Below, one piece after another: positions 1 through 64,000 of a DNA stretch of 64,000 nucleotides. The notes beneath the pieces are model-generated. The model was not told the origin of the DNA. It worked only from the letters and a program-made list of their open reading frames with translations, and made no database searches. Position 1 is the stretch's first letter. Each line of letters opens with the position of its first letter. The DNA is from Mucilaginibacter sp. OK268 (GTDB lineage Bacteria > Bacteroidota > Bacteroidia > Sphingobacteriales > Sphingobacteriaceae). The position numbers and the translations under genes were made by a program. Location: positions 186,001 through 250,000 of the forward strand of contig NZ_FNJV01000005.1 in assembly GCF_900103125.1 (NCBI RefSeq), in the 5' to 3' direction.

Positions 1-115
1 AGTAAAGGGGAGTTGGTTGTGCGTTACAAACCAATACATATCAAGGAGAAAATAAGTGTTGATGCAGAGTAGATAAATTATGTGTATGCAAGGATTTTGC
101 AAAGTATTTTCAGAA

Positions 116-595
116 TTATTTTTTTATGATTTTTGACTTAATAAAACTTAATTGGTCTGCTGTTAGCTCCGACTTATCGATAAAATTCCCAAACTTTTTA
201 GTGTGGTAGAGAATCAAAAACTGGCGTATTTCTTTTTGTTTTATGATATGCTCCCATGAAAATTCACTTTTAAATGTCGTTCCTTTAACCGCCATTCCAG
301 TGTCAGTAAAAGTGTAGGTTATGTCATTTAGCAGGTTGGGATTTGATTTAATTTGGTTGATGGATAATAAAACAATCAGTGATGGAGCTAATAACAAAAA
401 TAATCCCAAAATCCCGTCAGCGAACGGAGAGTATACATAAAGATCTATCACATTAAAATAATTTAATAATGCTGTTATGAAAAGATAAAGCCCTGCAATG
501 GTACTAATAATAAATCCCGGTTTTTTATAAAGACCAATAAACATTACTTTGATGTATTCCCGTTGATTTAAGCATGAAGTAATAGAAAAGTTCAT
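116..595 (-). CDS. YcxB-like two-TM membrane protein
   Basis: Small inner-membrane protein of 159 residues. Two hydrophobic helices lie at about residues 27-47 and 61-78, followed by a soluble C-terminal domain of about 75 residues whose pattern (beta strand, FSWEHI, later KxxLxxxQLxxI) matches the YcxB-like family. The molecular role of that family is not known. I chose the Met codon at 593-595 because the family usually starts with a short hydrophilic segment about 25 residues before the first helix; the longer frame to 694 adds 33 residues of unlikely sequence. It stands alone, convergent with nothing visible, in AT-rich DNA. Family assignment is by pattern recognition and moderately sure. 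Confidence 0.6.
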   Translation of the reverse strand: MNFSITSCLNQREYIKVMFIGLYKKPGFIISTIAGLYLFITALLNYFNVIDLYVYSPFADGILGLFLLLAPSLIVLLSINQIKSNPNLLNDITYTFTDTGMAVKGTTFKSEFSWEHIIKQKEIRQFLILYHTKKFGNFIDKSELTADQLSFIKSKIIKK

Positions 596-959
596 CGATA
601 TATTGTGATAGTTTATTAAAGGTAAAACAATAGCGTAGAAATAAAAACTATGGTTGTTCCTTATTTTTATATTGCACGGATGTGGTGATAACATCGACCA
701 CAGGCTGATCCCGTTTTTAATTGAACAATATGCCGAATGCCCGTTATGAAGGAGATGAGAGGAATATTTTTTGCCGGAAACCTGCAGGACCCAGGCCTTG
801 ACGATGTATCCAGCATTCAGAACTTTGATTAATTAAAAGCCGAAATCACACTTGAAGAGAGAATGAATAGAAAGACCAGATTTAAATCCCCCGGGAAATA
901 AACAAATTATATCCTTTAAACTATATTTGTAATATTAATAGATCAAAATAACCTTAACC
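596..959. other. Intergenic stretch, no supported gene
   Basis: This 364-base stretch between the YcxB-like gene and the unknown 152-residue gene has no convincing coding region. One frame from 751 reads 25 codons, meets a stop, then continues in the same frame for about 22 more codons to 900. That could be a decayed gene tail, but I recognise no family and do not call it. Confidence 0.4.
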
Positions 960-1418
960 ATGTCAAACAATAACAGAACCATTTACAACCTGCAAAGGTT
1001 TCAAATATTACAAACAAAAGTTAATCCTCAAACCTCTGATTATATTCCAGACGCTTACGCTTATGCTTGGTATGATGAAGTTTATCCAATTATGCACGAA
1101 AGTGATTTAAGTGGTGATTTGAGTGAGTTCTTTAAAATCTCTAAAGAACAGATTGATCAAATTACCAAATACGCTGACAGTGAATGGTTGGATAAACGCT
1201 TGTACACTTTCTATGAATATGAAGATTACTTCAGCGTTAGAACTGCAAACGAAAATAATATTGAACGATTTACTTTAATCGCGGTATTTAAATACGTTTA
1301 TCTAAGCGGTGGATTTGACGATGATTTTTGGAAAAAGCTGTTAGAACCAATGAAACATCCAGCAGAAGCACAAAGCATTACATCAAAGTTTGATAAGGAC
1401 TCGATTTACTTTATATAA
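960..1418 (+). CDS. Unknown acidic protein, 152 aa
   Basis: I do not recognise the family. The protein is 152 residues, acidic and rich in aromatic residues (many Tyr, Phe and Trp), with no signal peptide and no membrane segment, so it is probably cytoplasmic. The stretch from about residue 30 to 60 (AYAWYDEVYPIMHE and onward) and the motif FDDDFWKKLLEP near residue 122 look like a compact helical fold. The ATG is preceded by AT-rich sequence typical of this organism's leaders. It is followed after 173 bases by a PIN-domain gene on the same strand; the two may travel together, but the gap is too long to infer an operon. Confidence 0.6.
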   Translation: MSNNNRTIYNLQRFQILQTKVNPQTSDYIPDAYAYAWYDEVYPIMHESDLSGDLSEFFKISKEQIDQITKYADSEWLDKRLYTFYEYEDYFSVRTANENNIERFTLIAVFKYVYLSGGFDDDFWKKLLEPMKHPAEAQSITSKFDKDSIYFI

Positions 1419-1591
1419 GTGCGGACATAGAAAACGAAGCCCGAACTGTTTAAAGCAGTAATCTACTAACGAGTCAACGAATGAAGTAGCTGGACTGCTG
1501 TTTTTGATTATCAAAAGATCGCTTAGGAGTAGTAAGTGCTTCCGGTATAACTTAGTAAATTAAGTAATTTTCAATTAATCTTAACAGCAAT

Positions 1592-2320
1592 ATGATCACC
1601 TTAGTTCTGGACACCAATATTTGGATTTATTTGACCAAAGAGATTTTTCATGAGCTTTGGACAAAACTTAAAGAAGAAAAGGAAAAAGAGGGATACACCG
1701 TTTTGGTCAATGATATAATATTGCTGGAGTGGGAAAGAAACAAAGCAAAAACAATCTCCAATCTGGCAGACAGCATTAAAACTGAGTATCAGTCAGCAAA
1801 AAATCTTGCTAAATTTCTAACTGGGGATGCCAAAAATAAATTTGAAGAAAGTATTGCTAACTATAAAGATGAGGCAAAACGTATCCAAATGGCGACGGAA
1901 AGAGTTGAGGAAGTTGAGCAATTTATGCGTAATTGTAAGCTGATTGAAGTAACCGAAGCTCAAAAGTTGTTTATTGCTAACTTGGCTATGAAAAAGGAAC
2001 CACCATTTCAAAACAATAAGAATAATTTTAACGATGCGTTGATATTTCGGAATATTTGCGAGGCAACCGAAGATGCTTTTCCTTTTGCGCATGATTTGAT
2101 TTACGTGTCTAATAACCCTGATGACCTCATTGACAAGCAGACAAAAGAAGTTCATGTGAGTTTGACAGAAGGATTAAAGCCAATCAATGTTAAGAATGTC
2201 ACTGAACTTGGCGAAGCTCTGAAACTGGCACCCGAACTCATCGAGGACTTTGATGAATGGCTTGAGGATCAATTAGACCAACAAGCGCAATATGAATACG
2301 ATATTGCACGAGGTAAGTAA
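1592..2320 (+). CDS. PIN-domain protein (DUF4935-like)
   Basis: Predicted PIN-fold ribonuclease of 242 residues. The N-terminus reads VLDTNIW with the first acidic metal ligand at about residue 7, followed by a conserved acidic cluster VNDIILLEWER at about residues 38-48, and later NDALIFRNI and the strand LIYVSNN, which match the DUF4935 branch of PIN proteins. A long charged helical insertion fills residues 50-110. PIN proteins cut RNA with metal-bound aspartates and are common as toxins. This one is longer than a VapC toxin and no antitoxin gene lies beside it, so a defence or RNA-processing role is only a guess. Confidence 0.7.
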   Translation: MITLVLDTNIWIYLTKEIFHELWTKLKEEKEKEGYTVLVNDIILLEWERNKAKTISNLADSIKTEYQSAKNLAKFLTGDAKNKFEESIANYKDEAKRIQMATERVEEVEQFMRNCKLIEVTEAQKLFIANLAMKKEPPFQNNKNNFNDALIFRNICEATEDAFPFAHDLIYVSNNPDDLIDKQTKEVHVSLTEGLKPINVKNVTELGEALKLAPELIEDFDEWLEDQLDQQAQYEYDIARGK

Positions 2321-2350
2321 AAACTTTATACGGGTACATATTGGAAAAGA

Positions 2351-2399
2351 AAGGTCATAGTTTATCCGAAGTCTCTGACTTCGGATAAACTATGACCTT
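2351..2399. terminator. 23-bp perfect hairpin
   Basis: Two perfectly complementary 23-base arms (2351-2373 and 2377-2399) are separated by three bases. It lies just past the PIN gene and could end transcription from either side, though no strong T-run follows. The length is unusual for a terminator. Confidence 0.5.
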
Positions 2400-2431
2400 A
2401 GTCTTAATGACTACGCAATAAGTCTAAAACA

Positions 2432-2465
2432 ACAAAGCCCTCCTGATTTCTCAGGAAGGCTTTGT
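2432..2465 (-). terminator. tRNA-Leu terminator
   Basis: Inverted repeat ACAAAGCC..TCCTGA / TCAGGA..GGCTTTGT with a TTTC loop, lying directly behind the tRNA on the minus strand and followed on that strand by a TTGTTTT run. A normal intrinsic terminator. Confidence 0.75.
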
Positions 2466-2544
2466 ACCCAGCGCCGGAGTCGAACCGGCACGGTTTCCCA
2501 CAGGTGTTTGAGACCAGCGCGTCTACCAATTCCGCCAGCTGGGC
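2465..2544 (-). tRNA. tRNA-Leu (CAA)
   Basis: Cloverleaf with a seven-pair acceptor stem (GCCCAGC with GCTGGGT, one G-U pair), D-loop AATTGGTAGACGC, a variable arm of class II length and T-loop GGTTCGACTCC. The anticodon loop reads CTCAAAC, giving anticodon CAA and leucine. One mismatch is visible in the anticodon stem. CCA is not encoded. The 3' end faces the AT-rich accessory stretch. Confidence 0.88.
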
Positions 2545-2568
2545 ATGCTCTATTGTAAGTGGTATTTC

Positions 2569-3093
2569 TTACAAGCGGGCTGCAAATGTATCTAAACTCT
2601 CTTTAATTCGCAACAGATATTTTTGTCTATAGTAAATTTCTGCTATTTCATTACGCCTGCTTTCCTGGGCGGTATGATCTAAATGCGCATAACCGGCGGT
2701 CAAGTTGGCGAGTTTGTCATTAATATCTCCCTCAATAGCAAGTACTTCTGTAGTAACTGCAGCCAGTTGTTCTGCATCATCAACTTCCATCAGGCGTTCA
2801 TTAATATCCATCATTTCCATTAAAAAATCTGCCGGAAGTTGTGGTTTTGCCCCCTCAGATACCAGGTCATGCAGCTTTAAAATGTATTCCATCCTGCGCG
2901 CGGGATCAGAAAGTACTTGGTAAGCTTTATTATTTAGCGTAGATAATTCCAGTATTTCCTGTTGCTTCGCCTCGTCTTCGCCCGCATAAAAATCAGGGTG
3001 ATATTGCTTGCTTAGCCCATAGAATTTCTTTTTCAGCAGGACCGCGTCAATATCAAAAGATTCAGGTACACCGTAAAATTCAAAATAATTCAT
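2569..3093 (-). CDS. hscB: Fe-S cluster co-chaperone HscB
   Basis: J-domain co-chaperone of 174 residues that delivers the scaffold IscU/SufU to an HscA/DnaK-type ATPase during iron-sulfur cluster transfer. The J-domain occupies residues 1-80, with the diagnostic HPD motif at residues 32-34. The C-terminal three-helix domain that binds the scaffold follows from about residue 95. Length is normal for HscB. No isc genes adjoin it; it is a lone gene between the tRNA and kdsA, transcribed divergently from kdsA. In Bacteroidota hscB is often separated from the rest of the machinery. Confidence 0.9.
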   Translation of the reverse strand: MNYFEFYGVPESFDIDAVLLKKKFYGLSKQYHPDFYAGEDEAKQQEILELSTLNNKAYQVLSDPARRMEYILKLHDLVSEGAKPQLPADFLMEMMDINERLMEVDDAEQLAAVTTEVLAIEGDINDKLANLTAGYAHLDHTAQESRRNEIAEIYYRQKYLLRIKESLDTFAARL

Positions 3094-3232
3094 AGCACGA
3101 ATTTCAAGAATGTTATTGAATTAACACGAATTTAGTAAGCACTATTACATGAATATTATCAAATGACTTGAATTATTACCAATTGTTTTGACCGGTGAAA
3201 TCAGTGTCTGTTTTTTAATTCGTGCTTATCAC

Positions 3233-3240
3233 TATCTTTG
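3233..3240 (+). promoter_or_regulatory. -7 box of kdsA
   Basis: TATCTTTG matches the Bacteroidota -7 consensus TAnnTTTG, 26 bases before the kdsA ATG at 3267. Because the box lies downstream of the GTG at 3222, it argues against that longer start. Confidence 0.6.
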
Positions 3241-3266
3241 CCTCTTATACTATAAAATACCACATC

Positions 3267-4043
3267 ATGTTGTTTGAACAAATGCGGCAAAAGCCGTTCT
3301 TTATATTAGGACCCTGTGTAATGGAAAACCAGGAGCTGTTATACCAGGTAGCCGAGAAAGTGGCTGAGGCTGGTGAGCGTTATCAAGTTCCGGTAATATT
3401 TAAATCATCGTTTGATAAAGCCAACCGTACGTCTATTCATTCCTATCGCGGCCCGGGTATTGAAAAAGGCATGGAAATGCTGCAAAATGTAAAAGATCGT
3501 TTTGGCTTACCTGTAACTACCGATATTCACGAACCTGGCCAGGCTGCTATCGCCGCCCAGGTGGTTGATATATTACAGATCCCGGCCTTTTTATGCCGTC
3601 AAACCGATCTGCTGGTAGCGGCTGCTCAAACAGGTAAAATAGTGAACGTAAAAAAAGCCCAGTTTTTGTCGGGGCAGGATATGTTTTATCCGGCACAAAA
3701 GGTTATAGAAGCAGGCAATAATCAGGTGATATTGACCGAACGCGGTAATATGTACGGGTATAATAACCTGGCTGTTGATTTCAGGAACATTTATGATATG
3801 AAGGCTTTCGGGCACCCGGTTTGTATGGATTGTACCCACTCGGTGCAACGTCCGGGCGGGGCAGGGGGCAAAACCGGTGGTGACCGTACCTTTGTGCCTA
3901 TGATGGCACTGGCCGCTAAAGCTTTTGGCGCTGATGGTTATTTTATGGAGATACACCCCGATCCGGACAATGCATTAAGTGATGGCCCAAATATGGTTAA
4001 GCTCCATGACCTGGATAAAGTATTAGCGCCGCTATTGTCCTGA
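3267..4043 (+). CDS. kdsA: Kdo-8-phosphate synthase KdsA
   Basis: Cytoplasmic enzyme that condenses phosphoenolpyruvate with D-arabinose 5-phosphate to Kdo 8-phosphate, the precursor of the lipopolysaccharide inner core sugar. The 258-residue protein shows the family signatures GPCVMENQE near residue 15, FKSSFDKANRTS, the substrate loop DCTHSVQRPGG and the C-terminal EIHPDPD. It is slightly shorter than the E. coli enzyme, as usual in Bacteroidota. The start at 3267 places a -7 promoter box just upstream. The arabinose-phosphate isomerase that makes its substrate follows 88 bases downstream, so the two form a pathway pair. Confidence 0.93.
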   Translation: MLFEQMRQKPFFILGPCVMENQELLYQVAEKVAEAGERYQVPVIFKSSFDKANRTSIHSYRGPGIEKGMEMLQNVKDRFGLPVTTDIHEPGQAAIAAQVVDILQIPAFLCRQTDLLVAAAQTGKIVNVKKAQFLSGQDMFYPAQKVIEAGNNQVILTERGNMYGYNNLAVDFRNIYDMKAFGHPVCMDCTHSVQRPGGAGGKTGGDRTFVPMMALAAKAFGADGYFMEIHPDPDNALSDGPNMVKLHDLDKVLAPLLS

Positions 4044-4105
4044 TGATGAGTTTTTAGGTTGGACGTTTTAAGCGGCACCTAAACTGGTTAAATTATAAAC
4101 ATAAA

Positions 4106-4131
4106 ACGTATCACGTACCACGTAAAACGTA
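4106..4131 (+). repeat. ACGTAnn x4, period 7
   Basis: The word ACGTA occurs at 4106, 4113, 4120 and 4127, exactly every 7 bases, and the last copy touches the ATG of kdsD at 4132. See findings. Confidence 0.75.
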
Positions 4132-5067
4132 ATGAAAGATATTGCCAAAAGGGTTTTTGATATTGAGATCGAGTCGTTACAACATGTGGCTGGCTTAATT
4201 GATGATGAGTTTACTAAAGTAGTTAATGTTATACTAAAATCTACGGGCAAACTGGTGGTGATTGGGATAGGCAAATCAGGCCTTATTGGTAAAAAAATAG
4301 CTGCTACACTGGCCAGCACGGGTACACCGAGCTTTTTTCTGCACCCGGGTGAAGCTTTTCATGGCGATCTGGGTATGGTAAGTTCTAATGATATGGTGAT
4401 GCTGATATCCTATTCGGGAGAGACAGATGAGGTGCTTAGGATCATCCCGTTTTTAACCTGGAACAAGAACCTCGTTATTGGAGTTACAGGTAATCCGAAT
4501 TCAACAGTGGCTAAAAACAGTCACCACCATTTGAACATAAAAATTTCAAGAGAAGCTTGTCCGCTTGAACTGGCGCCTACTTCATCAACTACAGCCGCTC
4601 TGGTTATGGGCGATGCTCTGGCCATAGCCCTGATGGAATCCCGTGGCTTTCAGCAACATGACTTTGCCCGTTTCCATCCCGGCGGAAGCCTGGGACGTAA
4701 GTTACTGGTTAAGGTAAAGGACCTGATGCGTACAGATAAGCTGCCTTTTATAAATGAGAATGCCCCTTTTATGGAGTTATTGCTCAGCATGTCTGCAGGG
4801 CGATTGGGGATGGTGATGGTAGGGGATGCCACCTATATTAAAGGGATAGTTACCGATGGTGATTTGCGCAGGGCATTATTACAACATCCGGATACTTCGA
4901 CATTAACCGTCGCCGAGATCATGACCTCAAACCCCATTATTATTGATGGTGAGGAATTTGTGAGCCGGGCCGAACAATTAATGATCGAAAAAAAGATCAC
5001 CACTTTGCTGGTGGGCTCTTCTTCAGACAAAACTATTCAGGGTGTTTACCAGATCTATAACCAGTAG
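4132..5067 (+). CDS. kdsD: D-arabinose-5-phosphate isomerase
   Basis: Interconverts ribulose 5-phosphate and arabinose 5-phosphate, the first step toward Kdo. The 311-residue protein has an N-terminal SIS sugar-isomerase domain (residues about 30-180; GIGKSGLIGKKIA and HPGEAFHGDLGM are the phosphosugar-binding motifs) and a C-terminal pair of CBS modules (about 200-311), the usual KdsD/KpsF layout. The family also has GutQ- and KpsF-type members with the same reaction; adjacency to kdsA supports the Kdo role. The ATG is directly abutted by an ACGTA period-7 repeat, so no conventional ribosome-binding site is visible. Confidence 0.92.
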   Translation: MKDIAKRVFDIEIESLQHVAGLIDDEFTKVVNVILKSTGKLVVIGIGKSGLIGKKIAATLASTGTPSFFLHPGEAFHGDLGMVSSNDMVMLISYSGETDEVLRIIPFLTWNKNLVIGVTGNPNSTVAKNSHHHLNIKISREACPLELAPTSSTTAALVMGDALAIALMESRGFQQHDFARFHPGGSLGRKLLVKVKDLMRTDKLPFINENAPFMELLLSMSAGRLGMVMVGDATYIKGIVTDGDLRRALLQHPDTSTLTVAEIMTSNPIIIDGEEFVSRAEQLMIEKKITTLLVGSSSDKTIQGVYQIYNQ

Positions 5068-5122
5068 GGCGGATTAAGCATCATAAAAAATAAATTATAT
5101 TTACGATCTACAGCTATAAAAA

Positions 5123-6460
5123 ATGATTGATCAATCGTCAAATCAATTCTCTGAAAAATTTGTACCACCAGCCAGTACTCATATTGCCATTATCGGATTA
5201 GGGTACGTTGGTTTGCCCTTAGCCGTAGAGTTTGCCAAAAAATATCCTGTAAAAGGCTTTGATATTAAGCAAAGTCGTGTTGATGAGTTGAATCAAGCCT
5301 TTGATCGTACCCTTGAGACCGATTCTGCTGTATTATTATCAGTATTAACAACAGATGCAGGGGCGGGTACAGGCCTAATATTTACATCTTCTGTTCAGGA
5401 TATTGCCTCATGTAATATTTATATCATCGCCGTACCAACTCCGACAGATCAGTATAACCGCCCGGATCTGAGCTTGCTGATTAAAGCCAGCAAAAGTGTA
5501 GGTAGCATACTTAAAGCCAGCGATGTAGTGATATATGAATCAACCGTGTATCCCGGCGCTACAGAAGATGTTTGTATTCCGGTATTGGAGCAAACATCCG
5601 GACTGAAATTTAACAACGATTTTTTTGCAGGATATTCACCGGAACGTATAAATCCGGGGGACAAAGTACACACACTTACCAATATCTTAAAAGTAACCTC
5701 AGGCTCAACAACCGAGGCCGCTGACTTTATTGATGGGCTTTACCGTTCCATCATAACAGCAGGAACGCACAAAGCCCCCAGTATAAAAGTGGCCGAAGCT
5801 TGCAAGGTTATCGAAAATTCGCAACGGGATATCAATATTGCCTTTGTAAATGAGCTGGCCAAGATATTCAACATGATGAATATTGATACCCATGCTGTTT
5901 TAGAGGCTGCCGGTACCAAATGGAATTTCCTGAATTTTAAACCAGGGCTGGTTGGCGGGCATTGTACCGGGGTTGATCCTTATTACCTGGCGCAAAAGGC
6001 GCAGGAGGTAGGTTATCATCCCGAGATCATATTGGCAGGACGCAGGCTTAATGATGGTATGGGCAATTATGTAGCCCTTGAAGTAATAAAATTGATGATA
6101 AAAAATGACATATCAGTTAAGCACTCCAATATATTGGTATTAGGTTTTACTTTTAAAGAAAATTGCCCTGACGTCCGCAATACCCGTGTTATTGATATTG
6201 TGAAAGTTTTAAGCGGTTTTGAGGCTCATTGTGAAATATATGATCCCTGGGCCGACCCGGTTGAAGTTAAACAGGAGTATGGCGTAGATACGGTAAAGGA
6301 TGTAGATAAATTACGCGGAAATTACGATGCTATAGTTATTGCGGTAGGGCACCGGGAGTTTCTTAAACTGAATTATAGCTTGTTAAAGAAAAACGATTTA
6401 TCAATTATATACGATATCAAAGGAATTTTAGAAAAAGATCTTGTAAACGGACGCTTATAA
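5123..6460 (+). CDS. UDP-N-acetyl-sugar 6-dehydrogenase (TviB/WbpA type)
   Basis: NAD-dependent enzyme that oxidises the C6 hydroxyl of a UDP-sugar to a uronic acid for surface polysaccharide. The protein has 445 residues. The N-terminal Rossmann domain shows [16 protein letters not shown] at about residues 27-42; the central helix carries [19 protein letters not shown]; the catalytic Cys sits in [12 protein letters not shown] near residue 278; the C-terminal UDP-binding domain contains [12 protein letters not shown]. The spacing VKGFDI..RVDELNQ with TLE is typical of the TviB (UDP-GlcNAc or UDP-GalNAc dehydrogenase) group rather than UDP-glucose dehydrogenase. It sits between Kdo genes and an initiating sugar transferase. 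Confidence 0.87.
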
Positions 6461-6681
6461 TTCTAGCTTCGTCGATAAAAAAACTGTTTATAGTATTGCA
6501 ATGTCTTTTGTTTTTGGTTAATTGTTTTATATTTGGTTTTGTATGGATTTTCTTAATTTATAATTTTGCGGGCAGCAACTTTACAGCTTTATTACCCGTT
6601 TAACATTCAACCTTCAGGTTGCTATATAAATAAATTATGCTAATTTTAGCGTGTGTTTTCTACTATAATAAGCTCTAATAA

Positions 6682-8085
6682 ATGATTCACAGATACGCTA
6701 CTTTTATTAAAGCAGTGAACCTTACCATTGACTATATTATACTTAATATAAGCATGGTGATTTCTTACTTCATCGAAGACAGATCGTATATTTTTTGGAT
6801 AAGTAACAGGAAATATCTGCCTATTGTATTGGTGTTTAATTTAATCTGGTTACTATCTGCTAACATCACTGGCTTATACGAACATGTTTTAAACAAAGAC
6901 TCCATAAAAACTTATCGGGGTGTAATTAAAACCTATCTCTTGTTTGTAAGCTTTATTTGTTTCACCATCATTATATTGATAGGGACAAAGGCCTATTTTA
7001 TAACCCGCGAGTATTTGTTTTATTCACTGGCATTGTTTGGCTTTTTGTTGGGGCTATGGAAACTGGTGTTCCTCACCATACGTAAAAGTGATCGCGCTTC
7101 ATTGATTGATACAAGGGCTGTAATTATTATCGGCGGGGGCAGAATAGGGTCAGATCTGTATAGTTTTTTTAAACTAAACCCCGAACGTGGCTATAGCCTG
7201 GTTGGTTTTTTTGATGACGGTACCGAGCATATTATGGATAAACGCCTTTATTTAGGCGGAACCGAGGATTGCATTAGCTGGGTGCTCAATAATAAGGTTG
7301 ATGAGATATTTTGTACTCTTCCTAATTCTGAAGCCCAAACTATCGAAAAGCTGATGCTTGACGCCGATAAAAACCTCATCAGGTTTAAATTTATTCCCGA
7401 GTATTATGATTATGCCAAGAAACCAACTTTTATACAAAGTTTCGGGCATATCCCGGTAATATCAGTAAGGCCTGAGCCTTTAGAGAATATGCTGAACCGG
7501 TCAATTAAGCGATTATTTGATGTAGCTTTTTCCCTGTTCATCATTCTGTTTATTTTTAGCTGGTTGTTCCCTATACTGGCCATTTTGATCAAACTGGAAT
7601 CAAGGGGCCCAATATTCTTTGTGCAGGAACGCTCGGGCCGCGATAATAAGCCATTTAAATGTTACAAATTCCGCAGTATGCGGGTAAATAAAGATTCTGA
7701 TAAAAAGCAGGCTACACGTGGCGACTCACGTATCACTAAAACCGGGGCCTTTATCCGTAAAACCAGTATTGACGAATTGCCTCAGTTCTTTAACGTGCTT
7801 TTAGGTAATATGTCCGTAGTGGGGCCAAGGCCACACATGATCAGCCATACGCAGCAATACTCTCAGTTGATTGATACTTTTATGGTAAGGCACTTTCTTA
7901 AACCTGGTATTACCGGTTGGGCCCAGATCAAAGGGCTAAGGGGCGAAACCCAAACCACCCAGGCCATGCTGGAGCGTGTTGAGGCCGATGTTTGGTATCT
8001 GGAAAACTGGTCGTTCCTGCTGGATATGAAGATCATCTTCCTGACCGTTTGGAATGTGGTGAAAGGCGAGAAAAACGCGTTTTAA
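6682..8085 (+). CDS. Undecaprenyl-phosphate glucose-phosphotransferase (WcaJ family)
   Basis: Inner-membrane enzyme that starts exopolysaccharide repeat-unit synthesis by moving a sugar 1-phosphate onto undecaprenyl phosphate. In 467 residues it has four to five N-terminal membrane helices (about 10-125), a cytoplasmic Rossmann-like domain starting with VIIIGGGRIGSDLY near residue 147, one more hydrophobic segment near 280-300, and the C-terminal bacterial sugar transferase domain with KCYKFRSMR, SIDELPQFFNVL, VGPRP and KPGITGWAQIKGLRGE. Length and architecture match WcaJ/EpsB proteins. No glycosyltransferases, flippase or polymerase follow, so the rest of the pathway must be encoded elsewhere. 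Confidence 0.92.
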   Translation: MIHRYATFIKAVNLTIDYIILNISMVISYFIEDRSYIFWISNRKYLPIVLVFNLIWLLSANITGLYEHVLNKDSIKTYRGVIKTYLLFVSFICFTIIILIGTKAYFITREYLFYSLALFGFLLGLWKLVFLTIRKSDRASLIDTRAVIIIGGGRIGSDLYSFFKLNPERGYSLVGFFDDGTEHIMDKRLYLGGTEDCISWVLNNKVDEIFCTLPNSEAQTIEKLMLDADKNLIRFKFIPEYYDYAKKPTFIQSFGHIPVISVRPEPLENMLNRSIKRLFDVAFSLFIILFIFSWLFPILAILIKLESRGPIFFVQERSGRDNKPFKCYKFRSMRVNKDSDKKQATRGDSRITKTGAFIRKTSIDELPQFFNVLLGNMSVVGPRPHMISHTQQYSQLIDTFMVRHFLKPGITGWAQIKGLRGETQTTQAMLERVEADVWYLENWSFLLDMKIIFLTVWNVVKGEKNAF

Positions 8086-8086
8086 C

Positions 8087-8875
8087 ATGGCTGTTTTTCA
8101 CGATCAGCTCAATCGTGTGGTCAGTTTGCCGGCAGTTCCTAAAAGGATCATATCTATAGTACCGTCACAGACAGAATTATTGTTTCATTTAGGACTTGAT
8201 GCCGAGGTTATAGGCATTACCAAATTTTGTATTCATCCGGAGGATAAATTTAAAGCCCGAACTAAAGTAGGGGGTACCAAGCAGTTGAATATTGATCAGA
8301 TAAGGGCCTTGCAGCCAGACCTGATCATTGCTAATAAAGAAGAGAATGAGCGCGGCCAGGTAGAGGAGTTGATAAACATTTGTCCGGTTTGGATAAGTGA
8401 TATCCATGACCTCGATAGCGCCCTGGAGATGATCAGAGCTGTAGGGTTACTGGTAAACCGTGAAACGGAGGCCAATGCTTTATGCAACGATATTGTTAGT
8501 CGCTTTAATAACCTGGCATTACCCGTCACAAATCTCAAAGTAGCTTATTTTATCTGGCGTAAGCCTTATATGGTTGCCGGTAGTGATACTTTTATTGACA
8601 GTATGCAGCAAAAGTGTGGACTAACTAATGCCATTAATCAAGACCGGTACCCGGAAATAACTTCTCAGGAAATAATAGCAACTGATCCCGATCTGATCTT
8701 TTTATCATCAGAACCATATCCCTTTAAGCAAAAACATATAGACGAATTTAAGCTGATGCTGCCCAATGCAAAAGTTATCCTGGTTGATGGTGAAATGTTT
8801 TCGTGGTACGGCAGCCGTTTATTATATGCACCGGATTATTTTAGGACTATTATGCAAGCCTTAACATTAAATTAA
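8087..8875 (+). CDS. BtuF-like helical-backbone binding protein, no signal peptide
   Basis: The 262-residue protein matches the helical-backbone metal/corrinoid receptor fold of BtuF and siderophore-binding proteins: RIISIVPSQTELLFHLGL at the start, VGGTKQLNIDQIRALQPDLIIA at about residues 63-84, and WYGSRLL near the end. Family members normally are periplasmic or lipid-anchored and feed an ABC importer; this one begins directly with the fold and shows no signal peptide, so it may be cytosolic or a structural relative with another job. It starts one base after the wcaJ-type gene and is probably cotranscribed with it. No permease or ATPase is nearby. Confidence 0.75.
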   Translation: MAVFHDQLNRVVSLPAVPKRIISIVPSQTELLFHLGLDAEVIGITKFCIHPEDKFKARTKVGGTKQLNIDQIRALQPDLIIANKEENERGQVEELINICPVWISDIHDLDSALEMIRAVGLLVNRETEANALCNDIVSRFNNLALPVTNLKVAYFIWRKPYMVAGSDTFIDSMQQKCGLTNAINQDRYPEITSQEIIATDPDLIFLSSEPYPFKQKHIDEFKLMLPNAKVILVDGEMFSWYGSRLLYAPDYFRTIMQALTLN

Positions 8876-8940
8876 TGGCAACGAAATGAGGGGGATAGCT
8901 AAAAAACTAAAAAATTGTTTTAAAATTTAGCTTTAAACAC

Positions 8941-8948
8941 TATCTTTG
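8941..8948 (+). promoter_or_regulatory. -7 box of tRNA-Leu
   Basis: TATCTTTG, matching TAnnTTTG, lies 21 bases before the tRNA; a TTG occurs 23 bases upstream of it. Confidence 0.55.
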
Positions 8949-8969
8949 CGACCTGTTAAAAATCCTAAT

Positions 8970-9051
8970 GCGGAAGTGGCGTAATTGGTAGCCGCACCAG
9001 ACTTAGGATCTGGCGCTTCACGGCGTGGGGGTTCGAGTCCCTTCTTCCGCA
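8970..9051 (+). tRNA. tRNA-Leu (TAG)
   Basis: Complete class II cloverleaf: acceptor GCGGAAG with CTTCCGC, D-arm AATTGGTAGCCGC, anticodon stem CCAGA/TCTGG with loop CTTAGGA giving anticodon TAG, long variable arm, T-loop GGTTCGAGTCC. CCA is not encoded. Confidence 0.95.
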
Positions 9052-9062
9052 CTAACAGTTTA

Positions 9063-9092
9063 AAACCCGGTCAATTTGGCTGGGTTTTTTTG
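9063..9092 (+). terminator. tRNA-Leu terminator
   Basis: Stem AACCCGG with CTGGGTT followed by a run of seven T, 13 bases after the tRNA. Confidence 0.8.
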
Positions 9093-9146
9093 TTCCCATG
9101 CTGTTGAAATTCAATATATTTACTCTCAAAGCTTTTATTATCCTAT

Positions 9147-10991
9147 ATGAAAAACATTTACTTGTTGATCCTGAGTTTTTTTTCAATTACAGCAAGCGCT
9201 CAAAATGCTGATTCGGTATGGTTTGTAAATAATTATATTAAAAAAGAAGTAACCATACCAATGCGGGATGGCGTTAAGCTTTTTACATCTATTTATATAC
9301 CAAAAGATCAATCGGAAAAACACCCCATATTGCTTACCCGAACCCCTTATTCCGTTTCGCCCTATGGAGCAGCTTATAGGGCATATTGGCGCAATTATAT
9401 GATGCGCTACTGCCGTGAAGGCTATATTATGGTTAACCAGGATATTCGCGGCAAGTACATGAGTGAAGGTGTATTTGAAGTTGTAAGACCATTTAATCCC
9501 AATAAAAAAACAAATAAAGATATTGATGAGGCAAGCGACAGTTACGACACCATTGACTGGCTTGTGAAAAATATTGATAATAATAACGGCAACGTTGGCG
9601 GGATAGGTATATCGTTCCCCGGCTTTTATGCCACTATGATAGCGTTAAGCGGGCATCCGGCTCTAAAAGCAGTTAGTCCGCAGGCACCGGTTACCGACCG
9701 TTTTTTTGGAGATGACGACCATCATAATGGTGTATTAATGCTGATGGATGCTTTTGATTTTCATGTGGGGTATGGCTTTAGCGCACCAAGCCGTACACCG
9801 TCAACAAAAGGGACTAAAGGTGTTAATATTAGCTATAAGGATAATTACGATTATTATTTAAAGATGGGTGCAATGCCCCATTTTACTAAACTGAGTGGGG
9901 ACACCATGAAATTTTGGAGCGATATGATGAACCATCCCAATCTGGATGCCTGGTGGAAAGCCCGTGATGCCCGTAGCGGAATAAAAGATGTTAAACCAGC
10001 TATGTTGATTACCGGTGGCCTTTTTGACGCCGAAGATGGTTATGGTGCCTGGCATACTTACGATGCTTTGGTTAAACAAAGCCCTGCAACCAATAGCAAA
10101 TTGATAATGGGGCCCTGGTATCACGGGCAATGGGCCAGTAAGGATGGCACTCATTTAGGAAATGTACAGTTTGATAGCAATACCTCCCTTTATTACCAGG
10201 ATATGGAAGTTCCATTCTTTAATTATTATTTAAAGGGGAAAGGAGCCGACACCTTAAGTAAGGTAAATGTTTTTTTCTCAGGTGAAAATAAATGGCGCAA
10301 ATTTTCGCAATGGCCGCTGGCTGACATTAAACAAACGTCCATTTATCTACAGGCAAATGGTAAATTATCATTTAAAGCTTTAAAAAGCACAAAACCTACG
10401 TTTGATAGTTATGTGAGCGATCCCGCCAAACCTGTGCCTTATGCAGAAAAAGTACATACCTACCGCACCCGTGAATATATGGATGATGATCAGCGTTTTG
10501 CTGCCCGCCGTACAGATGTGCTGGTTTATGATACAGGGATATTAACCGATGATATAACATTAGCCGGCCCGGTGGTTGCCGACCTGATGATCAGCTTATC
10601 AAAAACAGATGCAGATTTTGTTGTAAAGCTGATAGATGTATTTCCTGAGGATACACCAGTTAACCCGGTTACTAAATATCCTATGGGAGGCTACCAGATG
10701 CTGGTACGTGCAGAAATTATGCGGGGTAAATTTCGTAATAGCTTTGAGAAACCCGAGCCATTTGTGCCCGGCAAACCAACACGGGTAAAATACACCCTGC
10801 CCGATGTTGCACACACCTTTAAAAAAGGCCACAAAATAATGATACAGGTACAAAGTTCGTGGTTTCCATTAACAGACAGGAACCCACAGCAGTTTGTTGA
10901 TATTAACCATGCAAAGGATACCGACTTTGTAAAAGAAACTGTTAATGTTTATCATAACAGTTCGAAGATCATATTGCCTGTTATTAAATAA
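9147..10991 (+). CDS. CocE/NonD-type S15 hydrolase, secreted
   Basis: Alpha/beta hydrolase of the X-Pro dipeptidyl-peptidase (S15) / CocE / glutaryl-7-ACA acylase group, 614 residues. A Sec signal peptide ends near residue 19 (ITASAQN). The nucleophile is Ser156 in GISFPG; WYHGQW near residue 320 probably carries the catalytic His and the C-terminal third is the jelly-roll domain (VAHTFKKGHKIMIQVQSSWFP). Family members cleave acyl-amino or ester bonds, and the substrate cannot be told from sequence. It stands alone between the tRNA and efp, exported to the periplasm. Confidence 0.9.
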   Translation: MKNIYLLILSFFSITASAQNADSVWFVNNYIKKEVTIPMRDGVKLFTSIYIPKDQSEKHPILLTRTPYSVSPYGAAYRAYWRNYMMRYCREGYIMVNQDIRGKYMSEGVFEVVRPFNPNKKTNKDIDEASDSYDTIDWLVKNIDNNNGNVGGIGISFPGFYATMIALSGHPALKAVSPQAPVTDRFFGDDDHHNGVLMLMDAFDFHVGYGFSAPSRTPSTKGTKGVNISYKDNYDYYLKMGAMPHFTKLSGDTMKFWSDMMNHPNLDAWWKARDARSGIKDVKPAMLITGGLFDAEDGYGAWHTYDALVKQSPATNSKLIMGPWYHGQWASKDGTHLGNVQFDSNTSLYYQDMEVPFFNYYLKGKGADTLSKVNVFFSGENKWRKFSQWPLADIKQTSIYLQANGKLSFKALKSTKPTFDSYVSDPAKPVPYAEKVHTYRTREYMDDDQRFAARRTDVLVYDTGILTDDITLAGPVVADLMISLSKTDADFVVKLIDVFPEDTPVNPVTKYPMGGYQMLVRAEIMRGKFRNSFEKPEPFVPGKPTRVKYTLPDVAHTFKKGHKIMIQVQSSWFPLTDRNPQQFVDINHAKDTDFVKETVNVYHNSSKIILPVIK

Positions 10992-11123
10992 AATAAGTTT
11001 TAACTATTTGTAATAACTTCAACCATAAGAGTTGCGTATGTTGATTGACAACAATTGAGCGAAGATTAAAACCCTTAATCTTGATGCCTGAGTTTTAATT
11101 GTAGTTGATTAGCAAAGTTAATC

Positions 11124-11131
11124 TATCTTTG
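11124..11131 (+). promoter_or_regulatory. -7 box of efp
   Basis: TATCTTTG, 27 bases before the efp ATG; a TTG lies 22 bases upstream. It lies inside the longer reading frame from 11105, which argues for the start at 11159. Confidence 0.55.
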
Positions 11132-11158
11132 GGGCTTAAATTTTCTAATTATATTTTC

Positions 11159-11719
11159 ATGGCAAAAGCATCCGAAATTAAAGTAGGTAATATACTACGC
11201 TTCAACGGCGAACTGGTAACCGTAACAGAAGTACTGCATCGTACACCAGGCAAAGGCGGAGCATTCTATCTGGATAAGTTTCGTAACATAAAAACAGGAA
11301 AAATTGTTGAAGCCCGCTTAGCTACCGACGAGCAGGTTGAAATTTGCCGTGTAGAAACAAACGATTTTCAATACCTGTATGAAGATGGCGATGCCATGGT
11401 GATCATGGATAACACTACTTTCGAACAGCATAATATCCCGAAAGCGCTTTTCGGACCCGCGGTGAAATTCCTGAAAGAAGGGATGAGCGTAATCGTTTCG
11501 TTTGAAAGCGAAGAACCGATCATGGCGGTAGCACCCAACTTTGTGGAGCTGGAGATTACCTACGCCGAACCTGCCGTTAAAGGTGATACCTCATCTGGCG
11601 CGCTAAAAACAGCGACTACAGAAAACGGAATAGAAATTAAAGTGCCTCTCTTTGTAAATCAGGGCGATAAAATAAAAGTGGATACCCGTACCGGCGAGTA
11701 CGTTGAGCGGGCTAAATAG
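11159..11719 (+). CDS. efp: Elongation factor P
   Basis: Translation factor that binds between the P and E sites and rescues ribosomes stalled on polyproline. The 186-residue protein has the KOW-like N domain with the tip loop TPGKGGAF; Lys32 sits at the position that is post-translationally modified in many bacteria. Two OB-type domains follow and the C-terminus GDKIKVDTRTGEYVERAK is diagnostic. I chose MAKASEI at 11159 rather than the 18-residue extension, because EF-P starts here in the family and the promoter box lies in that extension. A strong terminator follows directly, so it is monocistronic. Confidence 0.97.
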   Translation: MAKASEIKVGNILRFNGELVTVTEVLHRTPGKGGAFYLDKFRNIKTGKIVEARLATDEQVEICRVETNDFQYLYEDGDAMVIMDNTTFEQHNIPKALFGPAVKFLKEGMSVIVSFESEEPIMAVAPNFVELEITYAEPAVKGDTSSGALKTATTENGIEIKVPLFVNQGDKIKVDTRTGEYVERAK

Positions 11720-11742
11720 GTAAATATCTATCAATTTAAATT

Positions 11743-11788
11743 AACACATAAAAAGCTCCTTAATTACTTAAGGGGCTTTTTATGTGTT
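11743..11788 (+). terminator. efp terminator
   Basis: Long inverted repeat AACACATAAAAAGC..CCTTAA / TTAAGG..GCTTTTTATGTGTT, with a T-run inside the right arm, 23 bases after the efp stop. It could work in both directions. Confidence 0.8.
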
Positions 11789-11895
11789 GCGCAGAACCGT
11801 ACAATAGTAAAGTTTGTAATTTCTATTGATCAAGAAATAAAACTGCAAAAATCTGACACTTTCGTCAAAAACTACGCTAAATATTTTTTCACAAA

Positions 11896-11911
11896 AACTA
11901 CAGTTGTAGTT
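11896..11911. promoter_or_regulatory. BlaI/MecI-type operator
   Basis: Dyad AACTACA-GT-TGTAGTT, matching the TACAnnTGTA core bound by BlaI/MecI repressors. It ends on the T of the TTG (11910-11912) that is the likely -33 element of the downstream gene, so a bound repressor would cover the promoter. Confidence 0.75.
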
Positions 11912-11940
11912 GTGTAATTACAATAATAGTTTTATACTTG
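11910..11940 (+). promoter_or_regulatory. Promoter of the BlaI-M56 pair
   Basis: TTG at 11910-11912, 20 bases, then TATACTTG at 11933-11940 (one mismatch to TAnnTTTG). The box ends four bases before the ATG at 11945, so the predicted start of transcription falls on or next to the start codon. Confidence 0.6.
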
Positions 11941-11944
11941 TATT

Positions 11945-12307
11945 ATGAAACGACTAAGCGAAAAAGAAGAAGCCATAATGCAGGCGGTTTGGAAGTTAAA
12001 AAAGGCATTTGTTAAGGAAGTGCGCGACGGCCTGCCCAACCCAAAACCTCACATCAACACAGTAGCAACCATGATGCGCCGATTGGCCGACAAGGGCTTT
12101 TTAAAATATGAAGATTTCGGAAGTACCTACCGATATGCAGCGGTAATATCTAAGATGGAATACACCAGGAAATTTGTGAGGCCGCTTTTAGCTGGGCTGT
12201 TTGGTAATTCCATGAAAAACGTGGTATCGTTTTTTGCCGAGGAGGATGAAGTATCCTTAGATGAGCTAAAAGAGATCATTAAAATGATAGAGGATAAGAA
12301 CAAATAA
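11945..12307 (+). CDS. BlaI/MecI-family repressor
   Basis: Winged-helix DNA-binding repressor of 120 residues: LSEKEEAIMQAVWKL at the N-terminus, recognition helix region HINTVATMMRRLADKGFLKY at about residues 36-55, and a C-terminal dimerisation helix rich in acidic residues that is normally the cleavage target. In the paradigm the repressor is inactivated when the partner membrane protease is triggered. The gene is preceded by a TACAnnTGTA dyad over its own promoter and followed after 11 bases by an M56 protease gene, the classical arrangement for autoregulation. The signal need not be beta-lactam in this group. Confidence 0.9.
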   Translation: MKRLSEKEEAIMQAVWKLKKAFVKEVRDGLPNPKPHINTVATMMRRLADKGFLKYEDFGSTYRYAAVISKMEYTRKFVRPLLAGLFGNSMKNVVSFFAEEDEVSLDELKEIIKMIEDKNK

Positions 12308-12318
12308 ATTTCAGTACC

Positions 12319-14106
12319 ATGGAACCATTAGTTATGTACCTGTTAAAGGCCAATGTGGTGATGTCCATATTGTTCCTGTTTTATTTATTGCTGCTTAAAA
12401 ACGATAAGTCATTTACGCAGAATAGGTTTTACCTGCTATTCAGTTTAGTATTATCGATGTTTTTGCCTCTTTTGCCAGAGTTGAGTTCTCCTCATTTCGA
12501 GCCGATCCAGCGCCAGATAACAACGGCCAACCCGTTAAACGACCTGTACACAACTATTGGTAATTCGCAAATTGTTACTCATCCCGTTAACAATGCTTAC
12601 GTTGCCGTTAACCAGGGCTTTACACGTCCTTCGCTCATGCAAATTTTAGCTGGTGCTTATTTATTAATTAGTACTGTTTTGCTGGCAAGATCGATCATAA
12701 AAGTGCTTAAGATTAGCATCATGATCAAAAACACCAATAAACAATTTATAGATGGCATTTACTATTGCACTTTTGATGGAACTGCTCCGTTTTCATTCTT
12801 CAATTACCTGGTCATCAACAAAGAACTTTTTACCGATAGTGAACTCCGGCAAATCATTGCGCATGAAAATGTGCACATACGGCAATTACATAGTATAGAT
12901 ATATTATTTGTGGAACTGGTGCATGCTATACTATGGATCAACCCACTATTGCTATACTTAAAACGCTGCATCAAGCTCAACCATGAATACATTGTTGATC
13001 ACGAAGTGATCAACAGCGGTGTTGATAAAAAAAACTACCAGCTTAGTATTTTGTACAACTCACTTAAAACCAACCAGGTATACCAATTAACCAACCTATA
13101 TAGTTCTTCAAAAATTAAACTCCGTATTAAAATGATGAATTTAAAAAAATCACCTAACGCAAATGCGTACAAATATGCATTTGTATTGTTACTGGTTGCG
13201 GCCAGTTATTTCCTTATCAATCCCTTAAACGCAAGCGTACTACCGAAAAATGTGATCGGAACAACGCAAGGCCTGAAAAAATTTGAGGGTTATTACGAGT
13301 TGAAAGGCAAAAATGGGGCCTTAATACAAATTATTGCTATCGGCAAGAGCGTTGTTTTAAAACAACTATGGGATAACAGGAAAATTGACTTTACCGCTAC
13401 CGGCCCGCTGACGTTTTCAACAAAAGAAAACGTCTCATTTACCCTCCAATTTACCAGTGACAATGCAGGCCACATCACCCAGGTTTTGGCTTTTGGAAAA
13501 GATGTTTGGGTTAAAAACGATAACTATCATCTCCCTGTCGAAGTAAAATTAATTGCACAAGACCTTAAAAAATTTGAGGGCTATTACGAGCTTAAAGGTC
13601 AAAAAGGAACCTTTATACAAATCTCCTCTGCCGGCAATGGTCTTGTTCTAAAACAATTATGGGATAATGAACAAATTGATTTTGCAGCCAAAAGTCCGTT
13701 AGACTTTTTTGCAAAAACGAATCCCGGTTTTACCCTTCAATTTACCAGCGACAATGCAGGCGGCATTACACAGGTTTTAGCCTTTGGAAAAGATGTTTGG
13801 GTTAGAAGTAATAATTACCATGCCCCTGTTGAAGTAAAATTAACTGCACAGGAGTTGAAAAAATTCGAGGGCAAGTATGAGTTCACGGAAAAAGAAGGAA
13901 CTTTCATACAAATCACCTCTATCGGTAATGGATTAGTTTTAAATCAATTATGGGACAACAAACAAATTGGTTTTGCTGCCACGGGCCCATTAGACTTTTT
14001 TGCAAAAACAGCGCCTGGTTTTACCCTCCAGTTTACTGGTAACAATTCCGGCGGCATTACCCAGGTTTTGGCTTTTGGAAAAGATGTTTGGAAGAAAGTT
14101 AATTAA
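12319..14106 (+). CDS. BlaR1-like M56 membrane protease with three tandem C-terminal modules
   Basis: Sensor protease partner of the BlaI-type repressor, 595 residues. Membrane helices lie near residues 5-25, 35-55, 110-130 and 285-305. The zinc protease motif HENVH begins at residue 182 (HExxH), followed by HEYIVDH. After the last helix the extracytoplasmic part is built from three copies of a 97-residue module beginning at residues 319, 416 and 513 (LKKFEGYYEL, then LQFTSDNAG.ITQVLAFGKDVW). The modules resemble the small beta domain DUF3471 found behind serine beta-lactamase-like hydrolases; that resemblance is my judgement. Penicillin-binding sensor motifs are absent, so the ligand is unknown. 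Confidence 0.85.
   Translation: MEPLVMYLLKANVVMSILFLFYLLLLKNDKSFTQNRFYLLFSLVLSMFLPLLPELSSPHFEPIQRQITTANPLNDLYTTIGNSQIVTHPVNNAYVAVNQGFTRPSLMQILAGAYLLISTVLLARSIIKVLKISIMIKNTNKQFIDGIYYCTFDGTAPFSFFNYLVINKELFTDSELRQIIAHENVHIRQLHSIDILFVELVHAILWINPLLLYLKRCIKLNHEYIVDHEVINSGVDKKNYQLSILYNSLKTNQVYQLTNLYSSSKIKLRIKMMNLKKSPNANAYKYAFVLLLVAASYFLINPLNASVLPKNVIGTTQGLKKFEGYYELKGKNGALIQIIAIGKSVVLKQLWDNRKIDFTATGPLTFSTKENVSFTLQFTSDNAGHITQVLAFGKDVWVKNDNYHLPVEVKLIAQDLKKFEGYYELKGQKGTFIQISSAGNGLVLKQLWDNEQIDFAAKSPLDFFAKTNPGFTLQFTSDNAGGITQVLAFGKDVWVRSNNYHAPVEVKLTAQELKKFEGKYEFTEKEGTFIQITSIGNGLVLNQLWDNKQIGFAATGPLDFFAKTAPGFTLQFTGNNSGGITQVLAFGKDVWKKVN
13273..14103 (+). repeat. 291-bp tandem repeat in the M56 gene (3 copies)
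   Basis: Copies start at 13273, 13564 and 13855 with an exact period of 291 bases (97 codons); the third is slightly shorter. The DNA is still visibly similar, which points to fairly recent duplication within the gene. Confidence 0.85.
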
Positions 14107-14155
14107 CCTCAGTAAGCGCTTACCTGAAAATGAAAAGGCTCCCTTGTACTGTAAC

Positions 14156-17100
14156 CTAATCAGATAAAACATGCAAAGGTGTCAGCAGATCCAACAGATC
14201 CTGCCGGGACAAGGCTTTGAGGATGTTGGTATCTGTTTTAACCAGATCATGAACCAGGTCCCTTTTGTTTTCCTGTATCTGCATGATCTTTTCTTCTACT
14301 GTGCCGGGGCAAATGAGTCTAATGGCCACAACTCTTTTGTTTTGGCCGATGCGGTGCGCACGGTCAATAGCCTGGTTCTCGACAGCCGGGTTCCACCAGG
14401 GATCGATCAGGTAGATGTAATCGGCTTCTGTGAGGTTAAGGCCTGTGCCGCCCGCTTTCAGGCTGATGAGGAATACCCGGCAGCCATGATCCTGTTGAAA
14501 GGATTGTACTACAGCTTCGCGATTGCGGGTTTTGCCGGTTAATTGAACAAAGGAGATCTTTCGGCTAAGCAATTCTTTACTCACCAGATCAAGCATGCCG
14601 GTGAATTGCGAGAATACCAGTATTTTATGCTCCGGGGATTTACTTTCTATCTGTTCGATCAGCGTATCAATCTTGGCCGACTCCTTGCCGGGCAACCTGT
14701 CGCCGCTCAATAAAACGGGCGAATCACAGATCTGGCGGAGTTTGGTAAGACCCTTTAATACATTCATTGGGCTTTTCTTCAGCTCTTCATTGTTGATAGC
14801 CGAAATATATTCCCTGAACTCCTTTTCGTAAGCATCATAGATCCGTTTTTGTTCGGCCCCCATTTCACAATGCAGCACCATTTCTGTTTTCTCCGGCAGA
14901 TCGCCCGCTACCTGCTCCTTGGTTCTTCGCAGAATAAAGGGTTTTATCTTTTTCTGTAATTCGGCAGCACGGATACTGCTCTTGAACTGATCGATAGGCG
15001 TGGAGTAGATATCCTTAAAATATTGTTTACCACCCAATAAACCGGGACAGGCAAAGGAAAGCTGACCATAAAGATCAAAAGTATTGTTTTCGATGGGGGT
15101 GCCGGTTACTACAATTTTGTTGCGCGATTTTAATAAACGTGCAGCCTTATACCTTTGCAATGATGGATTTTTAATATTCTGAGATTCATCGAGAAAGATA
15201 TAATTGAAATGATAGTCCTTCAGGAAACGAACGTCGGAAAGCATGTTTCCATAGCTCGTGAGAATAACTTCGTACCGGTCAAAATCATGGATCTCTTTTA
15301 CCCGGTCGGCGCCATAAAGGGTATGCAAGCGGATGGAAGGGGCGAATTTCTGTATTTCCTGCCGCCAGTTAAAGATCAAAGAAGTAGGTACAACGATCAG
15401 GTTGGTGTTCTGACCAACTTTTTTACGTTGCGACAGGATAAAGGCGATCACCTGTATAGATTTTCCGAGCCCCATGTCGTCGGCCAGGCAACCACCAAAA
15501 TTAAAATCGTCCAGGAAATTAAGCCAGTTTAATCCCTGATGTTGATAGGGGCGAAGGGTACCCAATAGCTCATCCGGTACATTAACAGGAGTAATGGTTT
15601 CAAAGTTGGTAAACTTCTCACGGTAGCTTCTCAGATCCTGTTTAACTTCCTCGGCTAAAACTTCGGCATCATAAAGCTCTTCAATGGCAGTAAAATTTAT
15701 GTTAGGCGTATGTAAAGTATCATCAGTAGCTACCTCACCAGCATTAAAATAACTTTCAAATTTAGATATCCATTCTGCAGGGAGGATGCCCAGTGTGCCA
15801 TCATCAAGCTGTACAAATTTACTTTTGTTGCGGATGGCTTTATGCAGGGATTTTAAGCTCGCCTTTTTTTGACCATACTTGGCCTGTATAATGGTATTGA
15901 ACCAGTTCATGCCGCTCAGCACTTTAATATCGATACTGATTTTGTAAGGACTAAGGCGGTTGCCTTCTATCTCATTAAAGCCCAATACGGTGATCTGTTG
16001 ATTACGCCATTGTTCAAAAACATCCAGAAACCAATCCTCATTCAGGAAATGCTTTTTGTGCAGATAAAAATAGTACAGGTCATCATCAGCCTGTTCCTCA
16101 AAATAAGGATGCTGCCTGATCAGGCTGGCTATAAAGGCCTTTTCTGCAGGTTCATTACGCTGTACCAGGAACTCTTTCCCTTTGGCATCGGTAGCATAGA
16201 TATTTCTTTTGGTACGCACCTGTATTTCGGCTTCCCCGTACCGCATTACCGGGATCAGCATCACATGGTTCCCAAAATCCGACAGGTAGATGATCTTTTC
16301 AGGATCCTGGTTAAAGCCCAACTGCTCCAACTGCTTAGGTGTGGCAGTCTGGATATGCTGATATTTTACATCAATAGTATCCTCCAGTTTACCGAGCCAC
16401 TGGCTTTTGATCAAAGGATATTGGGATTGATGAACCAGGAGATTGCCTGGCCTTTGTTTCAGGAAACTCATCACATTCAGAGCCTGCAGATTATCGGCCA
16501 GGTATAAGGTACCGCCATTTAGTAAAAAATAACTGAACATAATACGCTGGTCTTTCAGCGTGTGGCGTTCGCCATTTATATTGATATCAAGTGACAGTTC
16601 AAAAAAAGATCCGTCGGGTTTTACACGTAATTGCACCCCCTGCGGGAGTTGGGCTACGTTGACCGGTATCAGTGAAGAAGCGCTTACTTTTTCACCCTTT
16701 TCTGTATCCTGATAATAAAAAGGATAACCCATTGGGTTTTTGACAATAGCCCGCAAAGCCGCCAGATCCGTTTCTGTCCTTTTGCCGGTAAGGTTATTTT
16801 GGAACTTGCTGATGCCGGTATAGAACTTCAATTCCTCGTGATCGGTAGTTTTCCAGACCAGGTCCATAGGCTCCAGTCGGTTCAGCGGGTTTTTGAGTTT
16901 CCCTTCTTTGGTCAGGCCCGAGGTAAATAGTTCGACATGCAAATATTTATAGTATTTATGTTCACGAATGACCACAAAGTATGTTTGTTCATTATCGGTT
17001 GGAGAGGAAACCGGTGCTTGTTCCGGGCCGGAAGATATCATCGTACGCAGGGTGTTCAGACTTTCTTTGGTTACCGGGAAAAGATCGGGTGAGTGCGGGC

Positions 17101-17554
17101 TGATCACCAGTTTATTAAAGAGCAATTCGATCCGGAAAAATTGATCTGGGTCAGGCTCGTTTTCCAAACCATAAGGTATGGCGGCATTTTTTAGTTTTTG
17201 ATGGCGCAGGCGCGTATTAAAAAAAACGGCAAACTCATCCTTCCGCAGAATGGTTTGTAATACCAGCGCTTCATGCTCACATAACTTGCCCGGCTCGCCG
17301 GGACAAGCACAAGTGAGCAATAATTGTTCAGCATCCTGTGATACAGTTACGGTAGGGAAGGCGGCATTTTTAGGTTGATGAAATACACCTTCGTTAACCG
17401 CTAAACTGATAGGTGAAAGGTATTGGCCTGTATCATCCTCGGTATAGAAACTGGCCGGGTTATGTTGAGCAATATCCCTGCTGGTCATCGATTCCAGGTT
17501 AGTGCCTCTGAAAATAAAATGATGGTTCCCGTCCTGTGTTTCTGTATCGCTCAA
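14156..17554 (-). CDS. SNF2-family helicase-like ATPase with SWIM zinc finger
   Basis: DNA-dependent ATPase of 1132 residues related to RapA and Swi2/Snf2 remodelers. A SWIM-type zinc site lies at C82, C84, C92 and H94. A large middle region (about 100-640) is poorly conserved and beta-rich. The SNF2 motor follows: Walker A DDMGLGKS near residue 691, DESQ (a DEAH variant) near 788, VTGTPIENN, then the second RecA lobe with SQFTGML, LKAGGTGLNLTEAD and the arginine finger region AIDRAHRIGQ. Such proteins are thought to move RNA polymerase or protein complexes along DNA; the bacterial target is not known. Transcribed alone, with an unusual TTTACA array upstream. Confidence 0.9.
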   Translation of the reverse strand: MSDTETQDGNHHFIFRGTNLESMTSRDIAQHNPASFYTEDDTGQYLSPISLAVNEGVFHQPKNAAFPTVTVSQDAEQLLLTCACPGEPGKLCEHEALVLQTILRKDEFAVFFNTRLRHQKLKNAAIPYGLENEPDPDQFFRIELLFNKLVISPHSPDLFPVTKESLNTLRTMISSGPEQAPVSSPTDNEQTYFVVIREHKYYKYLHVELFTSGLTKEGKLKNPLNRLEPMDLVWKTTDHEELKFYTGISKFQNNLTGKRTETDLAALRAIVKNPMGYPFYYQDTEKGEKVSASSLIPVNVAQLPQGVQLRVKPDGSFFELSLDININGERHTLKDQRIMFSYFLLNGGTLYLADNLQALNVMSFLKQRPGNLLVHQSQYPLIKSQWLGKLEDTIDVKYQHIQTATPKQLEQLGFNQDPEKIIYLSDFGNHVMLIPVMRYGEAEIQVRTKRNIYATDAKGKEFLVQRNEPAEKAFIASLIRQHPYFEEQADDDLYYFYLHKKHFLNEDWFLDVFEQWRNQQITVLGFNEIEGNRLSPYKISIDIKVLSGMNWFNTIIQAKYGQKKASLKSLHKAIRNKSKFVQLDDGTLGILPAEWISKFESYFNAGEVATDDTLHTPNINFTAIEELYDAEVLAEEVKQDLRSYREKFTNFETITPVNVPDELLGTLRPYQHQGLNWLNFLDDFNFGGCLADDMGLGKSIQVIAFILSQRKKVGQNTNLIVVPTSLIFNWRQEIQKFAPSIRLHTLYGADRVKEIHDFDRYEVILTSYGNMLSDVRFLKDYHFNYIFLDESQNIKNPSLQRYKAARLLKSRNKIVVTGTPIENNTFDLYGQLSFACPGLLGGKQYFKDIYSTPIDQFKSSIRAAELQKKIKPFILRRTKEQVAGDLPEKTEMVLHCEMGAEQKRIYDAYEKEFREYISAINNEELKKSPMNVLKGLTKLRQICDSPVLLSGDRLPGKESAKIDTLIEQIESKSPEHKILVFSQFTGMLDLVSKELLSRKISFVQLTGKTRNREAVVQSFQQDHGCRVFLISLKAGGTGLNLTEADYIYLIDPWWNPAVENQAIDRAHRIGQNKRVVAIRLICPGTVEEKIMQIQENKRDLVHDLVKTDTNILKALSRQDLLDLLTPLHVLSD

Positions 17555-17604
17555 TGTTTTGCCCTGTATGAAATAATGAGAGCGAATTTAGGATAAAAAA
17601 ATAG

Positions 17605-17642
17605 ATGTGCAGATGTGCGGATATGCAGATGTGCAAATGACA
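17605..17642. repeat. AGATGTGC words, period 8
   Basis: Four octamer units: AGATGTGC, AGATGTGC, GGATATGC, AGATGTGC, then AAATGA. Similar runs occur at 24081-24114, 25839-25861 and 25891-25944. Confidence 0.75.
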
Positions 17643-17693
17643 CTAAGGAAAATGACAAACTTATTTAATCACATGAAATACTTAGCCCCGGGT

Positions 17694-17798
17694 GGATTTA
17701 CATGTAAACCCACTATATGATGGTGTAATTAACTTAACTTATTGATTAATAATTTATTATATTTATGTTGACCATAAAATGTGTAAACCATGTAAACC
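17694..17798. promoter_or_regulatory. TTTACA/TGTAAA operator-like array
   Basis: Dyad GGATTTACATGTAAACCC at 17694-17711, and two direct TGTAAACC words at 17782-17789 and 17791-17798, upstream of the SNF2 gene. A similar array is at 45715-45809. The binding protein is unknown. Confidence 0.5.
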
Positions 17799-17825
17799 CA
17801 GTTTGTAACAAAATGTCCCGCCTGT

Positions 17826-18881
17826 TCAGGAGTTATCCCTAATCCCATTTTTCAAGCTGTATTTTTCATTTTTAAGATATGGCTGTGTCCATTGCAGGGC
17901 TATTTTGCTTCTTTGGCCGCTTTGGCAAACGAATACCAGTTTTTTATCGATGGGTAGTATATTTATGGATTCCTGTAATTCGTATAGGGGAATGTTTACG
18001 CCGCCTATATTGTAGTCATCAAACTCATAGGTTTCGCGTACATCAACAAGATAAATCTCATCAGGGGATTCTGCCAGCCAATTGGTTAGGGTTTCCATGC
18101 TAATCTCACGATCGACTGATATCGTGTGGTTCGCAGTTGCAGGTGCTAAAATTGCCTGTTTTTGTTTGGCTATTTTATATATGCTCATGCTGTTATCCAA
18201 CGCGTTCATGCTGAATAGTTTACCAGAGAGTGTTTCGCCTATGCCGCAAATGATCTTGATGGCTTCGTTGGCCATGTAAGTACCGATGATACCCGGAAGC
18301 ACACCGATAACGCCTGTTTCGGAACAATTGGGCACTTCGTTTTCGGCAGGGGGCTCTGGAAATATATCCCGGTAATTTGGCCCCTCCTGGTAATTGAACA
18401 CGGATACTTGTCCTTCAAACTTAAAAATAGAACCAAATACCGAAGGCTTGTTTAAAGCCACACAAGTATCATTCACTAGGTAACGTGTAGTAAAATTATC
18501 AGAACCATCAACGACTATATCATATCCGCTGATCAGTTTTACTGTGTTATCGATACTTAGCCGTTCCTCGTAAGCTGTTAGTTCTACGAAAGAGTTTAAC
18601 CATTCCAGCTTTTGTTTAGCCGTTTCGGCTTTGGATTTCCCAACATCGGCAATGGAGTATAAGATCTGTCGGTGTAGGTTGCTGATATCTACCACATCAT
18701 CATCAACAATGCCTATATGGCCAACACCTGCAGCCACCAGGTATTGTAAAACCGGGCAACCTAAGCCGCCTGCACCAATCATCAGCACCCTGGCTGCTTT
18801 TAATTTCTCTTGACCAGTTATACCTAACTCAGGTAATATGATCTGGCGGTTATATAATTTCAGTTCTTCACGTTCCAACAT
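17826..18881 (-). CDS. thiF: ThiF-type adenylyltransferase fused to rhodanese
   Basis: E1-like enzyme that adenylates the C-terminal glycine of ThiS so that sulfur can be loaded. The 351-residue protein has a ThiF/MoeB domain (residues 1-245; nucleotide loop GAGGLGCPV, then DDDVVDISNLHRQ) and a C-terminal rhodanese domain (about 255-350) with active-site loop VCQSGQRS. Fusion to rhodanese supplies the sulfur carrier on the same chain. The zinc CxxC seen in many ThiF/MoeB proteins is replaced by NYRD, while the later PNCSETGV Cys remains. The rhodanese domain ends early, without the usual final Trp. It is last in the thi operon, 19 bases after thiH, which supports ThiS rather than MoaD as partner. 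Confidence 0.88.
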   Translation of the reverse strand: MLEREELKLYNRQIILPELGITGQEKLKAARVLMIGAGGLGCPVLQYLVAAGVGHIGIVDDDVVDISNLHRQILYSIADVGKSKAETAKQKLEWLNSFVELTAYEERLSIDNTVKLISGYDIVVDGSDNFTTRYLVNDTCVALNKPSVFGSIFKFEGQVSVFNYQEGPNYRDIFPEPPAENEVPNCSETGVIGVLPGIIGTYMANEAIKIICGIGETLSGKLFSMNALDNSMSIYKIAKQKQAILAPATANHTISVDREISMETLTNWLAESPDEIYLVDVRETYEFDDYNIGGVNIPLYELQESINILPIDKKLVFVCQSGQRSKIALQWTQPYLKNEKYSLKNGIRDNS

Positions 18882-18900
18882 TTTTTTAAGTTTTGAACTT

Positions 18901-20013
18901 CTATGCTAAACAATTATCCCAATCCTTCCACACCGGTTCGTAGCCCTGCTGTGTGATCACTTTGGCAATTTCGGCTGGACTCCGTTCGTCTGAGATCTCA
19001 AACTGCTCCAATGATTCCGGTTCAACCGCGTAGCCGCCTGGATTGGTTTTTGAACCCGCGCTGATGGAGGTAATGCCCAGTTTGATGATATTATTTCTGA
19101 AATGAGGTGATTCGCGGGTGGAGATCGACAATTCCACTTCTTCATTAAACAAACGGTAGGCACAGATCAACTGAACCAGCTCACGGTCGTTCATTTCTAC
19201 CTTAGGTTCCAGGCCACCGCTAAAGGGGCGCAATCGGGGAAACGACAGACTGTATTTGCTTTGCCAGTATTTTTTTTCGAGGTAATTTAAGTGCAGGGCG
19301 GTAAAAAAACAATCGGTACGCCAGTCCTCTAAACCAATCAACACTCCTAAACCCATTTTATGGATGCCTGCCTGCCCAAGCCTGTCGGGGGTTTCCAGGC
19401 GGTATTTGAAATTGGATTTTTTTCCTTTGGGATGATGTTTCTTATAATCTTCGCGATGGTAGGTTTCCTGGTAAACCAATACCGTGTTTAAACCGTAGGG
19501 TGTCAATTGCTCATAATCTTCCAGATCCATAGGCTGTACCTCCATTGAGATATGTGCAAAATGTGGCCGGATAAGCTCCAGTACTTTTTTAAAGTAATCT
19601 ACATGAACCGTAACGTTGTCCTCGCCGGTTACTAAAAGTACGTGCTCATATCCCATATCCTTGATCACTGCAACCTCCTGCATAATTTCCATGGGCGACA
19701 GCGTTTTGCGCCTTACCTTATTATCATAGCTAAAGCCGCAATAGGTGCAAATATTACTGCATTCGTTGGATAGGTAAAGCGGCACATACATCTGGATCAC
19801 CTTGCCGAAGCGTTTAAGGGTAAGCTGCTGACTAAGCTGCGCCATTTGCTCCAGGTAAGGGGAAGCAGCCGGTGAAACCAGTGCTTTAAAATCCTCTAGT
19901 GTACGTTTGGTGGCCGACAAAGCCTTTTCCACATCGGCACCGGTTTTGGCGTAGATGCTGGCTTTTACCTCATCCCAGTTATAGGTTTCGAAAATATCGT
20001 TAAAGCTATGCAT
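18901..20013 (-). CDS. thiH: 2-iminoacetate synthase ThiH
   Basis: Radical SAM enzyme that splits tyrosine to dehydroglycine (2-iminoacetate) and p-cresol, feeding thiazole synthesis with ThiG. The 370-residue protein carries the CxxxCxxC cluster motif as [10 protein letters not shown] near residues 86-95 and the typical [19 protein letters not shown] segment. Its frame overlaps thiG by 8 bases, so translation is probably coupled. It needs oxygen-free or protected conditions, unlike ThiO, the glycine oxidase alternative, which is absent here. Confidence 0.96.
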
Positions 20014-20773
20014 CTAAAAAAGAGGTTAAAGGACTGCTGGCAACGGCGTGTGAAACAGGGGAGGCCAGTTTGGCTTCAAAAGCCATCCGGCCGGCCTCTA
20101 CCGCAATTTTAAAAGCTGCGGCCATCCGTACAGGATCACCGGAAACGGCTATAGCGGTGTTGACCAATACGGCATCCGCGCCAATTTCAAGCGCCCATGC
20201 AGCATCAGATGGTGAACCTATCCCGGCATCAATAATAACAGGCACATTGCTTTGTGCTATGATGATCTCTAAAAAATCAATGGTTTTTAAACCTTTATTA
20301 CTGCCAATCGGTGAACCAAGGGGCATCACGGCGGCTGTACCCGCATCTTCCAGGCGTTTGCACAAAACTGGGTCGGCATGGATATAGGGAAGCACCACAA
20401 AACCCATTTTGGCCAGTTCTTCAGTGGCTTTGAGGGTTTCGATAGGGTCCGGCATCAGGTATTTGGGATCGGGATGGATCTCCAGTTTTATCCAATTAGT
20501 TTCCAAAGCCTCGCGCGCCAGTTGCGCCGCGAAAATAGCTTCTTTGGCATTGCGTACACCCGAAGTATTGGGCAACAGGTTAATATGCGGGTATTTCAAA
20601 CGGATCAGCAGATCGTCCTGTTCATTGTTTTTGACATCAACGCGCTTTAGGGCTACCGTTACCAGTTCGGAACCCGAAGCCACCAAAGCTTCTTCCATTA
20701 ATGCAGATGAGCTAAATTTCCCTGTTCCCGTAAACAGACGGGAACTGAAAGTTTTATCGGCTATTTTTAACAT
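20006..20773 (-). CDS. thiG: Thiazole synthase ThiG
   Basis: TIM-barrel enzyme that joins deoxyxylulose 5-phosphate, dehydroglycine and ThiS-thiocarboxylate into the thiazole phosphate of thiamine. The 255-residue protein shows [12 protein letters not shown] at the N-terminus, the Schiff-base Lys in TVALKRVD near residue 44-45 of the chain's second strand region, LPNTSGV, and the phosphate motif [15 protein letters not shown]. Length is normal. It begins one base after the stop of the upstream thiE and overlaps thiH. Confidence 0.96.
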
Positions 20774-21418
20774 TTATACTTCTTTTAAAACGTTCATGTG
20801 TAACTGCCGGTAGATATGTTGGGTAGTTTGTGCCGCATCGGCAGCATGTGTAATTGCTCCTGAAATGGCCACACCATGTACACCAGTTTGCATGATAGCC
20901 GGGATATCATTCGGTTCAATTCCACCAATGGCTATAATGGGAATATTGATACCGCCTGATCTCACCCGCTCTAAAATTTCCCGGTAGCCTTCCAATCCTA
21001 AAATCGGACTTAGCTTTTGTTTGGTTTTGGTAAACCGATAGGGCCCCAATCCAATATAATCAGCGCCTTCGGCAACTCTTTGTTCAATGTGCTCAAATGT
21101 ATTGGCTGTTCCGCCGATGATCATTTGGTTACCTACTATTTGCCGTGCCTGGGCAATGGGTATATCCTGTAAGCCGAGGTGTAAGCCATAAGCTCCGGCT
21201 TTTAGCGCGATTTCCGGATGATCATTTACGATGAGTTTCGCATCAAATTCTTCGCATAAGGCCCGCGCCTCCAATGCATATTCAATGATCACGTTTTCGG
21301 GCTGATCCTTTACCCGGAGCTGGATCCACTTACAACCGGCAAGCAATGCGGCTTTTATAGCGGTGATGTGCGTTTCGTTTGTTGGTTGCTGCGATATATA
21401 ATGAAGTTTATCAATCAT
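20774..21418 (-). CDS. thiE: Thiamine-phosphate synthase ThiE
   Basis: Couples the hydroxymethylpyrimidine diphosphate and thiazole phosphate to thiamine phosphate. The 214-residue TIM barrel has WIQLRVKD at about residues 30-37, LIVNDHPEIALKAGAYGLHLGLQD, then DYIGLGPYRFTKTKQ and the phosphate loop IIAIGGIEPNDIPAIMQTGVHGVAISGAI (given in parts as the family signature). All key ThiE segments are intact, so of the two thiE-type genes here this is the likely synthase. It overlaps the upstream paralogue by four bases (ATGA). Confidence 0.93.
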   Translation of the reverse strand: MIDKLHYISQQPTNETHITAIKAALLAGCKWIQLRVKDQPENVIIEYALEARALCEEFDAKLIVNDHPEIALKAGAYGLHLGLQDIPIAQARQIVGNQMIIGGTANTFEHIEQRVAEGADYIGLGPYRFTKTKQKLSPILGLEGYREILERVRSGGINIPIIAIGGIEPNDIPAIMQTGVHGVAISGAITHAADAAQTTQHIYRQLHMNVLKEV

Positions 21419-22023
21419 GTTTGGTTTATTAAAAGATGTTCCTGTAATTTTCTAAAGATGGCAACAGCTTGCACGGGATCGTTCCATATTGTGCCCAAAA
21501 CAGCTGCCCCATCAAAACACATGTGTTTTAGTTTATCCAGATTCGAGCGTTCCACGCCGCCTAGGGCGATAATCTTTGGTTGAATGTCATCTCGATTTAT
21601 TCGAAAATCTTTTGTCAGTTTACTTTGATAACCCGGTTTGGATATGCTGTTAAATACAGGCCCGAAAAGGGTATAATCAAATGGCTTTAATGAGCTCAAG
21701 TCAGTTATATCATGAATTGATGTACTCAACACATATCCTTCTTTTTTCTGAAGGATCAACTTATCCTGTTCAGTAGCCAATCTATGTTTTTCCGTATAAT
21801 GCAGCCTTTTGATATCAAAATCCAGAGCGATGCGATGATGCTGATGTAATGCGATATACGGATGAAAAATCTGATCGATCTGTCGTAACAGATCAATCAG
21901 TCGCTTTTCATCCCAATCAGGTTTCCGCAAATGAAAACGCGTTAAACCGGCCTCAAACAATTGGTTGATTATCGTGGCCTCATCGGTTACCTGATCGGGA
22001 CGTGAAATAACTATTAGTTGCAT
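21415..22023 (-). CDS. ThiE/TenI-like paralogue
   Basis: A second, more diverged TIM-barrel protein of the ThiE/TenI group, 202 residues. It keeps FHLRKPDW, ALHQHHRIALDF, DYTLFGPVFNSISKPGY and IIALGGVERSNLDKL, but the pyrophosphate-binding segments are altered (ALHQHH in place of the VNDHP-type motif). In B. subtilis, TenI has no synthase activity and instead helps aromatise the thiazole carboxylate; a similar helper role here is an inference. It lies between thiC and thiE and overlaps thiE by four bases. Confidence 0.82.
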   Translation of the reverse strand: MQLIVISRPDQVTDEATIINQLFEAGLTRFHLRKPDWDEKRLIDLLRQIDQIFHPYIALHQHHRIALDFDIKRLHYTEKHRLATEQDKLILQKKEGYVLSTSIHDITDLSSLKPFDYTLFGPVFNSISKPGYQSKLTKDFRINRDDIQPKIIALGGVERSNLDKLKHMCFDGAAVLGTIWNDPVQAVAIFRKLQEHLLINQT

Positions 22024-22126
22024 ATACCCCCTCTAAATCTCCCCGGAAGGGGAGACTTTTGATTTACTATTTAATTAACCTCATTGACTCCTAAAGCCCT
22101 CCCTTCCGGGGAGGGTTGGGTGGGGT
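22024..22126. repeat. Inverted pair of CTCCCCGGAAGGGGAG palindromes
   Basis: Two imperfect inverted copies (about 22024-22058 and 22089-22126), each centred on CTCCCCGGAAGGGGAG or a close variant, fill the only sizeable gap inside the thi operon, between thiC and the thiE paralogue. A degenerate relative (CTCTCCGAAAGAGGGG) is at 28550-28565. Confidence 0.6.
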
Positions 22127-24055
<1,929 letters not shown>

Positions 24056-24080
24056 TATCATTGGGGAATTTCAATGATCG

Positions 24081-24114
24081 TTTCATTTGCACACCCGCAC
24101 ATTTGCATATCTGC
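24081..24114. repeat. AGATGTGC-type words, period 8
   Basis: On the minus strand GCAGATATGCAAATGTGC continues into GGGTGTGCAAATGAAA; same word class as 17605-17642, located between thiS and thiC. Confidence 0.6.
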
Positions 24115-24116
24115 TT

Positions 24117-24320
24117 TTACCCCCCCTGAGTTGCTTTGATAATGACTATTTGATCGTTGGGGCTGATGTTGTGATCAGTCCACTTGGCCCGTGGAATAAT
24201 GGCCTGGTTGATGGCTACGGCAATGCCTTTTGGCAAAGCGTCGAATACAATAGTCAGCATTTGCTGCACATTGCATACATCGGTAACCTGGTAAGTTTGT
24301 TGATTTACGGTGATTTCCAT
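24117..24320 (-). CDS. thiS: Sulfur carrier protein ThiS
   Basis: Ubiquitin-like sulfur carrier of 67 residues that ends in Gly-Gly (ATQGG), the site where ThiF adenylates and sulfur is loaded as a thiocarboxylate for thiazole synthesis. The N-terminal MEITVNQQTYQV is a typical beta-grasp start. It is the first gene after the TPP riboswitch and leads the operon. Confidence 0.94.
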   Translation of the reverse strand: MEITVNQQTYQVTDVCNVQQMLTIVFDALPKGIAVAINQAIIPRAKWTDHNISPNDQIVIIKATQGG

Positions 24321-24399
24321 TCTTCATCTAAAATTTCGACTTTAGGAATGGCCCCGTTTACATGGAGGAAAGAAAAAATAACCTTACAGGGTTATCGTC

Positions 24400-24476
24400 A
24401 CTTTTCCCTTCGGCAGTACTAACTGCATCAGGTTCAAAGGGTATTATCTCAGTCCATTAAAGGACACCCCTAAAGT
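24400..24476 (-). ncRNA. TPP riboswitch (THI element)
   Basis: On the minus strand the conserved blocks are present in order: AGGGGTGTCC, ACTGAGATAATACCC, TTGAACCTGATGCAGTTAGTACTGCC and GAAGGGA. Stem P1 pairs ACTTT (24472-24476) with AAAGT (24400-24404). It lies 80 bases upstream of thiS and should shut off the thi operon when thiamine pyrophosphate is abundant. In Bacteroidota these switches often act on translation or attenuate transcription; no clear terminator is visible between it and thiS. Confidence 0.95.
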
Positions 24477-24604
24477 TGCGGTAAACTTATAAAAAAATAG
24501 ATAATTCAAAGAGATATTTATTTTTTTTAAATTTCTTTTGATACTGCTGACATAAGGTTGTCACTGGCCGTTGGTTTCTTTGTTCTATCAAAACAAAAGG
24601 AACC

Positions 24605-25123
24605 ATGGAAACAAATGCAATTCAACAACAAGTAAACAATTCAACCGCTCAGCTTATTTCACCAGAAGCTTTATTAAACCACTGGCAAGGCCATCGCAAA
24701 TTAACCCGGAAAGTTATTGAGGCCTTTCCCGAAGATAAATTATTCAATTATTCTGTAGGAGGGATGCGTTCATTTGGTGTGATGGTTATTGAAATTATGG
24801 ATATAGCTCATTATGGTATTGATGGTATCATCACCGGGAAGTGGAATGCCCTGCTTGATCATTCTTCAGGCAATATACCGACACAACCGAAAGCCGAAAT
24901 TTTGAAGCAATGGGATGAGATCACAGCGCAAATTAATGAATACTGGCCCCAAATTTCAGTAGAGCGTTTTTTAGAAGTAGAACTGGCCTTTGGAGCTTAT
25001 GAAAATCAAAATATTGGCACTATACTTTATGCTATTGATAACGAGATCCATCACCGCGCGCAAGCCTACGTTTACCTGCGTACATTAGGTATTGAGCCAC
25101 CTGCATTTTGGGACAGGTATTAA
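24605..25123 (+). CDS. DinB-family protein
   Basis: Four-helix-bundle protein of the DinB/YfiT group, 172 residues, cytoplasmic. Conserved positions include NHWQGHRKLTRKVIEAFPEDKL near residues 25-46, a His in IMDIAHYGIDG and the metal-side EIHHRAQAYVYLRTLG at about 147-162. DinB proteins bind a divalent metal through three histidines, and some are thiol transferases or damage-induced; the substrate here is unknown. It is divergent from the thi operon and followed by a terminator, so monocistronic. Confidence 0.85.
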   Translation: METNAIQQQVNNSTAQLISPEALLNHWQGHRKLTRKVIEAFPEDKLFNYSVGGMRSFGVMVIEIMDIAHYGIDGIITGKWNALLDHSSGNIPTQPKAEILKQWDEITAQINEYWPQISVERFLEVELAFGAYENQNIGTILYAIDNEIHHRAQAYVYLRTLGIEPPAFWDRY

Positions 25124-25139
25124 GCTGACCCTATAAATC

Positions 25140-25170
25140 AAAAAAGCAGCTTCAACCGGGCTGCTTTTTT
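25140..25170. terminator. Bidirectional terminator
   Basis: Stem AAAAAGCAGC / GCTGCTTTTT with A-run on one side and T-run on the other, 17 bases after the DinB gene. Confidence 0.85.
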
Positions 25171-25188
25171 GATTGTTTTTGATAAAAC

Positions 25189-25320
25189 CTATATCGTAGT
25201 AACAGGCAAATTTCCATTGTAAGCATGAACGATCATCCCGATATTATTAAAATTATAATCTTTATTCTTATCCAGCTGTGTTGCTACTTCAGGCTTATCC
25301 TTTAAACTTGAGATACCCAT
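25189..25320 (-). CDS. Possible small protein, 43 aa
   Basis: A 43-codon frame with ATG at 25318-25320 and TAG at 25189-25191. The translation is charged and looks protein-like (KDKPEVATQLDKNKDYNF near the start, then NNIGMIVHAYNGNLPVTT). The bidirectional terminator at 25140-25170 would end it. I know no family. It might be the remnant of a longer gene. Called on codon pattern alone, with low confidence. Confidence 0.3.
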   Translation of the reverse strand: MGISSLKDKPEVATQLDKNKDYNFNNIGMIVHAYNGNLPVTTI

Positions 25321-25373
25321 TGCCAATATTTTCTATAATTTTACAGGCTCAGTAAAATAAAATTAGCAGCACA

Positions 25374-25835
25374 TTGTACTCAAAAGACGAGGCATCACAA
25401 ATAAGACAAGGTTTTTGGACCGCATTTGGGCAATATATAGCACCACAATTATCGACCGATGGTTTAAGAATTAACTGGATCAATTATAAAACCGGCATTA
25501 AACACCTGAGCTTTAAAATGCAAACCGGTAATCGACAGGCCTACATTGCTATTGAAATATCCCATCCGGACGCTGGTATGCAGGAACTAATGTTTGAGCA
25601 ATTCAAGGAGCTGAAAGCCGTATTAGATACCAATCTTAATGAGGAATGGGACTGGGAGCTCCATACCCGCGACGAAAGCAATAAACTGATAAGCCGCATC
25701 ATCAAAACGCTGCCGTCTGCAAGTATCTTTAATCGTAACGATTGGCCTGCACTAATCTCCTTTTTTAAACCCCGTATCATAGCCCTTGATGAATTCTGGA
25801 GTGTAGCTCAGTATAGTTTTGAGGTGTTTAAGTAA
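25374..25835 (+). CDS. DUF4268-family protein, TTG start
   Basis: Cytoplasmic protein of 153 residues of the DUF4268 family, a fold related to restriction-like nuclease relatives but without assigned function. Family members begin MYSKEEAS followed by FW.AFGQY, and this frame reads exactly that when the TTG at 25374 is used; no ATG occurs before residue 51. The conserved GLRINWINYKTGIKHLSF and WELHTRDE segments are present. The ORF is monocistronic and flanked downstream by period-8 repeats. Confidence 0.8.
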   Translation: MYSKDEASQIRQGFWTAFGQYIAPQLSTDGLRINWINYKTGIKHLSFKMQTGNRQAYIAIEISHPDAGMQELMFEQFKELKAVLDTNLNEEWDWELHTRDESNKLISRIIKTLPSASIFNRNDWPALISFFKPRIIALDEFWSVAQYSFEVFK

Positions 25836-25838
25836 AAT

Positions 25839-25944
25839 CAGATGTGCGAATGTGCAAATGAAGGTAATTGATTAATGATTTGTTTTCTTAATCTGCACAT
25901 CCGCACATTTGCATATCCGCACATCAAATCTCATCTGCACATCT
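25839..25944. repeat. Inverted AGATGTGC-type period-8 repeats
   Basis: A short copy on the plus strand (25839-25861, GATGTGCGAATGTGCAAATG) faces a longer copy on the minus strand (25891-25944, read in plus as TCTGCACATCCGCACATT and further units), giving a loose inverted pair. Confidence 0.65.
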
Positions 25945-26071
25945 AATTCTACATATCGTCTCAATTAATCGTCAATTTAACGCTTTTTGTAGAGAGGTAC
26001 CTGTTTTAAGCCGAAAAATGCAAATATTTACGGCTCTATAATTTCATATTGTATAAACCATTTATAAAAAC

Positions 26072-28534
26072 ATGAAAAGGTTCCCATTAGTTGTTTGCCT
26101 AATGTTAGCAGGCTTTTTGGCCAGGGCACAGGCTACCAAAGCGCCTGCTTACCCCCTTATTACCCACAATCCTTATTTCAGTATCTGGTCGTTTACCGAT
26201 AGCCTGAATGAATCTACCACGCATCACTGGACCGGTAAAGATCAATCGCTGCTGGGCCTCATTAAAGTGGATGGCACTGTTTACTGTTTTATGGGTAAGG
26301 AACCAGTGGAGTATAAAACCATATTGGCCCCTGCTGATGAAAAACCTTATACCTGTAAATTTACAGAGACGGAGCCTTCAAAAGACTGGGCATCTGCCAA
26401 ATTTGATGACGGTAGCTGGAAAACAGGAATAGCTCCTTTCAGCAGCGATAAACAAGCCGCCAAGACCTTATGGACGGGCCGGGATATCTGGGTGCGTCGT
26501 ACTTTTACCTTGAACGATCTTAGCTTTAATAAGCTTTGGTTAAGGCTGCACCATGACGATGAAGCCGAGGTTTACATTAATGGTAAAAAAGTAAGCGAAC
26601 AAGGCGGTGCCAATGGCGATCTGCAATATTTCCCACTTTCTAATGATGCTGTAAGCTCGCTGAAAAAAGGTGAAAATGTGCTGGCCTTACATTGTACCAA
26701 TACCGGCGGCGGTGCCTGGCTTGATGCTGGTTTAGCCGATGAACTAAAACCAATCGGTCATGCCGCCCTTGAACTGGCAAAACAAACCAGCGTAACTTTA
26801 AATGCTACCCAAACCATTTACAACTTTACATGCGGTAAAGCCGATCTGCAGCTTACCTTCACTTCGCCATTGTTGATGAGTGATCTGAGCATTTTATCGC
26901 GCCCGGTATCTTATATCAGTTATAAGGTAAAATCAAATGATGGCGCATCGCATGATGTGAAGGTTTATTTAGGTGCATCGGCAGATATCGCACGTAATAC
27001 ACCGCAGCAACCGGTAACCACACAGCAATATACATCAGGTACGCTGTCTGTTTTAAAAGCTGGTACTATTGAACAGCCTATACTGCAAAAGAAAGGTGAC
27101 GACCTGCGCATCGACTGGGGGTATATGTATGTAGCTGTACCAAAAACAGCCAATGCACAACAATATGTAAGCACCGGCAAGCAATCTGTCGATTCATTTT
27201 TTAGTGGCGATAGTAAATCAACCACAAAGGAGGGGAGTAACCTGGTTTTAAATACGGTGATCCCTTTTGGAAAAGTGGGCAAAACTGCCGTGGCTAAATT
27301 TATAGAGCTGGGTTATGACGATATTACTCCGGTGCAATACTTCCATACTAATTTAAAACCATGGTGGCAAAACGCGCAGACTAAAACTATAGAGCAGGTA
27401 TTGGCCAAAGCCGCTACAGAATATCCCGCAATACTGCAAAAATGTGCCGCGTTTAATACTTCTATGTATAGAGACGCCCAGAATGCGGGTGGTACGCCGT
27501 ATGCTAAACTATGTGTGCTGGCTTACAGGCAGGCTATTTCTGCTCATACACTGGTGAAAAGTCCGAAGGGGGAGATCTTATTCCTGTCGAAAGAGAATTT
27601 TAGTAATGGTTCTATCAATACCGTTGACGTTACTTATCCATCGGCGCCATTATTTTTGCTTTACAACCCTAAGCTGATGGAAGGTATGCTGAATGGAATC
27701 TTCTATTTTAGCGAGACAGGTAAATTCGCCCATGATTTCGCCGCACATGATCTGGGTACCTATCCTTTAGCTAATGGTCAAACCTATGGTGAAGGGATGC
27801 CTGTGGAAGAATCAGGCAATATGCTTGCCTTAACCGCGGCTATAGTAAGAGCCAATGGCAATAACCCTGCTTATGCCAAAAAGCATTGGAAAACACTAAC
27901 CACCTGGACAAATTACTTAGCCAAGGAAGGTTTAGATCCCGCCAACCAGTTATGTACAGATGATTTTGCCGGTCACCTGGCGCGTAACGCTAACTTATCG
28001 GCCAAGGCTATTGTCGGTGTAGGCTGTTATGCCCATTTAGCCGAGTTACTCGGTCAAAAGGATGTAGCTGCAAAATACCGTGCGATGGCTAAGGATATGG
28101 TGGCCAAATGGATGAAAATGGCCGATGCCGGCGATCATTATTCGCTGGTGTTTGATAAAAAAGACACCTGGAGTCAGAAATATAATATTGTTTGGGATAA
28201 AATCCTTGGTTTAAACCTATTCCCACAATCGGTTTATGACCGCGAGATAAAATTCTATCTGACCAAACAAAATCAATATGGCATACCGCTGGATAGCCGT
28301 AAAACCTATACCAAAAGTGACTGGATCATCTGGACGGCTACTTTGGCTAAAAACAGGGCCGATTTTGAGGCGTTGGTTAACCCGGTTTATAAATATGCGA
28401 TGGAAACACCAACCCGCGTACCTCTGAGCGACTGGCACGAAACTATCAACGGCAAACAGGTAGGTTTCCAGGCCCGCAGTGTGGTAGGCGGATACTATAT
28501 CAAGCTATTACAGCAAAAATGGAGCGCTAAATAA
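26072..28534 (+). CDS. Secreted glutaminase-like DUF4965 protein
   Basis: Large exported protein of 820 residues. A signal peptide ends near residue 20 (GFLARAQ). The domain order is a short DUF4964-like start (YPLITHNPYFSIW, residues 27-40), an inserted galactose-binding-like module (about 90-230; LRLHHDDEAEVYINGKKV), then DUF5127, DUF4965 and a C-terminal six-hairpin DUF1793 region (MPVEESGNMLALTAAIVRANG; LGLNLFPQSVYDREIKFY). Fungal GtaA glutaminases share this order, hence the name, but in Bacteroidota the substrate is unproven and could be a glycan. The extra lectin-like insertion suggests binding to a carbohydrate. Confidence 0.85.
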   Translation: MKRFPLVVCLMLAGFLARAQATKAPAYPLITHNPYFSIWSFTDSLNESTTHHWTGKDQSLLGLIKVDGTVYCFMGKEPVEYKTILAPADEKPYTCKFTETEPSKDWASAKFDDGSWKTGIAPFSSDKQAAKTLWTGRDIWVRRTFTLNDLSFNKLWLRLHHDDEAEVYINGKKVSEQGGANGDLQYFPLSNDAVSSLKKGENVLALHCTNTGGGAWLDAGLADELKPIGHAALELAKQTSVTLNATQTIYNFTCGKADLQLTFTSPLLMSDLSILSRPVSYISYKVKSNDGASHDVKVYLGASADIARNTPQQPVTTQQYTSGTLSVLKAGTIEQPILQKKGDDLRIDWGYMYVAVPKTANAQQYVSTGKQSVDSFFSGDSKSTTKEGSNLVLNTVIPFGKVGKTAVAKFIELGYDDITPVQYFHTNLKPWWQNAQTKTIEQVLAKAATEYPAILQKCAAFNTSMYRDAQNAGGTPYAKLCVLAYRQAISAHTLVKSPKGEILFLSKENFSNGSINTVDVTYPSAPLFLLYNPKLMEGMLNGIFYFSETGKFAHDFAAHDLGTYPLANGQTYGEGMPVEESGNMLALTAAIVRANGNNPAYAKKHWKTLTTWTNYLAKEGLDPANQLCTDDFAGHLARNANLSAKAIVGVGCYAHLAELLGQKDVAAKYRAMAKDMVAKWMKMADAGDHYSLVFDKKDTWSQKYNIVWDKILGLNLFPQSVYDREIKFYLTKQNQYGIPLDSRKTYTKSDWIIWTATLAKNRADFEALVNPVYKYAMETPTRVPLSDWHETINGKQVGFQARSVVGGYYIKLLQQKWSAK

Positions 28535-28582
28535 ACCCAACCCAAATCCTCTCCGAAAGAGGGGCCATAAATAAAAATACAC

Positions 28583-28667
28583 GCGTCATTGCGAGGCACG
28601 AAGCAATCTCTATGCTATACAGGGCCGACCTGCTTATCGGGGATTGCTTCGTGCCTCGCAATGACGC
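28583..28667. repeat. REP-like palindrome, GTCATTGCGAGG family
   Basis: Perfect 26-base arms (28583-28608 and 28642-28667; GTCATTGCGAGGCACGAAGC and its complement) around a 33-base loop. The same family occurs at 31720-31820 and, diverged, at 48584-48676. Confidence 0.85.
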
Positions 28668-28694
28668 TTTTTGATTCTGATCTTAATTACCTAC

Positions 28695-29387
28695 CTACAT
28701 CCCAGCAGGCACACCCCAGGTATCTGCATTAAATGCAGGATTGATCTCGAAGCTATCGTACTGGATAACCAGTTTTTTTATACCCGATGTTACCACCTCG
28801 TGAAAAGGGATCATGATACCCTGTACCGGGCGCAGATCTGATAACACCGATATAGACGTCCGGCCGAATGTTTTATTAGCCTCAGCTACCAGTTGGTTTT
28901 TATCGTTGATTGCAAAAATGTAGTCGTTACCATCCAATTTGCATAAAACCGAGTAGGTGTTGTTCTTGAGCTTTTGCATATTCAGCACCTGCATCTGGTT
29001 GATGGCCGGTTTGCGTAATCCCAGCAGGCCCGAATAAAATGTGCTTTTCATTTCCGCTATCCGCGCAGCCGGCATTGGGGCTTTTCTACCGTTAAGCCAT
29101 TGCCATCCATCACCATTTTCTTCCTGTTCAACAGAAACCATTTTGCCGTTTTCCCAAAGTTCTATCCGTATCCTGTTGTCGGGAATATCAACATAGGATA
29201 TCGCCTTTACACCCATGATAGTCGCCGAATAACGCATTGTTTTGATCATGTCGAGCTTACTGTCGCCATGAATGCTGTTGGCTTTTAAAAGCAAGGCTTT
29301 CGCGTCGGTATGATGGGATATATCTGTAGTTATTGTGCTTGTTTTACCAGTTTCATTCATAGCATTAGTAGTTTTGGCCGATCCCAT
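28695..29387 (-). CDS. LolA-fold-like protein without signal peptide
   Basis: The 230-residue protein looks like the LolA/outer-membrane-lipoprotein-sorting fold: an N-terminal helix with AKALLLKANSIHGD, then alternating strands (MRYSATIMGVKAISYVDIPDN, IRIELWENGKMVSVEQ) and late IPFHEVVTSGIKKLVIQYDSFEIN. Proteins of this group normally carry a signal peptide and act in the periplasm. Here an in-frame stop lies directly upstream of the ATG, and the first 35 residues are polar, so either export is lost or the gene has lost its 5' end. It is divergent from a transporter gene; function unknown. Confidence 0.6.
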   Translation of the reverse strand: MGSAKTTNAMNETGKTSTITTDISHHTDAKALLLKANSIHGDSKLDMIKTMRYSATIMGVKAISYVDIPDNRIRIELWENGKMVSVEQEENGDGWQWLNGRKAPMPAARIAEMKSTFYSGLLGLRKPAINQMQVLNMQKLKNNTYSVLCKLDGNDYIFAINDKNQLVAEANKTFGRTSISVLSDLRPVQGIMIPFHEVVTSGIKKLVIQYDSFEINPAFNADTWGVPAGM

Positions 29388-29613
29388 TCACCTATTAACT
29401 TCTCTGGATCGTCAGCATTGGTTTCCATACCAACTGATTTGTAAAAAAGATGTATTTCAATTGCTGCACACAACCTTGAAAATACTAAAATGTCCTTTTC
29501 CCTCAAAAATTAAACCAGTATTACTCCACACGCCGATAATCATGGTGTGTTTTTATACGCTATGTTTGACCCCTTTTTCGCAAATAGCAAAATTTGTATA
29601 CTTTTATTGTTCA

Positions 29614-30930
29614 ATGGAAACCAAAAACAATAAGAAAACCATCAGGGCCTGGGCCTTTTTTGATTGGGCCAACTCTGCCTACAACCTGGTCATCACCTCC
29701 ACCATCTTTCCGGCTTATTATGTGGCTATTACAAAGGCCAATGGGGGTAGGGTGACTTTCTTCGGCAAAAGCTTTGTTAACACGGCGCTTTCTGATTATG
29801 CCTTGTCAGCCGCCTACCTGATCATTGTTTTACTATTACCCATACTGTCGTCCATTGCCGATTATAAGGGGAATAAAAAGATATTCATGCAGTTTTTTAC
29901 GGCCATTGGTGCCTTAGCTTGCTGCGTGCTTTATTTTTTCGACGTGAATCATATTGAACTGGGCATTATAGCCTTCGCACTGGCTGCTATTGGCTACAGC
30001 GGCGGCTTTGTATTTTATAATTCATACCTGCCCGAAATTGCTACGGTTGACATGCAGGACAAGGTGAGCGCCAAAGGCTTTACCTACGGCTATATCGGCA
30101 GCGTATTGCTCCAACTCATTTGTTTTGTGTTTGTGATGAAACCCGAGTTGTTTGGTATTGTTGATGAAACATTCCCGGCCCGTTTATCATTTTTACTGGT
30201 TGGCTTATGGTGGATGGGGTTCGCTCTTATTCCATTCATCGTATTACCCAAGGGGAGCCCCAATGCGGTTAGTCACGACCATAACATCATTAAAGGCGGC
30301 TTTATAGAACTTGGAAAAGTTTGGAAAAAAGTGAAGACCATGCCTTTGCTCAAAAGATATCTTCCGGCGTTTTTCTTTTACTCCATGGGGGTACAAACCA
30401 TTATGCTGGTAGCCACAGGTTTCGCGGCCAAAGAACTGCATATGCCTACTTCGGCGTTGATTACCACCATTTTAATCATTCAGCTGGTAGCTATTGGCGG
30501 AGCTACCTTAATGTCAAGGTTATCTGGTAGGTTTGGCAACGTAAGGGTATTGATCGCCGTAGTGATCATCTGGATAGGTGTATGTGCCGCTGCTTATTTA
30601 ACCACTACAGCTACAGAGTTTTATGTGGTGGCAGCGGTGGTGGGTTTGGTGATGGGCGGCATCCAGTCCATGTCGCGCTCCACCTATTCCAAATATTTAC
30701 CCGAAAACATTACCGACACTGCATCGTTCTTCAGTTTTTATGACGTTACCGAAAAGTTGGCGATAGTAGGCGGGGTGTTCAGCTTCGGCTTTTTTGAAGA
30801 ACTGACGGGCAGTCCGCGTAATTCAGTACTGGTACTGGCCATCTTTTTTATAATAGGTTTAATATTATTGTTTTCTTTGTTAGCGGCAGAAAAAAAGGTT
30901 AAGCAAAATGCGGAGCTTAGCGCCGTGTAA
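29614..30930 (+). CDS. UMF1/Atg22-type MFS transporter
   Basis: Inner-membrane transporter of 438 residues with about 12 helices. The first loop motif RAWAFFDWANSAYNLVITS and GGIQSMSRSTYSKYLPE near residue 346 are typical of the UMF1 branch related to yeast Atg22, an amino-acid exporter of the vacuole; the bacterial substrate is unknown. I start at the ATG 29614 (METKNNKK) because the 93 residues upstream in the frame overlap the divergent gene and look random. A LutA-like gene follows after 13 bases, probably in the same transcript. Confidence 0.88.
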   Translation: METKNNKKTIRAWAFFDWANSAYNLVITSTIFPAYYVAITKANGGRVTFFGKSFVNTALSDYALSAAYLIIVLLLPILSSIADYKGNKKIFMQFFTAIGALACCVLYFFDVNHIELGIIAFALAAIGYSGGFVFYNSYLPEIATVDMQDKVSAKGFTYGYIGSVLLQLICFVFVMKPELFGIVDETFPARLSFLLVGLWWMGFALIPFIVLPKGSPNAVSHDHNIIKGGFIELGKVWKKVKTMPLLKRYLPAFFFYSMGVQTIMLVATGFAAKELHMPTSALITTILIIQLVAIGGATLMSRLSGRFGNVRVLIAVVIIWIGVCAAAYLTTTATEFYVVAAVVGLVMGGIQSMSRSTYSKYLPENITDTASFFSFYDVTEKLAIVGGVFSFGFFEELTGSPRNSVLVLAIFFIIGLILLFSLLAAEKKVKQNAELSAV

Positions 30931-30943
30931 TTTGGTGTAAGAG

Positions 30944-31672
30944 ATGAAGATTGAGTTATTTGTACCCTGTTTTATTGATCAGTTATTCCCGGATACCGCT
31001 TTTAATACCGTAAAGGTATTGGAAAAAGCAGGGTGTAAAGTAAGCTTTAACCCCAACCAAACCTGCTGCGGTCAGCCTGCCTTTAACGCCGGTTTTTGGG
31101 ACGAAGCCAAAGCCGTGGGCAGCAAATTTCTGAATGATTTTTCGGACGATAGCGTGATCGTAACGCCATCAGCATCTTGCACGGGTATGGTGAAAAACTA
31201 TTATAACGATCTGTTCACCAATACCGCAGTTCATAATAAATGCCGGGCAGTACAAGGCAATATCTACGAACTATCGGATTTCTTGGTAAACATTCTGCAG
31301 TTCGATTATTTCGGCGCCGAGCTCGACGGCAAAGCCGTTTACCACGACAGCTGCGCCGCACTGCGTGAGTGTAAGATCAAGGACGAGCCCCGCCAACTGC
31401 TCTCTAAAGTATTGGGCCTGGAACTGCTCGACCTGAAAGACAACGAAACCTGCTGCGGCTTTGGAGGCACCTTTGCTGTTAAATTTGATGGTATCTCTAC
31501 CGCTATGGCCCAACAAAAGGTTGACAACGCCCTGGCCGTAGGAGCGGAGTACATTATCTCCACCGATGCCTCCTGCCTGCTGCACTTGCAAAGCTATATC
31601 GACAAAAACGGTCTCCCCATTAAAACCATGCACCTGGCCGATGTACTCACATTGGGCTGGGGGAATGTTTGA
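30944..31672 (+). CDS. LutA-like iron-sulfur CCG protein
   Basis: The 242-residue protein belongs to the LutA/YkgE/GlcF-type cysteine-rich family, with two CCG motifs: QTCCGQPAFNAGFW near residue 44 and ETCCGFGGTF near residue 169, plus isolated cysteines in SASCTG, YHDSCAALRE and DASCLL. In lactate utilisation LutA works with LutB and LutC; neither follows here, so it is an orphan subunit or works with a distant partner. It is 13 bases downstream of the transporter. Confidence 0.85.
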   Translation: MKIELFVPCFIDQLFPDTAFNTVKVLEKAGCKVSFNPNQTCCGQPAFNAGFWDEAKAVGSKFLNDFSDDSVIVTPSASCTGMVKNYYNDLFTNTAVHNKCRAVQGNIYELSDFLVNILQFDYFGAELDGKAVYHDSCAALRECKIKDEPRQLLSKVLGLELLDLKDNETCCGFGGTFAVKFDGISTAMAQQKVDNALAVGAEYIISTDASCLLHLQSYIDKNGLPIKTMHLADVLTLGWGNV

Positions 31673-31719
31673 TTTTGATTTGGGAATTGAGGTTAGGGAG
31701 TAGAGTTATATAAAAATCA

Positions 31720-31820
31720 CGTCATTGCGAGGTACGAAGCAATCTCTATACTGTACAGAGCAAATAGAATTACACGATTGACCTGCCTGAGTAGAGATTG
31801 CTTCGTGCCTCGCAATGACG
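31720..31820. repeat. REP-like palindrome, GTCATTGCGAGG family
   Basis: 28-base arms (31720-31747 and 31793-31820) with one G-T pair, around a 45-base loop. It lies between the LutA-like gene and the DinB-type gene. Confidence 0.85.
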
Positions 31821-31867
31821 CGTGGTGTGCTCTTCGAGGCCCGAGGAAATATAAATATAAACATCTA

Positions 31868-32407
31868 ATGAGAATAATACAGCCACCCCAACCCGAAGAA
31901 TACCCACCGTACGCTATCATGTACATGAAATTACTACCTACCGATGGGCTGATATTAAAGCACCTGCAGGATAATTTTGATATGGTGAAGCAGTTGGTCT
32001 ATTCCTTACCCGAAGATGTCTTATATCATCGCTATGCCCCCGGTAAATGGAGCATTAAAGAAACATTGGTGCATATTATTGACGACGAGCGCATTTTCGC
32101 CTATCGCGCTCTGCGTTTCGCTCGTAACGAAAAAAATAATCTTATTGGTTTTGATCAGGATGCTTACGCGGTTTATTCCGAAGCCGACAGTCGGTCGCTC
32201 GATAATATTTTTGAAGAATATGAGGCTGTACGGAGAGCAACCATCGCTTTATTCAATGGTCTGCCAAATAATGCTTTCGACAGGATGGGGCATGGCACCG
32301 GTACCGCCAACGATGCCACAGTAAGGGCATTGGCCTATCATATTGCCGGGCACGAGTTGCACCATATCAACCTAATTAAAGAGAAGTATCTGCAAGCCGG
32401 ATCCTAA
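31868..32407 (+). CDS. DinB-family protein
   Basis: Second DinB-type four-helix protein in the window, 179 residues, with a different subgroup pattern: YAPGKWSIKETLVHIIDDERIFAYRALRFAR at about residues 60-85 and the metal-ligand segment HIAGHELHHINLIKEKYL near the C-terminus. The HI-DDER and HELHH histidines form the metal site. I start at 31868; the frame is open further upstream only because it runs through the REP palindrome. Likely a metal-dependent thiol-transferase relative; substrate unknown. Confidence 0.85.
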   Translation: MRIIQPPQPEEYPPYAIMYMKLLPTDGLILKHLQDNFDMVKQLVYSLPEDVLYHRYAPGKWSIKETLVHIIDDERIFAYRALRFARNEKNNLIGFDQDAYAVYSEADSRSLDNIFEEYEAVRRATIALFNGLPNNAFDRMGHGTGTANDATVRALAYHIAGHELHHINLIKEKYLQAGS

Positions 32408-32649
32408 AAGCAGGTGATATGGTTTCTGCCCAACCGGGTCTCCAAATAATGTAAAGCTCCGGAGCTTCCCTTCACGAGCTCTTGAGGAGACAGGAAACGC
32501 TTTCTTAAAGCAAATATACCCGTTGGCTTTTCAATATGTATTTTAAATTATGATAAATATACTTTTATGTTAAATATAATTTACTGTATAATCTTTTGAT
32601 AGTTAAGCACGTTTATTGATGATATAAACCATAAATCTATAATATCATC

Positions 32650-34989
32650 ATGATTCAATCAAACAACACCGTACAGGATTTAACAACAACCTCGGGAGTG
32701 ACCGTTGACACCGTTTCGGTAACTTCCGGTTTTAATGTAGTTGGAGATGGAGGAGGAGGTAATTTTATCTGGAAAACCATAGCGGTATACGGCCCCCGGC
32801 CAAGTGCTGATGGGGGCATAATTGTTTACAGTACTGCCGACGCAACAGGCTGGTGGGAAAGGCAATTTGAATTTGCCGACATCCGCTTTTGGGGAGGGAA
32901 AGCTGATGTTAAAGTGCTTAACGATGCAAATATGACCGCAAGTTCGGCTGTACTAACGTCGGCATCTGCCAACTTTACCGCGAAGGACATTGGTAAGAAA
33001 ATTTATGTAGTTGGCGTGGGTGCTACCGCTTTAACATTAACCGCAACCATTACGGCCTACACTTCGGCTACACAAGTAACTTTATCCGTAGCTGCTTCAA
33101 CCACAGCCAGCAATACGCCGGCAACTTATGGTACCGATAGTACTAACGCCTTCACAAACATAAATAATTACGGAAGATCGCTCGTTGGTAAATCATTGCA
33201 GATAGTTCTTCAGTCGGGCACTTATATGACCAATTTTAATAATTGGCTTGCCGGTATAAGATCGGTCGAGGTGATTGGCAATGGAGCAAATATTATGTGT
33301 ACCCATGGTGCTGCCGATCCTAATGGTTATGCATTTAATCAACAGGCGCTTAACATGCCATCCGTTTTTGACACCTTCGATAATACTTTTTATAACGGGA
33401 GTGCTACTCCCTATGTTTATGGCGACCTGATCGCATCAACGGTAAGTACATCTGCTTCTTCTGCCCAGTCTGTAACTACGCTTACCGCAACTGATGCGGC
33501 TAATTATACGCCCGGTACCTGGGCATTGATATATGGCTTTGAACACGAGAATATTCCGGGGTTTCCACCCGATGCAAGATATTATGATTATGTAAAAGTG
33601 GTTACAGCTGATGCGGCAACAGGTATAATTACATTTGATCGTGCTTTGAATTACGAATATGATGCTGGATGGCCGGATAATCTTCCTGGTGGAGGTGTAG
33701 GAGGTGCGCCGCGTATTATCAGTTGCACACGATCAAATTTTCAAACAATAGAAGACCTGGTTATCAGGGATCTGAGCCTGGTTCCATTTAATGGATGGGT
33801 AAGCCCGAATGCGGCGCTTAGAACTGCAAGACTGTCTGTTTATGGATATATTAACGCAAGGTTTTATAATGTAAATTGTGGGTCGGTATACCCGGGGCAA
33901 GGTAAAAACCTGCTTTTTGATACTTGCCAGTTTTCCAAAGCATGTGAACCGGATAAACTTATTGACCAATTGATATTTAAGAACACCTCGTTTGTTGATG
34001 TGGTAAATGGTGGCGGGGTGAACTTTTTGCAGATGCTTAATTGTACATTTTCCGGGCAGTTTAATATTAGTCCACGCTATCTGGATATCGATAATTGCAC
34101 CTTTGCTTCAACATCATTTGGTTCATCATCAGCATTGGCCTTTTTTGGACAGAATAAAGGTGTAGAGCATGTGAGGTTAGGAACCAATGTTTGGAATTGC
34201 AGTTTACCCGGGCGCTCGGCTTTGATCGCCAATTCCAATAACACGATACTGACTGTAGATACGGTGGTTAATAATACATTGGTATTAGTAACTAATGCCC
34301 ATTGGATTACAGCTACAAATGGCAGGCAGGTTTTGCCCGGCAGTATAGGTTATACCAGTACAAATAAAAGATTTATCGTAAAAAGGGTCTATGCCTATGA
34401 TGCCAATAATGTGGGCATAGTTGGTGATTTTTCACAAGTACCGGTAGTTGGTGACGTATTTAAATTTATTTATGTAAGAAGAATATCGGTAGAAGGCAGA
34501 CAGCATAAAATAGGTGCTAATGCTAATAATTATCAATTGTTTTTGACTGAAGACCTGTTTCCGCAAATTCAATACAGGGAAAATACACCGGCGCATGACC
34601 TGAAACGGATCCTGCTTACAGATCAGGACATTACTCAGGGTAACTCAGCCAACGTCAGAAGCGCGTTTGGCTACCCGTGCCGGTTGATTGTAAATGTAAT
34701 TAAAGCTTACACTGGAACGGATACTAATGCTTTATTGAAACTGGTATCATACACTACCGGGACATTTACACAAACTATTGATCTTAAAACTACCGGAACT
34801 CGCATTGCAGAGATAGGAAGACATGCCGGCGGGGTAGGCGCTGATGTACTGGTGGATATTGACCCATCATATATGCCAACTTTTAGGTTTTACTGGGCGG
34901 GAGTATCTGCAGGCACATTAACAGCTACAGATTCCAGTCAGTTGCCAATTGTTCAGATCTATTTTGAGACCTTTGAATTGATCAGATAG
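32650..34989 (+). CDS. Orphan tailspike-like beta-helix protein
   Basis: The 779-residue protein has no signal peptide and resembles phage tailspikes and pectate-lyase-like beta-helix proteins. The head-binding-like start reads GDGGGGNFIW and DGGIIVYSTADATGWWERQF near residues 34-76, the common DGGG..W..R tailspike entry. A Ser/Thr-rich linker (about 95-155) precedes FTNINNYGRS, and residues 185-500 show repeating short strands with Asn and Cys ladders (LIFKNTSFVDV; LDIDNCTFAS). A C-terminal beta-sandwich domain covers about 620-779. Phage neighbours are absent. It could be a domesticated tail fibre, a tailocin part or an intracellular beta-helix protein. Confidence 0.55.
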   Translation: MIQSNNTVQDLTTTSGVTVDTVSVTSGFNVVGDGGGGNFIWKTIAVYGPRPSADGGIIVYSTADATGWWERQFEFADIRFWGGKADVKVLNDANMTASSAVLTSASANFTAKDIGKKIYVVGVGATALTLTATITAYTSATQVTLSVAASTTASNTPATYGTDSTNAFTNINNYGRSLVGKSLQIVLQSGTYMTNFNNWLAGIRSVEVIGNGANIMCTHGAADPNGYAFNQQALNMPSVFDTFDNTFYNGSATPYVYGDLIASTVSTSASSAQSVTTLTATDAANYTPGTWALIYGFEHENIPGFPPDARYYDYVKVVTADAATGIITFDRALNYEYDAGWPDNLPGGGVGGAPRIISCTRSNFQTIEDLVIRDLSLVPFNGWVSPNAALRTARLSVYGYINARFYNVNCGSVYPGQGKNLLFDTCQFSKACEPDKLIDQLIFKNTSFVDVVNGGGVNFLQMLNCTFSGQFNISPRYLDIDNCTFASTSFGSSSALAFFGQNKGVEHVRLGTNVWNCSLPGRSALIANSNNTILTVDTVVNNTLVLVTNAHWITATNGRQVLPGSIGYTSTNKRFIVKRVYAYDANNVGIVGDFSQVPVVGDVFKFIYVRRISVEGRQHKIGANANNYQLFLTEDLFPQIQYRENTPAHDLKRILLTDQDITQGNSANVRSAFGYPCRLIVNVIKAYTGTDTNALLKLVSYTTGTFTQTIDLKTTGTRIAEIGRHAGGVGADVLVDIDPSYMPTFRFYWAGVSAGTLTATDSSQLPIVQIYFETFELIR

Positions 34990-35061
34990 TTTTCGGCCTT
35001 AGGCAATCGGGGGTAGCTGAAATTTGCCGGTCTGCTCCGGATTTCGTATCTTTATGTAAAT

Positions 35062-35099
35062 AACGGCCCGCTGCTCTATTATCAGAGTAGCGGGCCGTT
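35062..35099. terminator. Hairpin upstream of thrS
   Basis: Arms AACGGCCCGCTGCTC and GAGTAGCGGGCCGTT (one mismatch) with an 8-base loop, followed by TTTAG. Likely ends read-through from the tailspike-like gene. Confidence 0.7.
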
Positions 35100-35153
35100 T
35101 AGTTAAGACCAAAAAGAAGCCAAAAATTGGTCGTTTTGTATGTAGTTTATTGG

Positions 35154-35305
35154 TAATCAATAATTTAATACTTTTTAAACTTTTCAAAACCGTGTTAAAA
35201 TTTGTTAAAAAGTGTTAAAACCGATGGTTTTGAATCAATTTTCAGGCGTTTTTAAGCCGTTTTCGATTAAAAAAGTGTTAAAATTTAAGGTTTAAAAAGT
35301 TTTTG
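35154..35305 (+). promoter_or_regulatory. Phased A-tract element upstream of thrS
   Basis: AT-rich element with GTTAAAA at 35194, 35204, 35214 and 35277, and A-tracts or T-tracts every 10-11 bases over about 130 bases. It shares long similarity with 48213-48375 on the other strand. Sequence of this kind is expected to be curved. It lies 127 bases before the thrS start. Confidence 0.7.
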
Positions 35306-35431
35306 AAAAGGGTAGCGGGATTTTGAAAATCTAAATCAAAATAAAATCTTAATTTAGCGCCACAAAAATAAAGATCACTTTGTAGGTGATCGGAAAACGT
35401 AATTTTATAAAAATTTAAATCATAGTTGTAG

Positions 35432-37357
35432 ATGATTAGTATTACACTTCCTGATGGATCCGTTCGTCAGTATGACAAAGGGATCACTTCCTTGCAGATC
35501 GCGCTGTCGATCTCCGAAGGATTAGCACGTAACGTATTAGCCGCCGAAGTTGATGGACAGGTTTGGGATGCCTGCCGCCCCATTGAGCAGGACGCGCACG
35601 TTAAATTATTAACCTGGAACGATACTTCAGGAAAATCAACCTTCTGGCATTCATCGGCACACTTAATGGCCGAAGCCCTGGAAGCGCTGTATCCGGGTAC
35701 CAAATTCGGTATCGGTCCGGCTATTGAAACCGGTTTCTATTATGATGTTGACTTTGGCGATCGTGAATTCTCGTCGGACGAGTTTAAACAGATTGAAGAT
35801 AAGATCATTGAGCTGGCCAAAACCAAAGAAGAATATATCCGCAAACCGGTGAGCAAAGCCGATGCGATTGAATATTTTACTGAAAAGGGGGACGAATACA
35901 AGCTTGATCTGATCAAGGATCTGGCCGATGGTTCCATCACTTTTTATACACAAGGTAACTTTACCGATCTGTGCCGTGGGCCGCATATCCCTAATACAGG
36001 CTTTATAAAAGCTGTTAAACTGATGAGTGTTGCCGGTGCTTACTGGCGCGGCGATGAAACACGTAAACAGCTTACCCGTATTTACGCTGTTACATTCCCT
36101 AAAGTCAGCGAGCTTACTGAGTATCTGCACATGATTGAAGAAGCTAAAAAGCGCGATCACCGCAAGCTGGGTAAAGAACTGGAATTGTTCACTTTCTCTG
36201 AAAAAGTAGGCATGGGTTTGCCATTGTGGTTACCAAAAGGTGCAGCCTTACGCGAACGCCTTACCAACTTTTTGCAGAAAGCACAGGTTAGGGCAGGGTA
36301 TGAGCAGGTAATTACACCGCATATCGGCCACAAAAGCCTGTATGTAACATCAGGTCACTATGAAAAATATGGCGCCGATTCATTTCAGCCGATAAAAACA
36401 CCCCAGGAGGGAGAGGAGTTCTTTTTAAAACCGATGAACTGCCCGCACCACTGCGAAATATACAAAAGCAAACCCCGCTCATACAAGGATCTGCCGGTGC
36501 GTTTGGCAGAGTTTGGTACCGTTTACCGTTATGAGCAAAGCGGCGAGCTGCATGGCTTAACCCGTGTACGTGGTTTTACTCAGGATGATGCGCACTTATT
36601 TTGTCGCCCCGACCAGGTAAAAGAGGAGTTTAAAAAGGTGATCGACCTGGTATTATATGTGTTCAAGGCATTAGGCTTTGATAACTATACCGCGCAGGTA
36701 TCACTTCGCGACCCGGAAAACAAAGCCAAATATATTGGTACAGATGAAAATTGGGCATTGGCTGAATCGGCTATCATTGAAGCTGCGGAAGAAAAAGGCT
36801 TGATCACTGTACATGAATTGGGTGAAGCCGCTTTTTACGGCCCTAAGCTTGATTTTATGGTGAAAGATGCCCTGGGCCGTAAATGGCAATTGGGTACTAT
36901 ACAGGTTGATTATAACCTTCCAGAGCGTTTTGAATTGGAGTACACAGGCAGCGATAATCAGAAACACCGCCCGGTAATGATCCACAGGGCGCCATTTGGT
37001 TCATTGGAGCGTTTTATCGCGGTATTAATTGAGCATTGCGCAGGTAATTTCCCGCTTTGGTTATCGCCGGAGCAGTTTATTATTTTACCCATATCAGAAA
37101 AATTTGAGGAATATGCAAAAAAACTTTCTGATGTGTTAAAAGATTCCGATATTTGCGGGCTGATTGATTTTAGAGACGAGAAGATAGGGCGTAAGATACG
37201 TGATGCTGAAGTCAAAAAGATCCCTTATATGTTGATTGTGGGTGAAAAAGAAGCTGCCGAAGGCTTGGTTTCTGTAAGGAAACATGGTCAGGGCGATTTA
37301 GGAAGTATGAGCATAGAAGATTTTAAAGAACAAATAACTAAAGAAATAAAAGTATAA
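35432..37357 (+). CDS. thrS: Threonyl-tRNA synthetase
   Basis: Class II aminoacyl-tRNA synthetase that charges tRNA-Thr. The 641-residue protein has the TGS domain (residues 1-62), the editing domain (about 65-225; [17 protein letters not shown] with the HxxxH metal pair), the catalytic core with [17 protein letters not shown] (zinc Cys in MNCPHH near 338) and motif 3 [14 protein letters not shown], and the C-terminal anticodon-binding domain. Full length. First gene of the thrS-infC-rpmI-rplT cluster. No T-box leader is seen; instead a phased A-tract element sits upstream. Confidence 0.98.
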
Positions 37358-37358
37358 C

Positions 37359-37925
37359 TTGGCATTAAACAAACCCTTCAATAGAGGACCAAGGCTTCCT
37401 TTTAAGAAAAAAGAAGCTGAACACAACATTAATCAATTCATCAGGGCTCAGGAAGTTCGTCTTGTAGGCGACAATGTTGAGCAGGGAGTTTACTCTCTAA
37501 GAGACGCGCTGGCAATTGCACAGGAGCAGGAGCTTGACCTGGTTGAAATATCTCCAAACGCTGTTCCACCGGTTTGTAAAGTAACGGACTATAACAAGTT
37601 CATTTACGAACAAAAGAAAAAGCTGAAAGAGATAAAAAACAATGCCAAGCAAACGGTTATTAAAGAGATCCGTTTCGGACCGAATACAGATGATCATGAC
37701 TTTGAGTTTAAACTAAAGCATGCTATGAAGTTTTTGGAAGCCGGCGAAAAGGTGAGAGCCTACGTACACTTTAAAGGCCGTGCCATTGTGTATAAAGAGC
37801 AAGGTGAAATACTCCTGTTACGCTTTGCACAGGCGTTGGAAGATAACGGTAAAGTAGAACAATTACCAAAGCTCGAAGGAAAAAGGATGTTTTTAACCCT
37901 GGCTCCTAAAGCAGTAAAGAAGTAA
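37359..37925 (+). CDS. infC: Translation initiation factor IF-3, TTG start
   Basis: Binds the 30S subunit and checks start-codon pairing. The 188-residue protein has the N domain ([40 protein letters not shown]), a lysine-rich linker ([12 protein letters not shown]) and the C domain ([29 protein letters not shown]). Translation starts at TTG 37359, one base after the thrS stop. Rare start codons on infC are known from other bacteria as the basis of autoregulation by IF-3 itself, and the same is likely here. Confidence 0.95.
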
Positions 37926-38019
37926 ATAAAACAAGCTGATGTGTAAAGTTAAAATGCACAGAAGCGACAAAAGGAAAACGTTGAGAAACGTTAATATCTA
38001 AAAACAAATAAATAGAGTT

Positions 38020-38220
38020 ATGCCAAAAATGAAAACCAATTCCAGTGCAAAAAAGCGTTTTAAGCTTACTGGAACCGGTAAAATCGCAAGAAAAAACGCA
38101 TACAAAAGCCACATCTTAACCAAGATGTCGACAAAACGTAAACGTGCCCTTGGTCACACCAGCTTAGTATCTAATGCTGACATGGGTAACGTAAAACGTA
38201 TGCTTTGTATCGGAAAGTAA
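38020..38220 (+). CDS. rpmI: Ribosomal protein bL35
   Basis: Basic 66-residue large-subunit protein. [21 protein letters not shown] at the start and KRMLCIGK at the end are typical. It follows infC by 94 bases and precedes rplT, the conserved order. Confidence 0.97.
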
Positions 38221-38298
38221 TTCACAAATTTTTTAACCAGGTATTAGAGTTTTAAGTTCTGTTGTAAAAGCAGGCACTCACTACCAAAATCAAACAAG

Positions 38299-38643
38299 AT
38301 GCCACGTTCAGTTAACGCAGTAGCGTCGAGAAGACGCAGGAAAAGGATCATGAACCTCGCCAAAGGTTATTGGGGTTCACGTAGCAAGGTTTATACCGTT
38401 GCAAAAAACACAGTTGAAAAAGGTTTACAGTACGCTTACCGTGACCGTAAAACCAAAAAAAGAGAGTTCAGAGCTTTATGGATCCAGCGTATTAACGCAG
38501 GTGCCCGTCAGCACGGAATTTCTTACTCTCAATTAATAGGTAAATTAGCAGCAAAAGAAATCGGTTTAAACCGTAAAGTATTAGCTGATTTAGCGATGAA
38601 TCATCCTGATGCTTTCAAAGCCGTAATTGATGCAGTAAAATAA
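38299..38643 (+). CDS. rplT: Ribosomal protein bL20
   Basis: Basic 114-residue protein that organises the 23S rRNA core and, in other bacteria, represses its own operon. [17 protein letters not shown] and the globular [16 protein letters not shown] segment are present. Last gene of the thrS cluster; an 18-bp terminator follows. Confidence 0.97.
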
Positions 38644-38672
38644 TATAAAATACTGATTATTAGTATTTTAAA

Positions 38673-38713
38673 CAAAACAAAAGAGGCCGCAAATCGCGGC
38701 CTCTTTTGTTTTG
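38673..38713. terminator. Bidirectional terminator
   Basis: Perfect 18-base stem (38673-38690 with 38696-38713; core AAAGAGGCCGC) and a five-base loop, between rplT and the convergent SRPBCC gene. The A-rich and T-rich flanks fit termination on both strands. Confidence 0.9.
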
Positions 38714-38720
38714 TTGGTAG

Positions 38721-39455
38721 TTAAAGAATGATCACCGTTGGTGTAAACTCTTCACTGTCGTTGTCAATATCCATATATTGCTTAAAGTTTTGTACATCTT
38801 TATCAACCATTCTTTTAAATACGGGGTTTAAGATTTTAGCGATACCGGTACCCAGACCGCCGGCAGGTGGCTGATAGCTGATCACGACGTCAACAATAGT
38901 CCCCATACCATCCGGCGTATCCTGAAAACGTACTTTGCCCGCGTTGTTGATCATAGAGTCAGGTAAGGAGCTCCAGCCGATCATCTCATTGGGTTCGTCC
39001 TTTACAATTTCGGCATGCCAGCTTACAGTTGCTACACCGGCAGGGAGTTTTAAAACCCAATAGGAGTAGGTGGGGGCTATCGTTTCTACACTTTCCAAAT
39101 GTTTCATGAACAGAGGTAAATTATCCAGCTTACGCCAAAAATCATATACCTTGTGCCGGGGTTTATCAACTGTAAATGATGATCTGATATTGATATTAAC
39201 TGGATTGGTTGAAAGTTTGCCTATGCGTTTATACAATTCGCAATGACCGGTAATGCCACGACTTAACAGGTAACCACCAGCCCCCAATTTAACAACACTG
39301 CTTAACGGACTGGAGAAAAGGTTTTTAAAGCCGGATAAGCCCAATTTTACACCGCCGATGATAGATGTATACCGCTCGGGCCAATTCAGGTTTACACGGT
39401 CATCGCCATAAAGTACTGGGAAATTATCAGTATATTTTACAATTGTAGTAGCCAT
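38721..39455 (-). CDS. SRPBCC (START-like) protein with short membrane region
   Basis: 244 residues. The N-terminal part (about 28-85) resembles the DUF2892 membrane hairpin (SSPLSSVVKLGAGGYLLSRG), and the remainder (90-235) is a SRPBCC/cyclase-dehydrase ligand-binding fold: IRSSFTVDKPRHKVYDFWRKLDNLPLFMKHL is its usual first helix-grip segment. Such proteins bind lipids or aromatic polyketides and often work at the membrane. It is a single gene, convergent with rplT. The ligand is unknown. Confidence 0.78.
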   Translation of the reverse strand: MATTIVKYTDNFPVLYGDDRVNLNWPERYTSIIGGVKLGLSGFKNLFSSPLSSVVKLGAGGYLLSRGITGHCELYKRIGKLSTNPVNINIRSSFTVDKPRHKVYDFWRKLDNLPLFMKHLESVETIAPTYSYWVLKLPAGVATVSWHAEIVKDEPNEMIGWSSLPDSMINNAGKVRFQDTPDGMGTIVDVVISYQPPAGGLGTGIAKILNPVFKRMVDKDVQNFKQYMDIDNDSEEFTPTVIIL

Positions 39456-39520
39456 AGTATAGTTTAAATGATTGTAGAATTTAAACAGTATACCTCCAGC
39501 TAAGTTTTTTTTAAATGAAG

Positions 39521-40780
39521 TTATTTTATTGGAAGGTAATTAAATTTAAACTGAGTTAAATTAGGTTGGCGCATTTTGGGTCTTTTTAACTCATATTGAT
39601 AAATAACACGTCCCAGGTTTTTTAAAAATGGCAGACAAACCGTAGCGTATTCATATTTATTATCATTGTAAACCCCATCTTCGTTTGATTGTACCACCGT
39701 GGTAAGTAAAAACTCGACGTTGTTTTTAAAGTCGACAAAGTAGGCGTTGTCAATGTCATATCCATAACTATCACCCACCTTATTAAATATCCTGATGTTG
39801 GGTTCAATTGTGGCCGTGCTGTCGCCACCATAATATAAGAACTTGCAGTATGCCGGGAAATATTCTGGTCGACTGTAGGTTGGTTTTATGTTTTCGGTAG
39901 GAAACATACTCATGTAGCGATATATAAAAGCATAATCGGCTGGAGTAAGGTTGTACCGCTGATCTGCGGGAAAAGTTCGCGGGAAGAGTAATCTTTTTAG
40001 AACCTGCTGCTGATCGGCAATGGAGTACACATTCTTTTCGCTAAGGTTAAAAGGCTTATTCACCAGGCGATCACTGCTATCCATATAAGCTTTACCCATG
40101 ATCATATTATCCAGGTGCATCGGGTAATTCAAGCTATCATATAATGGCTTTTTGTGGTAAATTACCTTGTTTCCATTGTAAAAAGTGATAGGGTTAGTGT
40201 GCCGGGTATTTTCACCGGCATCGCCTACAGAAAGTCGACCCACAATGCGGGTATAATACAACTGATATTTTTTTAATTTACGATTGATCTCCTCGCGGCC
40301 AACAAATTCATATAGGCGATTGAAAGCGTCATTATCGCTCACCAGCAGTATCTTCTTGATATAATTCTCTATACTAGGCAATCCATTTGCTGATGAAGTA
40401 TCTGTTTTTACCTTGGTTTGTTTGGCAAAGGCGCTGTCGGTGATCATGACTGATTGTTGGGTTAAACCTTTAATGTGTAACTCATGCAGCTTTTCGAGCG
40501 CGAAAATGGCCGTTGGTAGTTTAACTGTACTTGCCGGATAAAAATAATGTTTAGCATTTAGATGATAACTATATGATTTAAAATGAGGTATGTTGTTTTT
40601 ATCCCGGTCGATCTGTGTGTACAATATTTGCACCTCATTTTGGGTCGGGTGGTTCAGTATTCCACTAAATAGCTCTGGACGGCTCTGCAAAAGCCCCTTT
40701 AAAAAGATGGTATCAGGTTGCTGGGTAAAGCAGGGAATAACAGTGATTATAAATAACAGAAGTGTAGTATACAATTTCAT
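39521..40780 (-). CDS. Secreted class A beta-lactamase-like serine hydrolase
   Basis: The 419-residue protein has a signal peptide (cleaved near TQQ, residue 20) and the penicillin-recognising fold: nucleophile motif STVK in YPASTVKLPTAIFALEKL near residue 81, SDN in VSDNDAFNRLYEF near 149, and a KVG triad in FNKVGDSYGYDIDNAY near 333. It is longer than class A beta-lactamases, with an extended middle, and is related to the broad serine-hydrolase group; beta-lactam cleavage cannot be assumed, because peptidases and esterases share these motifs. Transcribed divergently from the cobalamin operon. Confidence 0.83.
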   Translation of the reverse strand: MKLYTTLLLFIITVIPCFTQQPDTIFLKGLLQSRPELFSGILNHPTQNEVQILYTQIDRDKNNIPHFKSYSYHLNAKHYFYPASTVKLPTAIFALEKLHELHIKGLTQQSVMITDSAFAKQTKVKTDTSSANGLPSIENYIKKILLVSDNDAFNRLYEFVGREEINRKLKKYQLYYTRIVGRLSVGDAGENTRHTNPITFYNGNKVIYHKKPLYDSLNYPMHLDNMIMGKAYMDSSDRLVNKPFNLSEKNVYSIADQQQVLKRLLFPRTFPADQRYNLTPADYAFIYRYMSMFPTENIKPTYSRPEYFPAYCKFLYYGGDSTATIEPNIRIFNKVGDSYGYDIDNAYFVDFKNNVEFLLTTVVQSNEDGVYNDNKYEYATVCLPFLKNLGRVIYQYELKRPKMRQPNLTQFKFNYLPIK

Positions 40781-40844
40781 TATTATAAATATACAGATTG
40801 TTACTTTGTGGTTGTTAATACTTATCCTACTTTTGTTGCGCTTT

Positions 40845-41020
40845 AGGTTTCATATGGTTTATAACCGTAAATGAATTAAAAGGGAATACGGTGAAGAATC
40901 CGTAACTGTCCCGCAGCTGTAAGCTCTTTAACCATTGTCCATTTTTATTGTCACTGTCCTTGAAATAAAAAGGGTCGGGAAGGCAGGGCAACTTGGGGAG
41001 CAAGTCAGAATACCTGCCCA
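40845..41020 (+). ncRNA. Cobalamin riboswitch
   Basis: The conserved parts are present in order: a GGTTT-containing P1 start, GGGAATACGGTG (40882-40893), AATCC.AACTGTCCCGCAGCTGTAAGC (40898-40924), and the B12-box region AGTCAGAATACCTGCC (41003-41018). It lies about 115 bases upstream of btuB and should turn the operon off when adenosylcobalamin or methylcobalamin is plentiful. Confidence 0.96.
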
Positions 41021-41134
41021 GGCACTTATATTATTCATAGCTTTCGGGGATTGAAGCTTGAATGTGAAATCCGTTTGTCGTGATTTCTGTTCAACCTTTG
41101 TGTCGCCCTATTGCAAAGTTGTTGCGAAGAGAAA

Positions 41135-43156
41135 ATGCCAAGAAATACATGTGATTTGAAAATTAGCTTTCAACTTTTATTAGTTGTACTGCCTGGTTTT
41201 TTATTGGCTTTACCTAATAGGGTATTAGCCCAGGCCGATACTTCCAAAAAACTGAAAGAGGTGAATGTAAACAGTTCAATCATGCCTCAAATACAAACTA
41301 TTACACCATCGCAGCAGATATCAGCGAATGATTTTGTGCGTTATAGCGCATTTAATATTGCCGATGCCATTCGTAGCTTTAGTGGTGTAATTTTGAAAGA
41401 TTATGGTGGCATAGGTGGTTTAAAAACAGTGTCTGTGCGAGGTTTGAGCGCCAATCATACAGCTGTTTTATACGATGGTATCCAGATCAACGATGCTGAA
41501 AATGGCCAGATTGACCTGAGTAAGTTAAACCTGAACAATGTGCAGCAAATTATATTATACAATGGTCAGCCAACTATTATTTGTATGCCAGCGCGTTCAT
41601 TTGCTTCTGCAAGCATCCTTGCGGTAAAAACTGTACAACCCTCTTTAAATGCAAATAAAACCTATCAGTTTACTGCTGGGATAAAAACAGGTTCTTTCGG
41701 GTTAGTAAATCCATATTTACAGTGGCAGCAGCGGATCAATGAGCGTTGGTCGTTTATTATGAACGGCTACCTTGAAAATGCTAATGGGCGTTATAAATAT
41801 GATGCACAAGGGGCTAATGGCGACTCCGTACGTACACGTAACAACGGAGATATTAGCGCCCAGCAGGTAGACGGAGCTTTGTACTGGGCCAAAAGCGATA
41901 GTAATAAATTCAATTTGCACATTAATTATTATAATTCCGACCGTGGACTCCCGGGTGCGGTGATACTCTACAATGCATCAATTTCGAGAAGCCGGCTCTG
42001 GAACCGTGATTTTTTTACACAGGCCGGTTATGAGCATATTTGGAATGATGGCTTTCATTTATTGTTAAATACTAAAGTATCTCAAAGCCAGCTCCACTAT
42101 CTTGATCCAGATTTTTTAAATGAAGAGGGAAAACTGGATCAGCACTTCAGGCAACGGGAGTTTTACCAATCTGCTGTGCTGGCTTATCATTTTACATCCA
42201 ATTGGGAAGTTTCTTATGCTTTGGATTTTGCGGTTAATACGATCAATGCCGATCTGCCAAGTTTTTCGTACCCAACAAGGCTCACCTTTCTGAATGTATT
42301 GGCCTCTAACATCATCATAGGGAAATTGAGTTTACAGGGAAGTTTATTGAATAGTAATATCTCTGAAACAGTAAAAAGTGGTCGTCCGGCACCCAAACGG
42401 AATATTTATTCGCCTACGCTAATGGCTACTTTGCGGCCTTTTCAGAGTCCTAATTTTCAATTGCGGGCTTATTATAAATCTATATTTCGTAATCCAACCT
42501 TTAATGACCTGTACTATGGCGGGGTCGGGAACCCTAATTTAAAGCCTGAATTTACCAAACAGCTTGATGCGGGCGCAACGTACGGTAAAGCTTTGAATGG
42601 CTTTTTAAGCTATATAACCCTTACCGCAGATGCCTATTACAATCATGTAACCAATAAGATCGTGTTTATCCCTAAAGACGCTTATAATGGCTCTATACAA
42701 AATTTGGGCACGGTAGATATCAAAGGTCTTGACGTTGGTTTAAAAACACAGGCTAAACTCGCTAAAGAGTGGAAGGGCTCATTAAGTGTTAATTACTCTT
42801 ATCAGCAGGCTTTAAATGTTACTGATCCAACCTCATCAATATATCTTAACCAGTTACCTTATACGCCTAAAAATACGGTTTCGCTCAATGCCGGGATCGA
42901 TCATCATCATTTAGGGATATATTATAACCAGATAATTTCTACATCAAGGTATTATACCAATGATAATCTTCCGTCTGATTATATCCCTGGCTACTCTACG
43001 AGTGATGCCTCTGTTGTTTATCGTTTTTTAATAAAAGGTAAACCGCTGGTAAGCTCCTTTGAGGCTAACAATCTTTTTAATAAAAACTATTTTGTTGTAC
43101 AAAGCTACCCAATGCCGGGGCGCTCATTCCGATTTTCCCTTCAAATAACTATTTAA
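41135..43156 (+). CDS. btuB: TonB-dependent cobalamin receptor BtuB
   Basis: Outer-membrane 22-strand barrel of 673 residues that imports corrinoids with TonB energy. The signal peptide (about residues 12-33, ending VLAQ) is followed by a TonB-box-like segment KKLKEVNVNSS, the plug domain (IADAIRSFSGVILKDYGGIGGLKTVSVRGLS; ILYNGQP) and a beta barrel ending in aromatic F (RSFRFSLQI). I chose the ATG at 41135 over an in-frame TTG 24 bases earlier, since it directly precedes the signal peptide. The upstream cobalamin riboswitch makes the substrate assignment firm. Confidence 0.93.
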   Translation: MPRNTCDLKISFQLLLVVLPGFLLALPNRVLAQADTSKKLKEVNVNSSIMPQIQTITPSQQISANDFVRYSAFNIADAIRSFSGVILKDYGGIGGLKTVSVRGLSANHTAVLYDGIQINDAENGQIDLSKLNLNNVQQIILYNGQPTIICMPARSFASASILAVKTVQPSLNANKTYQFTAGIKTGSFGLVNPYLQWQQRINERWSFIMNGYLENANGRYKYDAQGANGDSVRTRNNGDISAQQVDGALYWAKSDSNKFNLHINYYNSDRGLPGAVILYNASISRSRLWNRDFFTQAGYEHIWNDGFHLLLNTKVSQSQLHYLDPDFLNEEGKLDQHFRQREFYQSAVLAYHFTSNWEVSYALDFAVNTINADLPSFSYPTRLTFLNVLASNIIIGKLSLQGSLLNSNISETVKSGRPAPKRNIYSPTLMATLRPFQSPNFQLRAYYKSIFRNPTFNDLYYGGVGNPNLKPEFTKQLDAGATYGKALNGFLSYITLTADAYYNHVTNKIVFIPKDAYNGSIQNLGTVDIKGLDVGLKTQAKLAKEWKGSLSVNYSYQQALNVTDPTSSIYLNQLPYTPKNTVSLNAGIDHHHLGIYYNQIISTSRYYTNDNLPSDYIPGYSTSDASVVYRFLIKGKPLVSSFEANNLFNKNYFVVQSYPMPGRSFRFSLQITI

Positions 43157-43165
43157 TTCATCATT

Positions 43166-44281
43166 ATGAAACAAATCAAACTCAGTCCCTTTTTAATGAC
43201 CATTGCACTTGCTGTATTGCTATCGGCATGTCATAAAGATAAGATCAATCCAAAATCTGATACGCCAACGGCAAGCAGGGCCGGGTTATACGTCTTAAAC
43301 CAGGGGATCTTTCAGTCAAACAACAGCACTTTAACTTATTATGATTACACCACAAAGCAACTGGTGCCTGATATTTACAGCAGTGTTAATGGAAGCCCCT
43401 TAGGCGATACGGGTAACGATATAGAAATATATGGTGCAAAAATGTATATTGTTGTTAACTATTCTAACGTAGTTGATATTGTAAATGCTAAAACCAGTAA
43501 GCTTATAAAGCAAATTAGCATGGTTAATGCCAGTTTACCGGCTCCAAACAATGGTCGCCAGCCCAGGAGTGTAGCCTTCTATAAAAACAACGCTTTCATC
43601 ACTTCTTATGATGGTACAGTTGCCGTAATGGACACTGCTACACTAACCATCAGCAAGTACATCACCGTGGGCCGTAACCCCGAACAGTTGGTAGTGAGTA
43701 ATGGCAAACTTTACGTGGCCAATAGTGGCGGCTTAAGCTTTGGTAATCCGGATAAAACAGTATCGGTGATAGATCTGAATACCTTAACAGAGATCAAAAA
43801 AATAACAGTTTTGCCAAACCCGGTAAGTATTGCTGCTGATGATTACGGACATGTTTATGTGCTTTCATTAGGTATTACCGATTACAGCGGCACGCCACCA
43901 ACAATTGTTGCCCCTCCGGGAATGACGATTATTGATAATAAAACAGATGTATCTATTTCGCAAACTAATTTAAGTTTGGGTTATAATATCCCTATGGCTG
44001 TATTAGGCGATTTTGTATATTATGTTACTGCTGATAATAAAATTGCTGTATATAATGCCAAAACACAATCAGCAGCGCAGGCTAATTTTATTACTGATGG
44101 TACCGTGATCACCAGCCCTTTCGCTATTGCTACAGATTCCCTTACAGACGAAGTGTTTGTTACAGATGCAAAAGATTATTCATCTAACGGTACTTTATAT
44201 GCCTTTGATAAAAACGGTAAAAAGGAATATTCCATAACTACAGGCATCAGTCCGGGCAAGGTTGCGTTTGTTAACAAGTAA
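43166..44281 (+). CDS. BtuG-like beta-propeller surface lipoprotein
   Basis: The 371-residue lipoprotein has its signal ending in the lipobox LLSAC (Cys21) followed by acidic/basic HKDK residues typical of surface export in Bacteroidota. The rest is a YncE-like seven-bladed propeller (repeating G.LYVANSG / VSVIDLNTLTEIKKI units). In gut Bacteroides, BtuG lipoproteins of this fold sit next to BtuB and bind B12 extremely tightly before handing it on. The position here, 9 bases after btuB under a cobalamin riboswitch, makes the same role likely. Sequence alone cannot show the ligand. Confidence 0.82.
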   Translation: MKQIKLSPFLMTIALAVLLSACHKDKINPKSDTPTASRAGLYVLNQGIFQSNNSTLTYYDYTTKQLVPDIYSSVNGSPLGDTGNDIEIYGAKMYIVVNYSNVVDIVNAKTSKLIKQISMVNASLPAPNNGRQPRSVAFYKNNAFITSYDGTVAVMDTATLTISKYITVGRNPEQLVVSNGKLYVANSGGLSFGNPDKTVSVIDLNTLTEIKKITVLPNPVSIAADDYGHVYVLSLGITDYSGTPPTIVAPPGMTIIDNKTDVSISQTNLSLGYNIPMAVLGDFVYYVTADNKIAVYNAKTQSAAQANFITDGTVITSPFAIATDSLTDEVFVTDAKDYSSNGTLYAFDKNGKKEYSITTGISPGKVAFVNK

Positions 44282-44333
44282 GTATTTATATTTATGCAGA
44301 ATATTAAGTAATTTTACCAAGTAAATTTGAATC

Positions 44334-44912
44334 ATGAACTCAAAAGAAAATACAACCCGCAATATTGTTCTTATACTAACCATTGTGGTTGTGGCTGCAT
44401 TTAGATTGCTTGCCTACAAGTATAAGGACCTGAGTAATTTTAATCCCGTAGGAGCTATCGCGTTGTTTGGTGGAGCGTACTTTACCAGCAAATGGAAGAG
44501 CTATGTTACCGTATTGCTTGCCTTGTTTACGACCGACGTTATCCTCAACTATTTATATACCTCCAAGATAACGATATGGTATGAAGGTATCATGGGAGTG
44601 TATGTAAGCTTTGCTTTGATGGTGCTTTTAGGTACTATGATAAAAAAGGTACGTGTAGTAAATGTGCTTTTGGCTTCATTGGCATCAGTTTTAATACATT
44701 GGTTAATTACTGATCTGCCATGGCTTTATACCACATCTAATCTTTACCCACACACCTTAGCTGGCTATGGCACATCGTTGGTAAATGCTATTCCGTTTGA
44801 GTATAACATGATTTATGGTAACCTGGTGTTTGGGGTTATTTTATTTGGCGGTTTTGAGCTGGCTAAAACCAGGTACACCTTTTTACGCACCAAGAAACAA
44901 CTGGCACTTTAA
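44334..44912 (+). CDS. DUF6580-like polytopic membrane protein
   Basis: The 192-residue inner-membrane protein has about six hydrophobic helices (roughly 10-28, 37-52, 57-75, 85-103, 107-125, 152-175). It matches the DUF6580 pattern (FNPVGAIALFGGAYF near residue 38; DLPWLYTTSNLYPHTLAGYGTSLVNAIPFE). Size and helix count resemble S components of energy-coupling-factor importers. It lies 52 bases after the BtuG-like gene and before the terminator, so it is part of the cobalamin-regulated operon. A role in moving corrinoid across the inner membrane is an inference. Confidence 0.75.
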   Translation: MNSKENTTRNIVLILTIVVVAAFRLLAYKYKDLSNFNPVGAIALFGGAYFTSKWKSYVTVLLALFTTDVILNYLYTSKITIWYEGIMGVYVSFALMVLLGTMIKKVRVVNVLLASLASVLIHWLITDLPWLYTTSNLYPHTLAGYGTSLVNAIPFEYNMIYGNLVFGVILFGGFELAKTRYTFLRTKKQLAL

Positions 44913-44930
44913 GCTGAATAACTAATACAG

Positions 44931-44968
44931 AAAAGCGATTTGCCATCAGGGCAGGTCGCTTTTTTTTA
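44931..44968 (+). terminator. Terminator of the btuB operon
   Basis: Stem AAAAGCGA / TCGCTTTT with extra pairing TTGCC/GGCA, followed by more T, 20 bases after the DUF6580 gene. Confidence 0.85.
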
Positions 44969-44992
44969 TGGATATATAATTTTTAGATACCT

Positions 44993-45682
44993 ATGAAAAA
45001 ACTGGTAGTGCTAACAGGGGCTGGCATTAGCGCTGAGAGCGGTTTAAAGACCTTCAGAGACAGCGACGGGTTGTGGGAGGGTTACAATATAGAAGACGTG
45101 GCAACGCCCCAGGCATGGCAGCGTAACCCGACCATGGTACAGCAGTTTTATAACGAACGCCGCAAATCGGTGCTGGAAGCCAAACCCAACGCCGCTCATT
45201 ACGCCTTGGCACAACTCGAAGAAAAATACCAGGTAACCATCATCACCCAAAATATAGATGATCTGCACGAACGCGTGGGTTCAACTAATGTGATGCACTT
45301 GCATGGGATCATTACCCGCTCACAGTCAAGTATCGATCCTGAGCTTACTTACCCCATTGATGGCTGGGAGATCAGGATGGATGAAGTGTGCGAATTAGGT
45401 TCGCCCCTGAGGGCCCATGTAGTTTGGTTTGGTGAGGATGTACCCATGATAGGTCCTGCGGCACGTGTTTGTGCCGACGCGGATATTTTTATGCTCGTAG
45501 GCTCCTCTTTAGCAGTATACCCAGCCGCCGGACTGATCAGTTATGTAAGGCCGGAGATCCCGAGATATATTATCGATCCAAAGATACCGGATGTAAGTGT
45601 GCGGGGCCAATTGATCAAAATACAGGAGAGGGCTACAGTGGGCGTGCCCGCATTAGTTGATCAGCTTCTGAAAAATCAGTAA
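44993..45682 (+). CDS. cobB: Sir2-family NAD-dependent deacylase
   Basis: Removes acetyl or succinyl groups from protein lysines using NAD, 229 residues. GAGISAESGLKTFRDSDGLWEG (residues 8-29, given in two parts by function: NAD-binding GAGIS and the FRD loop), TQNIDDLHERVGS and the catalytic His in HLHG are present. Unlike most sirtuins, no CxxC pairs flank the small domain: only single Cys residues occur (VCELGS, RVCADA), so the zinc ribbon is absent. Metal-free sirtuins are known and the core looks intact. It starts after the btuB terminator and is a separate unit. Confidence 0.9.
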   Translation: MKKLVVLTGAGISAESGLKTFRDSDGLWEGYNIEDVATPQAWQRNPTMVQQFYNERRKSVLEAKPNAAHYALAQLEEKYQVTIITQNIDDLHERVGSTNVMHLHGIITRSQSSIDPELTYPIDGWEIRMDEVCELGSPLRAHVVWFGEDVPMIGPAARVCADADIFMLVGSSLAVYPAAGLISYVRPEIPRYIIDPKIPDVSVRGQLIKIQERATVGVPALVDQLLKNQ

Positions 45683-45714
45683 TTCAAAGGGTAGAGCGGG
45701 CCCTCTGAAAAGTA

Positions 45715-45809
45715 GGTTTACATAATTTATGGTTTACATTTATTTATTTAATTGATAATCAAATAGTTAATTTTTATTTTCGTCAAATTCTGGGTTTACA
45801 GTGTAAACC
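45715..45809. promoter_or_regulatory. TTTACA/TGTAAA operator-like array
   Basis: GGTTTACA at 45715-45722 and 45731-45738, and the dyad GGTTTACA-G-TGTAAACC at 45793-45809, in an AT-rich context resembling 17694-17798. It lies upstream of the Dph6-like gene in the same relative orientation as the first array to the SNF2 gene. Confidence 0.5.
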
Positions 45810-45828
45810 ATAATATTCTCTGTGAAAT

Positions 45829-45996
45829 ACCCCGATGGGGCAATAAGGAGTTTTGCAAACCTCATCGGGGTTAAAGCTTGTAGAAGAAGATCAATTTTAA
45901 TATCAGTGCTGTAGGTACTGCACACGGGTTGCATACCTACGGCATGCTAAATACTTGTTCTTTGTTTGCTACAAAGCTTTTACTCCTACGGAGTAG
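45829..45996. repeat. Cluster of short palindromes
   Basis: Three hairpins fill the gap before the Dph6-like gene: ACCCCGATGGGG/CCTCATCGGGGT (45829-45840 with 45860-45871), GCTGTAGGTACTGCA/TGCATACCTACGGC (45908-45922 with 45930-45943) and TACTCC-TAC-GGAGTA (45981-45996). They look like REP-type intergenic palindromes. Confidence 0.55.
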
Positions 45997-46070
45997 TAAA
46001 CCTTTAATGACATTGCTCGTGTGAACTGTAAAACTTCAGAAATAATAATTTAAGCTTGCCGGTCTTTTTT

Positions 46071-46107
46071 AAAATCACTAATTCACTAAATAAATAATTC
46101 AAAATTA
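46071..46107 (+). repeat. AATCACTA/ATTCACTA period-8 leader repeat
   Basis: Reads AATCACTA, ATTCACTA, AATAAATA, ATTCAAAA, TTA and ends at the ATG of the Dph6-like gene. Nearly the same 37 bases precede thiC and the gene ending at 47298. Confidence 0.75.
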
Positions 46108-46824
46108 ATGCAAAAGTGCATATTCAATTGGAGCGGGGGCAAGGATAGCGCCTTGGCTTTATATTACTGTCTCCAAAACCCTGATCTGGAGATCAAATAC
46201 CTGGTTACAACCATCAACGATGCGGCCGACAGGATATCTATGCATGGCGTGCGTACGGAGCTGCTGATCAAACAGGCCGAAAGTATCGGCATTCCACTAT
46301 ATCAGATCCGGCTGCCCGAAATGCCGGGCATGCAGGAGTATGATGAAGTGATGCACCGACACCTGGCGCATTTTAAGAACGAGGGCGTCACCCATGCCAT
46401 TTTTGGCGATATATTTTTAGAGGACCTGAAAGCTTACCGCGATGCCCGCCTGAGCGAGGTAGGAATACAAGGAATATACCCCTTATGGAAACGCGACACT
46501 GCCGAATTGATCAGCGAGTTTTTAGCCCTTGGTTTTGGCACTGTGATCGCCTGCACCAAGGAGCGCCTGGAGCGCATAGTAGGGAAGGAGATCAGTCCGG
46601 AATTGATAGATGCCTTGCCCGATGATGTAGATGTTTGCGGCGAGAATGGCGAGTTTCATACCTTTACTTTTAAGGGGCCTATTTTTAAAAATCCGATACC
46701 TTACAAAACGGGGGTGAAAGTTTTTAAGGAATACAAAGCGCCTCAAAATGCCGATGATTCCTGTGTTTCGCCAACAGATCAAAAATGTTCCGGATTTTGG
46801 TATTGCGACCTTATTTTGGCTTAA
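46108..46824 (+). CDS. Dph6-like PP-loop ATP pyrophosphatase
   Basis: The 238-residue cytoplasmic protein has the PP-loop SGGKDSALALYYCL at residues 9-22 and the Dph6-type segments MHGVRTELLIKQAESIGIPL and FGDIFLEDLKAYRDARL, then GENGEFHTFTF near residue 182. In eukaryotes and archaea Dph6 amidates diphthine on EF-2; bacteria have no diphthamide, so the bacterial substrate is unknown and the usual database label diphthine-ammonia ligase is misleading. The leader is a period-8 repeat that ends at the ATG. Preceded by a TTTACA array. Confidence 0.85.
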   Translation: MQKCIFNWSGGKDSALALYYCLQNPDLEIKYLVTTINDAADRISMHGVRTELLIKQAESIGIPLYQIRLPEMPGMQEYDEVMHRHLAHFKNEGVTHAIFGDIFLEDLKAYRDARLSEVGIQGIYPLWKRDTAELISEFLALGFGTVIACTKERLERIVGKEISPELIDALPDDVDVCGENGEFHTFTFKGPIFKNPIPYKTGVKVFKEYKAPQNADDSCVSPTDQKCSGFWYCDLILA

Positions 46825-47049
46825 CTTCCCATTTATTTGGTAAAATGATCAACAAAATATAATTTTTTATAAACACATAAATAATTATATAACAGTTACT
46901 TATTTAAAAAGTATAAAGTAATTATCCAATTATATAGGAATAATGAGTTGTTTTTTGCCCTGAATTGATTTATTTTGCAGAATAAAATTCTGTTTTTAAA
47001 CTAATTTAAAATTAAGTATCTGTAATTTAGATAGTTATGTGTTATTTGA

Positions 47050-47298
47050 TTAGTAGTTATACCGGTAATATGACTCTTTAAAATCAGTTCGCATTTCGGT
47101 GAAACGGGCGCCTACCTTTTTTAAAAACTCTTCATCGAGCAATTCAAAAACGCTGTTCACTCCGTCTGTCAAATCCATTTCGGGGATCTTGTAACTCTGC
47201 TCCAGGGCACCTTGTTCTATCTTCACAATAAACTTTTGGTTCATGTTCAGAATGGATATTTTAAAATCAGGATGCGGTAGTTCGGCAATAATTCTCAT
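47050..47298 (-). CDS. Conserved small protein, 82 aa
   Basis: 82 residues, soluble, without recognisable motifs; MRIIAELPHPDFKISI at the start and many charged residues with a Tyr-rich end (KESYYRYNY). The pattern looks like a real, conserved Bacteroidota protein of alternating strands and helices. It is monocistronic, starts 2 bases after a period-8 AATTCACT repeat, and stands downstream of the CrtA-like gene on the same strand. Function unknown. Confidence 0.7.
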   Translation of the reverse strand: MRIIAELPHPDFKISILNMNQKFIVKIEQGALEQSYKIPEMDLTDGVNSVFELLDEEFLKKVGARFTEMRTDFKESYYRYNY

Positions 47299-47300
47299 AG

Positions 47301-47340
47301 ATTAATTATTGAATTTTGATTTATTGAATTAGTGATTGAT
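47301..47340 (-). repeat. AATCACTA/ATTCAATA period-8 leader repeat
   Basis: On the minus strand reads AATCACTA, ATTCAATA, AATCAAAA, TTCAATAA, TTAAT and ends 2 bases before the ATG of the 82-residue gene. Confidence 0.75.
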
Positions 47341-47408
47341 ATATAATGAGCAAAGATTTTTGGAACAAGGGGTAAGGATTTTTGAATGAAACGGCATTTG
47401 CTATTTTG

Positions 47409-47484
47409 TCCTTTATCCTTATTCCTTAGATCCTTGTTCCAGGAGTCCTTGTTCTTTGCTCCTAAAATCCTTGCTCCTTGCTCC
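47409..47484 (-). repeat. AAGGANC words, period about 7
   Basis: On the minus strand, AGGAGCA, AGGAGCA, AGGATTT, then further AAGAACA, AGGACTC, GGAACA, AGGATCT, AAGGAAT, AAGGATA units. It overlaps the last 22 codons of the CrtA-like gene, so that gene's C-terminus is translated from repeat. Confidence 0.7.
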
Positions 47485-48174
47485 AAAATCTCCCAAAGGG
47501 TCTTTCCCGTGGAGCGATCCAAAGCTCTCCAGGATCCTGAAGCGGGCAAAAAGTTCTTCGCTGTACCAGTTTTCGCTACGGGTAAGTTTGATCACCTCGG
47601 CGTGTTCGCGGCTTTTATAGGCGAAGGCTTTTACATCATCCAGGCTTTGCCAAATCGAAAAGGTGGCCTGCCGGTAAACCGGTGCTTCGCCTATACCAAA
47701 TGAAGTGATGTAACCCGCTGCGCCCGACATTAAATTGGCCACTTCATCTACATGCGACCAAAAGTTTTTCAATCGGCTCATTCTGATCGTGGCTCGGGTA
47801 AGCACCGCAATAGAGCCGGTGTGATCTTTTACTTCCGGGTTGCCAAAAGGCGCTTTGCCATCCCATTTACCGTGGCTTTGCAAAGGCTCACAGAGCACTG
47901 TCCAACCTTCGCTGCCTAATATCTTCCACCAGTTGGCGACAAAGGAGCTGGCCTGAAATCTATCAAAATCTTCCCGGCTGTCCCAGCAGGCTAATAATCC
48001 CCATTGTTGCCAGTCGGGTTGAAGATCAAAAGTGCCGTTATGGCCCGAACCCAATAGTTTATAAAAACTGCAGCCTTTTTGCAGCCACATGGGCAGGCGG
48101 TGTATGGCCATGGCCAGCAATGCAAAAGGGACAAAAAGTTTTCGGTATCGAACTATAGTAAGGCTAACGATCAT
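47419..48174 (-). CDS. CrtA-like (spheroidene monooxygenase family) protein
   Basis: The 251-residue protein matches the spheroidene monooxygenase CrtA family, heme-dependent carotenoid oxygenases: VRYRKLFVPFALLAMAIHRLPM at the start, FYKLLGSGHNGTFDLQPDWQQWGLLACWDS near residues 37-66, and TRATIRMSRLKNFWSHV. No carotenoid genes adjoin it, and Bacteroidota members are probably not carotenoid enzymes in every case. I chose the ATG at 48172-48174, because upstream codons (to a TTG at 48234) run into a dispersed AT-rich element. The last ~22 residues, beyond the expected family end, are encoded by a period-7 repeat. Confidence 0.78.
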   Translation of the reverse strand: MIVSLTIVRYRKLFVPFALLAMAIHRLPMWLQKGCSFYKLLGSGHNGTFDLQPDWQQWGLLACWDSREDFDRFQASSFVANWWKILGSEGWTVLCEPLQSHGKWDGKAPFGNPEVKDHTGSIAVLTRATIRMSRLKNFWSHVDEVANLMSGAAGYITSFGIGEAPVYRQATFSIWQSLDDVKAFAYKSREHAEVIKLTRSENWYSEELFARFRILESFGSLHGKDPLGDFGARSKDFRSKEQGLLEQGSKE

Positions 48175-48212
48175 GTTCCCGCTAAATAAAACATTAATTG
48201 TAAAACCCCGGC

Positions 48213-48375
48213 CAAAAAACTTTTTAAACCTCAAATTTTAACACTTTTCTGATCAAAAACAGGATAAAAACGGGTCGAAATTTATTCAAAACCATCGATT
48301 TTAACACTTTTTAACAAATTTTAGCGCGATTTTGATGCGTTTTGAAAAGTTTAAAAAGTATTAAATTATTGATTA
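48213..48375 (-). promoter_or_regulatory. Phased A-tract element upstream of the CrtA-like gene
   Basis: Copy of the 35154-35305 element on the minus strand, with GTTAAAA-type heptamers (plus-strand coordinates 48319-48325 as GCTAAAA, 48309-48315, 48299-48305 and 48236-48242). It has one extra 10-base unit. It ends about 40 bases before the gene start. Confidence 0.7.
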
Positions 48376-48433
48376 TCAAAGAACTGTATTTAAATCGGTC
48401 TGTTTTTGTGCCCTGCTGGCTCTTATGCAAACA

Positions 48434-48465
48434 GCCCGATTTTCCTGTTATCAGGAAAATCGGGC
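48434..48465. terminator. Hairpin upstream of the CrtA-like gene
   Basis: Perfect 14-base arms GCCCGATTTTCCTG / CAGGAAAATCGGGC with a TTAT loop. It occupies the same place relative to the A-tract element as the hairpin at 35062-35099. Confidence 0.7.
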
Positions 48466-48583
48466 CGTTGTATGATACAAATATACGGAAAATTTAGGAG
48501 CTATTTATTACCTAAGGGGGCAATTCGATTTGGCGCGCTCGACATTCCTCTCTCCGCCTGCGGCGTAAAGAAGGGTTAAAAAT

Positions 48584-48676
48584 ATGTCATTGCGAACGCA
48601 GCGTGGCAATCTCGTAGCTATTCTCGTGGATGAGAACGCGAGGAGATTGCTTCGTTGTGCCTCCTCGCAATGACAT
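48584..48676. repeat. REP-like palindrome, diverged GTCATTGCGA family
   Basis: Outer arms ATGTCATTGCGA (48584-48595) and TCGCAATGACAT (48665-48676) are perfect; inner GCAATCTCG/GAGATTGC also pair. The interior differs from the copies at 28583 and 31720. Confidence 0.8.
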
Positions 48677-48767
48677 ACAGGGAATATGAAGCACGGGCGA
48701 ATCACGCCTTTATCCAATTCAACCTAAATTATGATATCCGGTTGATGTACTTTCTGCCGCACATTGC

Positions 48768-48775
48768 TATTTTTG
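48768..48775 (+). promoter_or_regulatory. -7 box at the start codon of the fRMsr gene
   Basis: TATTTTTG matches TAnnTTTG and ends four bases before the ATG at 48780, which puts the expected transcription start on or beside the start codon. Confidence 0.45.
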
Positions 48776-48779
48776 TATC

Positions 48780-49259
48780 ATGGCAGAGGATTTAAACATA
48801 ACCACATCAACAGATAAAACCGAACAATATACTACGCTTATTCCGCAGATAGAGGCCTTGCTTTATGGCGAGCCCGATCTGGTAGCTAACCTGGCTAATG
48901 TGGCTGCGGCTTTAAAGGAGCAGTTTAAATGGTTTTGGGTAGGGTTTTATCTGGTGAAAAATAATGAGCTGGTTTTAGGCCCTTTCCAGGGACCTGTGGC
49001 TTGTACCCGTATAGGCCTGGGTAAAGGTGTTTGCGGAGCAGCATGGCAGCAGGCCAAAACGCTGGTAGTGCCCGATGTGGAAGCTTTCCCGGGGCATATT
49101 GCCTGTAGTTCGCTTTCCCAATCGGAAATTGTAGTGCCGGTATTTCATAATGGGGAAGTGGTTGCCGTTTTAGATGTGGACAGCGAATTGCTGGATCAGT
49201 TCGATGAAACTGACGCACAGTACCTGGAGCAAATTGTAAAGCTGCTGAACTTTGCATGA
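48780..49259 (+). CDS. msrC: Free methionine-(R)-sulfoxide reductase (GAF)
   Basis: Repairs free methionine-(R)-sulfoxide using thioredoxin electrons. The 159-residue protein is a single GAF domain with the three family cysteines: CTRIGLGKG, GVCGAAW and HIACSSLSQSE (residues about 76, 86 and 111), followed by EIVVPVFHNGEVVAVLDVDS. Length is normal. It heads a compact operon: the following hydrolase gene overlaps its stop (ATGA), and the alkyladenine glycosylase follows in the same way. The mix suggests oxidative or alkylation damage repair. Confidence 0.93.
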   Translation: MAEDLNITTSTDKTEQYTTLIPQIEALLYGEPDLVANLANVAAALKEQFKWFWVGFYLVKNNELVLGPFQGPVACTRIGLGKGVCGAAWQQAKTLVVPDVEAFPGHIACSSLSQSEIVVPVFHNGEVVAVLDVDSELLDQFDETDAQYLEQIVKLLNFA

Positions 49260-49903
49260 GCAGGATTTACCTGATAGCCGGCCTCGGGGCCGACACCCGC
49301 GTGTATAACAATATCGACCTGCATGATCATGAGGTGACGCCTGTTGACTGGATAGAGCCGCACGAATCAGATACTTTAATTACTTACGCTCAAAAGCTTA
49401 TTCATCAATACAATATACTATCAAATTCTATCATCATAGGAAACTCTTTAGGTGGGATGATCGCCGTAGAGATAGCCAAGCAGATCCCGGTAAAAAAGGT
49501 GATCCTGATTTCGAGTATTAAAACCAGTAAGGAAGCTCCACGCTATTTTGGCTTCTTCCGTAACCTGCCCATTTATAAACTTATCCCCGGAAAATGGTTC
49601 ACCTCATTAGGTTTTATGATCAAGCCCTTATTTGGACACATGAGCGCCGAGGATGCCTGGCTGTTTAGTGATATGCTGAAAAGCTCATCACCCAAATTTG
49701 TAAAATGGGCTATGCGGGCGGTACTGCACTGGAAAAATGATATTATCCCGCCAAATCTCTTTCATATCACCGGTGACAAGGATCTGGTGTTCTCTTTTAA
49801 GCGCATCCCCGATGCTACCATTGTTAAGGGCGGCACCCATATCATGATATTTGATAAGGCAAAAGAGATCAATAAACTATTAAAAAATATCTTGAAAAAA
49901 TGA
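49256..49903 (+). CDS. Alpha/beta hydrolase
   Basis: The 215-residue cytoplasmic hydrolase has the nucleophile elbow GNSLGGMIAVEIA (Ser near residue 64), an oxyanion strand LIAGLGADTRVY at the start and a late His in KGGTHIMIFDKA (near 201). An Asp in HITGDKDLVF could complete the triad. Substrate unknown. It overlaps the upstream fRMsr gene by four bases and the downstream glycosylase gene by four bases, so translation is likely coupled in all three. Confidence 0.85.
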   Translation: MSRIYLIAGLGADTRVYNNIDLHDHEVTPVDWIEPHESDTLITYAQKLIHQYNILSNSIIIGNSLGGMIAVEIAKQIPVKKVILISSIKTSKEAPRYFGFFRNLPIYKLIPGKWFTSLGFMIKPLFGHMSAEDAWLFSDMLKSSSPKFVKWAMRAVLHWKNDIIPPNLFHITGDKDLVFSFKRIPDATIVKGGTHIMIFDKAKEINKLLKNILKK

Positions 49904-50502
49904 AGTTACCCGAAGCATTTTACCTGGGTACCGATGTGGTAGCTATCAGTAAAAGTTTATTAGGAAAGTATTTATTTACCTGTATTGATGGTGTAACTAC
50001 AGGTGGTTATATTATTGAAACAGAAGCTTATAATGGCGCTGTAGATAAGGCGGCGCACTCTTATGGCAATCGCATAACCCCGCGCACCAAAACCATGTTT
50101 ATGCAGGGCGGCATCGCCTATGTATACCTGTGCTATGGCATTCACGAAATGTTCAATATCGTGACTTCGACAGAAGGGCATGCCCAGGCTATCCTGATCA
50201 GGGCGGTACATCCGACTGAAGGAATCGAGGCGATGCAGGTAAGGCGCAATATGATGGTGCTTAAACCAGCCATCACTGCCGGCCCAGGTTCCGTAGCCAA
50301 AGCCCTGGGTATATCCCGAAACATCAACGCTATCAGTTTGCAAAGCGACACCCTCTGGCTGGAAGACCGGGGATTGAATTTTACCGATGATCAGATAACG
50401 GTAGGCCCACGGATTGGGGTAGCTTATGCCGGTGAGGATGCTTTGTTGCCCTATCGCTTTTATGTCAAGGGTGATATTTATGTGAGTAAGCCGAATAAGT
50501 AG
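49900..50502 (+). CDS. Alkyladenine (3-methyladenine) DNA glycosylase, AAG type
   Basis: Removes alkylated and deaminated purines from DNA. The 200-residue protein matches the AAG/MPG family: catalytic Glu and surrounding GGYIIETEAYNG near residues 37-48, NRITPRTKTMFMQGGIAYVYLCYGIHEMFNIV in the middle (shown by its GGIAYVYL and YGIHEMFN parts), and GPGSVAKALGI. Last gene of the operon. Its stop codon lies in the first unit of the 13-copy AGATGTG microsatellite. Confidence 0.93.
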   Translation: MKLPEAFYLGTDVVAISKSLLGKYLFTCIDGVTTGGYIIETEAYNGAVDKAAHSYGNRITPRTKTMFMQGGIAYVYLCYGIHEMFNIVTSTEGHAQAILIRAVHPTEGIEAMQVRRNMMVLKPAITAGPGSVAKALGISRNINAISLQSDTLWLEDRGLNFTDDQITVGPRIGVAYAGEDALLPYRFYVKGDIYVSKPNK

Positions 50503-50591
50503 ATGTGAGATGTGAGATGTGAGATGTGAGATGTGAGATGTGAGATGTGAGATGTGAGATGTGAGATGTGAGATGTGAGATGTGAGATGTG
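50501..50591 (+). repeat. AGATGTG x13 perfect microsatellite
   Basis: Thirteen perfect head-to-tail heptamers (91 bases) start inside the stop codon of the glycosylase gene. No coding gene spans them in a supported way. Confidence 0.97.
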
Positions 50592-50657
50592 AAAAAATGG
50601 ACTAGCAATTTAGGGAAAAGTAAGTGTTTGATGTTCGTGAAACAAATTGTCCGCAAT

Positions 50658-50775
50658 CGCTCGGCTCCTGCCGAGTGATTAATATTGCCCGGCCTCTGGC
50701 CGCCGTGTCTAATTTATTTGCTTAATTCGCAGGCCGGAGGCCTGTTGATAATCGTCACTCGGCTGGAGCCGAGCG
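50658..50775. repeat. Compound palindrome (CTCGGCTCCTGCCGAG)
   Basis: 21-base arms (50658-50678 and 50755-50775, one mismatch), each able to fold on itself (CTCGGC..GCCGAG). Inside lie GGCCTCTGGCC and AGGCCGGAGGCCT hairpins. Confidence 0.8.
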
Positions 50776-50808
50776 ACTGCGCAGGGGTTATTTAAAAAGG
50801 AAGCAAAT

Positions 50809-50866
50809 TCAATAATTCACAAAAATTAACTATTCACCACTCACTACTCGCCACTCACTAATTAAT
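50809..50866 (+). repeat. Degenerate ATTCACT/CACTCACTA words before kynU
   Basis: ATTCAATA, ATTCACAA and further ATTCACC, ACTCACTA, CTCGCCAC, TCACTAAT units of the same word class as 24019-24055, up to the -7 box of kynU. Confidence 0.55.
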
Positions 50867-50874
50867 TATCTTTG
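50867..50874 (+). promoter_or_regulatory. -7 box at the start codon of kynU
   Basis: TATCTTTG, a perfect TAnnTTTG, ends four bases before the ATG at 50879. No TTG is found at the expected -33 position. Confidence 0.45.
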
Positions 50875-50878
50875 GCCG

Positions 50879-52156
50879 ATGAACTATCAGAACAGTTTAG
50901 CATTTGCCTTGGAGCAGGATGGACTTGATCCGCTAAAAAATTTCAGGAGCCGTTTTCTAATTCCGCAGCACCAGGGTGCCGACGCGGTTTATTTATGCGG
51001 CAATTCTTTGGGCCTGCAACCGGCTTCGGCAGGGAAATATATAGCCGACCAATTGAGTGCCTGGCAGAACCTCGCGGTAGAGGGTTGGTTTCAGGGTGAT
51101 GATCCCTGGCTTAATTATCATAAACAACTTTCATCATCCATAGCCAGTATAGTTGGCGCGCAGGAAAGCGAAGTTACAGTAATGAATTCACTTACAGTAA
51201 ATCTTCACTTACTGATGGTAAGTTTCTATAAGCCAAATGGTAAAAGGTTTAAAATTATTATGGAAGGAGGAGCTTTCCCTTCAGATCAGTACGCGATGGA
51301 AAGCCAGACTCTTTTCCATGGCTTTGATCCAAAGGAGGCTATCGTTGAGATCTTTCCACGGGAAGGAGAGCTTACTTTACGCACCGAAGATATCATCAAA
51401 ACCATCAATGAGCATGCTGATGAACTGGCGCTGGTGATGTTTGCCGGTATCAATTATTATACCGGTCAGCTGTTTGATATGGAGTCTATCGCCGCTGCGG
51501 CTCATAAAGCTGGCGCGTATGCGGGTTTCGATCTGGCACATGCTGCTGGTAACGTTCCCCTAAAATTGCACGACTGGGGTGCTGATTTTGCCTGCTGGTG
51601 TTCGTACAAATATATGAACTCAGGTCCGGGTGGTATCAGTGGTGTTTTTGTGCATGAAAAGCATTTTGATAATCAGGAATTAGATCGTTTTGCAGGCTGG
51701 TGGGGTTATCGGGAAGATAAGCGCTTTTTGATGGCGCCGGGCTTCGATGCCGCCAAAGGTGCCGATGGCTGGCAGGTAAGCACGAGTCCTATATTGCTCC
51801 TGGCTTTATTTAAAGCTTCTATGGCTATTTTCGATGATGTGGGCGGTATTGATATCCTGCGAAAGAAAAGCGTGGCTTTAACGGGCTATATGGAGTTTTT
51901 GATAAATGAGTTGAATAGAGTGCAGGGCGAGGAGGTCTTTAAGATCATTACGCCCGCTAATCCGCAGCAGCGAGGCTGCCAGTTATCGGTAGTTTGTAAG
52001 CGGGATGCCAAAGCGGTTTTTCAATACCTGGCAGATAACGGCGTAATAGGCGACTGGCGCGAACCCGATGTGATCAGGCTGAGCCCAGTGCCGCTTTATA
52101 ACAGTTTTCAGGATGTTTACCAGGCGGTACAGCACATGGCCGCCGCGATAAAATAA
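50879..52156 (+). CDS. kynU: Kynureninase
   Basis: PLP enzyme that splits kynurenine to anthranilate and alanine, or hydroxykynurenine to hydroxyanthranilate for NAD synthesis. The 425-residue protein has YLCGNSLGLQP at about residue 39, the cofactor pocket FDLAHAAGN near 217-225 and the Schiff-base Lys in CSYKYMNSGPGG near 243. Length matches the family. Single gene, possibly leaderless; no other kynurenine-pathway genes are in the window. Confidence 0.95.
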   Translation: MNYQNSLAFALEQDGLDPLKNFRSRFLIPQHQGADAVYLCGNSLGLQPASAGKYIADQLSAWQNLAVEGWFQGDDPWLNYHKQLSSSIASIVGAQESEVTVMNSLTVNLHLLMVSFYKPNGKRFKIIMEGGAFPSDQYAMESQTLFHGFDPKEAIVEIFPREGELTLRTEDIIKTINEHADELALVMFAGINYYTGQLFDMESIAAAAHKAGAYAGFDLAHAAGNVPLKLHDWGADFACWCSYKYMNSGPGGISGVFVHEKHFDNQELDRFAGWWGYREDKRFLMAPGFDAAKGADGWQVSTSPILLLALFKASMAIFDDVGGIDILRKKSVALTGYMEFLINELNRVQGEEVFKIITPANPQQRGCQLSVVCKRDAKAVFQYLADNGVIGDWREPDVIRLSPVPLYNSFQDVYQAVQHMAAAIK

Positions 52157-52169
52157 TAAAAATAAAAAA

Positions 52170-52289
52170 TGTCATTTCGAACGAACGGTGATGGGTAGCG
52201 AAAGAGGGTGAGGAGAAATCTTTTACGCCCTGTAAAGTTCGCATGGATAATCGTAGAAGATTTCTCCTCGTTCCTCGTTCGAAATGACA
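52170..52289. repeat. REP-like palindrome, GTCATTTCGAACG family
   Basis: Arms TGTCATTTCGAACGA (52170-52184) and TCGTTCGAAATGACA (52275-52289), with inner GAGGAGAAATCTT/AAGATTTCTCCTC pairing. A second copy is at 54217-54302. Confidence 0.85.
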
Positions 52290-52315
52290 GGTTGACGATA
52301 TTAAAAAAATAACAA

Positions 52316-53170
52316 ATGGTTTATTACAATCCTAAAGAGTGGTTTTCTTTTATTTTCAAGGTTAATAAGGCCGATACTATGCGGGAGTTGTTTCCGCTGA
52401 TGCTGGCCGTGGGTGCATACGCTGGGGTGGTGACTTACTTTTTGATTGATTTCTGGCATCTGCCGGATACCAGTTTGCTCCGGAAGGTGAGTTATATTCA
52501 TCAAACCATTGGTTTTGTATTTTCCTTATTGCTTGCCTTTCGCATCAACTCGGCGTATGACCGCTGGTGGGAGGGGCGCAAGATCTGGGGTAGCCTCACC
52601 AACAATAGCCGCAATCTGGCTATTAAACTGAAACACCTGGTTGGCGAAAATGACGCCGCGTTTTTTAACTATACCATACCGCTTTACGCACGTTCGCTCC
52701 GGGATCATTTAAGGGATAAGTATGTGCCCGAGGAATCTGGGTTTATTACTATCGATCCGCAAAAACATGTGCCCAACCAGGTGGCCTCTGCTATCATTGA
52801 AAACGTATACAAGCTTAATAAAAGTGGCGTAATTAATCCGGAGCAATTGTTTAGCATTACGGCAGAAATAACTTCATTTACAGATATTTGTGGTGGTTGT
52901 GAACGCATCAAAAAAACACCTATTCCTTTTTCTTATAATGTGTTTATCAAGAAGTTTATCTTTACCTATATCATGACTTTGCCCTTTACCTGGGCATTTG
53001 ATCTGAAGTATTTTATTGTACCCGTGATTGCTTTTGTGCTGTTTGTTTTTGCCAGTATTGAACTATTGGCCGAGGAAATTGAAGATCCTTTTGGCTATGA
53101 CGCCAATGACCTGCCACTCGACAATATCTGCGAGAATATCGAGAAGCATGTGGGGGAGATATTGGCTTAG
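52316..53170 (+). CDS. Bestrophin-family (UPF0187) channel
   Basis: Predicted pentameric anion or cation channel of the bacterial bestrophin family, 284 residues. Hydrophobic helices lie near 25-45, 55-75 (LLRKVSYIHQTIGFVFSLLLAFRINSAYDRWWEGRK ends in the conserved RWWEGRKIWG segment) and 215-255. ERIKKTPIPFSYNVFIKKFIF and the late EEIEDPFGYDANDLPLD are family signatures. Bestrophin homologues in bacteria are best known as sodium-selective or bicarbonate-related channels. Single gene between REP elements. Confidence 0.9.
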   Translation: MVYYNPKEWFSFIFKVNKADTMRELFPLMLAVGAYAGVVTYFLIDFWHLPDTSLLRKVSYIHQTIGFVFSLLLAFRINSAYDRWWEGRKIWGSLTNNSRNLAIKLKHLVGENDAAFFNYTIPLYARSLRDHLRDKYVPEESGFITIDPQKHVPNQVASAIIENVYKLNKSGVINPEQLFSITAEITSFTDICGGCERIKKTPIPFSYNVFIKKFIFTYIMTLPFTWAFDLKYFIVPVIAFVLFVFASIELLAEEIEDPFGYDANDLPLDNICENIEKHVGEILA

Positions 53171-53207
53171 TAGGGTAGGTTTTAACACTGGTAAAAAGGA
53201 TATCATG

Positions 53208-53267
53208 CTGAGCTCCGTCGAAGCATGGTGGGGCGGCCTCTGCGCTCTACCCTTCGACGGAGCTCAG
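53208..53267. repeat. REP-like palindrome, CTGAGCTCCGTCGAAG family
   Basis: Perfect 16-base arms (53208-53223 and 53252-53267) with a 28-base loop, followed by GGTGAC. Third palindrome family in the window. Confidence 0.85.
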
Positions 53268-53300
53268 GGTGACAACCAGTTTTAGGTTTAATAATAAAGT

Positions 53301-54203
53301 ATGTTCAAAATAGCTTACGACCCTATATACGCGCACCCGCTTCCCGAAGGGCACCGTTTCCCGATGCTGAAGTATGAGTTGATACCGGCTCAATTGCTGC
53401 ATGAAGGGGTGATCAATAAGGATAACCTGTTTTCGCCTGATGTGCTTTCGGAAGATATTATCCTGCAAACCCATGACAAAGATTACTGGCACCAACTGCG
53501 CGACCTGACCTTGTCGCTCAAGGAGCAGCGCCGCATAGGTTTTCCTTTATCGGCCCGGCTGGTGGAGCGCGAGATCAGGATAGCGAAAGGAACTATAAAT
53601 GGCTGCAGGTTTGCTTTTGATAACCGCATTGCCTTTAATGTGGCCGGCGGTACGCACCATGCGGGTAGTAACTGGGGTGAAGGTTTCTGCCTGTTAAACG
53701 ATCAGGCTATCGCAGCTAATTGGCTATTGGATAATAATTTAGCATCATCTATCTTAATTATTGATTTAGATGTACATCAAGGTAATGGCACCGCCCAGAT
53801 CTTTGAAAACGAGCCGCGGGTGTTTACGTTCTCGATGCATGGCGCAAACAATTTTCCCTCGCGCAAGGAAACATCTAACATGGATATCCCGCTGGCAGAT
53901 GGGGTTGAGGATGATGAATATTTAAGCATCCTGTATGATACGCTGCCCGGTTTGATTGAACAACAAAAACCCGATTTTATATTCTACCTGTCGGGTGTTG
54001 ATATCCTGGCTACCGATAAATTGGGCAAACTCGCGCTGAGCAAAGAAGGCTGCAAAGCTCGCGACAAATTTGTGTTTGAGCAATGCATTGTCAATAATTT
54101 ACCGGTGCAGGTAAGCATGGGCGGTGGATATTCGCCCCAGATCAAAGATATTGTGGAGGCGCATTGCAATACTTTTAAAGTAGCGGCTGATCTGTATTTC
54201 TAA
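53301..54203 (+). CDS. Histone-deacetylase-family amidohydrolase
   Basis: Zinc amidohydrolase of 300 residues in the HDAC/AcuC/acetylpolyamine superfamily (class IV-like). Zinc ligands and charge relay lie in VAGGTHHAGSNWGEGFC (His pair near 119-120), LDVHQGNGT (Asp and His near 154-156) and SGVDILATDKLG (Asp near 234); GGGYSP supplies the transition-state Tyr. Bacterial members deacetylate polyamines or small acetylated compounds; the substrate is not evident. Single gene flanked by palindromes. Confidence 0.9.
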   Translation: MFKIAYDPIYAHPLPEGHRFPMLKYELIPAQLLHEGVINKDNLFSPDVLSEDIILQTHDKDYWHQLRDLTLSLKEQRRIGFPLSARLVEREIRIAKGTINGCRFAFDNRIAFNVAGGTHHAGSNWGEGFCLLNDQAIAANWLLDNNLASSILIIDLDVHQGNGTAQIFENEPRVFTFSMHGANNFPSRKETSNMDIPLADGVEDDEYLSILYDTLPGLIEQQKPDFIFYLSGVDILATDKLGKLALSKEGCKARDKFVFEQCIVNNLPVQVSMGGGYSPQIKDIVEAHCNTFKVAADLYF

Positions 54204-54216
54204 TAATATAAAGTAT

Positions 54217-54302
54217 TGTCATCTCGAACGATAGTGAGAGATCTTTTGCGAGCGATGAGTCTGAAGTAGAAGATTTCTCCTCGTACCTCGTTCGAAATGA
54301 CA
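54217..54302. repeat. REP-like palindrome, GTCATTTCGAACG family
   Basis: Arms TGTCATCTCGAACGA (54217-54231) and TCGTTCGAAATGACA (54288-54302), with inner AGATCTTTT and AGAAGATTTCTCCTCG segments shared with the copy at 52170-52289. Confidence 0.85.
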
Positions 54303-54325
54303 GTTATGTTAGCATATGGTTGCTT

Positions 54326-55708
54326 TTAATCCCTCGCCAATATCGGGATCGTATTATCTCGCCGGTGCTTTTTGCTGATGATGTTAAAGCGGATAAATAA
54401 CAACACCGAAGCTGTTGCCAGTCCCAGCGTCAAGCCATACCAAACTCCGTTAACTCCCAGGTTAAATTTGATTCCTAATAGATAACCCACCGGTAAACCT
54501 ACCACCCAATAAGCCAAAAAAGTAAAAATAGTAGGGATGTTTACATCGCCCATGCCACGGAGTATACCGAGACCCACTACCTGCGCGCCGTCAAATAACT
54601 GAAAGAACGCTGCTATGATAAGTAACTGTGCTGCAATATCAATAACAGCCTGATCGGAAGTGATTATCCAGGGTAACAGATGCCTGCCGAAGGTAAATAT
54701 CAGGGCTGTGATCGCCATAAATGCCAGCACAATGTGATAGTTGGAGATGGCCGACAGTCGGAGGTTTTGATGATGACCTGCGCCAAAATAGTTGCCTGAT
54801 TTGATGGCTGCCCCGGCAGATATACCGCTGGCCATCATGTAGGTCATGGCGGCCAGACTGATAGCCACCTGGTGCGCTGCCTGCTGATCGAGCCCGATAA
54901 CGCCTACCAAAATGGCGGCCCCGCCAAAAGCGCTTACTTCAAACGTATACTGCAAAGCCACCGGCGCGCCGATCTTCATAATCTGGATACCCCGCAAGCG
55001 GTCGATATTTTTAATGGCAAAGCTTTTCAGGTACTGCTTAAATATAGGCGACCTTAAAACGTATATGGCCATCACAATAGCCATCACGCAACGATCAATC
55101 AGGGTGCTATAACCTACACCCTTGATCCCCATAGGGTGAACACCGAATAAGCCTTTTACAAAAATTACCCCAAGACATATATTGAGCAAATTACCCCAGA
55201 TGGATATGAGCATGGCCTGTTTGGTAAAACCCAGGCCCTCGGCAAATTGCTTAAAGGTATTGAATACAAGCAGTGGTATCAATGATAAACTGAGCAGCAG
55301 TAAATAAGGTTTGGCCTCGGTGACCACCTGCGGCGATTGATCCAAATGACCGATGAGCAGCATGGTACCAAAGTAGATACCGGCAAACAGCAGGATGCCG
55401 CTCAGCATATTTAAAAATAAACTATTGGAAAGCAGCAGACCACATTCTTTGAAATTTCCGCGACCATTATTTTGCGCGATGAGTGGCGTTAAGCCATAAG
55501 AAATACCCATGCCGATAACCAGTGGGGTCATGAAAAGACTGTTCACCAGCGACACCGCAGCTAAAGAAACCGTGCCCGCAAAATGACCCACAATAATAGA
55601 ATCGGACATTTGAACCAGGGTATGCCCCAGCTGTGATATCACTACGGGGATAGCCAGTTTAAGGCTTTCGCCATAATAAGGTTTGTATTTCAGGAAAACG
55701 CTTTTCAT
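54326..55708 (-). CDS. MATE-family efflux transporter
   Basis: Cation/drug antiporter of 460 residues with 12 predicted helices in two homologous halves (the first includes IPVVISQLGHTLVQMSDSIIVGHFAG; the second KIGAPVALQYTFEVSAFGGAAILVG). It belongs to the NorM-like branch. It exports cationic compounds in exchange for Na+ or H+, with unknown substrate. Upstream lies a period-7 repeat pair. Confidence 0.92.
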   Translation of the reverse strand: MKSVFLKYKPYYGESLKLAIPVVISQLGHTLVQMSDSIIVGHFAGTVSLAAVSLVNSLFMTPLVIGMGISYGLTPLIAQNNGRGNFKECGLLLSNSLFLNMLSGILLFAGIYFGTMLLIGHLDQSPQVVTEAKPYLLLLSLSLIPLLVFNTFKQFAEGLGFTKQAMLISIWGNLLNICLGVIFVKGLFGVHPMGIKGVGYSTLIDRCVMAIVMAIYVLRSPIFKQYLKSFAIKNIDRLRGIQIMKIGAPVALQYTFEVSAFGGAAILVGVIGLDQQAAHQVAISLAAMTYMMASGISAGAAIKSGNYFGAGHHQNLRLSAISNYHIVLAFMAITALIFTFGRHLLPWIITSDQAVIDIAAQLLIIAAFFQLFDGAQVVGLGILRGMGDVNIPTIFTFLAYWVVGLPVGYLLGIKFNLGVNGVWYGLTLGLATASVLLFIRFNIISKKHRRDNTIPILARD

Positions 55709-55730
55709 TTATTGAGGTACAGGAGAGCAG

Positions 55731-55862
55731 AAAGCTTAAGGCCAAAAGCCAAAAGCTGCATTGCTGATTATTAGCAAACTTAATATAAATATTTTACCCT
55801 CCGGGTCAATCGCCGGTAATAGTTTGAAGTTTTTGTAGCTTTCTGCCTTCGGCTTTAAGCTT
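55731..55862. repeat. Inverted period-7 AAAGCCA repeats
   Basis: AAAGCTTAAGGCCAAAAGCC at 55731-55750 continues to 55757 with a period of about 7; an inverted relative (minus strand AAGCTTAAAGCCGAAGGCAG) lies at 55837-55862, touching the stop of the next gene. Confidence 0.65.
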
Positions 55863-56490
55863 ATGAACTTACCGTATAAAATTCTTCCTTTTCAGTGGTA
55901 TTAATACGGATAAGTCCCGATAATATTAAGTCGACAAGGATGCGTTGCGCTCGTCGTCGACCGATCTTTAGCAGTTCGGCACACTCTTTAATGGTGATGC
56001 GGGTATTTAGTTCGAGGTATTGTAACAATGATTTTTCATTTTCGGAGTATTCAATCAATACGCCTTCGTCGCTTGATGATCGTTTAAGTACTTCCAGCAC
56101 AATTTTACTGGCCAGTACGCTTTTATCTTTTACCCTTACATAGGCCCACCATTTGCCATCTTCGGCCAGGGCGTAGTGAGGTTTCAGGTCACTTGCGGGG
56201 GTATCCACAACCAATACCAGTTTGTCGTCTACATAAACTTCATCAAATATGGGTTCCAAAGCAGGCCTGGCAAACATGTGTGCCGCTTTAGTGATCATAT
56301 AACGTTCCTCGTCTTCAGATTTTACGCCTTTAATAGTACCATCATCGGCAACGCCTATCAATAGCTTGCCGCCTTTGTTGTTAGCAAAGGATACCATGGT
56401 ACGGGCAATTTTTTCGCAACTGGTAATTGTTTTTTTAAAGTCGAGTGTTACACCTTCGCCCTCAAATATCAATTTTTTGATATGGTTCAT
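55861..56490 (-). CDS. AlbA_2/Schlafen-type ATP-binding protein
   Basis: The 209-residue protein has an AlbA_2 (Schlafen-like) fold: EGEGVTLDFKKTI near residue 10, ARTMVSFANNKGGKLLIGVADDGTIKGV (about 29-56, in its FANNKGG and GVADDG parts) and a C-terminal winged helix (TRITIKECAELLKIGRRRAQRILVDL). Such proteins are often regulators, with a nucleic-acid-binding domain. I start at the ATG 56488-56490; the longer frame overlaps the upstream gene and gives a poor N-terminus. It follows a GNAT gene on the same strand. Confidence 0.8.
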   Translation of the reverse strand: MNHIKKLIFEGEGVTLDFKKTITSCEKIARTMVSFANNKGGKLLIGVADDGTIKGVKSEDEERYMITKAAHMFARPALEPIFDEVYVDDKLVLVVDTPASDLKPHYALAEDGKWWAYVRVKDKSVLASKIVLEVLKRSSSDEGVLIEYSENEKSLLQYLELNTRITIKECAELLKIGRRRAQRILVDLILSGLIRINTTEKEEFYTVSS

Positions 56491-56521
56491 GTTAGCGCTG
56501 TTATCCTGTTTGTTAAACTGA

Positions 56522-56980
56522 TTACTGAGGTTTAATATAGGGGGTATGTATTTCCATCCATCTTTCAGCATGGATTATTGGGGTAAACCCAAACTGGCCA
56601 TATAAGCCCTGCGCATCAAGTGTAGCTAATGACCATCTCCTTAATCCTTGCAGATCGGGATGTTTAACAATTGTTTGCACCAGCCATTTGGACAGGCCTT
56701 TTTGACGGAACTCGGGCAAAATAAAAACATCGCACAGGTAGCCAAAAGTGGCATTGTCGGTAACTACCCGTGCAAAACCTGCCTGAACATCTTGCTGATA
56801 AACGCCAAAGCACATGGAATTGGCAATGCCCTTTTCCAGTACTTCGCGACGGATACCCTGCGCCCAGTAGGAGTCGTCATTCAGATAATTAAAGATCACA
56901 TCAACGTTAAGTAAGTTTTTATCGGTAGATATCAGGAAGCCTTTTTTGATAAAGACCTCATCGTTCATATATGTAGTCAT
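56522..56980 (-). CDS. GNAT N-acetyltransferase
   Basis: Acetyl-CoA-dependent acetyltransferase of 152 residues. The GNAT core shows ARVVTDNATFGYLCDVFILPEFRQKGLSKWLVQTI (about residues 72-106), where the acetyl-CoA P-loop is RQKGLS, and LYGQFGFTPI near the end. Substrate unknown. Upstream is a DUF4442 gene 10 bases away on the same strand, so the three genes may form one transcript. Confidence 0.87.
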   Translation of the reverse strand: MTTYMNDEVFIKKGFLISTDKNLLNVDVIFNYLNDDSYWAQGIRREVLEKGIANSMCFGVYQQDVQAGFARVVTDNATFGYLCDVFILPEFRQKGLSKWLVQTIVKHPDLQGLRRWSLATLDAQGLYGQFGFTPIIHAERWMEIHTPYIKPQ

Positions 56981-56990
56981 TAAGATAGAA

Positions 56991-57467
56991 TTATAAGCTT
57001 GTACTTGTAAAATTTAAATTGCGCAAATACACCTCGTTCATTACAGATACGCATATTTCGCCATCTTTATTGTAAATATCAATAGGGTGATGTGCCATAT
57101 ATTTGCCTTCGGTGTTTAATATCATTTCTGCATGTTCAATTTCTGCGTCGGTTAAAGTGATCGAAAAATAAAGATTGGATGCGCCCGGTTTTAAATAATG
57201 GATGGATGATGATTTTGACCATACCTTTAATTTATACCCCTTTTGAATAAGCAACTGGTGAAACAATACCGGGTAAAACGGATCGGCAGCCGAAAAAATA
57301 GTGCCGCCGAAAATGGCATTGTTATAATTTTTATTCAGGATGCTTTTGATGATCTTTACCTGAACACCTTTAAATCCCTTATCAAATTTCACCACCCAGA
57401 TACGCTGCAACAAAAGAGGAGGGTAGAGACGCATCGCCCACTTTAACATTCGTTCAGATACTACCAT
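56991..57467 (-). CDS. DUF4442 (hotdog-fold thioesterase-like) protein
   Basis: The 158-residue protein matches DUF4442, a hotdog-fold family close to PaaI thioesterases: LYPPLLLQRIWVVKFDKGFKGVQVKI near the start, NAIFGGTIFSAADPFYPV (about 49-66) and SITLTDAEIEHAEM near 113. The catalytic acidic residue typical of active thioesterases is not obvious, so activity is uncertain. It heads the GNAT-AlbA transcript. Confidence 0.8.
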   Translation of the reverse strand: MVVSERMLKWAMRLYPPLLLQRIWVVKFDKGFKGVQVKIIKSILNKNYNNAIFGGTIFSAADPFYPVLFHQLLIQKGYKLKVWSKSSSIHYLKPGASNLYFSITLTDAEIEHAEMILNTEGKYMAHHPIDIYNKDGEICVSVMNEVYLRNLNFTSTSL

Positions 57468-57637
57468 AGCCCTTAAATATCTGAAATTTATAAGAAATTA
57501 ATTGCATTTGTTATGTAAAATTAGATGTGGGCTTGCTCTTTGATTACCTGATAAAAATTTAACTTAAACAATATTGTTAATGTAGGGTTAATAGTATGTT
57601 CGAACAAAAATTGACAATTAATTTAAATACTGATAAA

Positions 57638-57850
57638 ATGAAAAAGCAAATTTTAGGTCTGGCACTAGTCGCGACAATGATAGGGGCAATAGCAGCAGGC
57701 TGCAGTTCTTCAAAAACAACCAGTGGATCAGATAGCACCAGCACCGATACCTCAAAAATGGCCCCGGCAGCAACCGATACAGCTAAAAAGGATACCTCCG
57801 CAAAAACCGACACCACTAAAAAAGACACCACCAAAAAGCCTGTTCACTAA
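57638..57850 (+). CDS. Small Thr/Lys-rich lipoprotein
   Basis: The 70-residue lipoprotein has its signal ending in GCSSSK (lipobox AAGC, Cys about 20), followed by a low-complexity Ser/Thr/Asp/Lys tail (repeats of DTTKKDTTKKP type), so it probably has no folded domain. The start at 57638 is the ATG directly before the signal; the frame upstream is unconvincing. Such small lipoproteins are common in Bacteroidota, and their role is unknown. A terminator follows. Confidence 0.75.
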   Translation: MKKQILGLALVATMIGAIAAGCSSSKTTSGSDSTSTDTSKMAPAATDTAKKDTSAKTDTTKKDTTKKPVH

Positions 57851-57862
57851 AACAGCTTTGTA

Positions 57863-57899
57863 AATAATCCCCGGACGAGCTATTTATCCGGGGATTATT
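57863..57899. terminator. Bidirectional terminator
   Basis: Arms AATAATCCCCGGA / TCCGGGGATTATT around an 11-base loop, between the lipoprotein gene and the convergent SDR gene. Confidence 0.85.
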
Positions 57900-57901
57900 T
57901 A

Positions 57902-58696
57902 TTAAAACGCGCTTTTAATAACACCACCGTCGGCCCTTAACAAAGCGCCATTGGTTGCTGATGACAACGGACTTGCTATATAAGTAACCAGGTTGGCGAT
58001 CTCATCACTTTCTGTAAAGCGCTGAATGATGGATGTGCCGCGCATGTTTTGGAAAAATTCCTTTTCCATTTGACCGGCGGTCAGGTTTTTTTCGGCGGCA
58101 AGCTTATCAATAAAACCGCCAACACCTTCAGAGCGGGTAGGGCCTGGTAAAATGGAATTTACGGTTACGTTAGTGCCTTTGGTTAATTCGGCCAAACCAC
58201 GTGCTATGGCTACCTGCGCGGTTTTGGTCATGCCGTAATGGATCATTTCTTCAGGGATCTGTATAGCCGATTCGCTGGAGATGAAAATGATCCGTCCCCA
58301 GTTTTTTTGCAGCATTTTATCAAAATATGCCCTGGAAAACCGAACGCCGCTCAGCACGTTCACTTCATAAAATTTAAGCCAGTCCTCGTCGGTTATATCT
58401 TTAAATGCTTTGGGTTCAAAAATAGCTACGTTGTTGATCAGGATATCAACTTCGGGTAGTTTGCTGGTGATTTGATCGATATCGCTCTTGTTGGCCATAT
58501 CCCCGGTCAGGCCGTAAACATCATTGTTACCAGTGTCTTTTTTGATCTGGTCTACCGCGGCTTTAACACGTTCGTCTGTACGACCATTCACGTATACTTT
58601 TACACCTTCGTTGGCTAATGATTTTGCTATTGCGTAACCAATCCCGGCTGTTGAACCGGTTACTAAAGCTACTTTGTTTTTGAGTTGAAGATTCAT
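57902..58696 (-). CDS. Short-chain dehydrogenase/reductase
   Basis: NAD(P)-dependent oxidoreductase of 264 residues. The Rossmann motif TGSTAGIGYAIA is near residue 13, the strand INNVAIF near 89, the active-site Ser in ISSESAI near 141 and the YxxxK pair in HYGMTKTA near 154. I start at ATG 58694-58696; 70 further codons upstream in the frame overlap the divergent gene's promoter. It is divergent from a zinc-free ADH gene with an operator-like dyad between them, suggesting joint control. Confidence 0.88.
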   Translation of the reverse strand: MNLQLKNKVALVTGSTAGIGYAIAKSLANEGVKVYVNGRTDERVKAAVDQIKKDTGNNDVYGLTGDMANKSDIDQITSKLPEVDILINNVAIFEPKAFKDITDEDWLKFYEVNVLSGVRFSRAYFDKMLQKNWGRIIFISSESAIQIPEEMIHYGMTKTAQVAIARGLAELTKGTNVTVNSILPGPTRSEGVGGFIDKLAAEKNLTAGQMEKEFFQNMRGTSIIQRFTESDEIANLVTYIASPLSSATNGALLRADGGVIKSAF

Positions 58697-58826
58697 GTTT
58701 TTTCTATAGTTGAATTGATGATTAAAAGTACCCAATGTCTCGTCAGCATATATCATTACAAACAAAAGATGGAATAGTGCTGACAAAATGAAATTTAAAA
58801 CTGTGACAATCCAATTATAATAAATA

Positions 58827-58840
58827 ATACCAATCGGTAT
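58827..58840. promoter_or_regulatory. TetR-type operator dyad
   Basis: ATACC-AATC-GGTAT (14 bases), between the divergent SDR and ADH genes. The shape fits TetR-family operators. Confidence 0.5.
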
Positions 58841-58854
58841 ATTTTTGTTTTCGT

Positions 58855-58874
58855 AAATGATCGGTTGATCATTT
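58855..58874. promoter_or_regulatory. AAATGATC dyad
   Basis: AAATGATC-GGTT-GATCATTT, perfect 8-base arms, 17 bases before the ADH start. Confidence 0.45.
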
Positions 58875-58891
58875 GAACAATAAAAACCAAC

Positions 58892-59884
58892 ATGAAAGCA
58901 ATTCAATTTAAAGAATACGGAGACTATGAAACCCTGAAAGTAGTTGACCTGGATATCCCGGAACTAAAAGAAGGACAGTTATTGGTTAAAATAAATGTAG
59001 CCGCGGTTAACCCGGTAGATAATACCATCAGAAAAGGCCTGATACCGCTGGCTAAAAAGCCACCCATGGTTTTAGGAAATGAAGCCGCCGGGGTAATTGT
59101 AAAAGGTAACAACGAATTTCCGGAAGGGACAAGGGTTACAATTTCACCCTTTTCACCCGATGGCTCGATCAGGGGGATCATCATCGACGGAACCTGGCAG
59201 GAATACCTGGCTTTATACCCGCAGGAAGTGATCAAAACGCCGGATCATGTATCGGATGAAGAAGCCGCCACATTTCCGGTAGCCTTTTTCTCGGCGCAGG
59301 CTAGCTTAAATAAAGGCGATTTTACCAGCAGCAAAAGTGTATTGACATTAGGAGCAGGTGGCGCTGTTGGTAATGCCGCTATTCAATTGGCATTAGCTTA
59401 TGGCTCGCCCTTGGTGATCACTACGGCAGGATCCACTCAAAAGGCAGAAGCTGCGCGATCTGTAGGTATCGAAAACGTTATTGATCTTTCCAAAGAAACC
59501 ATCAGTGAAGGGGTATTAAGAATAACAGAAGGGAAAGGGGTTGACCTGGTGATTGACAGTATAGGCGGAAATTTAACCGGAGAGGCGCTTCATTCCCTGG
59601 CCCGCAATGGCATATTGGTTACCATTGGCTACTCAGCAGGTACACAATTTACAGCCAACGTAACTGATTTTGTATGGAAGGGTTTACAAATGAGAGGACA
59701 AAGTCTTTCCGGATGGTTCAACGCCGAAGAACAAAAGCAAGTATGGGATCAGCTATTGCCATTGTTGGCCGAAGGCAAAATAAAACCCATCGTGGCCAAA
59801 ATATTTGATATTGCCGATGTTGCCGAAGCGCAGCGTTATTTAATAGAGGACAGGCCATTTGGTAAAGTGCTCTTGAAGTTTTAA
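58892..59884 (+). CDS. NADPH:quinone-reductase-type medium-chain dehydrogenase
   Basis: The 330-residue zinc-free medium-chain dehydrogenase of the quinone oxidoreductase group has a GroES-like N-terminal half (VNPVDNTIRKGL), the nucleotide-binding motif LTLGAGGAVGNAAIQLALAYG near residue 150-170, and GVDLVIDSIGGN near 228. No zinc-ligand cysteines are seen. It probably reduces quinones or alpha,beta-unsaturated carbonyls with NADPH. It is divergent from the SDR gene. Confidence 0.9.
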   Translation: MKAIQFKEYGDYETLKVVDLDIPELKEGQLLVKINVAAVNPVDNTIRKGLIPLAKKPPMVLGNEAAGVIVKGNNEFPEGTRVTISPFSPDGSIRGIIIDGTWQEYLALYPQEVIKTPDHVSDEEAATFPVAFFSAQASLNKGDFTSSKSVLTLGAGGAVGNAAIQLALAYGSPLVITTAGSTQKAEAARSVGIENVIDLSKETISEGVLRITEGKGVDLVIDSIGGNLTGEALHSLARNGILVTIGYSAGTQFTANVTDFVWKGLQMRGQSLSGWFNAEEQKQVWDQLLPLLAEGKIKPIVAKIFDIADVAEAQRYLIEDRPFGKVLLKF

Positions 59885-60431
59885 GAAGAGCTTGTTAGTC
59901 AATAACAAGGTGTTTTGATAGAGGAGGGGGAGCTTTATTTATATAGAGTATCCCCCTTTATTTATTTAGGCTATTATAATAATGGGTTATTTATGAATAA
60001 CAAACGTTTGTGTGCTATTTTTTGCTGATAAACATGTATATCAGAGTTTTTGGTGTATGGGTTTTATTGTTAATAATTGATTTTAAGTGAATAATAGGTA
60101 TTTATTTAAGCCCAGTTAAATAAAATCAAATTTGCTTTCCCGGCAATTAAAATATTAACACAAACGTTTGTGTTAAGAAAATAAATGTTTCCCGAACATT
60201 TAATTTTATCTTGTTTTTGTAAGCCAATAAATAGCTGAATATTAATTGATTGTATTGTATTGTGAAAACATCGTTTTGTTTTTGCGCGTGTTGAATTGGG
60301 TTAAGCGTCATTGTTTAACTCCTGGTGATATACGGTCTGGATTTTAGGTATCCATTGGTTTGTAGAATTGTCCTTTTCTATGAATAACACATATTAAATA
60401 TTAACAAACCAATTAAATTACCAGAATCACT
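59885..60431 (+). promoter_or_regulatory. Long leader with two LacI-type operators
   Basis: A 547-base gene-free stretch. ACAAACGTTTGT at 60000-60011 and TAACACAAACGTTTGTGTTA inside the perfect 22-base palindrome 60155-60176 are the only strong signals; both are centred on CG, as LacI/GalR operators are. The rest is AT-rich and shows nothing else. Downstream is the secreted metzincin-lectin gene. No LacI-family gene is in the window. Confidence 0.65.
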
Positions 60432-62048
60432 ATGAAAATGATGTTAAACAAACTCACAACAATTGTATTATTGTGCGGGGCTACGTTTGTATGTTCCTGT
60501 AAAAAAGACCTGGTTAATACTTCGGTCAACGGGACAAACAAAGCAGGCTCAAACCCACAAACCAAAGTAGTAAGCGGCGATTACACCTCGGAAAATGCCT
60601 ACAGCCTGAATGTGGTTTATTTTGTACCCTCAGACCGCACGGCCATTACCAATTATCAAACCCGCTTAAGTAAGTTATTGCGCTGGGGGCAGGAATTTTA
60701 CCGGTCGAACATGATCCGGAACGGTTACAATTCAACGTTCGGTATGTTTGTAAAGACTGCTGATACCTCATCCGTTCGTATCATTGTGATTAATGGGCAG
60801 AGTCCGGCGAGTTCCTATACCTATAGTAATAAAGGTACGGTTGAGCAGGAAATAAACAGTTATTTTACGGCTAACCCAACGCTTAAAGCAAGCGATCATT
60901 ACCTTGTTATTATGCCTGTGCCCGATATTAATGCTGCCGACGTGCCTTTTTACGGAACCGGCAGATTTTGTTACGCGCTGGATTATGCCAAATTTGATAT
61001 CCAATATATGGGGCAAGCAACAACCGACGGTAACTTGCTCACCAAATGGTTTGGTGGTATGATGCATGAGCTTGGTCATGGTTTAAACCTGCCACATTCG
61101 CACGAAACCAATACAGAACATTCAACCTTAGGCACCAATTTGATGGGCTCCGGGAATTATACGCTGGGTTCGGCGCCTACATTTATAAACCGGGCAGGCA
61201 GCGCTATTTTGAATAATTGCCAGGTATTTTCTAAAACCGTTAAAACATTTTATAATACATCATCAGCATCATTGACCTCCTTAAACGGCAGCGTAAGCGG
61301 TGGAAATTTTATAGTTTCCGGAACTTTTACCACTACAGATGCCATAACTGCTGTTAATGTGTACCAGGACCCCGGACCGACCTATGGTGAGCCCAACAAT
61401 AACTACGATGCTGTAGCCTGGTCAGTTAACCCTACAGGCAACTCATTTACGGTGACCATGCCTATTTCGGAGCTTCAGAATACTACCGGCAACTATGAGT
61501 TATTTGTATCATTGATCATGAGTAATGGAAACCGGACTACGGTAGGGTATTTGTATAATTTCACCAATAATTTACCGGTGATCAGCTTTAATTTTGATCA
61601 AACCACAGCATTGACTGATGGTGTATATGAACTGAAAGCAGCCTGCGCTCCCGGGCGCAACCTAGATGTTACCGGCAGCGGAACAGCCGATGATACCAAC
61701 GTAGCGGTTTATACCGACGGCAACACCAGCAACCAGCGCTGGCAGGTAACCAGCTTAGGTAATGGATATTACAAACTCGCTCCGCAACACACCACCGGAA
61801 AAGTGCTTGACGTAACCGGCGGCAGCAGTGCTTCGGGTGCCAATGTGGATATTTATACTGATAGCGGTTCCAACGCGCAAAAATGGAAAATTGTGAGTGT
61901 AGGCTCTGGCTATTATAAATTACAGCCGGCCTGCGCGCCAACATTGTGCCTGGATGTTACCAGCGGAACTGATGCCAATAATAACGTGGAGATATATTCG
62001 GATAATGGGGGAGGCGCACAACAATGGCGATTTGAAAAGATCAATTGA
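60432..62048 (+). CDS. Secreted metzincin protease with ricin-type lectin domain
   Basis: The 538-residue lipoprotein (lipobox near Cys23 in VCSCKKD) contains a zinc protease domain (about 60-290) with the metzincin motif HELGHGLNLPH near residue 215 (HExxHxxGxxH) followed by NLMGSG as a Met-turn candidate. A beta-sandwich region (about 290-390) follows, then a ricin-type beta-trefoil at 400-538, with three QxW motifs (NQRWQV, AQKWKI, AQQWRF). The lectin would bind glycans and the protease could trim glycoproteins or peptidoglycan-linked proteins. Two LacI-type operators upstream suggest carbohydrate control. Confidence 0.85.
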   Translation: MKMMLNKLTTIVLLCGATFVCSCKKDLVNTSVNGTNKAGSNPQTKVVSGDYTSENAYSLNVVYFVPSDRTAITNYQTRLSKLLRWGQEFYRSNMIRNGYNSTFGMFVKTADTSSVRIIVINGQSPASSYTYSNKGTVEQEINSYFTANPTLKASDHYLVIMPVPDINAADVPFYGTGRFCYALDYAKFDIQYMGQATTDGNLLTKWFGGMMHELGHGLNLPHSHETNTEHSTLGTNLMGSGNYTLGSAPTFINRAGSAILNNCQVFSKTVKTFYNTSSASLTSLNGSVSGGNFIVSGTFTTTDAITAVNVYQDPGPTYGEPNNNYDAVAWSVNPTGNSFTVTMPISELQNTTGNYELFVSLIMSNGNRTTVGYLYNFTNNLPVISFNFDQTTALTDGVYELKAACAPGRNLDVTGSGTADDTNVAVYTDGNTSNQRWQVTSLGNGYYKLAPQHTTGKVLDVTGGSSASGANVDIYTDSGSNAQKWKIVSVGSGYYKLQPACAPTLCLDVTSGTDANNNVEIYSDNGGGAQQWRFEKIN

Positions 62049-62077
62049 TCTGTGAATCAGTAATTCAACTGCTAAGT

Positions 62078-62116
62078 AAACGCGGCTCTTCTCCATATTG
62101 GAGAAGAGCCGCGTTT
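62078..62116. terminator. Bidirectional terminator
   Basis: Perfect 18-base stem (AAACGCGGCTCTTCTCCA with its complement) and a three-base loop, followed by T-rich DNA, between the metzincin gene and the convergent NTF2-like gene. Confidence 0.92.
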
Positions 62117-62136
62117 TTTATAACCTCAATCGGATA

Positions 62137-62520
62137 TTAGGTGATCTGCTGAACCCATTGACTTCGCCAGGCCGGCGCTTCGAAAGGATCGGCGAAATAC
62201 TGTGTCTCGTGCACTACTTTACCCTTGCTGAACTCCATAATGCTCACCGTGTATGCCGATTGCCCCTGGTAGTTGATGGTGTATTCGGTGATCCAAAGAT
62301 CACCTTTCCCGATAATTCGTTTAACCTGAAAGCCCGACGGTTTACCCGGATGATGGCTTCGCAAGGCCTGCAAATTGTTTCGCCCCAGGATCCGCTCGCC
62401 CGACTGGGGATAATAACAGATGGCATCGTCGGCATAAATATCATGTTCCGCATTTACATCGCCAGTTGCCGATGCGTGCCAGTGTGCGTTCAGGGCTTCG
62501 CGTATTTGTTCGTTTTCCAT
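62137..62520 (-). CDS. SnoaL/NTF2-like protein
   Basis: Small cone-shaped NTF2-like fold of 127 residues: EALNAHWHASATGDVNAEHDIYADDAICYYPQSGERILGRNNL (about 9-50) is a typical first half with the YADDAI and GR turns, followed by ITEYTINYQGQSAYTVSIMEF. Such proteins include isomerases, cyclases and binding proteins; function unknown. It begins 9 bases after the aldo/keto reductase stop on the same strand, so it is probably cotranscribed. Confidence 0.85.
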   Translation of the reverse strand: MENEQIREALNAHWHASATGDVNAEHDIYADDAICYYPQSGERILGRNNLQALRSHHPGKPSGFQVKRIIGKGDLWITEYTINYQGQSAYTVSIMEFSKGKVVHETQYFADPFEAPAWRSQWVQQIT

Positions 62521-62529
62521 GTTCTGCTC

Positions 62530-63444
62530 TTAGTGTTTAGTTTTATTTTGTGGAATGAAACCAGGGACGCCGGTCTTCACTACGTCATTGAGCCGCTGCC
62601 TGGTCTGAATGTTATTGATTTCATCAAAGGCGTCATCAGGCAGGGGGGAGATGTCGAAATTCTCTCTGGCACGGGCAGCGGTTTTTGGTGTGGTAAGCAA
62701 AGCCGTACCACGTTGGATGGCCCAGGCCAACAATACCTGCGCCGGCGTTTTTTTAACCCGTGCGGCAATGGCCAAAATAACCGGATCTTCCAACAGTCCG
62801 GGTCTTATCCCGTGACCCAAGGGTGCAAAAGCTAAAAACACAATGCCTTTCTCCTGGCAAAATTCCAGCAGCTCCGTTTCCGGCAGATATGGATGTGATT
62901 CCACCTGAACTACGGCTGGCTTAATTCGTGCCGCTTCGTAGAGGGGTACCAGGTCCTTCAAAGTAATGTCAGACAGTCCGATAGCCCGGCATTTGCCACT
63001 GTCAACAAGACGCTCCATCGCCCTCCAGGTATCGAGCAAAGTCACATCACTGTCGTAAATAACATGACCGTTCTGATCCCGCGGATCCTGGTCGTCGCCT
63101 GGTTGAAATGCATACGGAGTGTGAATGAGATAAAGGTCCAGATAGCTGAGTTGGAGTCTCTTCAAACTTGCCTCAAATGCTAGTTCCACACGTTCTGGAC
63201 GATGATTAGTGTTCCACAACTTGGTAGTTACAAATATGTCTTCACGGGCAATACCACCAGCGGCAAGTCCTGCCTGCAATGCTTCGCCCACCTCGCTTTC
63301 ATTTCTGTATCTTTCTGCAGCGTCGAAGTGCCGAAATCCGGCTTCCAGCGCGTCCCTGGTAGCGCTTATCGTCAGGGCCTTATCGGGGATCAGGGTACCA
63401 AACCCGAGTAAAGGCATATGGATGGTGTTATCTGCTGGCTTCAT
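62530..63444 (-). CDS. Aldo/keto reductase
   Basis: NADPH-dependent carbonyl reductase with the (beta/alpha)8 fold, 304 residues. The catalytic set is visible: Asp and Tyr in FDAAERYRNE near residue 40, Lys in TTKLWNTN near 74 and His in LIHTPYAF near 108. LLAWAIQRG and the C-terminal IPQNKTKH are typical. I start at ATG 63442-63444 (MKPADNT), avoiding a 9-residue extension. It is first in the transcript with the NTF2-like gene and divergent from the M1-like gene. Confidence 0.92.
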   Translation of the reverse strand: MKPADNTIHMPLLGFGTLIPDKALTISATRDALEAGFRHFDAAERYRNESEVGEALQAGLAAGGIAREDIFVTTKLWNTNHRPERVELAFEASLKRLQLSYLDLYLIHTPYAFQPGDDQDPRDQNGHVIYDSDVTLLDTWRAMERLVDSGKCRAIGLSDITLKDLVPLYEAARIKPAVVQVESHPYLPETELLEFCQEKGIVFLAFAPLGHGIRPGLLEDPVILAIAARVKKTPAQVLLAWAIQRGTALLTTPKTAARARENFDISPLPDDAFDEINNIQTRQRLNDVVKTGVPGFIPQNKTKH

Positions 63445-63499
63445 TTTTATAATATTTAGATTATATAACAAAGTACGGCAGGAAATGTAAGATCATTGC

Positions 63500-63549
63500 G
63501 TGACCTACATCACATTTGAACGGCGGCTGTATTTATGTGATGTACATCA
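63500..63549. promoter_or_regulatory. CRP/FNR-like dyads
   Basis: GTGA-CCTACA-TCAC at 63500-63513 (CRP shape GTGA-N6-TCAC) and the palindrome TGATGTACATCA at 63538-63549, centres 37 bases apart, between divergent genes. Confidence 0.5.
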
Positions 63550-63625
63550 TTTTTAGGTATGATATAATTTAAAATACCTGTTATTGGATAATTCCTATAA
63601 ATTCACCTTGTTATATTTATTAAAG

Positions 63626-64000
63626 ATGATTACTAAGTTGCCGATATTTTTTATTTGCCTATTGTTTATAACATCAATGGCTGTGGCCCAGCAACTACCT
63701 ATAGCTATCAACATACAAAAAGCATATATCAAGGGTACTCGCAATAAAACAGGGATACCAGGAAAATTTTATTGGCAAAACAAAGCTGATTATGCCATAA
63801 AAATTAATTTTAACCCATTGACCCGCGAACTTAAAGGTACAGTTGGAGTGGATTACACCAATAATAGCCCCGATACGCTTAAGTTTATATTGTTTAAATT
63901 ATATCCAAATTTGTTTCAGGATATCGCGCCGAAAGCAATTACAATTGCCAAAGAAGACCTTACAGGTGGCATAAAGATTGAAAAAGTAAGTCAAAACGGG
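63626..64000 (+). CDS. M1-type metallopeptidase, N-terminal part (cut by window end)
   Basis: The first 125 codons of a secreted protein; the frame is open to the last base. A signal peptide ends near residue 22 (SMAVAQQ). The following segment ADYAIKINFNPLTRELKG and YTNNSPDTLKFILFKLYPNLFQD is the N-terminal beta domain of M1 aminopeptidases, which sits in front of the zinc catalytic domain. The catalytic GAMEN and HExxH motifs would lie beyond the window and are not seen here. Confidence 0.75.
   Translation, partial: MITKLPIFFICLLFITSMAVAQQLPIAINIQKAYIKGTRNKTGIPGKFYWQNKADYAIKINFNPLTRELKGTVGVDYTNNSPDTLKFILFKLYPNLFQDIAPKAITIAKEDLTGGIKIEKVSQNG

Follow-up and report, generated by a model that had tools for sequence, protein, structure and literature searches.

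Introduction

The BIME-1 (RIB) repeats of enterobacteria combine palindromic hairpins with an IHF site, for which the consensus is WATCAANNNNTTR. They are intergenic and occur on the scale of hundreds. Enterobacterial BIME-2 are likewise intergenic repeats on that scale, and they serve as transcription-independent gyrase sites (PMC6379681). The gyrase motif of E. coli has a 130-bp footprint and a 10.75-bp periodicity (PMC6379681). REPIN/RAYT systems form resident, multi-copy intergenic populations that are kept for a long time (PMC8049555). MITEs are short, intergenic, and carry inverted end motifs.

The element described here resembles all of these in part. It was seen in two places in a window of 64,000 nucleotides from Mucilaginibacter sp. 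OK268, where an earlier note reported phased A-tracts upstream of thrS and of a distant gene. That observation is confirmed and is much larger than described. The interpretation, a bend that a nucleoid protein or regulator might bind before two genes, is partly supported.

Results

Copy number and anatomy of the element

In the 7.16-Mb genome of this Mucilaginibacter, a soil bacterium, an element of about 285 bp recurs between genes, in at least 120 copies. The earlier note had located four GTTAAAA heptamers per copy. On the plus strand, those at 35194, 35204, 35214, and 35277 are in place. On the minus strand, the ones at 48315, 48305, and 48242 are exact, but that at 48325 is GCTAAAA, with one mismatch. 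The 10-bp difference between the copies also holds: the distance from ACTTTTTAAA to TTTAAAAAGT is 121 in copy 1, and copy 2 has 131. The same note would have taken dozens of copies at fixed phase as support, and a lone pair as evidence against its idea. We counted 63 exact occurrences of the triple heptamer, and 119 when up to three mismatches are allowed (58 on the forward and 61 on the reverse strand), so the copies are about 120 and not two. Its reversed control has no match in the genome, which places the counts far above chance. Further sites came from a search designed for the second sub-type. The 120 regions that we retrieved around the sites contain 121 core matches, and both end motifs are present in 118 cases. 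Core variants exist (for example L317), so the true number should be somewhat higher.

Intervals between elements are near Poisson (CV 1.15, mean 56 kb), and regular spacing along the chromosome was rejected. A replichore-oriented (KOPS-like) element was rejected too, with strands mixed along the large contigs.

Anchored profiles and an alignment of 65 copies give the anatomy. The element starts with a -7-box-like GTATATTTRTATA, in which TA and the central T are invariant across the aligned copies; upstream of the box there is no conservation. A hairpin (CAGCCCGG, a variable stem, and CCGGGCTG) comes next, followed by TTTNGTTAAGG, an A-rich spacer, and TAGTTATTTGATAATCAATAAWTTAATAC. The latter contains, in most copies, the IHF-consensus match AATCAATAAWTTA. 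Then come ACTTTTTAAAG, around 13 A or T tracts, and GGTTTAAAAAGTTTT, after which conservation falls to zero (near 35304 in copy 1). The block TTTGATAATCAATAAnTTAATAC is also highly conserved in the alignment. The phased tracts had been described correctly, but the true element is about twice as long and includes an RNA hairpin. The upstream hairpin, promoter-like box, end motifs, fixed total length, and orthology had been overlooked. The table gives the coordinates of both copies.

Table 1. Features of the two element copies, in window coordinates.
Feature	Position	Strand	Basis or remark
Copy 1, -7-box-like TATCTTTA, left end of the element	35047..35054	+	Bacteroidota consensus TAnnTTTG
Copy 1, G+C-rich hairpin with 15 bp stem, then TTTAGTTAAG	35063..35098	+	folding, covariation
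Copy 1, IHF-consensus-like AATCAATAATTTA	35155..35167	+	sequence match to WATCAANNNNTTR
Copy 1, left end motif of the curved module, ACTTTTTAAA	35170..35179	+	
Copy 1, curved module, 131 bp outer length, 13 A/T tracts	35170..35300	+	curvature, tract phase
Copy 1, near-invariant core TTTGTTAAAAAGTGTTAAAA	35201..35220	+	offset 31
Copy 1, right end motif TTTAAAAAGT	35291..35300	+	inverted repeat of the left end motif
Copy 2, -7-box-like TATATTTG	48478..48485	-	
Copy 2, hairpin, 16 bp, upper stem unlike copy 1	48432..48467	-	folding, covariation
Copy 2, IHF-like AATCAATAATTTA	48362..48374	-	
Copy 2, curved module, 141 bp outer length	48219..48359	-	curvature, tract phase
Copy 2, core TTTGTTAAAAAGTGTTAAAA	48299..48318	-	offset 41

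The hairpin is stable in both window copies (MFE -30.4 kcal/mol, z -8.0 in copy 1; -28.1, z -7.5 in copy 2). Across the family, 95.6% of hairpin cells are paired, and 10 of the 15 pairs present two-sided changes. Cells with such changes number 106, against 25 in shuffles (0/500). Cells with G-U exceed those with A-C (44:22, P=0.009; by sequence 27:8, P=0.002). A plus-strand RNA should show such an excess, and a DNA cruciform should not. Directly past the hairpin there are about 5 T in 10 nt.

Other features were observed in and around the elements. A long palindromic repeat, GTCATTGCGAGGAGGCACAACGAAGCAATC..GAGATTGCCACGC..GCAATGACA, adjoins copy 2 (window 48580-48725) and is like CGTC-type REP dimers. 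Related fragments, together with GCCGAAACAAGTTCGGCATGAC palindromes, recur next to several other elements. L022 (C7:743996 in the source genome) has neither the usual hairpin nor the left half; two core-like repeats lie in its module and a GACGGAGCTCAAGGTGACA repeat immediately upstream. The window also has a cobalamin riboswitch at 40828-41035 (+) and a TPP riboswitch at 24388-24481 (-), both above the gathering threshold. The tRNA scan gave two tRNA-Leu and no others.

Fixed length and core register

The end-to-end spacing in 118 copies is 131 in 86, 132 in 16, 130 in 14, 129 in 1, and 121 in 1. It means that 116 of 118 lie at 131 +/-1, and the rare exceptions are mostly one helical turn off. 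The single 121 is the thrS copy. Both window copies are ordinary family members, with copy 1 one turn below the 141-bp norm.

Inside this constant frame, the core sits at offset 31 or 41, a shift of exactly 10 bp. Among 60 length-matched ortholog pairs, 9 had the core moved by 10 bp with the length kept. With exact ends as the sole anchors, outer lengths in the source genome (G000) are 137-140 in 106 copies and 129 in 2. Relatives show the same peak under ends-only anchors, plus rare lengths of 129-130 and 149. M. aquaedulcis (G062) peaks at 137, with one copy of 127. Modules measure 138-139 in G042, G052, and G132, and 131-132 in G056. Length changes in whole helical turns, which argues that the duplex is selected and not the sequence alone. 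We consider this the strongest sign of all.

Curvature and tract phase

We estimated curvature with a dinucleotide wedge model that uses published wedge values. The end-to-end distance of the module is 0.59 of its contour, against 0.86 in dinucleotide shuffles. The tract phase vector, a model-free statistic, agrees: it reaches 9.15 for 13.3 A/T tracts, and 2.5 in shuffles. In the window, copy 1 has a ratio of 0.62 (P=0.005 against shuffles) and a phase vector of 8.0 (P<0.001); copy 2 has 0.67 (P=0.014) and 8.1 (P<0.001). Modules of G084, G052, G062, and G042 likewise exceed their shuffles, and flanking DNA does not differ from its own. So the module combines what defines intrinsically curved DNA, helically phased A-tracts and curvature above that of shuffled sequence. 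The earlier suggestion of bent DNA is sustained by this strong predicted curvature and phasing. Its counter-case, curvature equal to that of random sequence, does not hold.

The spectral peak of the tract period is 10.7, 10.6, 10.7, and 10.7 bp in G000, G062, G042, and G052, and module interiors of G000 are only about 63% identical to those of the other three. Tracts at 58, 69, and 80 bp stay in phase across the module centre. With a half-width of 10.4-11.1, this peak is too broad to tell gyrase apart from other wrapping proteins.

Distribution, orthology, and selection

Counts with the ends-only pattern are 115 in G000, 103 in G080, 102 in G022, 99 in G084, 19 in G062, and 0-4 in the others. 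Four close species have around 100 copies each and a few more distant ones have divergent versions. According to a model search, G042, G052, G132, and G056 contain divergent members, and G075 a single candidate. No strong match appears outside the genus among 301 genomes of the taxonomic family. Most Mucilaginibacter do not have the element. Therefore, it is not essential to the genus.

In G056 (L175/L176) and G075 (L177) the periodic motif is AAAAGTAT or GGTTTGG/AAGGT, at about 10-11 bp, and not GTTAAAA. The G056 elements keep the hairpin and end motifs despite this change. In these two species the partner may read helical phase with an altered base preference.

The positions are conserved. 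At least 87 of 96 elements sampled from relatives map to element loci of the source genome, 69 via both flanks, and some sites are not common to the sampled species. Distant species share sites as well: the thrS site is occupied in G042, and the site of copy 2 in G062 and G052. When orthologs are compared and all search anchors are set aside, substitutions amount to 6-8% at conserved columns and to 40% at variable ones. The left flank comes close to the baseline for unrelated DNA (0.52 vs 0.46). The contrast between columns indicates that each old copy is under purifying selection at the phased tracts; judged from the alignments, it is selection and not recent copying. Gene conversion (concerted evolution) as the sole explanation was ruled out, since it would have homogenised the variable columns too.

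These results bear on a reading as non-autonomous mobile repeats of REPIN or MITE type. There, transposition would have spread the copies, a transposase or integrase would have assembled on the hairpin and curved ends, and what we see would be a resident population. The multi-copy, strictly intergenic distribution, the clean right boundary, and the inverted end motifs fit it. So do the clade-limited burst in the four close species, the unshared sites, and the very long persistence of REPIN populations (PMC8049555). Nevertheless, most positions are shared, and conserved columns of old orthologous copies are constrained 5-6 fold, which dead copies would not be. Phage and plasmid collections contain no homologue. 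In viral contigs, the 26 matches to the ends-only pattern have few tracts, no hairpin, and scattered lengths, and we took them as chance. No precise empty site was found: L140/L317, apparently unshared, proved to be occupied in both species, with a one-turn-shorter variant, and the second such site, L250/L319, is ambiguous. No target duplication was seen. We consider the mobile reading rather unlikely as an account of the present family. A transposition origin followed by recruitment is quite possible.

Two elements of Mucilaginibacter sp. SG564 have reciprocal flanks relative to the source genome. The left flank of L209 is that of L089 and its right flank that of L106, with the opposite combination in L237, so a chromosomal rearrangement had its breakpoints at two elements. 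The flanks of L202 and L203 resemble this pattern.

Genomic context

Of 118 copies, only 4 have a 141-bp core that extends into a predicted ORF beside it. Gaps are co-directional, convergent, and divergent in 82/14/22 cases, with 71/21/26 expected (P=0.11). Within co-directional gaps, the element is oriented along the genes in 62:20 cases (P=4e-6). This bias suggests some transcription-related role, which pure architecture does not need. When the right-hand gene converges on the element, its stop codon abuts it, and the median distance to the right end is 10 bp.

This orientation and the abutting stop codons, with the plus-strand RNA hairpin and the T residues after it, would suit transcription punctuation. 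The hairpin would terminate transcription or stabilise 3' ends, and neighbouring genes would be kept apart by the bent DNA, as a roadblock or insulator. However, 141 bp and a length quantised in helical turns are superfluous for a terminator. The 22 copies between divergent genes have nothing reading in from the left, and each hairpin has a promoter-like box of its own. We find this explanation improbable.

Right-hand genes on the plus strand start at a median of about 110 bp from the element. Together with the GTTAAAA direct repeats every 10 bp, this could be the upstream activator (or UP-like sequence) of a regulon whose regulator, of OmpR type, recognises direct repeats of 10 bp. The genes downstream include alaS, pheS, valS, ffh, mnmE, glgB, htpG, purL, a pcrA-like gene, mqnC, and proB, and thrS in the window. 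The presence of alaS, thrS, valS, pheS, ffh, and mnmE among them would favour such a regulon. Against it, the set is functionally mixed, around 29% of copies have no gene starting at the right, and G056 and G075 do not conserve the GTTAAAA interior. The ffh gene has its own promoter, conserved and unchanged in species without the element. A regulon is very unlikely. A regulator common to two genes, as the earlier note considered, is not supported: the copies are about 120, in all three kinds of gap in roughly background proportions.

The aminoacyl-tRNA synthetase genes alaS, thrS, pheS, and valS lie right of L026, L059, L092, and L101. By an informal estimate, four such genes among 66 right-hand plus-strand genes are apparently more than expected.

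A transcript of some 250 nt, structured or regulatory, that acts through the 5' hairpin and a terminal pairing of ACUUUUUAAAG with CUUUAAAAAGU, is hardly credible: the hairpin covaries and the ends can pair, but the end pairing never covaries, no further structure is predicted, no Rfam family corresponds, and helical-turn phasing with an exact length suits duplex DNA instead.

Discussion

We propose that these copies are a dispersed family of selected, vertically inherited elements of chromosomal architecture, each a wrapping site for a protein complex. We give this a probability of roughly 0.5. The element is most likely an architectural DNA-wrapping site, for a complex of gyrase or HU/IHF type, coupled to a small transcription unit. 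None of the mobile-repeat, punctuation, regulon, or RNA readings explains the helical quantisation as well as wrapping does. In this respect the earlier idea of a dispersed, conserved element with an architectural protein as plausible partner is supported, with the partner as a prediction.

A binding partner of the module is what we infer, and the mechanism could be as follows. The pre-bent module of about 140 bp would wrap a symmetric protein complex that reads the minor grooves of the A-tracts along one face of the helix. Length could then change only by whole turns. The IHF-like site would be bound by a protein of the IHF/HU family, helping the wrap to start. For the core protein, DNA gyrase or a multimeric HU/IHF-type nucleoid protein seem the most likely candidates. 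Gyrase comes first because the E. coli motif has the 130-bp length and the 10.75-bp period. The tiny unit of promoter and hairpin might supply a short RNA, terminate read-through, or load positive supercoils beside the wrap. The result would be anchoring of a topological or nucleoid kind, with a site roughly every 56 kb.

A bolder version is offered tentatively. The approximately 120 loci would be dedicated, nucleosome-like wrapping sites, where a superhelical path of a fixed number of turns docks a C2-symmetric complex. Architecture rather than sequence would be inherited, and the sites would outlast sequence drift with a lineage-specific binding protein. The small transcription unit would set the topological state of each element.

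The family provides about 120 natural, replicated instances that vary in sequence, and in which changes of total length are nearly always whole helical turns. It is an intergenic repeat family of Bacteroidota whose copies persist at orthologous sites through selection and not because they spread recently. With a high copy number in four species and absence from most relatives, a long-standing question, the positioning of topoisomerases or nucleoid proteins by intrinsic curvature, becomes directly testable in vivo. The family is missing from Rfam, where no family reaches the gathering threshold and an E-value threshold gives chance matches only, and from the open literature that we searched.

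Compared with known systems, the element appears, by analogy, similar in logic to BIMEs and is unrelated to them in sequence. Profiles and alignment show no REP unit: there is no second inverted copy and no GTAG/CGTC tag, only a single hairpin (CAGCCCGG..CCGGGCTG) with a variable, covarying stem. The fixed-length module of phased A-tracts sets the element apart from BIMEs, and gyrase is a predicted partner of it. In contrast to REPIN/RAYT systems, the element is not made of paired inverted REPs, no linked transposase was seen, and the curved module is new. It differs from MITEs in its helix-turn quantised length, its conserved positions, and its column-specific constraint, where neutral copies would decay uniformly.

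The strong gyrase sites of Mu (SGS) and pSC101 and the E. coli motif are closest to the module. They share with it a length of about 130-140 bp, A/T phasing at about 10.7 bp, and an expected symmetric wrap. A gyrase site of about 130 bp and a period of about 10.75 bp compares with 131-141 bp and a peak of 10.6-10.7 in four species here. The E. coli motif is degenerate, and its two periodic arms flank a 36-bp centre where cleavage occurs. In the element, by contrast, the tracts run through the centre with continuous phase. These tracts are also conserved in sequence, and they come with the hairpin, the IHF-like site, and the inverted end motifs.
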